DNA from: Nitrospirota bacterium | GTDB lineage: Bacteria > Nitrospirota > Thermodesulfovibrionia > Thermodesulfovibrionales > Magnetobacteriaceae | Direction of reading: 5' to 3' | Assembly (NCBI GenBank): GCA_015233685.1 | Contig: JADFXF010000015.1 | Span: 1-37,714, forward strand | DNA length: 37,714 nucleotides | In this document: piece by piece, positions 1-37,714 of the stretch | Position numbering within the stretch: position 1 is the stretch's first letter | Layout of the letters: the number at the start of each line of letters is the position of its first letter | Translations under genes and position numbers: made by a program | The notes under the pieces: generated by a model | Seen by the model: only the letters and a program-made list of their open reading frames with translations | What the model was told of the DNA's origin: nothing | The model's database searches: none

Positions 1-2
1 CT

Positions 3-116
3 TTCGACTCTTTTGAAAATCACCTTGAAAAATCATTGCTTGACTTGGAAAACAATAAAGATAGAGTACGCTCTATCGTTTCTTGGCCTTGGATTATTAA
101 TGCCCTTATGTCTTAG
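3..116 (+). CDS. C-terminal fragment of an unknown protein, cut by the window edge
   Basis: An open frame runs in from the left edge and stops at TAG 114-116, giving 37 residues that end in SIVSWPWIINALMS. The other plus-strand frames here either stop early or give a less protein-like sequence. The composition (Glu, Asn and Lys, then a Trp-rich end) looks like a real protein C-terminus, but I recognise no family. The DNA is more A+T-rich than the rest of the window, as is the ORF that follows 15 bases later on the same strand. Both may belong to one acquired segment. Confidence 0.45.
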   Translation, partial: FDSFENHLEKSLLDLENNKDRVRSIVSWPWIINALMS

Positions 117-131
117 AAATAGAATAACAAG

Positions 132-353
132 ATGAAAAGTGTTATTCATTTTGTGTATAGAGGTGATGATAATATCTTGATAGATTTGCGTTTAAACTAT
201 GCTAAATTTATTTGCTCATTGTTGAGTGTGATTAGAGATAGAACATTGGAAACTAATGATTTATCTCAATGTCGTCAAGAAGTCTTAAAAGCATTAAACG
301 AAGAACTTAAAGATTCGTCAGTTGACAACATCATTAATATATGGAGACAATAA
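132..353 (+). CDS. Small hypothetical protein, 73 aa
   Basis: An ATG start gives a 73-residue acidic, helical-looking protein ending in NIINIWRQ, with no signal peptide or membrane segment. It follows the preceding truncated frame by 15 bases on the same strand and shares its A+T-rich codon use, so the two may be co-transcribed. No strong Shine-Dalgarno sequence is visible (AGAATAACAAG precedes the ATG), which lowers confidence. I do not recognise the family. A two-gene accessory module or a fragment of one is possible, but nothing in the residues assigns a function. Confidence 0.4.
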   Translation: MKSVIHFVYRGDDNILIDLRLNYAKFICSLLSVIRDRTLETNDLSQCRQEVLKALNEELKDSSVDNIINIWRQ

Positions 354-440
354 TGGGGATAACTTTCACTGCATGGGATTATACATAGGAGCATCCTCCG
401 ACAGTCTATCTCGTTTGTTATGCTGCCCCCCGCTCTCCGG

Positions 441-1148
441 TCAATCTGCCGGGAAGACACCCTCTAAGAAGTTATGAAATTCCTCGAAATAGGTGTACCA
501 CTTGGCTATGAACATCTTTATTCGCTTGTTTTCAGCCTCCTTTGCCGCCAAATGGTAATTCGCCTTCACAAGGACTACGGGATTAAGCTGCGGTGGTTCA
601 TCCATCATAACATCGCCATATTCGTCCTCTGCCCGCTCTGCGCCGATTGTCCCCGGGTTAGTCTCCGCCGTCTCAATGGTTATGTTACAGAGGACATCAT
701 TTACGTTATACGCAAATTTAATGCCAACATCCGGCCTCTGCCCGTTAATCACGCTCCACGGCCCATTTTTAATAAACGTGTTTGAAATAAAAAATGACGC
801 TATCTCTTTGCCCGGAAATACATAATGCCCGACAAAATTAATCCCCGACGCCATGTACCTAACATGTGGCAACACATCAATATACTTTATGGCTATATAC
901 GGTATGGGCGAATCGTATGGGATTCTCACCCTGTCCTCATCTATAAACTGCAGCCTCTCAAACTCGGCTATTACCGACAGAGCCTCTTTATAAAAGACAT
1001 GCGACGCAGGGGGCGTACACAGTACGTCAAAGGGCGTGAAATTCTGCTCCACGATTCCATTAACTTTCAGGAAATCCGGGTTTAATATGCTCGGATTATG
1101 TGTCTTTGCCAGCACGACTATCGAAAAGCTGCTGAGGTCTATTTTCAT
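441..1148 (-). CDS. Conserved hypothetical protein at the end of the pheST operon
   Basis: About 235 residues beginning MKIDLSSFSIVVLAKTHNPS. A TTG at 1169 would add seven residues; I prefer the ATG at 1148 because the conserved-looking part begins there. Its start lies 36 bases after the pheT stop on the same strand, so it is probably the last gene of the rpmI-rplT-pheS-pheT transcript. The N-terminal motif HNPSILNPDFLK resembles, from memory, uncharacterised bacterial and cyanobacterial proteins of similar length, but I cannot name a family. No signal peptide or membrane helix is visible, so it is probably cytoplasmic. The middle is acidic (AERAEDEYGDVMMDE) and the C-terminus aromatic-rich (KWYTYFEEFHNF). 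Function unknown. Confidence 0.7.
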   Translation of the reverse strand: MKIDLSSFSIVVLAKTHNPSILNPDFLKVNGIVEQNFTPFDVLCTPPASHVFYKEALSVIAEFERLQFIDEDRVRIPYDSPIPYIAIKYIDVLPHVRYMASGINFVGHYVFPGKEIASFFISNTFIKNGPWSVINGQRPDVGIKFAYNVNDVLCNITIETAETNPGTIGAERAEDEYGDVMMDEPPQLNPVVLVKANYHLAAKEAENKRIKMFIAKWYTYFEEFHNFLEGVFPAD

Positions 1149-1184
1149 ATCAGGCCAATGTCCATGCAATCCACAGATGAACGC

Positions 1185-3266
1185 TCATGCCCTCAGCGCC
1201 CCGCCTGTTTTACTTATTATACGTCTGACTATTTCAGCATGGAGCGCATCTATTTCACTCTCCAGAAGCGTTCGCTCTCGCGCCCTGTAAACTATATGAA
1301 AGGCAAGGCTCTTCTTGCCTTCGGGAATGTTCTTGCCCTTGTAATGGTCGAAGATTTCTACAGATTCTATCAGTCGTTCAGGGTCTAAGTGTTCAGTTTT
1401 AATAAGGTTTATTATGTCGCCTGATTGGTAAGCGTCGTCCACAACAATTGCAATATCTCGCTCAATTGATGGGTATTTAAACATCAGATTTGCAGAAAAC
1501 ATTGGAATCGTCCTTTCATGCTCAATTGGGGCATCTGTTTTATCTATAAACATCTCGAAGACGGCTATATCGGGCTTATCGTCTATCATTTCGAATCTTG
1601 CCGCAGTCTCAGCCGAGAGCAGCCCAAAAAAACCAATCTTTTCCCCACCAATAAATACATCAGCCGACTGATCATTCTCTAAAAAATCCTCATTCGATGG
1701 TCTCAATTCATATTTCACACATCTGAGGCCCGACAAAATAGGCTCAAGCTGACCCTTTATACGATAAAAATGTGCGGCTGGCTCTGTATATAGTTTTTTG
1801 CCACCGCTTGAATATGACAGTACGGCAAGTTTGAGCCTCTCTGCTGGAAATCCATTACCAGTTTCAAAAAACACCGTGCTTATCTCGTAAATGTTGACCT
1901 CTTTGGCGCTGAAGGAAATATTATACTTCAGATTTCTAAGAAGCGAAGGCAGGAGAAATGTCCTCAGGATATCGTAATCTTTCTGCAGGGGATTCTTCAC
2001 TGTCACAACCTTTCTCCTTTCATCACCCGCCGGGATGTCAAGCAGAGTGAAGTCTTCCCTTGTTGTGAAACTATAATTTATGGTCTCGGTAAACCCCGCG
2101 TATCTTAGAGAGTGTCTTAGTTCGCTGAGTTTCTTGTGCTTATCGCTCACATTATTTATGGCAAGGGACAATTCAGGCATTACCGGAGGGATATTATTAT
2201 AGCCGTAGATACGAGCGACCTCCTCAATGAGGTCGGCCTCCAGCTCTATGTCCCTTCTGAAAGACGGCGGGGTAACAATAAAGTCGCCGGTTTGTCTTTC
2301 TACTTTAAAATCAAGGCGTTTGAGGATATCCTCAATTTCGTCGCCTGTTATTTGCACACCTAAGAAGCCCTGAACCTTTTCCCGGGTTAGGGCGATTTGC
2401 GGTGTCTCGTAGCGTGTCGGATAATTGTCTATCACCCCTGAGACGCGCCCTCCACAGAGTTCTATCATCAAAGACACCGCTCTCAAAGCGGCATTTTTAA
2501 CCCCGTCAATGTCAGTTTGCCTTTCGAATCTGAACGAGGACTCTGAGCGCAGGCCTGTCCGCTTCGATGTTACACGTATTGACGCTGACTCAAACCACGC
2601 GCTTTCGATAAGTATGTCAGTAGTCGTGTCTGAAACGGCGGAGCCTTGCCCACCCATCACACCGGCCAGGGCAACCGGCCCATCGGCGTCACAAATCAGC
2701 AGCGTACCAGCGGGTACGGTTCTCGCAGCACCGTCAAGCGTAGTTACGGCCTGCGGCTCCTCAGCAGCCCTGACAATAATCTTATCCCCTTTGAGTTTTT
2801 TCAGGTCGAAGGCATGGAGAGGCTGGCCAAATTCCAGCAGTACGTAATTCGTTATGTCAACCACATTGTTTATCGGCCTTATGCCTGAGCTGTTAAGCCT
2901 TTTTTGCATCCAATCCGGTGATGGGGCGACGTTTACGCCATTGATTATAATGCCGCAATATCTGTGGCAGAGATGTTTGTCTATTATTTCGACTTTGAAT
3001 CCTGCATCGCCATCGTTTTTAAAATCATTTATTTCAGGGCGTTTTAATTTCTTTTTGAGTACGGCAGAGACATCACGGGCAACTCCAATAACACTCAGGC
3101 AGTCCGCCCTGTTCGGGGTTACGTTTAATTCTAATATGACGTCGCCGTCGTCAAGTGTTTTATTAGATTCCACCTCAAGGCCGGACATCGTTAATATATC
3201 GGCAATCGCCTCCGGGGATTCTTTAAAGTCTATATATTCTTTGAGCCAATTATATGATATAAGCAT
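1185..3266 (-). CDS. pheT: Phenylalanine--tRNA ligase beta subunit, short form
   Basis: This is the beta subunit of the alpha2-beta2 enzyme that charges tRNA-Phe in the cytoplasm. It has 693 residues, whereas many bacterial PheT proteins have about 790-800. The N-terminal B1 domain (MLISYNWLKEYIDF to SGLEVES, about residue 35) runs straight into ELNVTPNRADCLSVIGVARD. The EMAP/Trbp111-like OB-fold tRNA-binding domain that normally sits between these halves is therefore missing. B3/B4 (SGIRPINNVVDITNYVLLE), B5 (TPPSFRRDIELEADLIEEVA), the catalytic-like core and the C-terminal FDX-ACB domain (YPSIERDIAIVV onward) are all present. The ATG is preceded by a weak AAAGAG and lies nine bases after pheS. 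The short form is probably native to this lineage, because the reading frame is intact. Confidence 0.96.
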   Translation of the reverse strand: MLISYNWLKEYIDFKESPEAIADILTMSGLEVESNKTLDDGDVILELNVTPNRADCLSVIGVARDVSAVLKKKLKRPEINDFKNDGDAGFKVEIIDKHLCHRYCGIIINGVNVAPSPDWMQKRLNSSGIRPINNVVDITNYVLLEFGQPLHAFDLKKLKGDKIIVRAAEEPQAVTTLDGAARTVPAGTLLICDADGPVALAGVMGGQGSAVSDTTTDILIESAWFESASIRVTSKRTGLRSESSFRFERQTDIDGVKNAALRAVSLMIELCGGRVSGVIDNYPTRYETPQIALTREKVQGFLGVQITGDEIEDILKRLDFKVERQTGDFIVTPPSFRRDIELEADLIEEVARIYGYNNIPPVMPELSLAINNVSDKHKKLSELRHSLRYAGFTETINYSFTTREDFTLLDIPAGDERRKVVTVKNPLQKDYDILRTFLLPSLLRNLKYNISFSAKEVNIYEISTVFFETGNGFPAERLKLAVLSYSSGGKKLYTEPAAHFYRIKGQLEPILSGLRCVKYELRPSNEDFLENDQSADVFIGGEKIGFFGLLSAETAARFEMIDDKPDIAVFEMFIDKTDAPIEHERTIPMFSANLMFKYPSIERDIAIVVDDAYQSGDIINLIKTEHLDPERLIESVEIFDHYKGKNIPEGKKSLAFHIVYRARERTLLESEIDALHAEIVRRIISKTGGALRA

Positions 3267-3275
3267 TTTTTCTCT

Positions 3276-4337
3276 TTAAAACTGCCGCAAAAATCTTAGG
3301 TCGCCCTCATAATAGAGCCTTATGTCGTCTATGCCGTACTTAAGGGAGGCAATACGCTCTATCCCCATGCCAAACGCAAACCCGCTGTATTGGCCGGTGT
3401 CATAGCCTACATTTTTAAAGACACGCGGGTCAACCATTCCCGCCCCCATTATCTCTATCCAGCCCGTGCCCTTACAGACCCGGCAGCCGCCACCCTTGCA
3501 AAAATAACACCCCATATCAACCTCCGCCGACGGCTCGGTAAATGGAAAAAAACTCGGCCTCAGACGCACCGGCACCGAAGGCCCGAACACCTTATGCAAA
3601 AACCCCTCCAGCAGCCCCTTTAGATTTGCAAACGATATGTTTTTGTCCACCACAAGCCCCTCGACCTGATGAAACATCGGCGAATGCGATACGTCCGAAT
3701 CACAGCGATAGACCTTTCCCGGGGCGATAAATCTAAGCGGCGGTAGGGGGGTACCATTTGTGCGGCTCTCATTGACACGTTTCTCCATGACCCTGATTTG
3801 CACAGGCGAGGTATGGGTTCTGAGGACGAAGGCCCCTTCGCCCGATTGGCCATCGGCACTGTTTTCAATGTAGAATGTGTCCTGCATATCCCGCGCGGGG
3901 TGGTTTCGGGGGATATTTAAGGCCGAAAAGTTATAATAATCACTCTCTACCTCCGGGCCTTCTTCTATGCTAAACCCCATTGAGACGAATATATCGGCTA
4001 TTTCAGCAAGCACGATAGTAACTGGGTGTCTGCCGCCGGGTTTTTTATAGTACCCCGGCAGTGTTATATCTACGGGGTCTTTGGAGAGTTTTGACTTTAT
4101 CTCTTTTGAGATGAGTACCTGTTCATACTCTTTGAGCCTTTCTTCAATAAACACCTTGTCGGTGTTTACCTGTTTTCCGAAGGCCGCCCTTTCATGCGGG
4201 GCAAGGGTGGGGAGTTTCTTCAGCTCCCCCGTGATGACGCCATTTTTCCCCGTATATCTTGAGCGAAGTTCACGCAAAGCAGTTGTGGATGTAACCGCCT
4301 CCAGCTCCTTTAAGAACAGCTCCTGCAGCGCGGTCAC
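3276..4337 (-). CDS. pheS: Phenylalanine--tRNA ligase alpha subunit
   Basis: The catalytic subunit of phenylalanyl-tRNA synthetase, 353 residues, a usual length. After an N-terminal coiled coil (residues 1-90) come the class II motifs: [12 protein letters not shown] near residue 150, the motif 2 region ending [10 protein letters not shown] near 220, and motif 3 [15 protein letters not shown] near 325. A cysteine-rich insert, [17 protein letters not shown] near 277, is common in non-enteric bacterial PheS. The start is GTG at 4337; its GTGA overlaps the rplT stop by four bases, so translation is probably coupled to ribosomal protein L20. pheT follows after nine bases. Confidence 0.97.
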
Positions 4338-4690
4338 GCCGTCTGTTGTTTCACGCTTTCTGCCAATTGGTTAAACTGTGTGATATTGCTTACGGCCAAC
4401 TCGGCAAGCGCCCTTCTGTCAAGGATGATACCCGCGGTTTTAAGGCCCTGCATGAAGCGGCTGTACGTAAGGCCGACGGCACGGGCTGCCGCGTTAATTC
4501 TGATTATCCAGAGGCGCCTGAAGTCGCGCTTTTTGTTTTTTCTGTCATCATACGCATGCAACAGGGCATGGTCAACCGCCTCAGAGGCTACCCTGAAGAG
4601 CTTACTCCTGCCGCCATAGTAACCACGCGCCTTATGTAATATCTTTTTCCTTCTTCTCCTTGTCTTAAATCCACCCTTTGCTCTAGGCAT
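4334..4690 (-). CDS. rplT: 50S ribosomal protein L20
   Basis: A 118-residue, very basic protein beginning [20 protein letters not shown], the usual length for bL20, an early assembly protein of the large subunit. The C-terminal part ([19 protein letters not shown]-like) carries the conserved rRNA-binding region. An AGGAG Shine-Dalgarno lies eight bases before the ATG. It sits 66 bases after rpmI and overlaps pheS by four bases. In other bacteria L20 represses its own operon through a leader or pseudoknot RNA; I saw no convincing structure of that kind here. Confidence 0.97.
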
Positions 4691-4756
4691 CGCTTAGTCC
4701 TCCAAAACCGGCTCATCCGGCATATTTTTGCATCTCACAAACAAATGTCATCAACA

Positions 4757-4954
4757 TCACACAAATGGAATAAGTCTTGATATGTTTCTGTGCTGTGTTG
4801 CGTCAACAATTGTCGCAGTGCGCAGCCTGCGCGTCCTTTTTGAGGGTTTACCGGTCATCATATGGCTCTTATTGGCCCTGTTACGCTTTATTTTACCGGT
4901 GCCGGTCTTTTTAAAGCGCTTCTCGGCTCCCCTGTGCGTCTTTAATTTTGGCAT
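4757..4954 (-). CDS. rpmI: 50S ribosomal protein L35
   Basis: A 65-residue basic protein beginning [20 protein letters not shown], the typical bL35 sequence and length. AAGGAGG lies seven bases before the ATG, and a strong sigma-70-type promoter lies upstream at 5008-5036. This makes rpmI the first gene of the operon. infC, which precedes rpmI in many bacteria, is not here; the next gene upstream on this strand is an unrelated envelope protein almost 200 bases away. Confidence 0.97.
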
Positions 4955-5007
4955 TACATACCTCCTTGTTCTTAAAACCGCTTCGCTGAATCTTTAGTCA
5001 AACAACG

Positions 5008-5036
5008 ATTATAAATTAATTGTCCATTAATAGCAA
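5008..5036 (-). promoter_or_regulatory. Sigma-70-type promoter for rpmI-rplT-pheST
   Basis: Read on the minus strand, TTGCTA (5036-5031) and TATAAT (5013-5008) are separated by exactly 17 bases. The predicted start near 5000 leaves a leader of about 45 bases before rpmI. The perfect -10 box suits a highly expressed ribosomal operon. Confidence 0.75.
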
Positions 5037-5152
5037 GCGATATATTGAAAAATCTCCCGACCGTGTCAAAAAAAAGGGATAGGGGGCCGATACGATATAA
5101 AGTGTGCGGCTCACAACTAAGAAATACAATCTCTACATGCAATCAGACACTA

Positions 5153-5665
5153 CTAAAGGCCCACGCGTTTTATGGTCTCGGCTACGCTGGGGTCTTTCAG
5201 GGCGAGTTCCTTTAAGACCTTTTCCATTTTCTCTCCCCTCTCTTCGATCTCCCGGTTTTTTCTAACAACGGGGGCAATCGTGGTACGTCTGTCCCAGAGG
5301 ACAAAACCCACCAACGTAAGCATCCCGCCTATGAGTACATACATCAACCCGAACAAGTCACCCATCCGGCCATTTAAGTCGTTCATCCTGCGATTTAAAG
5401 CGTTAAAACCGTCGTCCATACGCTGGTTGGTTGCCTTTAACCCGTCGTCCATACGCTGGTTGGTTGCTTTTAAACCTTCTTCAAGGCGAATCAGCCTTTC
5501 TTCAATGTTGGTCAGCCTTTGTTCAACGTTGGTAAGCCTTTGTTCAATGTGGGTCAGTCTTTCTCTGTCTTGTTGGGAGAAAGACGAGTTTTGTGCACAT
5601 ACCCACGAGGGGAATACTGTAGAAAACAGTAATATTAACATCGCCGCATGAACCACTTTATTCAT
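5153..5665 (-). CDS. Exported coiled-coil protein with a C-terminal membrane anchor
   Basis: About 170 residues. The start is placed at MNKVVHAAMLILL (5665) rather than the longer ATG at 5713, because GAGGA lies ten bases before it and a promoter at 5691-5720 overlaps the longer version. A signal peptide ends near WVCAQ. Then comes a long run of heptads (LTHIEQR, LTNVEQR, LTNIEER, LIRLEEG), two copies of LKATNQRMDDG, one transmembrane helix (LFGLMYVLIGGMLTLVGFVL) and a charged tail. The likely topology is a periplasmic coiled coil anchored in the inner membrane. Similar short proteins occur in several phyla without known function. It appears to be a single-gene transcript. Confidence 0.75.
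   Translation of the reverse strand: MNKVVHAAMLILLFSTVFPSWVCAQNSSFSQQDRERLTHIEQRLTNVEQRLTNIEERLIRLEEGLKATNQRMDDGLKATNQRMDDGFNALNRRMNDLNGRMGDLFGLMYVLIGGMLTLVGFVLWDRRTTIAPVVRKNREIEERGEKMEKVLKELALKDPSVAETIKRVGL
5411..5476. repeat. Two-copy 33-bp tandem repeat inside the coiled-coil gene
   Basis: Bases 5411-5443 and 5444-5476 are the same 33-bp unit with two mismatches. Each copy encodes the 11-residue unit LKATNQRMDDG, so the repeat lengthens the coiled coil without breaking the frame. Confidence 0.85.
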
Positions 5666-5690
5666 GAACTTATCGTCCTCGCTTTCAATT

Positions 5691-5720
5691 ATTCTATCAT
5701 AACGCGGGAACATCCGTCAA
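5691..5720 (-). promoter_or_regulatory. Promoter of the coiled-coil envelope gene
   Basis: On the minus strand TTGACG (5720-5715) and TAGAAT (5696-5691) are 18 bases apart. Transcription would begin near 5684, just before the ribosome binding site of the ATG at 5665. This supports the shorter start for the gene. Confidence 0.65.
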
Positions 5721-5879
5721 TTTGGCTTTGACAACGGCGGCAATTCTCAATGAATCCCTCAAGTCTTCATGCAAATTGTAGCCGTTAGGGCTGGTTACTT
5801 CTTTTTAGTTCATTTGTTTCTTTGGACATACCCTTTAATCCAAATTGCACCATTGAACTGCTCAACAATCAATTCAACC

Positions 5880-7346
5880 CTATCTATTGCTATGAATGAC
5901 GGCCTTAGCCCGATGTTGTGCCAAGGTCGGGGGTTTGGGGTTAATCTTCTTATGATGTTGCATAATTCGCTTCGCATTCTGATGCTTTACGACTTTATGT
6001 TTCACATTCTGATGCTTTACATCTTTATGTTTCACATCCCGATGTTTTAGCTTCGTATCATGATGTCTTACGTTTTTCCGCTTTACCTCCTCTTGTGTTA
6101 AGTCTCTGCCTGATGGCGGCAGAAATACGAATGTCCCTTCCCTGAGTTTTGTGTTCAGGGATTTTCCATTAATTTCAGCCAGTATGTCCTGAGATATGTG
6201 TAATCTATTCGATATCCTCCTCAGCGAATCACCCTTCCTCACCCGATAATTATCCAGCAGGTAACGTTGGTGTTCCGGTGTGTTTTCATATATCAGCCTG
6301 AAATCATCCTTCGTGCCCTGCGGCAGTCTCAACCGGTATTTCGGCACATCGGGTGGAATGCACCATTGTTTCAACTCTGGATTCAGCTCCCTTATTTTCG
6401 CTGTGGATGTCCCCGCCGATTTTGCAATAAAATCTATTGTAGCAGGAGGTTTTACGGCCACTATGTCATACTCAAGCGGGGTTTCATATTCGACATCGCT
6501 AAACCCATACCGCTGTGGCTCTATCGCTATCTCCCTGGCCGCTATGAACCTGGGTACGAACAGCTTTGTCTCCTTTGCTATAAGCCCGGTTGTGATAAGG
6601 CTCCAATAGTTGTCCGTGTTTGCCGTTTTCATCGCCTTTTCTATTTTAACCTCGCCGGCGTTATATGCCGCTAGTGCCAAATCCCATGTGCCGAACTTAT
6701 CATAAAGAACCTTAAGATACTTCGATGCCGCATATGTGGATTTTATCGGGTCCTGCCTCTCGTCAACCCAATAGTTTACCTTTAAATTGTAATCACGGGC
6801 CGTGCCTGCCATGAATTGCCATGGCCCGACTGCCTGTGCCGCGGACTTTGCCTGATTATTATAGCCGCTCTCTATCAGTGGCAAATAGACAAGTTCTTCG
6901 GGCAAATTATTTTGCCTCAGGATTTTCTTCATAACCGGCAGGTATTTTGAGCCTTTGACCAGCCATTGATTGAATTTTTTCTTTATCGTATCCGCGAAAA
7001 ACGTTAACTGCGCTGAAATTGCCTCTGCCGCGTTTGTATCGCCGCCATACTGCGTAAATCTTTTAACCCCGTCCCGTAAGAGCATCTCCTCCGGGCCATC
7101 AGCGTCATGTTGGTCTGGCGGCGGGTGCAACGGCACCTTTATAAAAAAATGCTCCCTAACTGATTCTGAATATGTTATACCCTTAGTGGACAGGTCGCTT
7201 ATGCTGCGGTGCATCAGATTGTTTTGCAGCGTAGCCGGGACTTCGCTCTTTCCTTCCGTATCTTCACTTGTATTTAATAATGCCTCCGATTTCATGGGCA
7301 CTATTAACAGGAGTAAAAATAAAACCGCCGCCCTGCAAAAATCCAT
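5880..7346 (-). CDS. MltD-like membrane-bound lytic transglycosylase with LysM and a His/Lys-rich tail
   Basis: A peptidoglycan-cleaving enzyme of 488 residues. The start is set at MDFCRAAVLFLLLLIVP (7346), where AGGGAGGGAC sits nine bases upstream and a clean signal peptide begins; an in-frame start at 7448 lacks both. The SLT/goose-lysozyme domain contains LPLIESGYNN near residue 157, with the catalytic glutamate, then AVGPWQFM and LALAAYNAG. A LysM cell-wall-binding domain (YRVRKGDSLRRISNRL) starts near residue 365. The last 60 residues are an unusual tail of repeated K-H-x-x-V units (HRDVKHKDVKHQNVKHKVV). The protein is expected in the periplasm, bound to murein. pgi is divergent, 257 bases away. 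Confidence 0.9.
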   Translation of the reverse strand: MDFCRAAVLFLLLLIVPMKSEALLNTSEDTEGKSEVPATLQNNLMHRSISDLSTKGITYSESVREHFFIKVPLHPPPDQHDADGPEEMLLRDGVKRFTQYGGDTNAAEAISAQLTFFADTIKKKFNQWLVKGSKYLPVMKKILRQNNLPEELVYLPLIESGYNNQAKSAAQAVGPWQFMAGTARDYNLKVNYWVDERQDPIKSTYAASKYLKVLYDKFGTWDLALAAYNAGEVKIEKAMKTANTDNYWSLITTGLIAKETKLFVPRFIAAREIAIEPQRYGFSDVEYETPLEYDIVAVKPPATIDFIAKSAGTSTAKIRELNPELKQWCIPPDVPKYRLRLPQGTKDDFRLIYENTPEHQRYLLDNYRVRKGDSLRRISNRLHISQDILAEINGKSLNTKLREGTFVFLPPSGRDLTQEEVKRKNVRHHDTKLKHRDVKHKDVKHQNVKHKVVKHQNAKRIMQHHKKINPKPPTLAQHRAKAVIHSNR

Positions 7347-7603
7347 CGGTATAAAGTCCCTCCCTGAATGCGCGGACAACCTTAATTGCACAGTCGGCTT
7401 AACTGCACAGCCGGTAATACATAACAAATATGCGATGAAAACGGCCAAAAAAGAATGGGTCGTTCATAACCATTGCATATCTTGCTTGCTTTTGTCAAGC
7501 ATGTTTTGTGATATTTATTGAGATTATAGGCGTTTTTTTCGTCTATTGCCATTTATTTGCCGGATTTGATAGATTATAGACGAGAGCAGATATTCTTAAT
7601 GCT

Positions 7604-8980
7604 ATGCAATTTTTAGCGCCACGCAGGGGGTTTGCCCGTATGCTTGAGATGCACTTTGGAAACATGCTTGAAGAGGTTATCGGAGATAAGGGCCTGTCTT
7701 TAGTTGAAATAGAAGGAATTCGCGAAAAAACTGCCATTGCGCACAGCCAAATACATGAGCGGAAATGGGAGGAGCTTGCCTTTGTTGATCTGGTCAATCA
7801 GGACACCGCCAAAATCAAGGAGCTTGCCGAGAGCATCGTCAAAAACTCAGACCTTTTTCTTCTGCTGGGAATTGGCGGCTCTGCCATGGGGCCGCGCGCG
7901 ATACTTGAGGCGCTTCAGCCTATGCACAATTTCAGGAATCATCCTAAGATATTCATTTACGACAACATTGACCCGCGAACACTGGATGCGATTATTGAGA
8001 TCATTGACCCTCACAGGACAACCGTGAATGTAGTCTCCAAATCAGGTAACACCGCCGAGACCGTTGCGTCATTTATGATCTTTTGGGAACATATGAACAA
8101 GGCACTTGGCAGTGAGGCTGCCAGGCGATTTATCATCACCACAAATCCAGAGGGCGGGATTCTCAGGCAAATCGTCAGGGAAAATAACCTGATGTCTCTG
8201 CCCATACATCCTTCCATTGTCGGGCGCTACTCCGTGCTCAGCCCCGCTGGCCTGCTCCTGTCGGAGATTGCCGAAATTAACTCCGACGAGCTGTTGCTTG
8301 GCGCTAAGGACATATTAACCAAATGCTCTAATGCTGAGCTGTGGGAGAATCCGGCATACTTGTTTTCTGTTTTATTGTACCTCATGTGCGTAAAGGAAAA
8401 GAGGACGGTCAATGTTATGATGCCATATGCCGATGGCCTAAAATCCCTTTCAGAATGGTTTTGCCAGTTGTGGGCGGAAAGTCTGGGCAAACTCGGCCTC
8501 GGCATAACCCCGTATCCCGCCGTCGGCACTACTGATCAGCATTCGCAGCTCCAACTCTGGATGGAAGGCCCTGAGGACAAGGTCGTCATTTTTATTCGCA
8601 TAGACGACTACGGCTCCAATATTCGCATCCCAAAGGTGTTTGAAACAATTGAAGAGTTCAGTTTACTGTCAGGCCAGTGCCTGAATGACCTTATAGGGGC
8701 TGCCGCGAAGTCCACCGAGCTGGCGCTTTCTAACGCCTCCAAGCCCAACATGACTATCACTATGCCGTCGCTGGACGCCTACCATGTTGGACAGCTTTTT
8801 ATGTTCTTCCAAATTTGCACGACATTTATGGGCTTTCTCTTTGGGGTAAACCCGTTTAATCAGCCATGGATAGAAGCGGGGAAAAATAACACATTCGGTC
8901 TGCTGGGCAAACGCGGGTTTCAAAAACAAAAAGAAGATATTGCGCGCATGGCCAAAGGCAATATCTGCTGGAAGTTATAA
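7604..8980 (+). CDS. pgi: Glucose-6-phosphate isomerase
   Basis: Interconverts glucose 6-phosphate and fructose 6-phosphate in the cytoplasm. The open frame gives 458 residues. Family marks include LLLGIGGSAMGPRA near residue 87, VSKSGNTAETVASF near 145, SIVGRYSVLSPAG near 206 and the C-terminal signature FNQPWIEAGKNN. The ATG at 7604 has no visible Shine-Dalgarno; an ATG at 7640 has AGGGGG nine bases upstream and may be the true start (446 residues). The gene is followed on the same strand, after about 50 bases, by aconitase, so the two may share a transcript linking hexose phosphate and TCA metabolism. Confidence 0.95.
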   Translation: MQFLAPRRGFARMLEMHFGNMLEEVIGDKGLSLVEIEGIREKTAIAHSQIHERKWEELAFVDLVNQDTAKIKELAESIVKNSDLFLLLGIGGSAMGPRAILEALQPMHNFRNHPKIFIYDNIDPRTLDAIIEIIDPHRTTVNVVSKSGNTAETVASFMIFWEHMNKALGSEAARRFIITTNPEGGILRQIVRENNLMSLPIHPSIVGRYSVLSPAGLLLSEIAEINSDELLLGAKDILTKCSNAELWENPAYLFSVLLYLMCVKEKRTVNVMMPYADGLKSLSEWFCQLWAESLGKLGLGITPYPAVGTTDQHSQLQLWMEGPEDKVVIFIRIDDYGSNIRIPKVFETIEEFSLLSGQCLNDLIGAAAKSTELALSNASKPNMTITMPSLDAYHVGQLFMFFQICTTFMGFLFGVNPFNQPWIEAGKNNTFGLLGKRGFQKQKEDIARMAKGNICWKL

Positions 8981-9029
8981 GGCAGCCGGAGGTATCAGGA
9001 AATTACAATATTTTATCAGGAGGTGTCTT

Positions 9030-10967
9030 TTGCCGTTAAATATAGCAGAGAAGATAATTCAGTCACACATGGTATATGGCGGGATGAAGGTCGGCGAGCC
9101 AGTCGGGCTGAGGGTGGATGAGGTATACACGCAGGACGCAACAGGGACAATGGCATGGCTGCAGTTTGAGGCAATAGGGATAGACACGGTGAGAGTCCCT
9201 GTGGCCGTGTCCTATGTTGACCATAACATGGTTCAGTCAAACTATATGAATCCCGACGACCATGCCTTCTTACAGAGCGCGGCACGGCGTTTTGGGGCAT
9301 ACTTTTCAAGGCCGGGAAACGGTATTTGCCATCAGGTGAATCTGGAGCGCTTTGCTGCGCCGGGCAAGATTGCCCTTGGGACAGACAGCCACACACCGAC
9401 AAACGGAGGCGCTGGCATGTTGGCCATAGGAGTGGGCGGGCTTGACGCCGCTGTGGTGATGGGCGGGGCGCCCTTCGCTCTCAACATGCCTATGGTTACG
9501 TTGATAAAATTATCAGGGCAATTGCGCCGACCCTACGTTACCGCGATGGACGTTATTTTAGAAATCCTCAGACGCCTCACGGTAAAAGGCGGTGTGGGGC
9601 GCATATTTGAATACGACGGCGAGGGCGTTGCCTCCCTTGATGTAACAGAAAGGGCGACGATAACCAATATGGGGGCGGAGCTTGGCGCAACTACCTCGAT
9701 ATTCCCAAGCGACAACAGGACAAAGGAATTTCTACGGGCGCAGGGCAGGGAGGGCGACTGGATAGAGTTAAAGGCCGATGATGGCAGCAAGTATGCCGAC
9801 ATCATTGACATTGACCTTGCCGCCGTAGAACCAATGGTTGCGAAGCCGCACAGCCCCGACAATGTCGTCTCAGTGAGGGAACTTGCCGGGACAAAGGTAG
9901 ACCAGGTGTGCATTGGGGGCTGCACGAACTCCTCGTACCAGTCGTTGCGCGCCGTGGCAGGCATACTCAGGGGCAAGACGGTGGCAGAGAGGGTCAATCT
10001 GCTTATAAATCCCGGCTCACGCCAGGTGTATGATATGATAGCGGGAGACGGCAGCCTCAGAGAGCTCGCCGCCGCGGGGGCAAGGGTGCTTGAGTCATCA
10101 TGCGGCCCGTGTATTGGAATGGGGGGAGCGCCGGGAAGCGGCCAGGTATCTGTGAGGACGTTTAACAGGAATTTCGAGGGGAGATCAGGGACAAAAGACG
10201 CCAAAGTGTTTCTGGCAAGCCCCATAACATGCGCCGCTGCCGCTGTGGCTGGTGAGTTTTCAGACGTATTAAACAGCTCAGTCAATATCCCAACGCCGCA
10301 AGAGCCGGACAAATACCCCGTTTGCGACAATATGATAATCCCGCCGTCAGCGGATAAGGGAGCAATTATTAAAGGGCCGAACATCAGGGAAGTGCCGGTT
10401 AAATCTCCCCTTGCCGATGAGATTAATGCCGAGGTGCTGATAACACTTGGTGACAACATAACCACAGACGATATAATGCCTGCGGGGGCAAAGGTGCTCC
10501 CGTTCAGGTCTAATATACCGGCGATTTCAGAGTTCGTATTCTCCAACATAGACAGCGGATTTGTGAAACGCGCGCAGGAGGCCAGGCCGCACGGCGGTGG
10601 CATTATTATAGGAGGGGAAAACTACGGTCAAGGCTCATCCAGAGAACACGCAGCCCTTGCGCCAATGTATCTGGGGGTGCAGGCGGTTATAGCAAGGTCG
10701 TTTGCCCGCATTCACAGGTCTAATCTGATAAATTTCGGCATATTGCCTCTGACGTTTGAAGACGCAGCCGTTGCCGCAAAAATAAGCGTCGGGGACAGGT
10801 TAATTATAAAAGGGATAAGGGACTCGGTACAAAATGGGCAGCCTTGTGCCATTGAAAATGCCAGCAATGGCCTTCAGTTTACCTGTGCTTCTAATTTAAA
10901 TGAGCGCGAGAGGGAATTGATTCTGATTGGAGGACTGCTTCCTTATACGAAGAGCAAGACATCCTGA
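9030..10967 (+). CDS. Aconitate hydratase, short single-chain form
   Basis: Interconverts citrate and isocitrate using a [4Fe-4S] cluster. I place the start at TTG 9030, giving 645 residues (MPLNIAEKIIQSHMVYGG), because AGGAGG lies six bases before it; the frame is open further upstream but that part looks non-coding. GTDSHTPTNGGAGMLAIGVG lies near residue 115. The three cluster cysteines are in VCIGGCTNSS near 297 and SSCGPCIGMGG near 358 and 361. The C-terminal swivel domain has ENYGQGSSREHAALAP. The length fits the compact aconitase group seen in anaerobic and deep-branching bacteria rather than the roughly 890-residue AcnA. With the ferredoxin oxidoreductase at 25183 it could serve an oxidative or reductive TCA cycle. 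Confidence 0.95.
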   Translation: MPLNIAEKIIQSHMVYGGMKVGEPVGLRVDEVYTQDATGTMAWLQFEAIGIDTVRVPVAVSYVDHNMVQSNYMNPDDHAFLQSAARRFGAYFSRPGNGICHQVNLERFAAPGKIALGTDSHTPTNGGAGMLAIGVGGLDAAVVMGGAPFALNMPMVTLIKLSGQLRRPYVTAMDVILEILRRLTVKGGVGRIFEYDGEGVASLDVTERATITNMGAELGATTSIFPSDNRTKEFLRAQGREGDWIELKADDGSKYADIIDIDLAAVEPMVAKPHSPDNVVSVRELAGTKVDQVCIGGCTNSSYQSLRAVAGILRGKTVAERVNLLINPGSRQVYDMIAGDGSLRELAAAGARVLESSCGPCIGMGGAPGSGQVSVRTFNRNFEGRSGTKDAKVFLASPITCAAAAVAGEFSDVLNSSVNIPTPQEPDKYPVCDNMIIPPSADKGAIIKGPNIREVPVKSPLADEINAEVLITLGDNITTDDIMPAGAKVLPFRSNIPAISEFVFSNIDSGFVKRAQEARPHGGGIIIGGENYGQGSSREHAALAPMYLGVQAVIARSFARIHRSNLINFGILPLTFEDAAVAAKISVGDRLIIKGIRDSVQNGQPCAIENASNGLQFTCASNLNERERELILIGGLLPYTKSKTS

Positions 10968-10982
10968 GAAGGATTAAGGACT

Positions 10983-11002
10983 ACGGGGGAGGGTACTCCC
11001 CC
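10983..11002 (+). terminator. Weak hairpin after aconitase
   Basis: GGGGGAG-GGTA-CTCCCCC can form a seven-pair hairpin 15-20 bases after the aconitase stop. No U-tract follows, so it is either a weak terminator or only a 3'-end stabiliser. Confidence 0.35.
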
Positions 11003-11070
11003 AAGGCGATCGCATTTGAAAAATAAAGCAGAAGATACCTATGAAATCATTCCAGTTTTGTTTCTTTCCG

Positions 11071-11160
11071 TCATTCCGGTGCCTTTGCTGTCATTCCGGT
11101 GCCTTTGCTGTCATTCCGGTGCCTTTGCTGTCATTCCGGTGCCTTTGCTGTCATTCCGGC
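11071..11160. repeat. 20-bp tandem repeat array, 4.5 copies
   Basis: The unit tcattccggtgcctttgctg occurs at 11071, 11091, 11111 and 11131 without a mismatch, then a half copy at 11151-11160 runs into the palindromic element. Frames read through it (for example 11016-11258) are low-complexity artefacts. The array lies in the 365-base gap between convergent aconitase and glycosyltransferase genes. Confidence 0.95.
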
Positions 11161-11250
11161 TTGTCCGGAATCTTCCCTTTAGTGGGAGTTTTATAATTAT
11201 TGTACATGTTCTGAGGTATAAGGACAGATTCCGGACAAGCCGGAATGACA
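11149..11250. repeat. 24-bp perfect inverted repeat, REP/MITE-like
   Basis: Arms 11149-11172 and 11227-11250 are exact reverse complements around a 54-base centre. Each arm also folds on itself (ATTCCGG-CTTGT-CCGGAAT). There is no open frame or U-tract. This matches the general form of intergenic palindromic repeats rather than a simple terminator. Apart from this element and the tandem array, the gap 10968-11332 shows nothing else. Confidence 0.85.
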
Positions 11251-11332
11251 AAAAATAAGGGCGGTGACAAAAATAAGGGAGGCAATTTCTAATGCGTTTG
11301 CCTTGGGGTACCCCCCGAATATGTCCTATTAT

Positions 11333-12772
11333 TCACACAAATTTGATGCGGCTTGCGGCAAACACTACCATCTTCAGGAGAAGCCAGCCGTGGCTCCAGC
11401 GTTGAATGTTTGTTGTGCCGTAGAGGCGCTGCCTGTACCTGATGGGCATTTCGACAATCTTCAGATTTAGCTTAGCCGCGCCGAAAAGCAGGTCAAAGTC
11501 GCCAAAGGGGTCAAAGTCGCCGAAGTATGGCCTGTTTAAGGCGATTTTCTCATAATCATTTTTTAGGATAACCTTCGTACCGCAGAGGGTATCCTTTATT
11601 GGCTGGCCTAAGAGCCACGAAAAGGCAAGACTGAAAAACTTATTCCCAACCTGATTAAAAAAGCGCATGGCATTGTCCTCCATTGAGTAAACAAGGCGCA
11701 CACCGTTTATAAACTCACCCTTGCCTGAGCATAGGGCGTGGTAAAATCGCGGGAGGTCTTCGGGGGCTACCGTCATGTCGGCATCAAGAATCATCAGGAC
11801 ATCCCCCCCGGCCTTCTCAAAGCCGAGGCGCACGGCGTCGCCCTTGCCCTTGCCTGATTGCCGGTAAAGGCCCGCGTTTATGCCGGGGTGGTTTTTTATC
11901 TCCCGTTCAATAACCTCATACGTGTTGTCAGTGGAGTGGCCTTCCACGAAGATTAACTCGGTCAATTTTCCCATCTGCGGCGTCCTCTCAAAAATAGAGG
12001 CAATATTTCCGGCCTCGTTTCGGGCTGGGATTACTACCGACACGGTGGGGGGGGCGACGTCGCTGTCTTTATTGGGCGGCATAGGGCGGCAGATGATAAA
12101 GTTCGACAGTGCCAGCTCACTCATGGGCCATGTCTTCACTATTACCCGATTGAGGAGCATATTTAACAACCCACCGGGCAGTGGCCACAGTATCTCGCGC
12201 CTCCGTGAGATAACCTCAAAGCCCTGAAGGTAGAGCATGTTTTCAATATCCTCTACGGTAAGCCAGTTTTGCTCTATGCGCGGGTGCGTCAACCCAAGCA
12301 AAGAGGCCGCCTTTAAGGGCATCTCCCAAAGGCGGCTGTATATATTGATAATTATCCTCGTGTGCGGGGCGGCTATTTTTGATATTTGATTAAACACCGC
12401 CTCGACATCCCACAAATCATGGAGCAGGTCTGAGAGGATCACCACGTCAAATTTTTCTTCTATATCAAGAAGATGTACGTCGCCCGGTATGAAGTTAAGA
12501 TGGGGATAGCTGGCACGGGCGCGCCTGACCATCTCCCCTGAGAAGTCTATGCCAAGGCCATAGGACGGCCTCAGTGCCGCAAGAAGCCCCCCCTGTGCAG
12601 TACCCAGCTCGATAACTCTAAGGCCCTCGGCAACCAAATGCCTGTAAATCTCTGTGACCCTTTGGCGATAGTACCTTCCAAGCCCGGGCCGCGTGTCCGC
12701 ACGGCACGCCTGCGCGTCATAGTATTCAATACGCCTTTTCGTGTAAGTATCAAACTGGTTATCCGTATTCAG
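11333..12772 (-). CDS. Bifunctional SAM-dependent methyltransferase / family 2 glycosyltransferase
   Basis: The N-terminal half is a class I methyltransferase (VIELGTAQGGLLAAL, then GIDFSGEMV and FDVVILSDLLHDLWDV). The C-terminal half is a GT-A glycosyltransferase (VSVVIPARNEAGNI, MILDADMTVAPEDL with the DxD metal site, and GTTNIQRWSHGW near the end). The first usual start is TTG 12637, but that begins just before the SAM motif. The same frame continues upstream with convincing protein (DAQACRADTRPGLGRYYRQR) to CTG 12772, bounded by TAA at 12784. The true start is therefore probably CTG 12772 or another rare codon, giving about 479 residues. It probably builds cell-surface glycans or lipid-linked sugars at the inner face of the membrane. 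The acceptor is unknown. Confidence 0.85.
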   Translation of the reverse strand: MNTDNQFDTYTKRRIEYYDAQACRADTRPGLGRYYRQRVTEIYRHLVAEGLRVIELGTAQGGLLAALRPSYGLGIDFSGEMVRRARASYPHLNFIPGDVHLLDIEEKFDVVILSDLLHDLWDVEAVFNQISKIAAPHTRIIINIYSRLWEMPLKAASLLGLTHPRIEQNWLTVEDIENMLYLQGFEVISRRREILWPLPGGLLNMLLNRVIVKTWPMSELALSNFIICRPMPPNKDSDVAPPTVSVVIPARNEAGNIASIFERTPQMGKLTELIFVEGHSTDNTYEVIEREIKNHPGINAGLYRQSGKGKGDAVRLGFEKAGGDVLMILDADMTVAPEDLPRFYHALCSGKGEFINGVRLVYSMEDNAMRFFNQVGNKFFSLAFSWLLGQPIKDTLCGTKVILKNDYEKIALNRPYFGDFDPFGDFDLLFGAAKLNLKIVEMPIRYRQRLYGTTNIQRWSHGWLLLKMVVFAASRIKFV

Positions 12773-12832
12773 CCGCCTTGATTATTTAATTGACACCTTA
12801 TGTTATCTGAAAAAGAACAGCCTTATTGCAAC

Positions 12833-13261
12833 TTAGGCAACATCAATACGGTCTTTATCTTCAGGTTTCTCTGCAGCCGCCATTCGTCCTGCTATTGTGA
12901 TTAGCCCACAGGAATTGCCGCTTTCTTGTTCAAGACGGCATTTAATATATATTTCTTTAAGTAAATTCTTTAGTTCTTCCCCTATTTCTTCTGGTGGGCT
13001 GCCTGAAAGTGCAGTAATGGCTAAACGTTCCGCTTCTATAAGATTACCACAGTCACACGCAAGAGTTGCCGCGCTGCGATATAACACTGACCTCGTAGGC
13101 TCAAGCGTAGAGTCTTTATATGATTCAGCCGCCTTTCGCTCAAGCTCAAACGCAAGCAAAAAAAACTCCTTCGCCCTCTCAAGGTCTCCTTTCTGCTTAT
13201 AGTAGAAGGCCTCTTCTGCGTACTTCATAGCCTTTCTATGCGTTGTCATTACTTCGTTCAT
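12833..13261 (-). CDS. Unrecognised TPR-like helical protein, second gene of an overlapping pair
   Basis: 142 residues. The first 60 look like TPR-type helical hairpins (AMKYAEEAFYYKQKGDLERA, then KEFFLLAFELERKAAESY), and a second set follows (VLYRSAATLACDCGNLIEAE). It has no signal peptide, so it is probably cytoplasmic. The start ATGA at 13261 overlaps the stop of the upstream gene by four bases, so the two are translationally coupled. TPR-like folds usually bind other proteins; the partner here may be the 178-residue product of the upstream gene. I do not recognise the family and assign no function. Confidence 0.7.
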   Translation of the reverse strand: MNEVMTTHRKAMKYAEEAFYYKQKGDLERAKEFFLLAFELERKAAESYKDSTLEPTRSVLYRSAATLACDCGNLIEAERLAITALSGSPPEEIGEELKNLLKEIYIKCRLEQESGNSCGLITIAGRMAAAEKPEDKDRIDVA

Positions 13262-13794
13262 AATCTTTTTATATTTGACTTTGGCCTGCTGAATTCCACA
13301 ATTATTATAAAAGCCGACATTGGGTTTTGCTGTTTTAGTAAACGGCTTAATTTAATCTTTGATCTGTATGTCATGTCGCTGTCATCACCTTTACGGATCC
13401 CCGATACTTCCAAACGAGCCCGATCATTATAAAGATAATTATCGTCCCTCTTTCCTAACCAATAGTCAAATGCAGTGCCCTTTCTCGATTTTTCAATAAC
13501 AGTGTATTCGGTAAGATCAAGAATCAGCATAATTGCCACTCCATATGCCCCATGTTCAGTTGCCACCTCGCTGTCATTATAACAATTTCTCATCTGCTGT
13601 GTAACCTCAGGCAGTGTGAGTCTAAATAATTCCTCGAAATCGCCCTCGACTTTTAACCCGACACCACTATAATTGCCCTGCTCCTCAAGGCATACCGCCG
13701 CGCATTCGGCCAATATCAAACCAAAATGTCTTGTCAGGGCCGGGATTTCTCCCTTTCCCAAATCTGATAAGTCTATGGACTTCACAGTATTCAT
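13258..13794 (-). CDS. Unrecognised protein, first gene of an overlapping pair
   Basis: 178 residues, no signal peptide or membrane helix. Visible marks are an N-terminal helical part with LTRHFGLILAECAAVCLEEQG, a middle segment FDYWLGKRDD near residue 117, ARLEVSGI near 130, and a C-terminal strand-like AFIIIVEFSRP. The order (small aromatic DYWLG motif, ARLEVSG, then a hydrophobic strand ending in VEF) hints at an alpha/beta fold, perhaps nuclease-like, but no complete catalytic set is evident. Translation of the downstream TPR-like gene is coupled by a four-base overlap. The pair lies between two glycosyltransferase genes without an obvious link to them. Function unknown. Confidence 0.7.
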   Translation of the reverse strand: MNTVKSIDLSDLGKGEIPALTRHFGLILAECAAVCLEEQGNYSGVGLKVEGDFEELFRLTLPEVTQQMRNCYNDSEVATEHGAYGVAIMLILDLTEYTVIEKSRKGTAFDYWLGKRDDNYLYNDRARLEVSGIRKGDDSDMTYRSKIKLSRLLKQQNPMSAFIIIVEFSRPKSNIKRL

Positions 13795-13908
13795 TCATAA
13801 ACAGGCAGCCGCCTTATATCGGCACGGCAGCCGCCACATGTACTATTATATTATTTATCTGTATGCAATGTACATATTTCGACAATTTTGCTATCATTTA
13901 GCGAGACT

Positions 13909-15432
13909 ATGGTTATCACAAGCAATAAAGACAGGGTTTTGTGGTTAATAGACGCCGCATTGTGTGTTTTTGCCGCTTATGTCGGCTGGCGGTGCATAAA
14001 CTATGCCTCAGGCGTGCTGCTGCCTTCTGATTCGGCCATATTTGTTAACATTGCCCATCACCTTATTCATGGGAAACTCCTGTATCGCGACGTGTGGGAA
14101 AATAAGCAACCCGTTGTCTTTGCCATCAATGCCCTTGCCCTGAAACTCGGCGATGGCTCTTTTAACTCAATCAGGGCCATGGAGCGGTTGTTTGCCGTCG
14201 GCGCGGCCATAGCGTTTTTTATAATCACCGTGAGGACTTTTGTTTCTTCGTGGATAGCCACCACGTTTACAATAATTTTTTTGGTCTACTTTTACTCTCC
14301 AATGACGTTCAGCATGGGGAATTTTACAGAGGAATACGCCTCAGTGTTCATGATTATCGGTGTGCTTTGCTCCCTTGAGGCCGTACGGCGGGAAAACACA
14401 TTTTTAGTCCTGTTGTCAGGTGTGTTTTTTTCTGTTTCCGTGCTGACTAAAGAACCATTTTTACTGTCGGCGCTGCCGTGGATGGTTTATTTGCTCCTCA
14501 GCAAGGCCGTTAGGCAGGGAAGGCTCAAGCGTCTCAGTATTTTTACCGCTGGTGCCGCTGTCCCACTGCTGGTGGCCGCGGCCTGGTTTGCAATTACGGG
14601 GACTTTGACACTCTGGCTTGACGTAATATATTTTAATCTCACATTTTCAACCCATGAGACGTCTTACCAGAGTCCCATTTCACAGAAAGCAGCCCTGAGT
14701 ATCCACGCGTTTTCAACCCTGGTCTGGTTTATCAGGACGGTGAATGTGTTTTTTGTGCTGGGCGTTATAAGCGTGTTTCAAAAATCTTTTTTGCGGAAGT
14801 ACAGGTATGTCCCGCTGGTACTTCCCTTTTGGTTTATCCTGAGTCTGCTTGCCGTAAACATTCAAAACCACCACTACAACCATTACTATATTCAGGTAAT
14901 GCCGGGCTTTATAATGACGGCGGCCTGCGGTGCGGCATGGATGGCGTTTAATGGCAAGCGCGCGTTTCGCCCCATGCTGCCAGATGTCCTGATTGCCGCC
15001 TTTTTGATATTATCCCTCCTGATTTTCGACAACACAATGGCAAGGGCAGGCTTCAATATGCTCACTAAGTACACAGCGTCAACCGTGGCGGAGGAGCCTG
15101 TGTCACTCTACATAAAAGAACACACCAAAGACAACGATACCATATGGGTGCCCTCATACGATAAATATATATACCTGCAGTCGGGAAGGCTTTCACCGAC
15201 GAAATACTTGTTTTTCTTTGGTATGTCCTTTTTCCCGGGGATGTTAGAGACGACCACGCAGAAGATGGCCTCTCTCAGGGCAGATTTGCTGAAAAACCGG
15301 CCGGCCTTCATATTTTTAACGCGGGACAACGAGTTGGATATACTCAGTCCTGTTGGAATTCCACAGTGGGTGAAGGAAAATTACACGTTAGACAGCACAT
15401 GGTACGATGGCCAATTACTAAGGAGAAATTAA
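13909..15432 (+). CDS. GT39/ArnT-like integral membrane glycosyltransferase
   Basis: About 507 residues with roughly ten hydrophobic helices. The first loop has LLPSDSAIFVNIAHHL with acidic residues, then LLYRDVWENKQPVVF, the arrangement seen in GT39-type enzymes (PMT, ArnT and relatives). These use polyprenyl-phosphate sugars as donors in the periplasm. I use the ATG at 13909; a TTG at 13888 would add seven residues but has no better ribosome binding site. The C-terminal soluble part (DTIWVPSYDKYIYLQSGR) is typical of the family. It is divergent from the 13258-13794 pair. Substrate and acceptor cannot be read from the sequence. Confidence 0.8.
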   Translation: MVITSNKDRVLWLIDAALCVFAAYVGWRCINYASGVLLPSDSAIFVNIAHHLIHGKLLYRDVWENKQPVVFAINALALKLGDGSFNSIRAMERLFAVGAAIAFFIITVRTFVSSWIATTFTIIFLVYFYSPMTFSMGNFTEEYASVFMIIGVLCSLEAVRRENTFLVLLSGVFFSVSVLTKEPFLLSALPWMVYLLLSKAVRQGRLKRLSIFTAGAAVPLLVAAAWFAITGTLTLWLDVIYFNLTFSTHETSYQSPISQKAALSIHAFSTLVWFIRTVNVFFVLGVISVFQKSFLRKYRYVPLVLPFWFILSLLAVNIQNHHYNHYYIQVMPGFIMTAACGAAWMAFNGKRAFRPMLPDVLIAAFLILSLLIFDNTMARAGFNMLTKYTASTVAEEPVSLYIKEHTKDNDTIWVPSYDKYIYLQSGRLSPTKYLFFFGMSFFPGMLETTTQKMASLRADLLKNRPAFIFLTRDNELDILSPVGIPQWVKENYTLDSTWYDGQLLRRN

Positions 15433-15489
15433 GCACGGGGATGAGAGCTTGGGCGCTTACAGTAAAATAAATTAATTTACACAGGTTTC

Positions 15490-15519
15490 TTTACACATTT
15501 GTATTGAATGTGTTATCAT
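15490..15519 (+). promoter_or_regulatory. Promoter of rpsO-pnp
   Basis: TTTACA (15490-15495) and TATCAT (15514-15519) are separated by 18 bases, about 65 bases before the rpsO start. The leader in between may hold the S15 autoregulatory site known from other bacteria, but I could not define one. Confidence 0.5.
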
Positions 15520-15584
15520 TGATCAGATGTCGGCTGTTTTATTAAGAAGGCATACATTAAAAGCTGAAAAAAAGGGGTGATAAC

Positions 15585-15854
15585 GTGTCTCAAACAAAAG
15601 AGACTAAGCATACGATGATCGAGGATTACAAGATCCATGAGAAGGATACTGGCTCTCCGGAGGTCCAGATAGCCCTCTTAAGCGACAGGATGAAGTACTT
15701 GTCGGAACATTTTAAGACGCACACGAAAGACCATCATTCGCGGCGTGGGCTTTTGAAGATAGTTGCAAGGAGAAAGAAGCTCCTCGACTATTTAAAGACG
15801 TCAGACGTAAAACGTTATAAATCGCTAATCGAACGGTTAGGAATCAGAAAATAG
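15585..15854 (+). CDS. rpsO: 30S ribosomal protein S15
   Basis: 89 residues, the standard uS15 length, with the family marks [25 protein letters not shown] and [14 protein letters not shown]15 binds 16S rRNA early in small-subunit assembly. The start is GTG, preceded by AGGGGTGA. pnp follows after 11 bases, the conserved rpsO-pnp order in which PNPase turnover of the shared transcript is known in other bacteria. Confidence 0.97.
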
Positions 15855-15865
15855 AGGAGAGAATA

Positions 15866-18010
15866 TTGACATCTACAGAAGTCATAATAAGCGAAAAGAA
15901 TCTGATATTGGAGACAGGGCTTTTAGCCAAGCAGGCGGATGGCTCAGTCGTCGCCAGATATGGCGATACGATGGTTCTTGCAACCGCCGTGGCGAATAAG
16001 GCAACCGTTGAGGGAAAGGATTTCTTTCCACTGACGATAGATTATATTGAGAAGGCGTACTCGGCCGGTAAGATACCGGGCGGTTTTTTAAAGCGTGAGG
16101 GTAGGCTGTCAGAAAAAGAAGTCCTCACCTCTCGTCTTATTGACAGGCCTATAAGACCGCTCTTTAAGAAGGGGTTTAACTCCGAGACGCAGGGCATGGT
16201 CTCTGTGCTTTCCTATGGCGACGAGAACATCGCCGATATACTTGGGATAACGGCGATTTCAGCGGCGTTGCTCATCTCGGACATACCGTTTGAGGACGCG
16301 GTTGCGGCCGTAAGGGTTGGCCGTTTTGCCCCAAATGCCCCAAATGCTGGTGAGGCCGGAGATATTGAAAGGGCTGGAAAGATAGTAATCAACCCGTGTT
16401 TTGAAGACATGGCCTTGCTTGATCTGACCCTCGTCGTTGCCGGTACAGCCGAAGCCGTTACGATGGTAGAAGGCGGCGGGCTTGAAGTACCCGAAGATGT
16501 GCTTATTACGGCAATAGACCGCGCCCACGAAGAGATAAAAAAAATAATCGGAGCAGAGAACCTCTTAAGAGAAAAGGTCGGCAAGCCAAAACGCGCCGTG
16601 GCAGAGGTCAAAGAAAATGAGGCGCTTGCCGCATCTGTTAAAGACCTGTGCGTTGAGAAAATGCGCGACTCTATAAGAATACCAGACAAGCTTAAAAGGC
16701 AGAAGACCCTTGACGGCATCCTTGAAGAGACTATAAAACAGTTGACTGCCACAGACCCGGAGGTCAATGCCAGAGAAATTGCGAAATTGTTCGAGCACCT
16801 TGAGCAGGAACTCGTAAGGACCTCAATCATGAACGACGGCATAAGGGCGGATGGCAGAGGGGCGGACGAAATCAGAAAGATAGACTGTCACCTGAACCTG
16901 CTCCCAAGGGCACACGGCTCAGCGCTCTTCGTAAGGGGCGAGACGCAGGCACTTGTGGCCGTAACACTGGGGACTTCGCATGACGAGCAGCGGGTGGACT
17001 CGCTTGACGGCGACACATACAGGTCATTCATGCTTCACTATAACTTTCCTCCGTTCAGCGTAGGAGAGGTGAAACCCCTGAGATCCCCTGGCAGAAGAGA
17101 AATAGGACACGGGGCACTGGCGGAGCGCTCAATAAAATCAGTCCTGCCGGGCGCGGATGTGTTTCCATATACGATACGCATTGTGTCGGACATACTGGAG
17201 TCCAACGGGTCGTCATCAATGGCCTCGGTGTGCGGGGCAACGCTTGCCCTGATGGATGCTGGTGTGCCGATAAAGGCACCGGTTGCCGGTATAGCGATGG
17301 GTCTTATTAAGGAAGGCGAAAAGGTAGTAGTGCTGACTGACATTTTAGGTCTTGAGGACCACTTCGGAGATATGGATTTCAAGGTATCCGGCACTAAGGA
17401 GGGCATAACCGCCTTTCAGATGGACGTAAAGATAAAAGGCGTCAGCCGTGAGGTAATGGTGGGAGCGCTTGAAAAGGCAAGGCTCGGCAGGCTGCACATA
17501 CTGGGCAAGATAGGCGAGGCAATCTCAGAGCCGCGTGCGGAGTTGTCTAAAAACGCCCCCAGAATATTCCAGATGAAGATAAGGGCTGATAAGATAAAAG
17601 ACGTAATCGGCTCAGGCGGCAAGGTAATCAAGGGAATCATTGAGCAGACGGGCGTGAAGATAGACATAAACGACGAAGGCATTGTGACCATAGCCTCAAG
17701 CGACGAGGCCTCGCTGGCAAAGGCGAGGGCAATCGTGGAAGGCATCGTCGAAGACGCCCAGATAGGGCGCATATACAAGGGCAAGGTAAAAAAGATAATG
17801 GACTTCGGGGCATTCGTAGAGATTCTCCCCGGTACAGATGGGCTTTTACACATATCGCAAATCTCTGACAAGCGCGTCAACAAGGTAACCGACGAGCTCA
17901 AAGAGGACGATGAGGTCATGGTAAAGGTTATTGAGATAGACAGGGCCGGAAAGATAAAGCTGAGCCGGAAAGAGGCAATGAAAGACGCGGCTAAACAATC
18001 AGAAACGTAG
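15866..18010 (+). CDS. pnp: Polyribonucleotide nucleotidyltransferase (PNPase)
   Basis: A 3'-5' phosphorolytic exoribonuclease, cytoplasmic, 714 residues as usual. It starts at TTG 15866 with GAGGAGA about seven bases upstream. Two RNase PH domains (GGFLKREGRLSEKEVLTSRL near residue 72; GRREIGHGALAERS near 410) flank a helical linker. A KH domain follows (DVIGSGGKVIKGI near 580), then an S1 RNA-binding domain (GRIYKGKVKKIMDFGAFVEI near 635). It lies directly after rpsO and ends at a strong terminator at 18080-18107. No truncation or odd residue was seen. Confidence 0.98.
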   Translation: MTSTEVIISEKNLILETGLLAKQADGSVVARYGDTMVLATAVANKATVEGKDFFPLTIDYIEKAYSAGKIPGGFLKREGRLSEKEVLTSRLIDRPIRPLFKKGFNSETQGMVSVLSYGDENIADILGITAISAALLISDIPFEDAVAAVRVGRFAPNAPNAGEAGDIERAGKIVINPCFEDMALLDLTLVVAGTAEAVTMVEGGGLEVPEDVLITAIDRAHEEIKKIIGAENLLREKVGKPKRAVAEVKENEALAASVKDLCVEKMRDSIRIPDKLKRQKTLDGILEETIKQLTATDPEVNAREIAKLFEHLEQELVRTSIMNDGIRADGRGADEIRKIDCHLNLLPRAHGSALFVRGETQALVAVTLGTSHDEQRVDSLDGDTYRSFMLHYNFPPFSVGEVKPLRSPGRREIGHGALAERSIKSVLPGADVFPYTIRIVSDILESNGSSSMASVCGATLALMDAGVPIKAPVAGIAMGLIKEGEKVVVLTDILGLEDHFGDMDFKVSGTKEGITAFQMDVKIKGVSREVMVGALEKARLGRLHILGKIGEAISEPRAELSKNAPRIFQMKIRADKIKDVIGSGGKVIKGIIEQTGVKIDINDEGIVTIASSDEASLAKARAIVEGIVEDAQIGRIYKGKVKKIMDFGAFVEILPGTDGLLHISQISDKRVNKVTDELKEDDEVMVKVIEIDRAGKIKLSRKEAMKDAAKQSET

Positions 18011-18079
18011 GCAGAAATTTAGGCAGAAGCTTAGGTCGGGGCTTAGGAAGTTCCGGCGCGTGGCAGGACAAGTAAAGAT

Positions 18080-18107
18080 AAAGGGATAAGCTATTATCCC
18101 TTTTTTT
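18080..18107 (+). terminator. Rho-independent terminator of rpsO-pnp
   Basis: A ten-base stem (AAAGGGATAA paired with TTATCCCTTT) closes a four-base loop and runs into seven T residues at 18101-18107. This is a textbook intrinsic terminator 70 bases after the pnp stop. Confidence 0.93.
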
Positions 18108-18148
18108 GTTAAGTAGAATTCGCAGGTCAGGGTTAAGAGGGACGGCTA

Positions 18149-19402
18149 TTGAAAAAAGGCTTTTTAGATAACGGCATTCCGGTGGTAATGGAGCGGATGA
18201 CAGGTGTGCGCTCTGTATCAATGGGCATATGGGTCAAGGTTGGTGCGAGATATGAGCGGTTGGAGAAAAACGGGATATCCCATTTTGTCGAGCATATGCT
18301 TTTTAAGGGCACGAAAAATCGTACTCAAAAGGACATTGCCATAGAGATAGACTCAATGGGCGGCGATATTAACGCCTTCACATCCAGAGAAAACACCACT
18401 TTTTATGTAAAACTCCTGAAGGATTTCACCTCACAGGGCATAGACATACTCTCTGATATATATCTTAATTCGCTGCTCATGGAAGAGGATATAAAAAAGG
18501 AACAGGAGATCATCGGCGAAGAGATAAAGATGGTTGAAGACACCCCGGACGAGTACATTCACGACCTGTTTTACGAAGACATATGGGGAAAAGACGGACT
18601 CGGTATGAACATACTGGGAACTCAGGACTCGGTAAACCTCCTGACGCGGGGCGACCTCGTAAGACATATGGACAACCACTACGGGACGAACGATATTGTT
18701 ATCTCCGCCGCCGGGAATGTTGACTACGAGGCGATATTGAAGTCATTTAACGAAAAATTGGGATTTCAGAAAACTTCGTCCAAAGAAACGGTAATAATCA
18801 AAGAGGAACCGCCCACACAGTTTAAAGGCAGTGTCAGGGTACATAAAAAAGACCTCTCCGAGGTGCATTTGTGTATAGGGGTAAGGGGTGTGAAGCAGGA
18901 CAGTATGCTGCGCTATCCATTTTTATTGCTAAATACAATAGTCGGCTCCGGTGTAAGCTCGCGGCTCTTTCAGGAGATCAGGGAAAACCGTGGCCTTGCC
19001 TATACAATATACTCATTCTTGTCGTCATACCACGACACAGGTGTGTTTGGAGTGTTTGCGGCAACTGGGAAAAAGAAATACGTGGAAGTCATAGAAACGA
19101 TTTTAAACGAAATCAAATCCCTGAAAGACACATTGACAGAGAAGGAACTCCAAAGGGCGAAGAGCCAGTTAAAGGGCAACATACTGCTGAATATGGAATC
19201 CTCCTCCGGAAGGATGCAAAACATAGCCAGACAGGAGATATACTACGGGAGACACTACCCGCCCCAGGCAATCATCAGGGGCATAGACAAGGTAAAATTA
19301 GCCCATATCCATGACATCATAGACGGTTTCTTACACCCCGCACAAAAGGTGATAACCGTGCTCGGGCCAGCCTCCCTGAGCGCCCTGAAAGGGATTTGTT
19401 AG
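18149..19402 (+). CDS. M16 family zinc metallopeptidase (processing-peptidase type)
   Basis: 417 residues, close to other bacterial single-chain M16B peptidases. The inverted zinc motif HFVEH is at residues 45-49 (His45, Glu48, His49). The third ligand is probably a glutamate near 124 in EIIGEEIKM, so the active site looks intact. The C-terminal M16 domain has RENRGLAYTIYSF. The start is TTG 18149 with GAGG eight bases upstream. It often follows pnp in bacterial genomes, as here after the terminator. The last 182 bases of the gene and its flank are duplicated at 19933-20114 beyond a toxin-antitoxin-like module. The present C-terminus may therefore have been supplied by that insertion. Confidence 0.93.
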   Translation: MKKGFLDNGIPVVMERMTGVRSVSMGIWVKVGARYERLEKNGISHFVEHMLFKGTKNRTQKDIAIEIDSMGGDINAFTSRENTTFYVKLLKDFTSQGIDILSDIYLNSLLMEEDIKKEQEIIGEEIKMVEDTPDEYIHDLFYEDIWGKDGLGMNILGTQDSVNLLTRGDLVRHMDNHYGTNDIVISAAGNVDYEAILKSFNEKLGFQKTSSKETVIIKEEPPTQFKGSVRVHKKDLSEVHLCIGVRGVKQDSMLRYPFLLLNTIVGSGVSSRLFQEIRENRGLAYTIYSFLSSYHDTGVFGVFAATGKKKYVEVIETILNEIKSLKDTLTEKELQRAKSQLKGNILLNMESSSGRMQNIARQEIYYGRHYPPQAIIRGIDKVKLAHIHDIIDGFLHPAQKVITVLGPASLSALKGIC

Positions 19403-19406
19403 GATT
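19225..19406 (+). repeat. Left 182-bp direct repeat (3' end of the M16 gene)
   Basis: Matches 19933-20114 over 182 bases without a gap, with 8 mismatches by eye. It starts inside the M16 gene at AGCCAG and ends six bases after its stop, at AGGATT. Six mismatches are synonymous in the M16 frame; the other two give Ile/Val and Thr/Ala. Confidence 0.95.
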
Positions 19407-19439
19407 GCATCAGGATTTGTTTATGGGAAAAAAATAACA

Positions 19440-19718
19440 GTGATTATTCGGTACTATATCGACGCAGAGTCTGGATTGCCACACATATACAAGCATGATG
19501 TTGATGAAAATGAGGTAACAGAAGTTTTAAGCAGACCTGGGGAGGATCGCCTTGGGCGTGAAGGCTCGCGAGTTGCTATCGGCCAGACTCAATCAGGGCG
19601 GTATCTTCGTGTTATATATGTTTCTGATCAGGCAGGTATTTTTGTAATTACGGCCTATGAATTAAAAGGCAAGCCTTTGTTGGCTTACAGACGACGCAGC
19701 AGGAGGAGAAGAAATTGA
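19440..19718 (+). CDS. Putative toxin, DUF4258/BrnT-like, of an inserted toxin-antitoxin module
   Basis: 92 residues from a GTG start. The pattern YYIDAESGLPHIYKHDVDEN, then GREGSRVAIGQTQSGRYLRV, a C-terminal strand FVITAYELKGK and a basic end (YRRRSRRRRN) resembles small RelE/BrnT-fold proteins labelled DUF4258, several of which are toxin partners. RNase activity is inferred from the family only. Its stop overlaps the next start by four bases (TTGA). The module sits exactly between two copies of the 3' end of the M16 gene, on the same strand. The ribosome binding site is poor. Confidence 0.65.
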   Translation: MIIRYYIDAESGLPHIYKHDVDENEVTEVLSRPGEDRLGREGSRVAIGQTQSGRYLRVIYVSDQAGIFVITAYELKGKPLLAYRRRSRRRRN

Positions 19719-19921
19719 AACAACCCGGATTTCCACCAGGCTGGGATGAAAAAAGAGTCCATGGTGTGCTTGCGCATTACGAACAACAGACTGAGGAAGA
19801 AGCCGTTGCCGAAGACGAAGCAGTCTTTGATAAACATGTTTTAACCGTAATGGAAGTTCCGAACGATCTGGTACCGGCCATTCGGGAACTGATCGCAAGA
19901 CATCACAGTAATGATAAGTAG
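19715..19921 (+). CDS. Putative antitoxin paired with the DUF4258-like toxin
   Basis: 68 residues starting at TTG, overlapping the toxin stop by four bases, so translation is coupled. The protein is acidic in the middle (EEEAVAEDEAVFDKH) and ends in a helix (VPAIRELIARHHSND), which is usual for small antitoxins. PPGWDEKRVHGVLAHYE at the N-terminus recalls small partners found beside such toxins. Toxin-first order is less common than antitoxin-first but is known. No DNA-binding motif is certain. Confidence 0.6.
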   Translation: MKQPGFPPGWDEKRVHGVLAHYEQQTEEEAVAEDEAVFDKHVLTVMEVPNDLVPAIRELIARHHSNDK

Positions 19922-19932
19922 TCAAGTTGCAA

Positions 19933-20114
19933 AGCCAGGCAGGAGATATACTACGGGAGACACTACCCGCCCCAGGCAATCATCAGGGGCATAGACAAGG
20001 TAAAATTAGCCCATGTCCATGACATCATAGACGGTTTCTTACACCCGGCGCAAAAAGTAATAGCCGTGCTCGGGCCAGCCTCTCTGAGCGCCCTGAAAGG
20101 GATTTGTTAGGATT
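19933..20114 (+). pseudogene. Detached 3' end of an M16 peptidase gene (right direct repeat)
   Basis: This copy encodes RQEIYYGRHYPPQ through the M16 stop at 20108-20110, with no start of its own. It is 174/182 identical to 19225-19406. The differences are mostly at third codon positions, so both copies seem to have evolved as coding sequence before they came together. Its right end runs into the stop codon of the convergent gene (20113-20115), which suggests this is the original downstream junction of the M16 gene. The left copy would then belong to the inserted unit. Confidence 0.85.
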
Positions 20115-20514
20115 ACCTCTGTCTGCCGTTGCCATGCCCGTGCCACAGGGGCATTTGAGAGTTTCCATCTCTGAATCGATAGGTTTTTGAATCCTCGGTA
20201 ATGGAATATGCGGCTATGTATAATACCCCTTTTTTGTTGTAAAATTTAGAACCTGTAATTTCCACTTTCATACCTACCCTTACGGCAAGCCCAATTTGTT
20301 TCAAATACCACCACGGGCCGGTTAGCACCTTATACGTCTTGTCCTGTGCAACCATAGTAAAAACATAAGGTCCCATCATCGCCTCATCTGCTTCTGTAAC
20401 AACTCCCGTAAGCGTTACCTCAGTGTTTACGTCATATCCGCCGTCGTCATCCGCCCACACATTTGAGACCAACACAAATAAAAACGTGACCGTTATCACT
20501 ATATATCCCGGCAT
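20113..20514 (-). CDS. Exported small protein with GPxWY motif, paralogue of the next gene
   Basis: 133 residues. The start is MPGYIVITV (20514), with GAGGGGAGA five bases upstream; a longer frame to 20541 is less likely. A signal peptide ends near VWADDDG. The mature part appears beta-rich: EVTLTGVVTEAD, then GPWWYLKQIG, GMKVEITGSKF, GVLYIAAYSI and RFRDGNSQMPLWHGHG. The order and motifs match the protein at 20594-21058, so the two are paralogues, probably with an OB-like fold in the periplasm. It is the third gene of the probable sigma-54 transcript that starts near 21401 and follows a long hairpin at 20537-20581. Binding of a metal or nucleic acid is possible, but no ligand set is evident. 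Confidence 0.75.
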   Translation of the reverse strand: MPGYIVITVTFLFVLVSNVWADDDGGYDVNTEVTLTGVVTEADEAMMGPYVFTMVAQDKTYKVLTGPWWYLKQIGLAVRVGMKVEITGSKFYNKKGVLYIAAYSITEDSKTYRFRDGNSQMPLWHGHGNGRQR

Positions 20515-20536
20515 CGTATATTCTCCCCTCAGTTCA

Positions 20537-20581
20537 GGCACGCTACGCGGCGTCTAAGATTATCTTGCCGCATAGCGTGCC
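20537..20581 (-). promoter_or_regulatory. Long intercistronic hairpin
   Basis: Arms 20537-20551 and 20567-20581 pair over 15 bases, with a single G-U on the minus-strand RNA and a 15-base loop. No U-tract follows. The hairpin ends 22 bases before the start of the last gene of the operon, so it may set the relative amounts of the two paralogous proteins by protecting or processing the message. Confidence 0.7.
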
Positions 20582-20593
20582 CTTAATAACCGG

Positions 20594-21058
20594 TTAACGA
20601 GCTTGTCTGCCCATTCCAGAGCCAGCCCAGTTTGGGATACCGTTTTCGTCTCTGAGCTTTAGTACATCATCACCCTTTTTGACCTCCGCCGCTATTATGG
20701 CAGGCTTGGAGTCGAAAGTTATCTTTGAGCCTCTTACCTCTACCGTGTCGCCCTTGTCGAACTTCATGTCCTGCCTCTCTATGTACCATGCCGGGCCAAG
20801 GTGCGCCGAGATTGTGCCGTCATCTGTCTTTAGGATGAGGTGGACACCGGCGGCCATTCCTCTCTTTGACTTAAATATCTTAACGACCTCTACCGTTGCA
20901 GTAATGGACGTCGTCGTCTTAGGGTCATACATCCTTTGATACGCGCCGTCGCATCCCCATCCACCGCTTCCCTTCCAACCCTGCCCCTGCTGGGCAGAGG
21001 CTGCCACCGCTGCTCCTAGTACCAGTACCACCGCAAGTATAGTCATTTTTCTTATCAT
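20594..21058 (-). CDS. Exported GPxWY protein, possible OB-like fold
   Basis: 154 residues from the ATG at 21058, chosen because AGGAGG lies eight bases upstream and a signal peptide begins there (MIRKMTILAVVLVLGAAVAA, cleaved near ASAQQ). The mature N-terminus is Gly/Trp-rich (GWKGSGGWGCDGAYQRM). Then come beta-strand-like segments: TTTSITATVEVVKI, HLILKTDDG, LGPAWYIERQD, GDTVEVRGSKI, PAIIAAEVKKGDD and LKLRDENGIPNW. Similar proteins are sometimes labelled DNA-binding in databases, but export to the periplasm makes that doubtful. It is the second gene of the DUF1104 operon and a paralogue of 20113-20514. Confidence 0.8.
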   Translation of the reverse strand: MIRKMTILAVVLVLGAAVAASAQQGQGWKGSGGWGCDGAYQRMYDPKTTTSITATVEVVKIFKSKRGMAAGVHLILKTDDGTISAHLGPAWYIERQDMKFDKGDTVEVRGSKITFDSKPAIIAAEVKKGDDVLKLRDENGIPNWAGSGMGRQAR

Positions 21059-21092
21059 AAGACTTGCCTCCTGATTGTCATATGTGTTTTTG

Positions 21093-21371
21093 TTAGTATG
21101 TCCTGTATGGGCAATTCGGGCCATATCCCATACCTCTGCCTCTGCCTGCAGATGCCGGTCTGCTTGCAAATTCCTGTTTCTGCTCCGGCGTCATCTGCTC
21201 AACCCTTTTGGTAAGTTCCGTGTGTAGTGCTGTCCTCTGTTGCACAGTGGCATTGTACATCGTGCCCCTCATGCCAAGCAGTTCATCTGTTGTGTATGTG
21301 GCAAAATCAGCCGCATACACAACACCTGCGGCAAGCATCAGGGTTAATATTGCCATGCTAACCTTCTTCAT
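21093..21371 (-). CDS. Exported DUF1104-like protein, first gene of the sigma-54 operon
   Basis: 92 residues. The start MKKVSMAILTLML (21371) has AGGAGG nine bases upstream; an ATG two codons earlier is too close to it. The signal peptide ends near VVYAADF. The mature part is a helical hairpin (YTTDELLGMRGTM; QRTALHTELTKRVEQMTPEQ) with a Gly/Arg tail, as in DUF1104 and reminiscent of the periplasmic ZraP/CpxP-type stress proteins. A sigma-54 promoter lies 42-55 bases upstream. Its neighbours (two exported proteins downstream; a kinase and sigma-54 activator upstream) suggest an envelope or metal stress response. That role is inference. Confidence 0.8.
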   Translation of the reverse strand: MKKVSMAILTLMLAAGVVYAADFATYTTDELLGMRGTMYNATVQQRTALHTELTKRVEQMTPEQKQEFASRPASAGRGRGMGYGPNCPYRTY

Positions 21372-21412
21372 ACACATCCACCTCCTGTTTGTTTATTCAT
21401 AGCATGGATGTT

Positions 21413-21426
21413 GCAATTACCGTGCC
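21413..21426 (-). promoter_or_regulatory. Sigma-54 (-24/-12) promoter of the DUF1104 operon
   Basis: On the minus strand the sequence is GGCACGGTAATTGC: GG (-24) and GC (-12) lie exactly ten bases apart, inside a near-consensus GGCACG-N4-TTGCA. Transcription would begin near 21401, about 30 bases before the DUF1104 start. It lies directly downstream of the gene for a sigma-54 activator. Confidence 0.85.
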
Positions 21427-21487
21427 TAAAATAAATTACTTAGATAACAACGACTTATAATGTGAAAAAGTCAATGTAATGCAGATT

Positions 21488-21505
21488 TTGCGTGAACGCG
21501 CGCAA
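21488..21505. promoter_or_regulatory. Candidate activator binding site (UAS)
   Basis: TTGCG-N8-CGCAA is an 18-base inverted repeat about 90-105 bases upstream of the predicted sigma-54 start, the usual distance for an enhancer-binding protein. It lies between the activator gene and the promoter. Only one clear copy was seen. Confidence 0.45.
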
Positions 21506-21523
21506 AGTTTGCACCTGATAGGG

Positions 21524-22858
21524 CTATATCAGGCCGTACTCCTTTATCTTGTACTGGAGGTTTCTCAGGGATATTCCCAGCACTGCGGCGGCATCTTTTC
21601 TACTGCCGCCCGTGCGATTGAGCGCGGTTTCTATAGCGCGGCGTTCGATTTCACTCAGGTTTAATGTATCTTTGGCATCAGGCTGCCCATGAATGGCCTT
21701 TGACGGGGCGATGATGCCATCTTTTGATATTATTATCAGGCGTTCAAGTACGTTTTGAAGCTCTCTCATGTTGCCAGGCCAATCGTACGACATCAGCGTC
21801 TCGATTGCCGCCTCTGATATGCCTAAGACATTTTTCCCTATTCTTTTCGATATAGAAGCGGTCAGATAGCGGCACAATTGTGCGAAATGAGATTTTCTTG
21901 TCCTCAGAGGCGGGATATTTATCGGGAATACGTTTAATCGAAAGTAGAGGTCATTCCTAAACTTTCCATCGGCGGCCTCTTTTTGCAGGTCCCTGTTTGA
22001 AGCGCATATAACGCGAGCGTCTACTTTTTGTGTAACCGTGCTACCGAGCCTTTCTACCACACCCCCTTCAAGAACCTTCAGGAACTTCGCCTGAAGGGCA
22101 TGAGACATCTCTGAGACCTCATCAAGAAAAATGCTGCCACCTGAGGCCAGCTCAAACTTCCCCTTCTTTGCCGCAACAGCTCCGGTAAACGCACCTTTTT
22201 CATAGCCGAATATTTCGCTCTCCATAAGGTTCTCCGGTATGGCAGCGCAGTTTAGCTCAATAAACGGACCGCCTCGTTTGCTCAGGGCATGGACTACCCG
22301 TGCTATCAGAGTCTTGCCGGTGCCGGTTTCACCGGTTAGAAGCACCGTCGAGTTTGTCCCCGACACGGCCATCACTTCTTCTAAAATATTCTCTATCCCC
22401 GCGAAAATTATCTCCAGAGGAGGAAGCCCTCTGAGTTGTTCACCTTTTAGGGCCTCATTCTCTATAAGCAGGCGTCTCCTGTCATATGCCTTTGCCGCGG
22501 CAAACCTAAGCACATCGGGGTCGTGCAGGGGTTTTGAGATAAAATCCATCGCCCCAAGCCTCATCGCCTTTACCGCCGTATCCACAGTACCGTACGCCGT
22601 CAGCACAATGAAATCCGTCTCATGCGATAACAACTCCCTGCGTCTGAACTCCTCAATGAACGCTATCCCATCCATCTGAGGCATTTTAAGGTCTAATAAA
22701 ATAAGATGGGGCATGTAGTGTTCACATACAGACAGGGCGTCTCTGCCGTTTGACGCGGTTTTAATCGTATATCCATCGCCCTCAAGTATCCTCATAAGGA
22801 GCAGCCGGATGGAGTCCTCGTCATCTACTATCAAAACTCTGTAATTATTCCTGCTCAT
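21524..22858 (-). CDS. Sigma-54-dependent response regulator (NtrC family)
   Basis: 444 residues from the ATG at 22858, with GGAGAGAG five bases upstream; it starts two bases after the kinase stop. The receiver domain (residues 1-120) has the phosphoacceptor Asp in LILLDLKMPQMDG. The AAA+ domain has Walker A GETGTGKTLIARV, the sigma-54 loop GAFTGA and Walker B SIFLDEVSEM. The C-terminal Fis-type helix-turn-helix is RKDAAAVLGISLRNLQYKIK. All three domains look intact, so it should act as a phosphorylation-controlled activator of sigma-54 promoters. The nearest one is at 21413-21426, just downstream of this gene. Confidence 0.95.
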   Translation of the reverse strand: MSRNNYRVLIVDDEDSIRLLLMRILEGDGYTIKTASNGRDALSVCEHYMPHLILLDLKMPQMDGIAFIEEFRRRELLSHETDFIVLTAYGTVDTAVKAMRLGAMDFISKPLHDPDVLRFAAAKAYDRRRLLIENEALKGEQLRGLPPLEIIFAGIENILEEVMAVSGTNSTVLLTGETGTGKTLIARVVHALSKRGGPFIELNCAAIPENLMESEIFGYEKGAFTGAVAAKKGKFELASGGSIFLDEVSEMSHALQAKFLKVLEGGVVERLGSTVTQKVDARVICASNRDLQKEAADGKFRNDLYFRLNVFPINIPPLRTRKSHFAQLCRYLTASISKRIGKNVLGISEAAIETLMSYDWPGNMRELQNVLERLIIISKDGIIAPSKAIHGQPDAKDTLNLSEIERRAIETALNRTGGSRKDAAAVLGISLRNLQYKIKEYGLI

Positions 22859-22859
22859 G

Positions 22860-24125
22860 TTAACTCTCTCCAACTGGCAGCGTTATAGTAACCCAAGTCC
22901 CCTGTTCAATCCGGCTTTCTATTGAGATTACCCCGCCCAGGGCAGAAACCAGATTAGCGGCTATCGGCAGTCCAAGTCCCGTACCCCTTACCTTCGTCGT
23001 AAAGAATGGTTTCCATGCTTTTTGTAAAATTGAGGCGTCCATTCCCTTACCTCTGTCCGTTATCGTAATGGTAATCACTTTTTTCCCTTCCTCTGCGGTT
23101 ATACATATTGCACCAGTTTCAGAATCTGCCGCGTTGGATATTATATTTATCAGAATTTGCTTTAATTTTTCCCCGTCTGTGTTTATTATATCGGTTGCGA
23201 GGGAAATATTTTTTTCGATTGCAATCCCATCAAAATGGGCACAAAGGGCAACTACCCCGATGGCCTCATCTATTAGATCCCGGAGAGATTGGGGCTGGAT
23301 TTTAAGTTCGGGTGGCCCTGCGTAAACGAGCAGGTCGCTTGTCAGACGCTCAAGGCGTCTCGATTCGTTTACAATGACTCCGAGGCCCTCGGCTGTTTTA
23401 TCGTTTTCCTTATGCCCTTCTCGTATAAACTGGGCAAATCCCTTTATCGCGCTTAGTGGTGTTCTGATTTCATGGGCAAGGACGGCGGCCATCTCACCTA
23501 AGGCGGCAAAGCGCTCCTTCTCACGTGCCTTCATTTGCAGCTCATCCATCTTGTTCAGATAATATAAAATTGCAAAGGCCAGACACCACATCGCTGTGTT
23601 GATTATAAGAAGCACTGTTGTATGAAGACGCGCGCTTCTAACCGCCTCCATCGCCGGATATGTGTGAAGCGCTATGGAAAGCGCCATAGGCGCCATGGTA
23701 TGAATGTGTACTGGTATGTTCATCACATAAACCAGTTCTCCTGTCTTTAGGGTTACATAGGCAGAGCAGGGTGTTCCGCTTGAGATAATGCCCTCAATAA
23801 ATGGCTCTTTGTCGGTTTGTCCTATCAGCCTTGGGTTTGAGTGCAAGACAATTTTCCCGTCACCGCCAAAGAGGGCAACATAGGCGATGGTTTCCCACGG
23901 CTGATTTCTCATAATTTCGGCAATAAATCCCTCGTCTATACCCGTGCGGTTGAGGGCCTGGTCAAGGGTAATTCCAATAAAATAGGCCATTGATTTGAGA
24001 GTTTCCTCAGACGAGCGTTTTGCTATCTCATACGTAGAGACAGCGCTGAAACCCGATAGGGCAGTAAAGGCAGCCAATATCGCAATAACTGCAAACCTTC
24101 GATTTAATGGTACGTGAAATCTCAT
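22860..24125 (-). CDS. Membrane sensor histidine kinase, partner of the sigma-54 regulator
   Basis: 421 residues. Two membrane helices (about 10-32 and 168-190) enclose a periplasmic sensor part of about 135 residues (VALFGGDGKIVLHSNPRLIG), like the Cache/PAS-type domains of ZraS and HydH. The kinase core has AHEIRTPLSAIKG with the phosphoacceptor His near 215, an N box LINIISNAADS, a G1 box DRGKGMD and G2 GTGLGLPIA. No separate HAMP domain is obvious. Its stop is two bases before the regulator start. A promoter lies at 24148-24177. The stimulus is unknown; metals or envelope damage would fit by analogy. Confidence 0.93.
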   Translation of the reverse strand: MRFHVPLNRRFAVIAILAAFTALSGFSAVSTYEIAKRSSEETLKSMAYFIGITLDQALNRTGIDEGFIAEIMRNQPWETIAYVALFGGDGKIVLHSNPRLIGQTDKEPFIEGIISSGTPCSAYVTLKTGELVYVMNIPVHIHTMAPMALSIALHTYPAMEAVRSARLHTTVLLIINTAMWCLAFAILYYLNKMDELQMKAREKERFAALGEMAAVLAHEIRTPLSAIKGFAQFIREGHKENDKTAEGLGVIVNESRRLERLTSDLLVYAGPPELKIQPQSLRDLIDEAIGVVALCAHFDGIAIEKNISLATDIINTDGEKLKQILINIISNAADSETGAICITAEEGKKVITITITDRGKGMDASILQKAWKPFFTTKVRGTGLGLPIAANLVSALGGVISIESRIEQGTWVTITLPVGES

Positions 24126-24147
24126 CGTCGTTATAGATTATTTTACT

Positions 24148-24177
24148 ATAATAGCTTCAGGATATGTGCAACAGCAA
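24148..24177 (-). promoter_or_regulatory. Promoter of the sensor kinase/regulator pair
   Basis: On the minus strand TTGCTG (24177-24172) and TATTAT (24153-24148) are 18 bases apart, about 20 bases before the kinase start. This leaves a short leader without a strong Shine-Dalgarno, which fits low-level expression of a regulatory pair. Confidence 0.5.
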
Positions 24178-24232
24178 GCGTGGCGTAGCATATACAGGCG
24201 TAAATGGCTGATGTTTTTGCTGTTTGATGTGG

Positions 24233-24667
24233 TCATTTAAAAAAGAGGGGCGCGGTATGGTTGATAAACTCATGCGGGGTGACAATACGTGTTTTTTTAA
24301 ACTTGCCGGACGGGAAATGCCTGATATTACCGGAAATAAAGTAATCAGCCCGGGACTCTAAGGCACACTCTAAAAATTTATTATCGGAGGGGTCGTCTTT
24401 AATAACCTCAACTGGCTTGCCAGGCTTAACCCAAAGCGCCTCCCTGCGAAACGAGCTAAAAAGGGCTTTAATATCCTGGCCGTGTTTGTTTCGCAATAGT
24501 TTAAACTTATCTCTTTCCAATACCCCTTCATATTCCGCCATAATCTCTAAGGTCAAACATAACAACAACCGGCGTTTTTGTATCTGCGTTATAATTAAAT
24601 CCGGCAAGCTGGGCCTTTTAAGAAAAGCCGACACTAATACATTGGTGTCTATCACTACCTTTAGCAT
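24233..24667 (-). CDS. PIN-domain toxin of a type II toxin-antitoxin system
   Basis: 144 residues beginning MLKVVIDTNVLVSAFLK, the first acidic motif of PIN RNases. Further acidic residues are in MAEYEGVLER, DDPSDNKFLECA and the final SRADYFISGN. This matches the COG1569 group of predicted toxins. PIN toxins cut RNA using Mg2+; the target is not readable here. It starts five bases after the antitoxin gene, as expected for an antitoxin-first operon. Confidence 0.88.
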   Translation of the reverse strand: MLKVVIDTNVLVSAFLKRPSLPDLIITQIQKRRLLLCLTLEIMAEYEGVLERDKFKLLRNKHGQDIKALFSSFRREALWVKPGKPVEVIKDDPSDNKFLECALESRADYFISGNIRHFPSGKFKKTRIVTPHEFINHTAPLFFK

Positions 24668-24672
24668 AAATA

Positions 24673-24966
24673 TTATATTTTTTTGTCCTCTTTCCGGTAA
24701 GAGAGTATTTCGGCGTTAATTTCCTCATCAGTTATCTGATCCAAACCCAGCTCTTTAGCCCCTGCCTGAATTGTAACCAGGAGTTCATCTTCTCCTGCCA
24801 AATTTCTGAGGTAGTCTTCCACGCTTAAGGTTATCATTTTGGGCTTACCCCTGCGGCTTACCAGATAACGGATATTTTTCTTTTCCGTCTCTTCCATGAT
24901 CTCTCCTAAATGTGTCCGAAAAGAAAGGGCATCTATTATTTTAGTTATATGTTTTTTAGGTTCCAC
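24673..24966 (-). CDS. Phd/YefM-like antitoxin
   Basis: 97 residues from GTG 24966, with GAGGAGA six bases upstream. The N-terminus (IIDALSFRTHLGEIMEE, then IRYLVSRRGKPKMITLSVED) is the Phd/YefM DNA-binding fold. The acidic C-terminal helix (DQITDEEINAEILSYRKE) would cover the PIN toxin that follows. It probably represses its own promoter, where an A+T-rich palindrome lies at 24986-25003. Confidence 0.85.
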   Translation of the reverse strand: MEPKKHITKIIDALSFRTHLGEIMEETEKKNIRYLVSRRGKPKMITLSVEDYLRNLAGEDELLVTIQAGAKELGLDQITDEEINAEILSYRKEDKKI

Positions 24967-24985
24967 TGCAAGTCTCCTCTCAACT

Positions 24986-25043
24986 CATTAATTAAGTAAT
25001 TAGTCTATACCCTTATCCTAACATCCCCAAAACAGGAAGTCAA
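24986..25043 (-). promoter_or_regulatory. Toxin-antitoxin promoter and probable operator
   Basis: On the minus strand TTGACT (25043-25038) and TAGGAT (25020-25015) are 17 bases apart. Downstream, two TAATTA palindromes (24989-24994 and 24997-25002) form an A+T-rich symmetric site between the promoter and the GTG start. This is a likely binding site for the antitoxin. Confidence 0.5.
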
Positions 25044-25182
25044 GGGTTTCACATTTCCAGACGCTTCAGGTGGGTCGCCAGAATGCTCCCTCTCACACAT
25101 ATTTTTATAAATTAACTGCTAAACGTAATAATAATATGTTATAATCGGATTGAGCGTGTTTTGCGCGGTTGAGGATTTGGGA

Positions 25183-25923
25183 ATGAAAAAAATATTTACA
25201 CGGCCAGAAAGCCTTAAAGAAACGCCGTTTCGGTTTTGTCCCGGATGTGGGCACAGCATCGTGCACAGGATGATAGCCGAGGTCATAGACGAGCTTGGCA
25301 TCAGGGAGCGTGTCATAGGGATAGCCCCGGTAGGCTGCGCTGTGTTCGCTTACGATTATTTTAATTTCGATGTCATAGAATGTGCACATGGCCGTCCCCC
25401 GGCCGTCGCTACCGCCCTTAAGAGGGTTCACCCGGACGCCATAGTGTTCTCATATCAGGGTGACGGGGATTTGGCCGCAATTGGGACGGCAGAGATAATT
25501 CACTGCGCAAATAGGGGTGATAATCTCTCGATTTTTTTTATCAACAACGCCACATACGGCATGACAGGCGGGCAGATGGCCCCCACAACGATCCTCAAAC
25601 AGCAGACAACCACATCCCCTAAGGGCAAGTCCAGCAAGAACGAGGGCTTCCCACTAAAGGTCTCAGAACTCATTGCAACCATAGACGGGGCGGTCTTTGT
25701 GGCGCGCACCTCGCTGAATGATATAAAAAACGTCCTCGCCACGAGGATGCTGGTAAAAAGGGTCTTTGAAAACCAGATCGAAAAAAGAGGGTTCAGTTTT
25801 CTTGAAATCCTGTCGCCATGCCCCACAGACTGGCATTACACACCTACGGATTCCATGAAATGGATAAATAACGAGATGATGACCGTCTATAAAAATGGGA
25901 TAATTAAAGACTTGTACAGGTAG
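25183..25923 (+). CDS. korB: 2-oxoacid:ferredoxin oxidoreductase, beta subunit
   Basis: The TPP-binding subunit of an oxygen-sensitive enzyme that interconverts a 2-oxoacid (probably 2-oxoglutarate) and its acyl-CoA with ferredoxin. It has 246 residues from the ATG at 25183, with GAGG eight bases upstream; a longer frame from 25150 is less likely. CPGCGHS lies at residues 19-25. The TPP/Mg motif GDGDLAAIGTAE near 94 is followed by NNATYGMTGGQMAPTT. The gamma subunit starts four bases after its stop. The alpha subunit, which normally precedes beta, is absent: upstream is the opposite-strand toxin-antitoxin pair. Substrate choice is inferred from similarity to KorB/OorB proteins. Confidence 0.9.
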   Translation: MKKIFTRPESLKETPFRFCPGCGHSIVHRMIAEVIDELGIRERVIGIAPVGCAVFAYDYFNFDVIECAHGRPPAVATALKRVHPDAIVFSYQGDGDLAAIGTAEIIHCANRGDNLSIFFINNATYGMTGGQMAPTTILKQQTTTSPKGKSSKNEGFPLKVSELIATIDGAVFVARTSLNDIKNVLATRMLVKRVFENQIEKRGFSFLEILSPCPTDWHYTPTDSMKWINNEMMTVYKNGIIKDLYR

Positions 25924-25927
25924 CCAA

Positions 25928-26503
25928 ATGATGGAGAAGAGGATTTTAATAGGAGGCTCAGGCGGCCAGGGTATACTTTTTATGGGAAAAGTAATGGCCA
26001 GCGCCGCGATGATGGATGGCAGGGAGGTAACATGGTTCCCCTCCTATGGCGCCGAGATGCGCTGCGGTACAGCTAATTGCGCCGTCGTAATCTCCGACGA
26101 GCGAATAGGTTCGCCCGTGTTTAAATACGCGGATATACTCGTGGTGTTTACAGAGGCGTCTTTAATAAAATTTGCTCCGCGCCTCAATAAAGACGGCTAT
26201 CTGCTTTATGACTCATCGCTGATATCCTGCAACAGCAGTGTGTATGAAGGTGCCATTGGCATTAATGTCACCGCCATGGCCAGAGAACTTGGCAACACCA
26301 AAGCGGCAAACATGATAATGCTCGGGGCGGCGGCGGCCATCACCGGCATATTGGAAAAGGATGACCTGCTCAGCGCCATTGAAGGCGATGTGTCCGAGTG
26401 TATGCTTCAGGCCCTGTCCATTAATAAACGCGCTATATTAAAGGGATACGAGACAGTTGAAAATCAGAAAAGCGAGTTGTTCAGACATCGCTCATGTACA
26501 TAA
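25928..26503 (+). CDS. korC: 2-oxoacid:ferredoxin oxidoreductase, gamma subunit
   Basis: 191 residues with the family motif ILIGGSGGQGILFMGKVM at the N-terminus, then WFPSYGAEMRCGTANC and VVISDERIGSP. This subunit takes part in CoA binding in 2-oxoglutarate and related oxidoreductases. It begins four bases after the beta gene and overlaps the start of argA by 47 bases, so the three are translated from one message. A second ATG three bases on is equally possible. The pair supports ferredoxin-linked TCA reactions in either direction. Confidence 0.9.
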   Translation: MMEKRILIGGSGGQGILFMGKVMASAAMMDGREVTWFPSYGAEMRCGTANCAVVISDERIGSPVFKYADILVVFTEASLIKFAPRLNKDGYLLYDSSLISCNSSVYEGAIGINVTAMARELGNTKAANMIMLGAAAAITGILEKDDLLSAIEGDVSECMLQALSINKRAILKGYETVENQKSELFRHRSCT

Positions 26504-26915
26504 ACTTATAAACGAATATGCCTCCAATGGGTTGATGCTGCCGCGGTCATTAAACGAACTGTATGAGAATGTCAGGGATTATTATGTTTGTGAGACTGAT
26601 GAGATCGTAGCAGCCTGTGCACTGCATGTCCTGTGGGAAGATTTGGCGGAGATAAAATCTCTGGTCGTAAGAGCTGCAGCCCAAAAGCAGGGCATTGGCC
26701 GCAGGCTTATTGACTGCTGCAAGGCGGAGGCCCTGAATATGGGGGTAGGACGAGTGTTCGCGCTGACATATGTCAGGGAGTTTTTTATTCGCTTAGGCTT
26801 TTCAGAGATAGATAAGGCACTGCTGCCCCATAAAATATGGGGAGATTGCATCCGCTGTCCCAAATTCCCGGGCTGTGACGAACAGGCGGTGATTATTAAC
26901 GTTAAAAATGACTGA
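26457..26915 (+). CDS. argA: Short GNAT N-acetylglutamate synthase (ArgA-like)
   Basis: 152 residues starting at TTG inside the korC gene. The GNAT core is visible: MKIRKASCSDIAHVHKLINE, SLVVRAAAQKQGIGRRLID (acetyl-CoA loop) and FALTYVREFFIRLGF. The C-terminal LPHKIWGDCIRCPKFPGCDE carries the cysteine pattern of the short, stand-alone ArgA proteins. These acetylate glutamate as the first step of arginine synthesis, using substrate that the neighbouring 2-oxoglutarate enzyme can feed indirectly. The 3' end (AATGACTGA) overlaps an ATG that begins the duplicated leader of the next gene. Confidence 0.85.
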   Translation: MKIRKASCSDIAHVHKLINEYASNGLMLPRSLNELYENVRDYYVCETDEIVAACALHVLWEDLAEIKSLVVRAAAQKQGIGRRLIDCCKAEALNMGVGRVFALTYVREFFIRLGFSEIDKALLPHKIWGDCIRCPKFPGCDEQAVIINVKND

Positions 26916-27049
26916 AAATAAAGAAGATACAAGAGACGAACACTCCTTAGCGGTGATTATTAATGTTGAAAATGACTGAAAATAAAGAAGATACAAGAGA
27001 CGGACACTCCTTAAACGTTAAAAATGTCTGAAAATAAAGAAGATATAAG
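26886..27049. repeat. 64-bp tandem duplication across the argA/regulator junction
   Basis: Units 26886-26949 and 26950-27013 differ at three bases, and a partial third copy (27014-27049) forms the real start of the next gene. Each copy includes the overlapping argA stop and regulator start. This creates mini-ORFs of 23 codons (26908-26979) and 19 codons (26972-27031), each ending in the ATG-overlapping stop of the next. Confidence 0.92.
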
Positions 27050-28385
27050 CGCCTTAATTGACGTCTCTATTCTATACGTCGAGGACGACGATAAGGTAAG
27101 AGAGGGCCTCCTGAGATTTCTTGCGCGGCGTTTTAAGACGGTCTTAACCGCAATGGACGGGGCGGAAGGACTATCGGTTTTCATGGCCAAGACACCTGAT
27201 ATTGTCATTACAGACGTTAGAATGCCACTCATGGACGGCATCGAGATGACAAAAAAAATCAGGCAAATCTCACCGGACACCCCGGTAATAATAACGTCTG
27301 CGTTTACCGATGTCTCATACCTGATAAAGGCCGTTGAACTCAGGGTTGACGCCTATGTAAAAAAACCAATAGATAAGGATGATTTGTTCGACTCGATTTA
27401 TAAGATATTAACCATGCTAAAGCGTAGACAAACAGAGGACGAACGACTGAAAAATAACGAACTTTTCACGCAAATAAGCGCCTCTATGATAGATGCTATA
27501 ATAATGGCGGACGACGCTGGCAAGGTATTTTTTTGGAATAATGGCGCGCAACGCCTCTTCGGTTACACGGAGGAAGAAGCGGTACAGATGTGCATACACG
27601 CTCTCCTTGTGGCACCGCCCCGTGGCGGCCACGATGAGGCTATTTTAAGTAAAGGGGCTGTTGCGGGAAGGACTGTGGAAATGACAGCACTGCGAAAAGA
27701 CGGGCAGGCATTTGCCGCTGAATTGTCTGTCTCTACCGTGAACTATCATGATAAGCGGTATACACTTGCCACCGTCAGAGATGTCTCGCCACTAAGAGAC
27801 CGCTATGAAAAAACCCGGAGAATGCTCGTAGGCGCGGTCGAGGCCGCCGTACTCGCACTGAAAGATATAGATTCTTTTACGGCCAACCACCAGCGGCGCG
27901 TGGCCAGTCTTTCAGAGGCTATTGTGGCAGAAATGCACCTGTCCGGGGACATTATATTTAAAATTAAAATAGCCGCCATGCTCCATGACATCGGTAAGAT
28001 GCGCATTCCAGCCGAAATACTTATAAAACCAGCAGGACTAACCGAGATCGAGCGTGCCCTGATAAAAACTCACTCCATGGTCGGCTATGAATTGTTGAGA
28101 AAGATTGATTTTACGTTTCCTCTGGCAGATATTGTCCTGCAACACCACGAAAAATATAACGGCTCCGGCTACCCGCTCGGCCTTAACGGTGAGAATATAC
28201 TCGTCGAGGCCAGAGTATTAAATGTGGCAGATGTTGTGGAGGCTATGTCGTCAATCAGGCCATATCGCCCTTCCCTGGGACTGGACATGGCGCTTGGGGA
28301 AATTTCAGATAAAAAGGGGGTTCTCTACGACCCCGATGTTGTGGAGGCGTGTCTCAGCGTTTTTGAAAAAGATTTTAAAATGTAA
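27024..28385 (+). CDS. Response regulator with receiver, PAS and HD-GYP domains
   Basis: 453 residues. The receiver domain (about 12-130) has ILYVEDDDKVREG and the phosphoacceptor in DIVITDVRMPLMDG. A PAS domain follows (about 145-255; FFWNNGAQRLFGYTEEE). The HD-GYP domain begins near 265, with the metal site AAMLHDIGKMRIP (His/Asp near 322) and HHEKYNGSGYPLGLNGE near 375. HD-GYP proteins hydrolyse cyclic di-GMP; here N replaces D before GSGYP, a modest change. The start lies inside a tandem duplication. The PAS domain may sense a small ligand or redox state, which fits the ferredoxin enzyme upstream and hemerythrin downstream. Confidence 0.93.
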   Translation: MSENKEDISALIDVSILYVEDDDKVREGLLRFLARRFKTVLTAMDGAEGLSVFMAKTPDIVITDVRMPLMDGIEMTKKIRQISPDTPVIITSAFTDVSYLIKAVELRVDAYVKKPIDKDDLFDSIYKILTMLKRRQTEDERLKNNELFTQISASMIDAIIMADDAGKVFFWNNGAQRLFGYTEEEAVQMCIHALLVAPPRGGHDEAILSKGAVAGRTVEMTALRKDGQAFAAELSVSTVNYHDKRYTLATVRDVSPLRDRYEKTRRMLVGAVEAAVLALKDIDSFTANHQRRVASLSEAIVAEMHLSGDIIFKIKIAAMLHDIGKMRIPAEILIKPAGLTEIERALIKTHSMVGYELLRKIDFTFPLADIVLQHHEKYNGSGYPLGLNGENILVEARVLNVADVVEAMSSIRPYRPSLGLDMALGEISDKKGVLYDPDVVEACLSVFEKDFKM

Positions 28386-28400
28386 GAAAGGAGGGTTTTT

Positions 28401-28808
28401 ATGCCACTAATAACATGGAATACCAGCCTCAGCGTACAGATTGGGGAATTTGACGACCATCACAAGAAAATAGTAAAACTCCTCAACGGCCTTTTTGACG
28501 CCGTATCAACAAAAAAGGGCAACAGCGTAATCGAGCCGGTAATAGGAGAGTTGATAGATTATACCAGATACCACTTTGCCGCCGAAGAGAAGTTGATGGA
28601 CAAACTTTTGTATCCATGGTTCGCCGCACATAAACACGAGCACGACGAACTGACAAAGAAGGTACTGGATTTTCAACAACAATTCAAAGAAGGAAAGGCT
28701 ATGGTTGACCTCGCCATGCTGAATTTCCTGAAGGAATGGCTGACTAAACATATCATGGGAACTGACAAGAAATACTCCCCGTTTCTTAAGGAAAAAGGCA
28801 TACACTAA
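28401..28808 (+). CDS. Bacteriohemerythrin
   Basis: 135 residues, a single hemerythrin four-helix domain that binds O2 at a non-haem di-iron site. The ligand pattern is complete by eye: DDHHKKI (His near 21), YHFAAEEKLM (His and Glu), AAHKHEHDEL (two His) and LTKHIMGTDKKY (His and Asp). An AAGGAGG ribosome binding site lies seven bases before the ATG. It starts 15 bases after the HD-GYP gene. It probably stores, delivers or senses oxygen to protect the oxygen-sensitive enzyme encoded upstream. Confidence 0.93.
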   Translation: MPLITWNTSLSVQIGEFDDHHKKIVKLLNGLFDAVSTKKGNSVIEPVIGELIDYTRYHFAAEEKLMDKLLYPWFAAHKHEHDELTKKVLDFQQQFKEGKAMVDLAMLNFLKEWLTKHIMGTDKKYSPFLKEKGIH

Positions 28809-28815
28809 TACATTG

Positions 28816-28859
28816 AGGGCGCTGCCCTCAAACTCCCGCAAGGAGGGTAACCCTCCTTG
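28816..28859 (+). terminator. Paired hairpins after the hemerythrin gene
   Basis: GAGGGC-GCT-GCCCTC (28816-28830) and AAGGAGGGT-AACCCTCCTT (about 28841-28859) can fold just after the stop. Neither has a good U-tract. They may stabilise the 3' end or help termination of the kor-argA-hemerythrin message. Confidence 0.4.
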
Positions 28860-28880
28860 ACCTGTATTAAAAGGCTTTTA

Positions 28881-28920
28881 AAAAACAGGCCTGGTTCGTG
28901 CTTTCGCTGGAATCAGGCCT
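28881..28920 (-). terminator. Rho-independent terminator of the SQR-DUF1641 operon
   Basis: AGGCCTG (28887-28893) pairs with CAGGCCT (28914-28920), extended by further pairs. On the minus strand the stem is followed by GTTTTTT. It lies 14 bases after the DUF1641 stop and may also act weakly on the plus strand, where TTTT follows. Confidence 0.7.
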
Positions 28921-28934
28921 TTTGGTTGCCGCTT

Positions 28935-29651
28935 CTACTTCTTTTTGATCTTTGCGCCGCCTTCCTCGACAGTCTCTAACATGCACTGGGGCATGTTTCT
29001 CGCAAAGGTGGTCATCAGGACAAACCCCTTCTGTACCTCAGGATCCTTTAAGGCCGCGAATATGCTCTTTAAGCCCGGCTTAAGAGGATTCTCTATAAGC
29101 TGCTGCATCGTACGAACCGCGCACTTCTCCATGCCTTTTATCATAAATTCCGTCTCTTTTGAAAACGCGGTCTTCAGCGTAAAGTCAAGGTCCCCGCTCT
29201 TGTCAAACACCATCAAAAAGTCTATCAGCTTGATAAAAATAGGGATACTGTCGCCGGTTTTCTGCAACAATTCCAGCGTTTCGTCTTTCTCGTAGGCATA
29301 TCTAAGGGTATTTATAGCCGGCGTGAGTTCCTTCACCATCTTGTCTGAGGCAGGGAAGACATCCTCGGCAAACCCCTTGAAAGCCTTCATGACCTTTAAT
29401 AACTCAACAAATGTCGGGATGTTGTCGCCTATACTCTTTAGTAGCTGAAGGGTCTCGTCCCTCTCAAACCTTATCCTTAGGTCGTTTATGGTCGAGTTTA
29501 TCTCCCTAATCGCCTTCTCTATGCCCGGCATGACATCGCCGGCGAAATTCTCAAGTATCTTATATTTCCCGTATAGCTCGTCCATCTGCATGGCCATCTG
29601 CTCGCTTGCTGAGGCGGCTGTGCCATTCGTTGGTGTTGTCTTCTTTGCCAT
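28935..29651 (-). CDS. DUF1641 protein, partner of sulfide:quinone oxidoreductase
   Basis: 238 residues, mostly helical. Two internal repeats are plain: INDLRIRFERDETLQLLKSI and INTLRYAYEKDETLELLQKT. No signal peptide or clear membrane helix is present. DUF1641 proteins are frequently encoded beside flavin disulfide reductases of the SQR type and beside formate dehydrogenase-linked genes; their role is unproven. Here the gene starts about 50 bases after SQR on the same strand and ends at a terminator, so the two form an operon. A scaffold or membrane-docking role for SQR is possible. Confidence 0.85.
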   Translation of the reverse strand: MAKKTTPTNGTAASASEQMAMQMDELYGKYKILENFAGDVMPGIEKAIREINSTINDLRIRFERDETLQLLKSIGDNIPTFVELLKVMKAFKGFAEDVFPASDKMVKELTPAINTLRYAYEKDETLELLQKTGDSIPIFIKLIDFLMVFDKSGDLDFTLKTAFSKETEFMIKGMEKCAVRTMQQLIENPLKPGLKSIFAALKDPEVQKGFVLMTTFARNMPQCMLETVEEGGAKIKKK

Positions 29652-29699
29652 CTCTCACTCCTCAAAAATGTTTTTCATAGGTTAAACTAACGCGTCAGG

Positions 29700-30860
29700 T
29701 TAAACTAACCCGTTCAACATGAGATTCCAGTAAAGCGGCCTGAGCATGTGGACTTTGAGGACCCAATTGGCATAACTTTCAATCGCTGGCGAAATGGCCT
29801 CGGTATAATTAAATTGTGCAAACATGACACGTTTATTTCTTGTCAGCATAGGGCAGATGATCTCACCATCATACGTGGCCTTCGTGGGGATGCCAGTTAT
29901 ATCCGCCGCGAGGCGCGCTACAAGTACCTTCGCCTGCTTCCTTATGCCTGACGCCGTCTTAGATGTAGGGAAGTCTGTTGCGTCGCCTATGCCATAGACG
30001 TTGCTGTACTTCTTGCTCACCATCAGGTTTTTGTCACACGTTACCCAGCCCGCGGCATCGCCTACACCTTCGGAGTTTTCTATTACCACCTCACCGCCGT
30101 GGGGAGGGGTTATAGTAAGTGTGTCAAACCTTACCTCTTTTTTCCCGAAATCCTTTAAAACGCCCTTTGAGGAATCCACCTCAGAGGGGTTAAAGTTCGC
30201 CATCGTCTCAATTCCCCTCGACGCAAATATAGAATTCAGCTTCGACGCATACGGCTCTCTGCTGAACACCGCCGGCATCGGCGTCGTAAATACAAACTTG
30301 AACTTATTCCTTATGCCCTTTCGCCTCATCATATCCTCGGCCATCATGATAACCTTCATCGGAGCGGCCGGGCACTTTATTGGCATCGAACACACGGAGA
30401 CGACAAACGTGCCGCCATCAAGATCTTTCAGCGCGTCACGAAGTTTTATCGCCCCTTCGAGTTTGTAGAAATTAAATACGTTAGACCCCTTGTCAAGGGC
30501 ATCCTTCAGCCCCTCAGGGTCCTCATCAAAGATCAGCTTGGCACCCGTTGCTATGACCAGATAATCATACGATATGTCCCCACTTTTGACCGTGGATACC
30601 TTGTTATTTGCGGCGTCTATCTTTGTGGCCTCGTCGTGTATGAGGTTGATTCCATCAAAGAACAGGTCCTTTACCGGCCTCATAAGATTTACCGGGTCGT
30701 CCAGGTCGAATACCACCAACGTGAAGGCCGGCTGATAAAAATGCTTCTCGCTTCTTTCAATCACCGTAATCTCAACCTCATCCGGCGTGAATGCGTTTCT
30801 CATACGATTGGAAAACATCACTCCCCCACTCCCGCCCCCAATTACTACGATACGTTTCAT
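29700..30860 (-). CDS. sqr: Sulfide:quinone oxidoreductase-like flavoprotein
   Basis: 386 residues. The FAD-binding Rossmann motif VIGGGSGGVMFSNRM begins at residue 6, and YDYLVIATGAK follows. Redox cysteines occur in VCSMPIKCPAAP near residue 160, where KCPAAP is the SQR-type motif, and in EIICPMLT near 345. GIGDATDFP is the second FAD contact. The C-terminus (VLKVHMLRPLYWNLMLNGLV) is amphipathic and could bind the membrane. SQR oxidises sulfide to polysulfide and passes electrons to quinone. Closely related flavoproteins with other substrates exist, so the symbol is probable, not certain. GCGAGGT lies before the ATG. Confidence 0.85.
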   Translation of the reverse strand: MKRIVVIGGGSGGVMFSNRMRNAFTPDEVEITVIERSEKHFYQPAFTLVVFDLDDPVNLMRPVKDLFFDGINLIHDEATKIDAANNKVSTVKSGDISYDYLVIATGAKLIFDEDPEGLKDALDKGSNVFNFYKLEGAIKLRDALKDLDGGTFVVSVCSMPIKCPAAPMKVIMMAEDMMRRKGIRNKFKFVFTTPMPAVFSREPYASKLNSIFASRGIETMANFNPSEVDSSKGVLKDFGKKEVRFDTLTITPPHGGEVVIENSEGVGDAAGWVTCDKNLMVSKKYSNVYGIGDATDFPTSKTASGIRKQAKVLVARLAADITGIPTKATYDGEIICPMLTRNKRVMFAQFNYTEAISPAIESYANWVLKVHMLRPLYWNLMLNGLV

Positions 30861-31146
30861 TTCGTCTACCTCGCTTTTAGTTATTTAGAGGGTATGTAAT
30901 ATACCGGCTGCCTCGTCCCAACAGCACGGGCGGCGGCACTGTATAAGCACCAACTACCGCAGCCATATGCGCCTGTCGGACCTGTCCTATTTAAATCAAA
31001 CGCAGATAGGAATGTCAAGTAAATTATTACGGTGTGTCAGGGCAAAGTAAAAGTATTGCGGTGAAAGCATTTTTTGGCCAAGCCGACAACACTTCCACCA
31101 CAGCCATGGCCGCTTTACTATCAATCAAGACGCGAGACCTCATGTA

Positions 31147-31587
31147 TTATTGCCATTTGGCAGGGTCTTTACAGTCATCGGAGTCAATTTTCTTCCCCGC
31201 CTTCTGAAGATTCGATTCAAACACATCATAGGCACACCCGCTTATTTTACTGCCCCATTGCTCACCATCTTTTGGCGATACGACAACAGGCATTTCAGGG
31301 GCATACTTCGATGCACACAATTTTACGGCGCTCTCTGCCTCACTATTGCAGCCGATACGGTCAAGATTGAAGCATTTTCTGAAATATTGGCCATCCGCAC
31401 AGACAACACCCGGCATAACCACCACCATCTGCCCTATCCAGCTCTCCTTTGATGGCGCGTTATCAGCCAAAGCGGGTGACACCAACGGCGACACCAATGA
31501 CAAGAATAATGACAAGAATGTAGGTGCAAGTAAGATAGGCGCAGATGACAACGCGGGTGGAAACACCACCGCAGGAAACTTTCTCAT
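31147..31587 (-). CDS. Small exported protein with six cysteines
   Basis: 146 residues from the ATG at 31587, with GGAGG five bases upstream. The N-terminal 42 residues form a long hydrophobic signal peptide ending near ALADNAP. The mature part has six cysteines (VVCADG, KCFN, IGCNS, KLCAS, SGCAY, DDCKD), probably three disulfides in the periplasm. The pattern WIGQMVVVMPGVVCADGQYF recalls small secreted proteins in several Gram-negative bacteria that I cannot name. It appears monocistronic, with its own promoter at 31625-31654. Confidence 0.7.
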   Translation of the reverse strand: MRKFPAVVFPPALSSAPILLAPTFLSLFLSLVSPLVSPALADNAPSKESWIGQMVVVMPGVVCADGQYFRKCFNLDRIGCNSEAESAVKLCASKYAPEMPVVVSPKDGEQWGSKISGCAYDVFESNLQKAGKKIDSDDCKDPAKWQ

Positions 31588-31624
31588 CAATACCTCCGCT
31601 TTTTATGAGGATTATAGTATGGGG

Positions 31625-31654
31625 ATTATAATATGAATGGCCGGACAATGTAAA
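31625..31654 (-). promoter_or_regulatory. Promoter of the six-cysteine exported protein
   Basis: On the minus strand TTTACA (31654-31649) and TATAAT (31630-31625) are 18 bases apart. The start would be near 31618, about 30 bases before the ATG. Confidence 0.6.
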
Positions 31655-31714
31655 CAACGCGGCATGGTGACTGACTGCCCCCTGAAAAATTCCTTCTGTA
31701 ATAGTAAAATAAAA

Positions 31715-31768
31715 AATCCTTCTTGACAAAAATCCTTCTTGACAATGAATAAAGATTAGTTTTAGTCT
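31715..31768 (+). promoter_or_regulatory. Promoter region with two repeated TTGACA boxes
   Basis: aatccttcttgacaa occurs at 31715-31729 and 31731-31745, giving two TTGACA boxes 16 bases apart. The second, at 31739-31744, has TAGTCT 18 bases further on. The leader to the ATG at 31810 is about 35 bases. The duplicated box could give two starts or bind a regulator. Confidence 0.45.
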
Positions 31769-31809
31769 AGATATGTGGTTTGCGAGATAATAGGACAAGG
31801 AGGTGTGTA

Positions 31810-32142
31810 ATGAAAACTAAGCTGTTGCTGTTGGCCATTGTGTGTCTGGTGGTAGTACCGCTGGCTGCCGAGGCCTTTCCACCGCCCTTTGGTGGTGCGC
31901 TTCCTGTAGCCGTAGTTGCGCCGCCAGTGCCGTTGTTAGCTCCACCGCCGCCCGCACCCGGTTTTTGGGGTAGGCCTGCGGTCGTAATAGCGCCTGTGGC
32001 TTACGTTGCGCCACCACCGGTGGGTTACTACGCTCCGCCGCCACCGTACTGGGATGCCTTTTACTGGCCGCCACCACCTGCGTATTGGGTGTCTGTTGGC
32101 CGCCCTCACGGTCACTACGGCCACTACCGTCACTACCGGTAG
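31810..32142 (+). CDS. Exported Pro/Tyr/His-rich small protein
   Basis: 110 residues from the ATG at 31810, with AGGAGG six bases upstream; a longer frame from 31780 is unlikely. The signal peptide MKTKLLLLAIVCLVVVPLAA ends near AEAF. The mature part is low-complexity and rich in Pro, Ala, Tyr and Val (PPPPAPGFWG, PPPVGYYAPPPPYW) and ends in GHYGHYRHYR. It is probably periplasmic or surface-bound, perhaps structural, and the terminal His residues could bind metal. Similar Pro/Tyr-rich exported proteins are widespread and poorly defined. Confidence 0.75.
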   Translation: MKTKLLLLAIVCLVVVPLAAEAFPPPFGGALPVAVVAPPVPLLAPPPPAPGFWGRPAVVIAPVAYVAPPPVGYYAPPPPYWDAFYWPPPPAYWVSVGRPHGHYGHYRHYR

Positions 32143-32194
32143 TGTCAGTTTCCCGGGCTTTTCTTATGGGTAAGCGGATATTGTTGATGAATAC

Positions 32195-32218
32195 GGGTTC
32201 CCGCAACAGCGGGAACCC
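32195..32218 (+). terminator. Hairpin after the Pro-rich gene
   Basis: GGGTTCCCGC pairs perfectly with GCGGGAACCC around AACA, about 50 bases after the stop. Only TT follows, so it may be a weak terminator between this gene and the kinase gene at 32284. Confidence 0.5.
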
Positions 32219-32283
32219 TTGGGTTGCATGGGGAGGTCGAAAGTTTAACGGGGGCAAAGGTTGGCCGGGAGCGAAGATAGCGG

Positions 32284-33459
32284 GTGAGTTCTAAGGGATG
32301 CGTACTGGTAGTTGATGATCAATCGCTGAACGTTAAGCTGTTGGACACTATCCTAACCCGCAACGGGTTTGATGTGATGAAGGCCTACGGTGGGCGGGAG
32401 GCGCTGGACGCCTGCAAAGATAGTGTTCCAGATATTATTCTCCTTGACATGATGATGCCGGGTATGGATGGGCTGCAGACTTGCCGTGCCCTGAAGTCAA
32501 ACCCTCTTACCGCCGCCGTTCCGGTAATTTTTATCAGCGCCCTCACTGATGTATCGGATAAAGTTAACGCCTTTACACACGGTGGGGTGGATTATATTAC
32601 AAAGCCGTTTCAAAAGGAAGAGGTCATCTCCCGTGTGGAGAGCCATCTTAGGATATATCGTTTACAGAAGTCATTGGATGAAAAAAATAGCCACCTCGAG
32701 CAATCTCAAAATGAACTAACCACACTGAACCAGCTTCTCGCCGCATACAACGACAAACTAGAGGATATGGTCAGAAGCAGGACTCAGGAACTTGACAACA
32801 CAAATAAACAACTCACTGTCTCTCTTAAGGAAAAGGAGATACTCATTAAAGAGGTTCACCACCGGGTTAGAAACAACCTCCAAATTATCTCAAGTATGCT
32901 CAACCTTGGCCTCTCAAATATAACCAACCCTGAGTTTGCCGCCGTTTTCAGAAGCAGTTACTCCAGAGTCAGGGTTTTATCAGTCATACATGACAAGCTC
33001 TGCGAGAGCATTGACTTCTCGTCGGTAAATATCGAAGATTTTATAAATGTCCTGTTCAGTGAACTCGTGTCGGCCTACGGGGCCAGGCCCATACCCTCTC
33101 TGGCAATAGTCTCAAACATGGACTCGCTTGGCATCAACATCATGATTACGTGCGGCCTTATTCTGAACGAATTAGTCTCAAACTCTATACGACATGCCTT
33201 TGCAAAAGACATACAGGGTATAATCACCGTAACCTTTAACCAGACTGAAAATGGAGAACTCGTACTAATCGTCAGAGACAACGGCACGGGCTTCGCCGAA
33301 GTCACCTCTGACGAGGGGGGAACCTACCATGGCCTTCAAGTCGTAAAAGACCTCGTACAAAGTAAATTAAAAGGCACAACACAGATAAACTCCGCTAACG
33401 GAACGACAGTTACGATAACTTTCAAAGATGTCGGCGGCAAATACCACAACATAGTCTGA
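32284..33459 (+). CDS. Response regulator fused to a HisKA_2-type histidine kinase
   Basis: 391 residues from a GTG start. The receiver domain (5-120) has VLVVDDQSLNVKLLD and the phosphoacceptor in IILLDMMMPGMDG. A coiled coil (about 125-185) leads to the HisKA_2 dimerisation helix with EVHHRVRNNLQIISSMLNL near residue 190. The ATPase domain has LILNELVSNSIRHAF (N box) and VRDNGTGFAE. No membrane segment or DNA-binding domain is present. It should act in a soluble phosphorelay, taking phosphate or signals on its receiver and passing phosphate to an unlinked regulator. It has no partner gene nearby. Confidence 0.92.
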   Translation: MSSKGCVLVVDDQSLNVKLLDTILTRNGFDVMKAYGGREALDACKDSVPDIILLDMMMPGMDGLQTCRALKSNPLTAAVPVIFISALTDVSDKVNAFTHGGVDYITKPFQKEEVISRVESHLRIYRLQKSLDEKNSHLEQSQNELTTLNQLLAAYNDKLEDMVRSRTQELDNTNKQLTVSLKEKEILIKEVHHRVRNNLQIISSMLNLGLSNITNPEFAAVFRSSYSRVRVLSVIHDKLCESIDFSSVNIEDFINVLFSELVSAYGARPIPSLAIVSNMDSLGINIMITCGLILNELVSNSIRHAFAKDIQGIITVTFNQTENGELVLIVRDNGTGFAEVTSDEGGTYHGLQVVKDLVQSKLKGTTQINSANGTTVTITFKDVGGKYHNIV

Positions 33460-33495
33460 AAGGTGTCATTAAAGTGTATACGAAATGGGGTATTG

Positions 33496-33642
33496 ATGAG
33501 AAAATCAACAAGTGTGTTGTCGGCGGCGATTATTGTAATCGTCAGGTTCCTCTACGGAATTGCCAGAGCTCAGGACCAAGTTGACTGGCAAATCCCAAAC
33601 GGCACGCTGATTAAAGTGGGCGGAGTGTATAAGGCCGACTGA
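33496..33642 (+). CDS. Very small exported protein, 48 aa
   Basis: ATG 33496 to TGA 33642, with GGGG five bases before the start. The peptide begins MRKSTSVLSAAIIVIVRFLY, a good signal-peptide shape ending near ARAQD. About 25 mature residues remain (VDWQIPNGTLIKVGGVYKAD). It follows the kinase gene by 36 bases. I do not recognise it; it could be a real small envelope protein or a truncated gene. Confidence 0.4.
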   Translation: MRKSTSVLSAAIIVIVRFLYGIARAQDQVDWQIPNGTLIKVGGVYKAD

Positions 33643-33670
33643 AACAGGATAAGGCCCACCGATGACTAAT

Positions 33671-33706
33671 CGGGCTGCGCGCAACACTTTTTTCGCGGGC
33701 AGCCCG
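33671..33706. terminator. Hairpin between convergent genes
   Basis: CGGGCTGC (33671-33678) pairs with GCAGCCCG (33699-33706). It lies between the small exported protein and the BAX-inhibitor-like gene, so it may end both transcripts. The U-tracts are poor. Confidence 0.45.
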
Positions 33707-33714
33707 TGAAGATT

Positions 33715-34458
33715 TTACCTGTCCCTTAGTTTCGCAAGCAGATTCAATATCTCAATGTAGAGCCAAACAAGCGTGACCATTATGGCAAACCCGCCGTACC
33801 ATTCAAAATATTTCGGGGCGTTTTCCCTTGCCGCACCCTCAATAAAATCAAAATCCAGCACCAGATTCATGGCCGCTATTACCACTACCACCACACTGAA
33901 TCCAATCCCTATTACGCCGCTTCCATAGATGTGCGGGATTTGTACGCCGAATAGTCCCAATACGAAGGACGCGAGATAGACGACAAATATGCCACCTGTG
34001 GCTGCCACCACGCCGGCCTTGAATTTTTGAGTTGCCCGCACTATACCAGCCTTATATGCCGCTAACAGCATGAACAGCGTGCCGAACGTAAGGGCTACGG
34101 CCTGAAAGGCAAGTCCCGGATATTTCTTCTCGAAAACCGCCGTTATGCCCCCTAAGAAAAGTCCCTCAAACACCGCGTATACCGGGGCTGTCAACGGCGA
34201 CCATTTGTTTACAAATATCGTGACCAGAGCGGTGATTAACCCGCCGACAAGACCGATAGTCATAAACGGGGTAACGGCCGCCAGTCCCTCGTCGAAATAT
34301 GTCCGCCATACCCATGATGCGCTGAACAGGAGGAGAATCAGCAGAAATGCCGTCTTATTGACCGCCCCGCTTACTGTCATTGCCCCTTCTGCTCCATAAC
34401 CTGCCATCGGCCTTCTCAGGGCCTTTGCCCTTAATGCCGGATTTGATGTTCTCATCAT
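33715..34458 (-). CDS. BAX inhibitor-1/YccA-like membrane protein
   Basis: 247 residues with about seven hydrophobic helices after a soluble, basic N-terminus (NPALRAKALRRPMAGYG). The pattern fits the Bax1-I/YbhL group: GGLITALVTIFVNKWSPLTAPVYAVFEG, split by the loop ITAVFEKKYPG, and a last part NLVLDFDFIEGAARENAPKYFEWYG with conserved acidic residues. Family members are inner-membrane proteins, some with proton-sensitive calcium leak activity; the function here is not shown. GGGAGG precedes the ATG and lies at the end of the SGNH hydrolase gene, four bases upstream, so the two are probably one operon. Confidence 0.88.
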   Translation of the reverse strand: MMRTSNPALRAKALRRPMAGYGAEGAMTVSGAVNKTAFLLILLLFSASWVWRTYFDEGLAAVTPFMTIGLVGGLITALVTIFVNKWSPLTAPVYAVFEGLFLGGITAVFEKKYPGLAFQAVALTFGTLFMLLAAYKAGIVRATQKFKAGVVAATGGIFVVYLASFVLGLFGVQIPHIYGSGVIGIGFSVVVVVIAAMNLVLDFDFIEGAARENAPKYFEWYGGFAIMVTLVWLYIEILNLLAKLRDR

Positions 34459-34462
34459 TGTC

Positions 34463-35059
34463 TTATACCTCCCTGAAGATTATTTTTGAGAAAACGTCCT
34501 TGTATATTACATCAGCCAGCAGTTCATAGCCCTTCGTGGAAAGATGAAGTCCGTCGTTAGAGTATTCAATGGCAAGGCGTTGAACCGGAGTTTCGCACGA
34601 GGCGGTAAAGTAATCCGCAAACGGGATATTAAGGCCCTTCGCGGCTTCTTTGATCATACTGTTGAGTTCAACCCGCGGCGCTATCAGAGGGTCATATCCC
34701 CTCAGGGAAGGCACGCTAACGGCCACAGGAATAATCCCCGCGTCAAGGGCGGTTTTATACATATAGTACAGGTTAGACATTATGGCGCTTAACTCCACCG
34801 ACCAGCCCAAGTCATTAGTGCCGCCAAGAATGACAACATAGTCAGGATTAAGAGACAGCACGTCTTTGTCATAACGCCGCAACATGTCCTCGGTCAGTTC
34901 GCCGCTAACCCCCTTGACGACAAAATCGGCCTTGCCGCCCATTTTCTCCATGAGGAAATCAGCATAGGGTGTCTCACGGTACCGCGGATCTTCCCGCGTA
35001 GGAGACTGAAACCCAACGGTAAGGCTGTCGCCAAAAGCCGCTATCAAAAGTTTAGACAT
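34463..35059 (-). CDS. SGNH/GDSL-type esterase, TesA-like
   Basis: 198 residues. The catalytic blocks are complete: FGDSLTVG (Ser near 11), GELTEDML with Gly, ILGGTNDLGW with Asn, and SNDGLHLSTKG with the Asp-His pair. These enzymes cleave esters, thioesters or acetyl groups. No signal peptide is visible (MSKLLIAAFGDSL begins directly with the catalytic strand), so it is probably cytoplasmic, unlike E. coli TesA. GGTGAG lies just before the ATG. The BAX-inhibitor-like gene follows after four bases; the link between the two is unclear. Confidence 0.9.
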   Translation of the reverse strand: MSKLLIAAFGDSLTVGFQSPTREDPRYRETPYADFLMEKMGGKADFVVKGVSGELTEDMLRRYDKDVLSLNPDYVVILGGTNDLGWSVELSAIMSNLYYMYKTALDAGIIPVAVSVPSLRGYDPLIAPRVELNSMIKEAAKGLNIPFADYFTASCETPVQRLAIEYSNDGLHLSTKGYELLADVIYKDVFSKIIFREV

Positions 35060-35127
35060 CGCTCACCTATAGTATATTTTTTATGCCAGCAATGTCAAAT
35101 TGAAAAGTCAGCGCTGTGACATACATC

Positions 35128-35157
35128 TTGACTTTCTGGCAGTAGTGCTGGTAACGT
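35128..35157 (+). promoter_or_regulatory. Promoter of the DUF4189 gene
   Basis: TTGACT (35128-35133) and TAACGT (35152-35157) are 18 bases apart, giving a leader of about 55 bases. The -10 box is only fair. Confidence 0.45.
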
Positions 35158-35221
35158 ACCCGCACAGTTCATTCTAACAGAGGGCGGTCTTACCGCCTAT
35201 AAATTCTATCTGGAGGTCAAT

Positions 35222-35572
35222 ATGAAAAAAATTGTGTATTTGCTGGTGTTGGTGCTGATTGCCAGCGTCGGCTATTCGGAGAAGGTATTTGCCACAGGGG
35301 CGATTGCAATTTCCGAGGAAGAGGAAATGTATGGTGTTTGTACTGGTGCGGACGATAAAGACACGGCTAAGGCATGTGCGATGAAGGCGTGTAAGAACCA
35401 CGGTGGTACGGAGTGTAAGTTCCGCGTCTGGTTTGAGTCCTGCGGCGCGGTTGCTATGAGCACTAAGTACTTTGGAGTTGGATGGGGCGCGGATAAAGAA
35501 ACAGCAGACGAAAAAGCCATTGAGAACTGCGATCACAATTGCGTGGTAGTTGCCTCGGAATGTGAAAAATAA
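35222..35572 (+). CDS. Exported DUF4189-like cysteine-rich protein
   Basis: 116 residues with GGAGG five bases before the ATG. The signal peptide MKKIVYLLVLVLIASVGY ends near VFATG. The mature part has a tandem pattern of alternating GAIAI, ACAMKACKNHGGTECKF, SCGAVAMS, WGADKETADEKAIENC and VVVASEC, as in DUF4189. The seven or so cysteines probably form disulfides in the periplasm. It is a single gene ended by a hairpin. No enzymatic role is known. Confidence 0.8.
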   Translation: MKKIVYLLVLVLIASVGYSEKVFATGAIAISEEEEMYGVCTGADDKDTAKACAMKACKNHGGTECKFRVWFESCGAVAMSTKYFGVGWGADKETADEKAIENCDHNCVVVASECEK

Positions 35573-35579
35573 CGATGTC

Positions 35580-35617
35580 ATCATGAGGTTCATCTGCCCA
35601 TAGGTGAACCTCATGAT
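35580..35617. terminator. 13-bp stem hairpin after the DUF4189 gene
   Basis: ATCATGAGGTTCA (35580-35592) and TGAACCTCATGAT (35605-35617) are perfect reverse complements around 12 bases, starting eight bases after the stop. There is no strong U-tract. The right arm ends exactly where the GGDEF remnant begins. Confidence 0.6.
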
Positions 35618-36002
35618 CCACTCCTGTTTAAGAAAATCGTCAAAAAAAACGGCGGTTCGCTATGCCTGTTAGTCCGTCTGTCGAAGAAAGCCTTGATAGA
35701 ATATCGCGCTGCCGTTTCAGTTCGATCTGGTTTTTTGCCCTGAGTTTAACGAGATTCGACTTAAACGGCTTTGTAATATGATCAACCGCGCCAAGTTCAA
35801 GGCCGGTTGTTTCATTATTCTCACCATCAGGGGCTGTGACAAACATAACCGGTATATCGTAGTAAGCATTATCCTCTTTAAGTTTCCGGCATACTTCATA
35901 TCCACCCATCCCGGGCATCATGATGTCAGGCAGGATAATGTCAGATGACGCTAACTGCACAGTCAACTTCCACTTTGCTATGACACACCCTGCCCCGCAC
36001 AC
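35618..36002 (-). pseudogene. Broken response regulator/diguanylate cyclase (Rec-GGDEF) remnant
   Basis: The readable frame has the later half of a receiver domain (DIILPDIMMPGMGGYEVCRKL, then HITKPFKSN) and the linker STDGLTGIANRRFF that begins a GGDEF domain. It stops at 35640 inside a run of eight T residues. With seven T the frame continues DDFLKQEW, the expected GGDEF sequence, then homology ends at 35618. The front of the receiver, with its acidic pocket, is also missing; unrelated residues (MCGAGCVIAKW) stand there. The gene is truncated at both ends and frameshifted, so it is not expected to make cyclic di-GMP. Confidence 0.85.
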
Positions 36003-36146
36003 TTGACATAAGTCAGTGCAATAGATGATATTATAGCATATTTAGAATGCGGTTGCCTGCATATTTGGGGGGGTAATTGCGGTTAGCCGTGGCTTGAGAT
36101 TTGCGGCATGAAACAATGCCGTCATTAAATGTAAGGAGGAGAAGGT

Positions 36147-37433
36147 ATGAGAGAAGTTGTTGTGGTAAGTGGAGTTAGGACGCCGGTTGGGGCATTTGGC
36201 GGTTCGTTGAAAGATGTCACCGCGATTGACCTTGGCGCGCTTGTGATTAAGGAGACGTTGAGGAAAGTGGGCCTGAGGCCTGTTGAGAGTGACTCAGCAA
36301 AGGACTTTGCGCCTGATAAGTTGAAAGACCAGGGAATGACTGACCTTGAAAAGAAATATCACGACTATGCTGATTCCCTTAAGCCCATCGCCGTAGATGA
36401 GGTGATTATGGGCAACGTAGTGCAGGCCGGACAAGGCCAGAATCCAGGAAGGCAGGCAATGATCAGGGCGGGAGTGCCAAAAGAGACCCCCGCCTACACG
36501 ATAAACAAGGTATGCTCCTCGGGTCTTAAATCAGTTGCCCTTGGGGCCGCCTCAATAATGAGCGGGCAGGCGGATGTGGTCATCGCAGGTGGAATGGAGA
36601 GCATGAGCAATATCCCCTTTGCGCTGTTGCAGGCCAGATGGGGTTATCGCATGGCGCTGACCGGCATAGGCGAGATACACGACCTCATGGTATTTGACGG
36701 CCTGTATGAGATATTTTATGGCTATCACATGGGGATAACGGCAGAGAACATAGTGGATTTATACGGCATAAGCAGGCAGGAACAAGACGAGTTGAGCCTT
36801 CTCAGCCATACAAGGGCGCGCGCGGCCATAACAAGCGGCACATTCGCAAAGGAGATAGTCCCCGTAGTAATTAAGGGCCGCAAGGGAGACACCATAATTG
36901 ACACAGACGAAAGACCTATGGATACATCCATGGAGAAACTTGCGAAGATGAAACCCGCCTTCAAAAAAGACGGCTCAGTGACCGCTGGAAACGCCTCCGG
37001 GATAAACGACGGTGCCGCCTCTGTTTTACTGATGTCAGCGGAGAAGGCAAAGGAATACGGCCTTGAGCCATTTGTAAAGATAAAGGGCTTTGCCACCGGC
37101 GGCGTTGACCCTGCCTATATGGGGTTAGGGCCGATACCTGCCGTGAGAAAACTCCTGAAGGACAACAAGATGACGGCCAAAGACATAGATTGCTGGGAAC
37201 TCAACGAGGCCTTTGCCTCACAGGCCATCGCCTGCGTGAGGGAATTAGGGCTTTCAAATGATAAGCCTAACGAACTGGGCAGCGGCATCTCGCTTGGCCA
37301 CCCTATCGGCTGCACGGGCGCCAGACAGCTCGTAACCTGCATGAATCAGATGAAACGCAAGGGCCATAAGAATGCCATAATCACCATGTGCATCGGCGGT
37401 GGTATGGGCTTTGCGATGTTAGTAGAGAGATAA
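36147..37433 (+). CDS. Acetyl-CoA acetyltransferase (thiolase)
   Basis: 428 residues. Claisen condensation or cleavage of acyl-CoA is supported by the catalytic Cys in INKVCSSGLKSVALG near residue 120, NEAFASQA, GHPIGCTGARQ and the second Cys in CIGGGMGFAM. It is longer than the usual 393 residues because about 30 extra residues, charged and helical (DFAPDKLKDQGMTDLEKKYH), lie between the first helix region and VDEVIMGNV. AAGGAGG precedes the ATG. It seems monocistronic, with a strong terminator. It may serve fatty acid or polyhydroxyalkanoate metabolism; no partner genes are in view. Confidence 0.95.
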   Translation: MREVVVVSGVRTPVGAFGGSLKDVTAIDLGALVIKETLRKVGLRPVESDSAKDFAPDKLKDQGMTDLEKKYHDYADSLKPIAVDEVIMGNVVQAGQGQNPGRQAMIRAGVPKETPAYTINKVCSSGLKSVALGAASIMSGQADVVIAGGMESMSNIPFALLQARWGYRMALTGIGEIHDLMVFDGLYEIFYGYHMGITAENIVDLYGISRQEQDELSLLSHTRARAAITSGTFAKEIVPVVIKGRKGDTIIDTDERPMDTSMEKLAKMKPAFKKDGSVTAGNASGINDGAASVLLMSAEKAKEYGLEPFVKIKGFATGGVDPAYMGLGPIPAVRKLLKDNKMTAKDIDCWELNEAFASQAIACVRELGLSNDKPNELGSGISLGHPIGCTGARQLVTCMNQMKRKGHKNAIITMCIGGGMGFAMLVER

Positions 37434-37446
37434 GATAGTTTACGTG

Positions 37447-37485
37447 CGGCGGAAACATCATATCCATGTTTCCGCCGTTTTATTT
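37447..37485 (+). terminator. Rho-independent terminator of the thiolase gene
   Basis: CGGCGGAAACA (37447-37457) pairs perfectly with TGTTTCCGCCG (37467-37477) around nine bases and is followed by TTTTATTT. It starts 14 bases after the stop. Confidence 0.92.
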
Positions 37486-37649
37486 AGTAATTTACAGAAG
37501 TGCAGAGGGACACAACAAAACGATAGCGTCAGTAATCATATACCGGATGTTCCCCCGACAAAACGAGTAAAATCTTTATAAAAAGAGGAGTTAGAGCAAA
37601 ACGCGCACATAAGTAGCCACTAATATTATAAATATATTGCAATTAATAC

Positions 37650-37679
37650 TTGACATAGAAATGATATATAATTTATTAT
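37650..37679 (+). promoter_or_regulatory. Promoter at the right edge
   Basis: TTGACA (37650-37655) and TATTAT (37674-37679) are 18 bases apart in A+T-rich DNA. Any gene it drives lies beyond the window. The rest of 37486-37714 shows no gene. Confidence 0.6.
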
Positions 37680-37714
37680 GTAGTCACTATGTATGTTGAT
37701 GAGTCAATTTTAAA

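Follow-up and report, generated by a model that had tools for sequence, protein, structure and literature searches.

In a 37,714-nt stretch of DNA from a Nitrospirota bacterium related to magnetotactic bacteria (contig JADFXF010000015.1; hereafter the window), we found two overlapping genes, here named A and B. Judging from their sequences, they probably encode an effector with a restriction-endonuclease (REase) fold plus a partner protein, and the pair itself appears uncatalogued in the libraries searched. We give about even odds (a probability near 0.5) to the reading of A-B as a mobile immune or toxin-antitoxin (TA) module of two genes, in which the nuclease-fold effector would be controlled by its TPR partner.

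The gene pair in the window

Gene A (13258..13794, minus strand) is an ORF with an ATG start, and its 178-aa product, the proposed effector, was assigned to the REase fold from a structural model and from conservation. Gene B (12833..13261, minus strand) also starts with ATG and encodes 142 aa, which represent the short form of a TPR-like protein according to a weak TPR_8 match and alignments. The two ORFs have four bases in common, the ATGA at 13258..13261 (minus strand), where the stop codon of A meets the start codon of B. The initial annotation had described two intact ORFs with such an overlap, one TPR-like and the other carrying the motifs FDYWLG and ARLEVSG in a possible alpha/beta fold. 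Both ORFs were recovered, and both motifs lie in A. Overall, its interpretation of the pair was partly supported; our analysis goes beyond it in naming the fold, in finding a longer form of B elsewhere, and in describing neighbours, some of which point to defence or TA biology.

The window belongs to a 2.03-Mb draft genome, 64.65% complete, in which a single A was found; of the named relatives found, Candidatus Magnetominusculus xianensis is the closest. On one side the pair is flanked by a methyltransferase-glycosyltransferase ORF, and on the other by a mannosyltransferase-like gene, PNPase and an M16 peptidase. We noticed that within 12637-12770 the methyltransferase-glycosyltransferase gene has ACG where the congener G004 has an ATG start; the ORF is listed in the window only from a TTG at 12637, and its relatives have 475-477 aa. 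An Rfam scan of positions 11000-16000 returned no match.

When Pfam, PHROGs, PADLOC and NCBIfam were searched, no match of A or B passed a curated cut-off or had a low E-value, which ruled out a known family in these libraries for either protein. Among the system proteins of PADLOC 2.0.0, no match was obtained at E values up to 5, in agreement with the earlier statement that the pair could be assigned to no known system. Relatives of A and B also remained below the Pfam cut-offs, the best being HTH_35 for the Anabaena B (19.1 vs 25 bits). By sequence search of the PDB, the best E was 0.32 for A, and engineered TPR proteins were found for B. No description of the A-B pair was found in those parts of the open-licence literature that were covered, and it may be in print elsewhere.

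Fold and active-site residues of A

We built the model of window A on 12 of 14 aligned sequences, with two plasmid rows left out, and obtained a mean pLDDT of 91.9 and a pTM of 0.90. The core runs in the order helix (75-94), three strands (97-102, 111-115 and 126-133), helix (138-153) and strand (161-167). The alpha/beta fold suggested earlier could thus be specified as a predicted REase fold. When the model was compared with the PDB by Foldseek, ranks 1-4 were all SPARDA chains, the best at E 2.8e-3 and none below 0.001. VIA-align 2 matched it to SPARDA DREN (Z 7.1, 101 residues, 3.3 A), LHK exonuclease (Z 6.4), Hjc (Z 5.7), a hantavirus cap-snatching endonuclease (Z 5.4), a tRNA-splicing endonuclease (Z 5.3) and EcoRV (Z 5.1). 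Among the best 20 VIA-align 2 rows, 19 are presumably nucleases of this fold, the exception being 2qx2; all have Z of at most 7.1, and values below 8 may reflect a common arrangement frequent among unrelated folds. The REase fold gains weight because these matches agree and because invariant residues fall at the expected catalytic places. A viral structure library gave weak matches, mostly to unnamed or REase-fold viral proteins; one match, at E 5e-4, is to an uncharacterized protein, and none in this library names A.

Asp110, the first catalytic acid of the fold (codon 13465..13467, minus strand), lies directly before strand 111-115 in the model. Glu129 and Ser131 lie inside strand 126-133, at the place of the (D/E)xK motif with its lysine changed to serine (codons of Glu129-Val-Ser131, 13402..13410, minus strand). 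Arg144 and Lys148, the candidate replacement basic residues, lie in helix 138-153 (codons of Arg144 to Lys148, 13351..13365, minus strand). All five residues are invariant in 19 of 19 loci, where only the in-frame piece was counted in broken A genes. At position 80, in the first core helix, 17 of the 18 loci for which there are data have Glu, and one has Asp.

In terms of the PD-(D/E)xK signature, the acid at the start of strand 2 is present as Asp110 in every locus (19/19), and strand 3 carries Glu-x-Ser instead of (D/E)-x-K in every locus (19/19). We therefore term A an REase-fold protein, not a canonical PD-(D/E)xK nuclease, and its nuclease activity stays putative since the signature lysine is absent throughout. 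Lysine migration occurs elsewhere in the PD-(D/E)xK superfamily; in A, the candidate for such a replacement is Lys148 of helix 138-153. Taken together, the model supports a PD-(D/E)xK fold for A with both catalytic acids kept.

The serine found in all 19 loci would also suit a catalytically dead REase-fold sensor that would bind nucleic acid or nucleotides and signal via B to neighbouring STAND or caspase-like proteins. In line with this, the gene that directly follows B in G012, downstream of A-B, is a NACHT gene, and in G008 the pair is divergent to a CHAT-AAA-TPR gene. However, a dead enzyme would not require invariant Asp110, Glu129, Arg144 and Lys148, and a NACHT, CHAT, other STAND or KAP NTPase gene is close by in only 4 of the 19 loci. 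We regard a dead sensor as unlikely.

Three of the fold matches, Hjc, EcoRV and LHK exonuclease, have both acids, as A does; unlike A-B, they have an active-site lysine and are not known to have a TPR partner. The best solved fold matches of A are SPARDA DREN-APAZ proteins of short Argonaute systems. Excerpts of the SPARDA account place the DREN catalytic residues D41 on beta2 and Q60 and K62 on beta3, in the same order as D110 and E129, S131 of A (PMC12205087). SPARDA rows share 6-14% identity with A, and the two differ in that the partner there is Argonaute/APAZ, whereas here it is TPR-like, and in that the catalytic lysine there is a serine in A. No Piwi/APAZ match was obtained for window A, window B or nine long B proteins.

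The partner B and its coupling to A

The initial proposal of a TPR-like partner was borne out by a weak TPR_8 match of window B (E 0.0019, 18.6 bits). This score lies under the Pfam cut-off of 25.7 bits, and no TPR profile exceeded its cut-off, so B is called TPR-like here. Across the loci, B occurs in two forms. Long B has 366-383 aa, with about 112 TPR-like residues followed by a region of about 250 residues, for which no family match was found; a Pfam search of nine long B proteins gave nothing above a cut-off. Short B proteins in pairs, to which window B belongs, have 115-156 aa and do not carry the long region. We looked for remnants of that region near short B in 17 loci and found none, while three positive controls were recovered.

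We also modelled the long B of L004, with a mean pLDDT of 78.4; the values are high over the TPR part and fall off after it. Its helical part matched TPR domains (Z 13.6, 104 residues, 2.2 A), a Z that helical repeats easily give, and the model ends in a beta-rich part. With the whole model, Foldseek gave a weak match to baculovirus LEF-3 (E 0.039, 80 columns). The beta-rich end and this LEF-3 match could fit a restriction-like enzyme of two subunits in which B serves not for inhibition but for targeting or sensing, where long B would recognise invader nucleic acid or protein and deliver A. The conservation of the 250-residue region beside A in Nitrospirota and viral contigs speaks for such a role, as does the long form of B beside A in all six viral contigs with a pair. 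Nevertheless, several A proteins, the window's included, pair with a short B without the region, and phage B without A is harder to explain in this way. We consider a targeting subunit somewhat unlikely.

Nineteen distinct A loci were collected, the two Leptolyngbya assemblies being taken as one (the window, L002-L005, L008, L009, L011-L013, L016-L018, L021-L024, L062 and L065). A relative of B directly follows the relative of A in all 19, and no A without B was seen. The tight two-protein module proposed in the initial annotation therefore holds across these loci, and the survey of pairing that it had called for did not reveal the absence of pairing that would have counted against it. The four-base overlap is present in 14 of the 19 loci, as GTGA in L022 and as ATGA in the other 13; L013, L018, L062 and L065 have a longer overlap, and L012 has a gap of 2 bases. 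For the B of G012 (L013/L053) the match was weak (E 0.0023), and its assignment rests also on position. In relatives, the B profile gave a further 16 weak matches (E 2e-5 to 9e-4), which were left out of the B counts; this profile included the Hymenobacter fusion row. On the Hymenobacter plasmid (L017:6456-7361), we observed an unusual fusion, in which the TPR part of B belongs to a protein of 301 aa with the annotation sugar transferase.

The gene arrangement supports translational coupling of B to A. It also agrees with two features of type II TA systems, namely adjacent co-translated genes (19/19 loci) and a toxin not kept without its antitoxin (no A without B in 19 loci), although long B, at 366-383 aa, is not small. 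Estimates of dN/dS were 0.13-0.25 for A (15 pairs) and 0.19-0.45 for B (21 pairs), compared with 0.12 for the neighbouring methyltransferase-glycosyltransferase gene (window vs L002). These are rough values, obtained by the Nei-Gojobori method with Jukes-Cantor correction and with several dS above 1. They indicate that both A and B are under purifying selection.

Mobility, neighbours and solitary B

We found A in 9 of the 60 genomes that formed a set of relatives. A sample of 198 genomes of the phylum yielded 5 with A, all from the window's family. The genome of the window is counted in both cases. In other phyla, plasmids carry A in Anabaena cylindrica, Leptolyngbya boryana (two assemblies) and Hymenobacter radiodurans, and A also occurs in six viral contigs. 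On the Anabaena plasmid pANACY.01 (L016:7864-11235), a 1123-aa protein near the pair matches the RdRP family PF05183 (26.4 bits, cut-off 23.8).

The unit at 12786..13903 of the window is absent in two congeners. In G004, the closest congener, 57 bp replace this interval, the adjoining DNA is 93-95% identical, and PNPase is 98% identical; A was not found in this genome, which is 73% complete. In G001, 96 bp replace 12751-13907, and PNPase is 95% identical to that of the window; this genome has its own A-B pair elsewhere, with A frameshifted. In Ca. M. xianensis, the pair occupies the site that it has in the window, the mannosyltransferase gene is largely missing, and PNPase is 91% identical to that of the window. 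G004 and G001 thus lack the pair at this site although their PNPases are closer to that of the window than the M. xianensis PNPase is, a distribution that requires losses or repeated gain. Besides A and B, the unit contains a promoter-like site upstream of A, TGTACA-18-TATAAT (13845..13874, minus strand), identified by a consensus scan only, which found 7 sites in 1.3 kb vs 3.1 +/- 1.8 expected. At the ends of the unit, no inverted repeats were found, and a search for target-site duplications gave short direct repeats only. These comparisons support gain or loss of the A-B pair as a unit.

The housekeeping and envelope genes around the pair in the window (PNPase, peptidase M16 and glycosyltransferases) would be in keeping with an ordinary cellular gene pair of metabolic role. 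Such a role is very improbable in view of the patchy occurrence of A (9/60 genomes), its varying presence between species with 93-95% identical flanks, and carriage of the pair on plasmids and in viral contigs.

Among the 19 loci, eight have a defence, conflict or TA gene close by, a count to be taken as an impression and not a statistic, as it stands without a comparison with random loci; in the other 11, the window included, no defence gene was present among the neighbours scanned. The Leptolyngbya locus contains IetA and IetS and a nucleosidase-STAND protein, the Hymenobacter locus a KAP NTPase like PifA, and L021 a D12 methylase, a SacI-like gene and AbiV. In L062, A-B lies between a methylase-ResIII pair and SIR2-HerA, and in L003 MNT-HepT directly follows B. 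At L057 (G002; 8295-8564), a ParE-like ORF (23.3 bits, cut-off 23) shares one base with the end of B, placed as if B or A-B were its partner. Whole pairs also occur on phage-like contigs; in L023 a terminase gene lies about 3 kb from the pair, and in L065 the pair is soon followed by a serine recombinase. The NACHT and CHAT neighbours in two Nitrospirota loci recall STAND/NACHT conflict systems, which likewise combine REase-fold and TPR components; in the parts of those accounts covered here, REase and TPR appear as domains in larger multi-gene systems, and a two-gene A-B pair is not described (PMC7159879, PMC8195603).

In three loci, A is broken while the TPR part of B is open, by a frameshift in L005 and L011 and by an in-frame stop in L018. 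The stop has the same sequence in the second Leptolyngbya assembly; two of the three broken genes lie in draft assemblies and may be sequencing errors. The reverse, a broken B with an intact A, was not seen among the 19 A loci. We further identified nine loci with B but without A in the record or genome searched, where virus records may be fragments. Seven are short B genes in viral records (G215-G219, G221 and G222; L025, L026, L060, L063, L066, L068 and L069). Phage genes (RecT, virion protein, endolysin, terminase, portal) lie near B in all six of these records whose neighbours were scanned, the seventh being L026/L058. The remaining two are L052 (G011) and the cyanobacterial plasmid TIOX110 (L051:1046-5306), where B is interrupted by a Tn3-type transposon. 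Inside this B gene we observed a Tn3 transposase and an integrase, adjoining a RelE/ParE-type toxin gene.

An eighth viral solitary B, L067, occurs in the same record as the complete pair L024. That pair adjoins an ORF which by eye resembles a serine recombinase, the short B lies about 22 kb away, and the B proteins of L024 and L067 are sisters on the TPR-part tree. In the viral records, B beside A is long (366-383 aa) in 6/6 cases, and solitary B is without the long region in 8/8 (102-126 aa, with 221 aa in L066). On a tree of 26 TPR parts, the labels solitary and paired need 8 changes, which is no fewer than for shuffled labels (382 of 500 shuffles gave a number as low), and at least 3 changes are forced by the starred branches. 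These changes imply several origins of solitary B or several recruitments of paired B. Among INPHARED phage records, tblastn gave no match for window A, long B (L023) or short B (L026).

The asymmetric decay of the pair and the occurrence of B without A would also be expected of a plain TA addiction module with no immune role, as would plasmid and viral carriage and the TA neighbours in L003 and L057. This is improbable, as the restriction, SIR2-HerA, IetAS and AbiV neighbours favour immunity, though TA and immunity overlap.

A proposed mechanism and the phage-borne partner

We favour a nuclease-fold effector restrained by B because the catalytic acids are kept, the helical partner is co-translated, A was not seen alone, A is broken more often than B, the unit is mobile, and the partner occurs alone in phages. 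In such a module, A would be the effector and would cleave nucleic acid, to the harm of the cell or of the invader. B would bind A via its TPR part and hold it inactive, and long B might also sense the trigger or aim the enzyme. Infection or damage would then free or activate A. As window B is of the short form, sensing in this organism would fall to the TPR part or to another protein.

Where phages encode nothing of B but its TPR part, the products may be antitoxin mimics, and phage-borne B may serve counter-defence. DarTG offers a comparison. DarT is an ADP-ribosyltransferase, and hence its fold is unlike that of A. According to the sections of the DarTG report covered here, phage ICP1 counters this system with AdfB, a phage-borne antitoxin mimic, so that in both cases phages carry a relative of the second gene of a small pair on its own (PMC11481870). 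The two differ in that counter-defence has been reported for DarTG/AdfB, whereas for A-B toxicity, neutralisation and counter-defence are proposed from gene content. More tentatively, A-B could be an undescribed immune family with a displaced-lysine effector, from which phages would repeatedly have acquired just the TPR part of B; as a decoy antitoxin, this part would neutralise A. If this were true, an antagonist pair could be read from gene content.

In summary, A-B adds an uncatalogued, widely scattered candidate family of immune or TA modules, for which a fold and a probable active site can be given. Its TPR-like part accompanies the effector in cells and on mobile elements and occurs by itself among the genes of phages, which provides an opening to the question of phage counter-defence.
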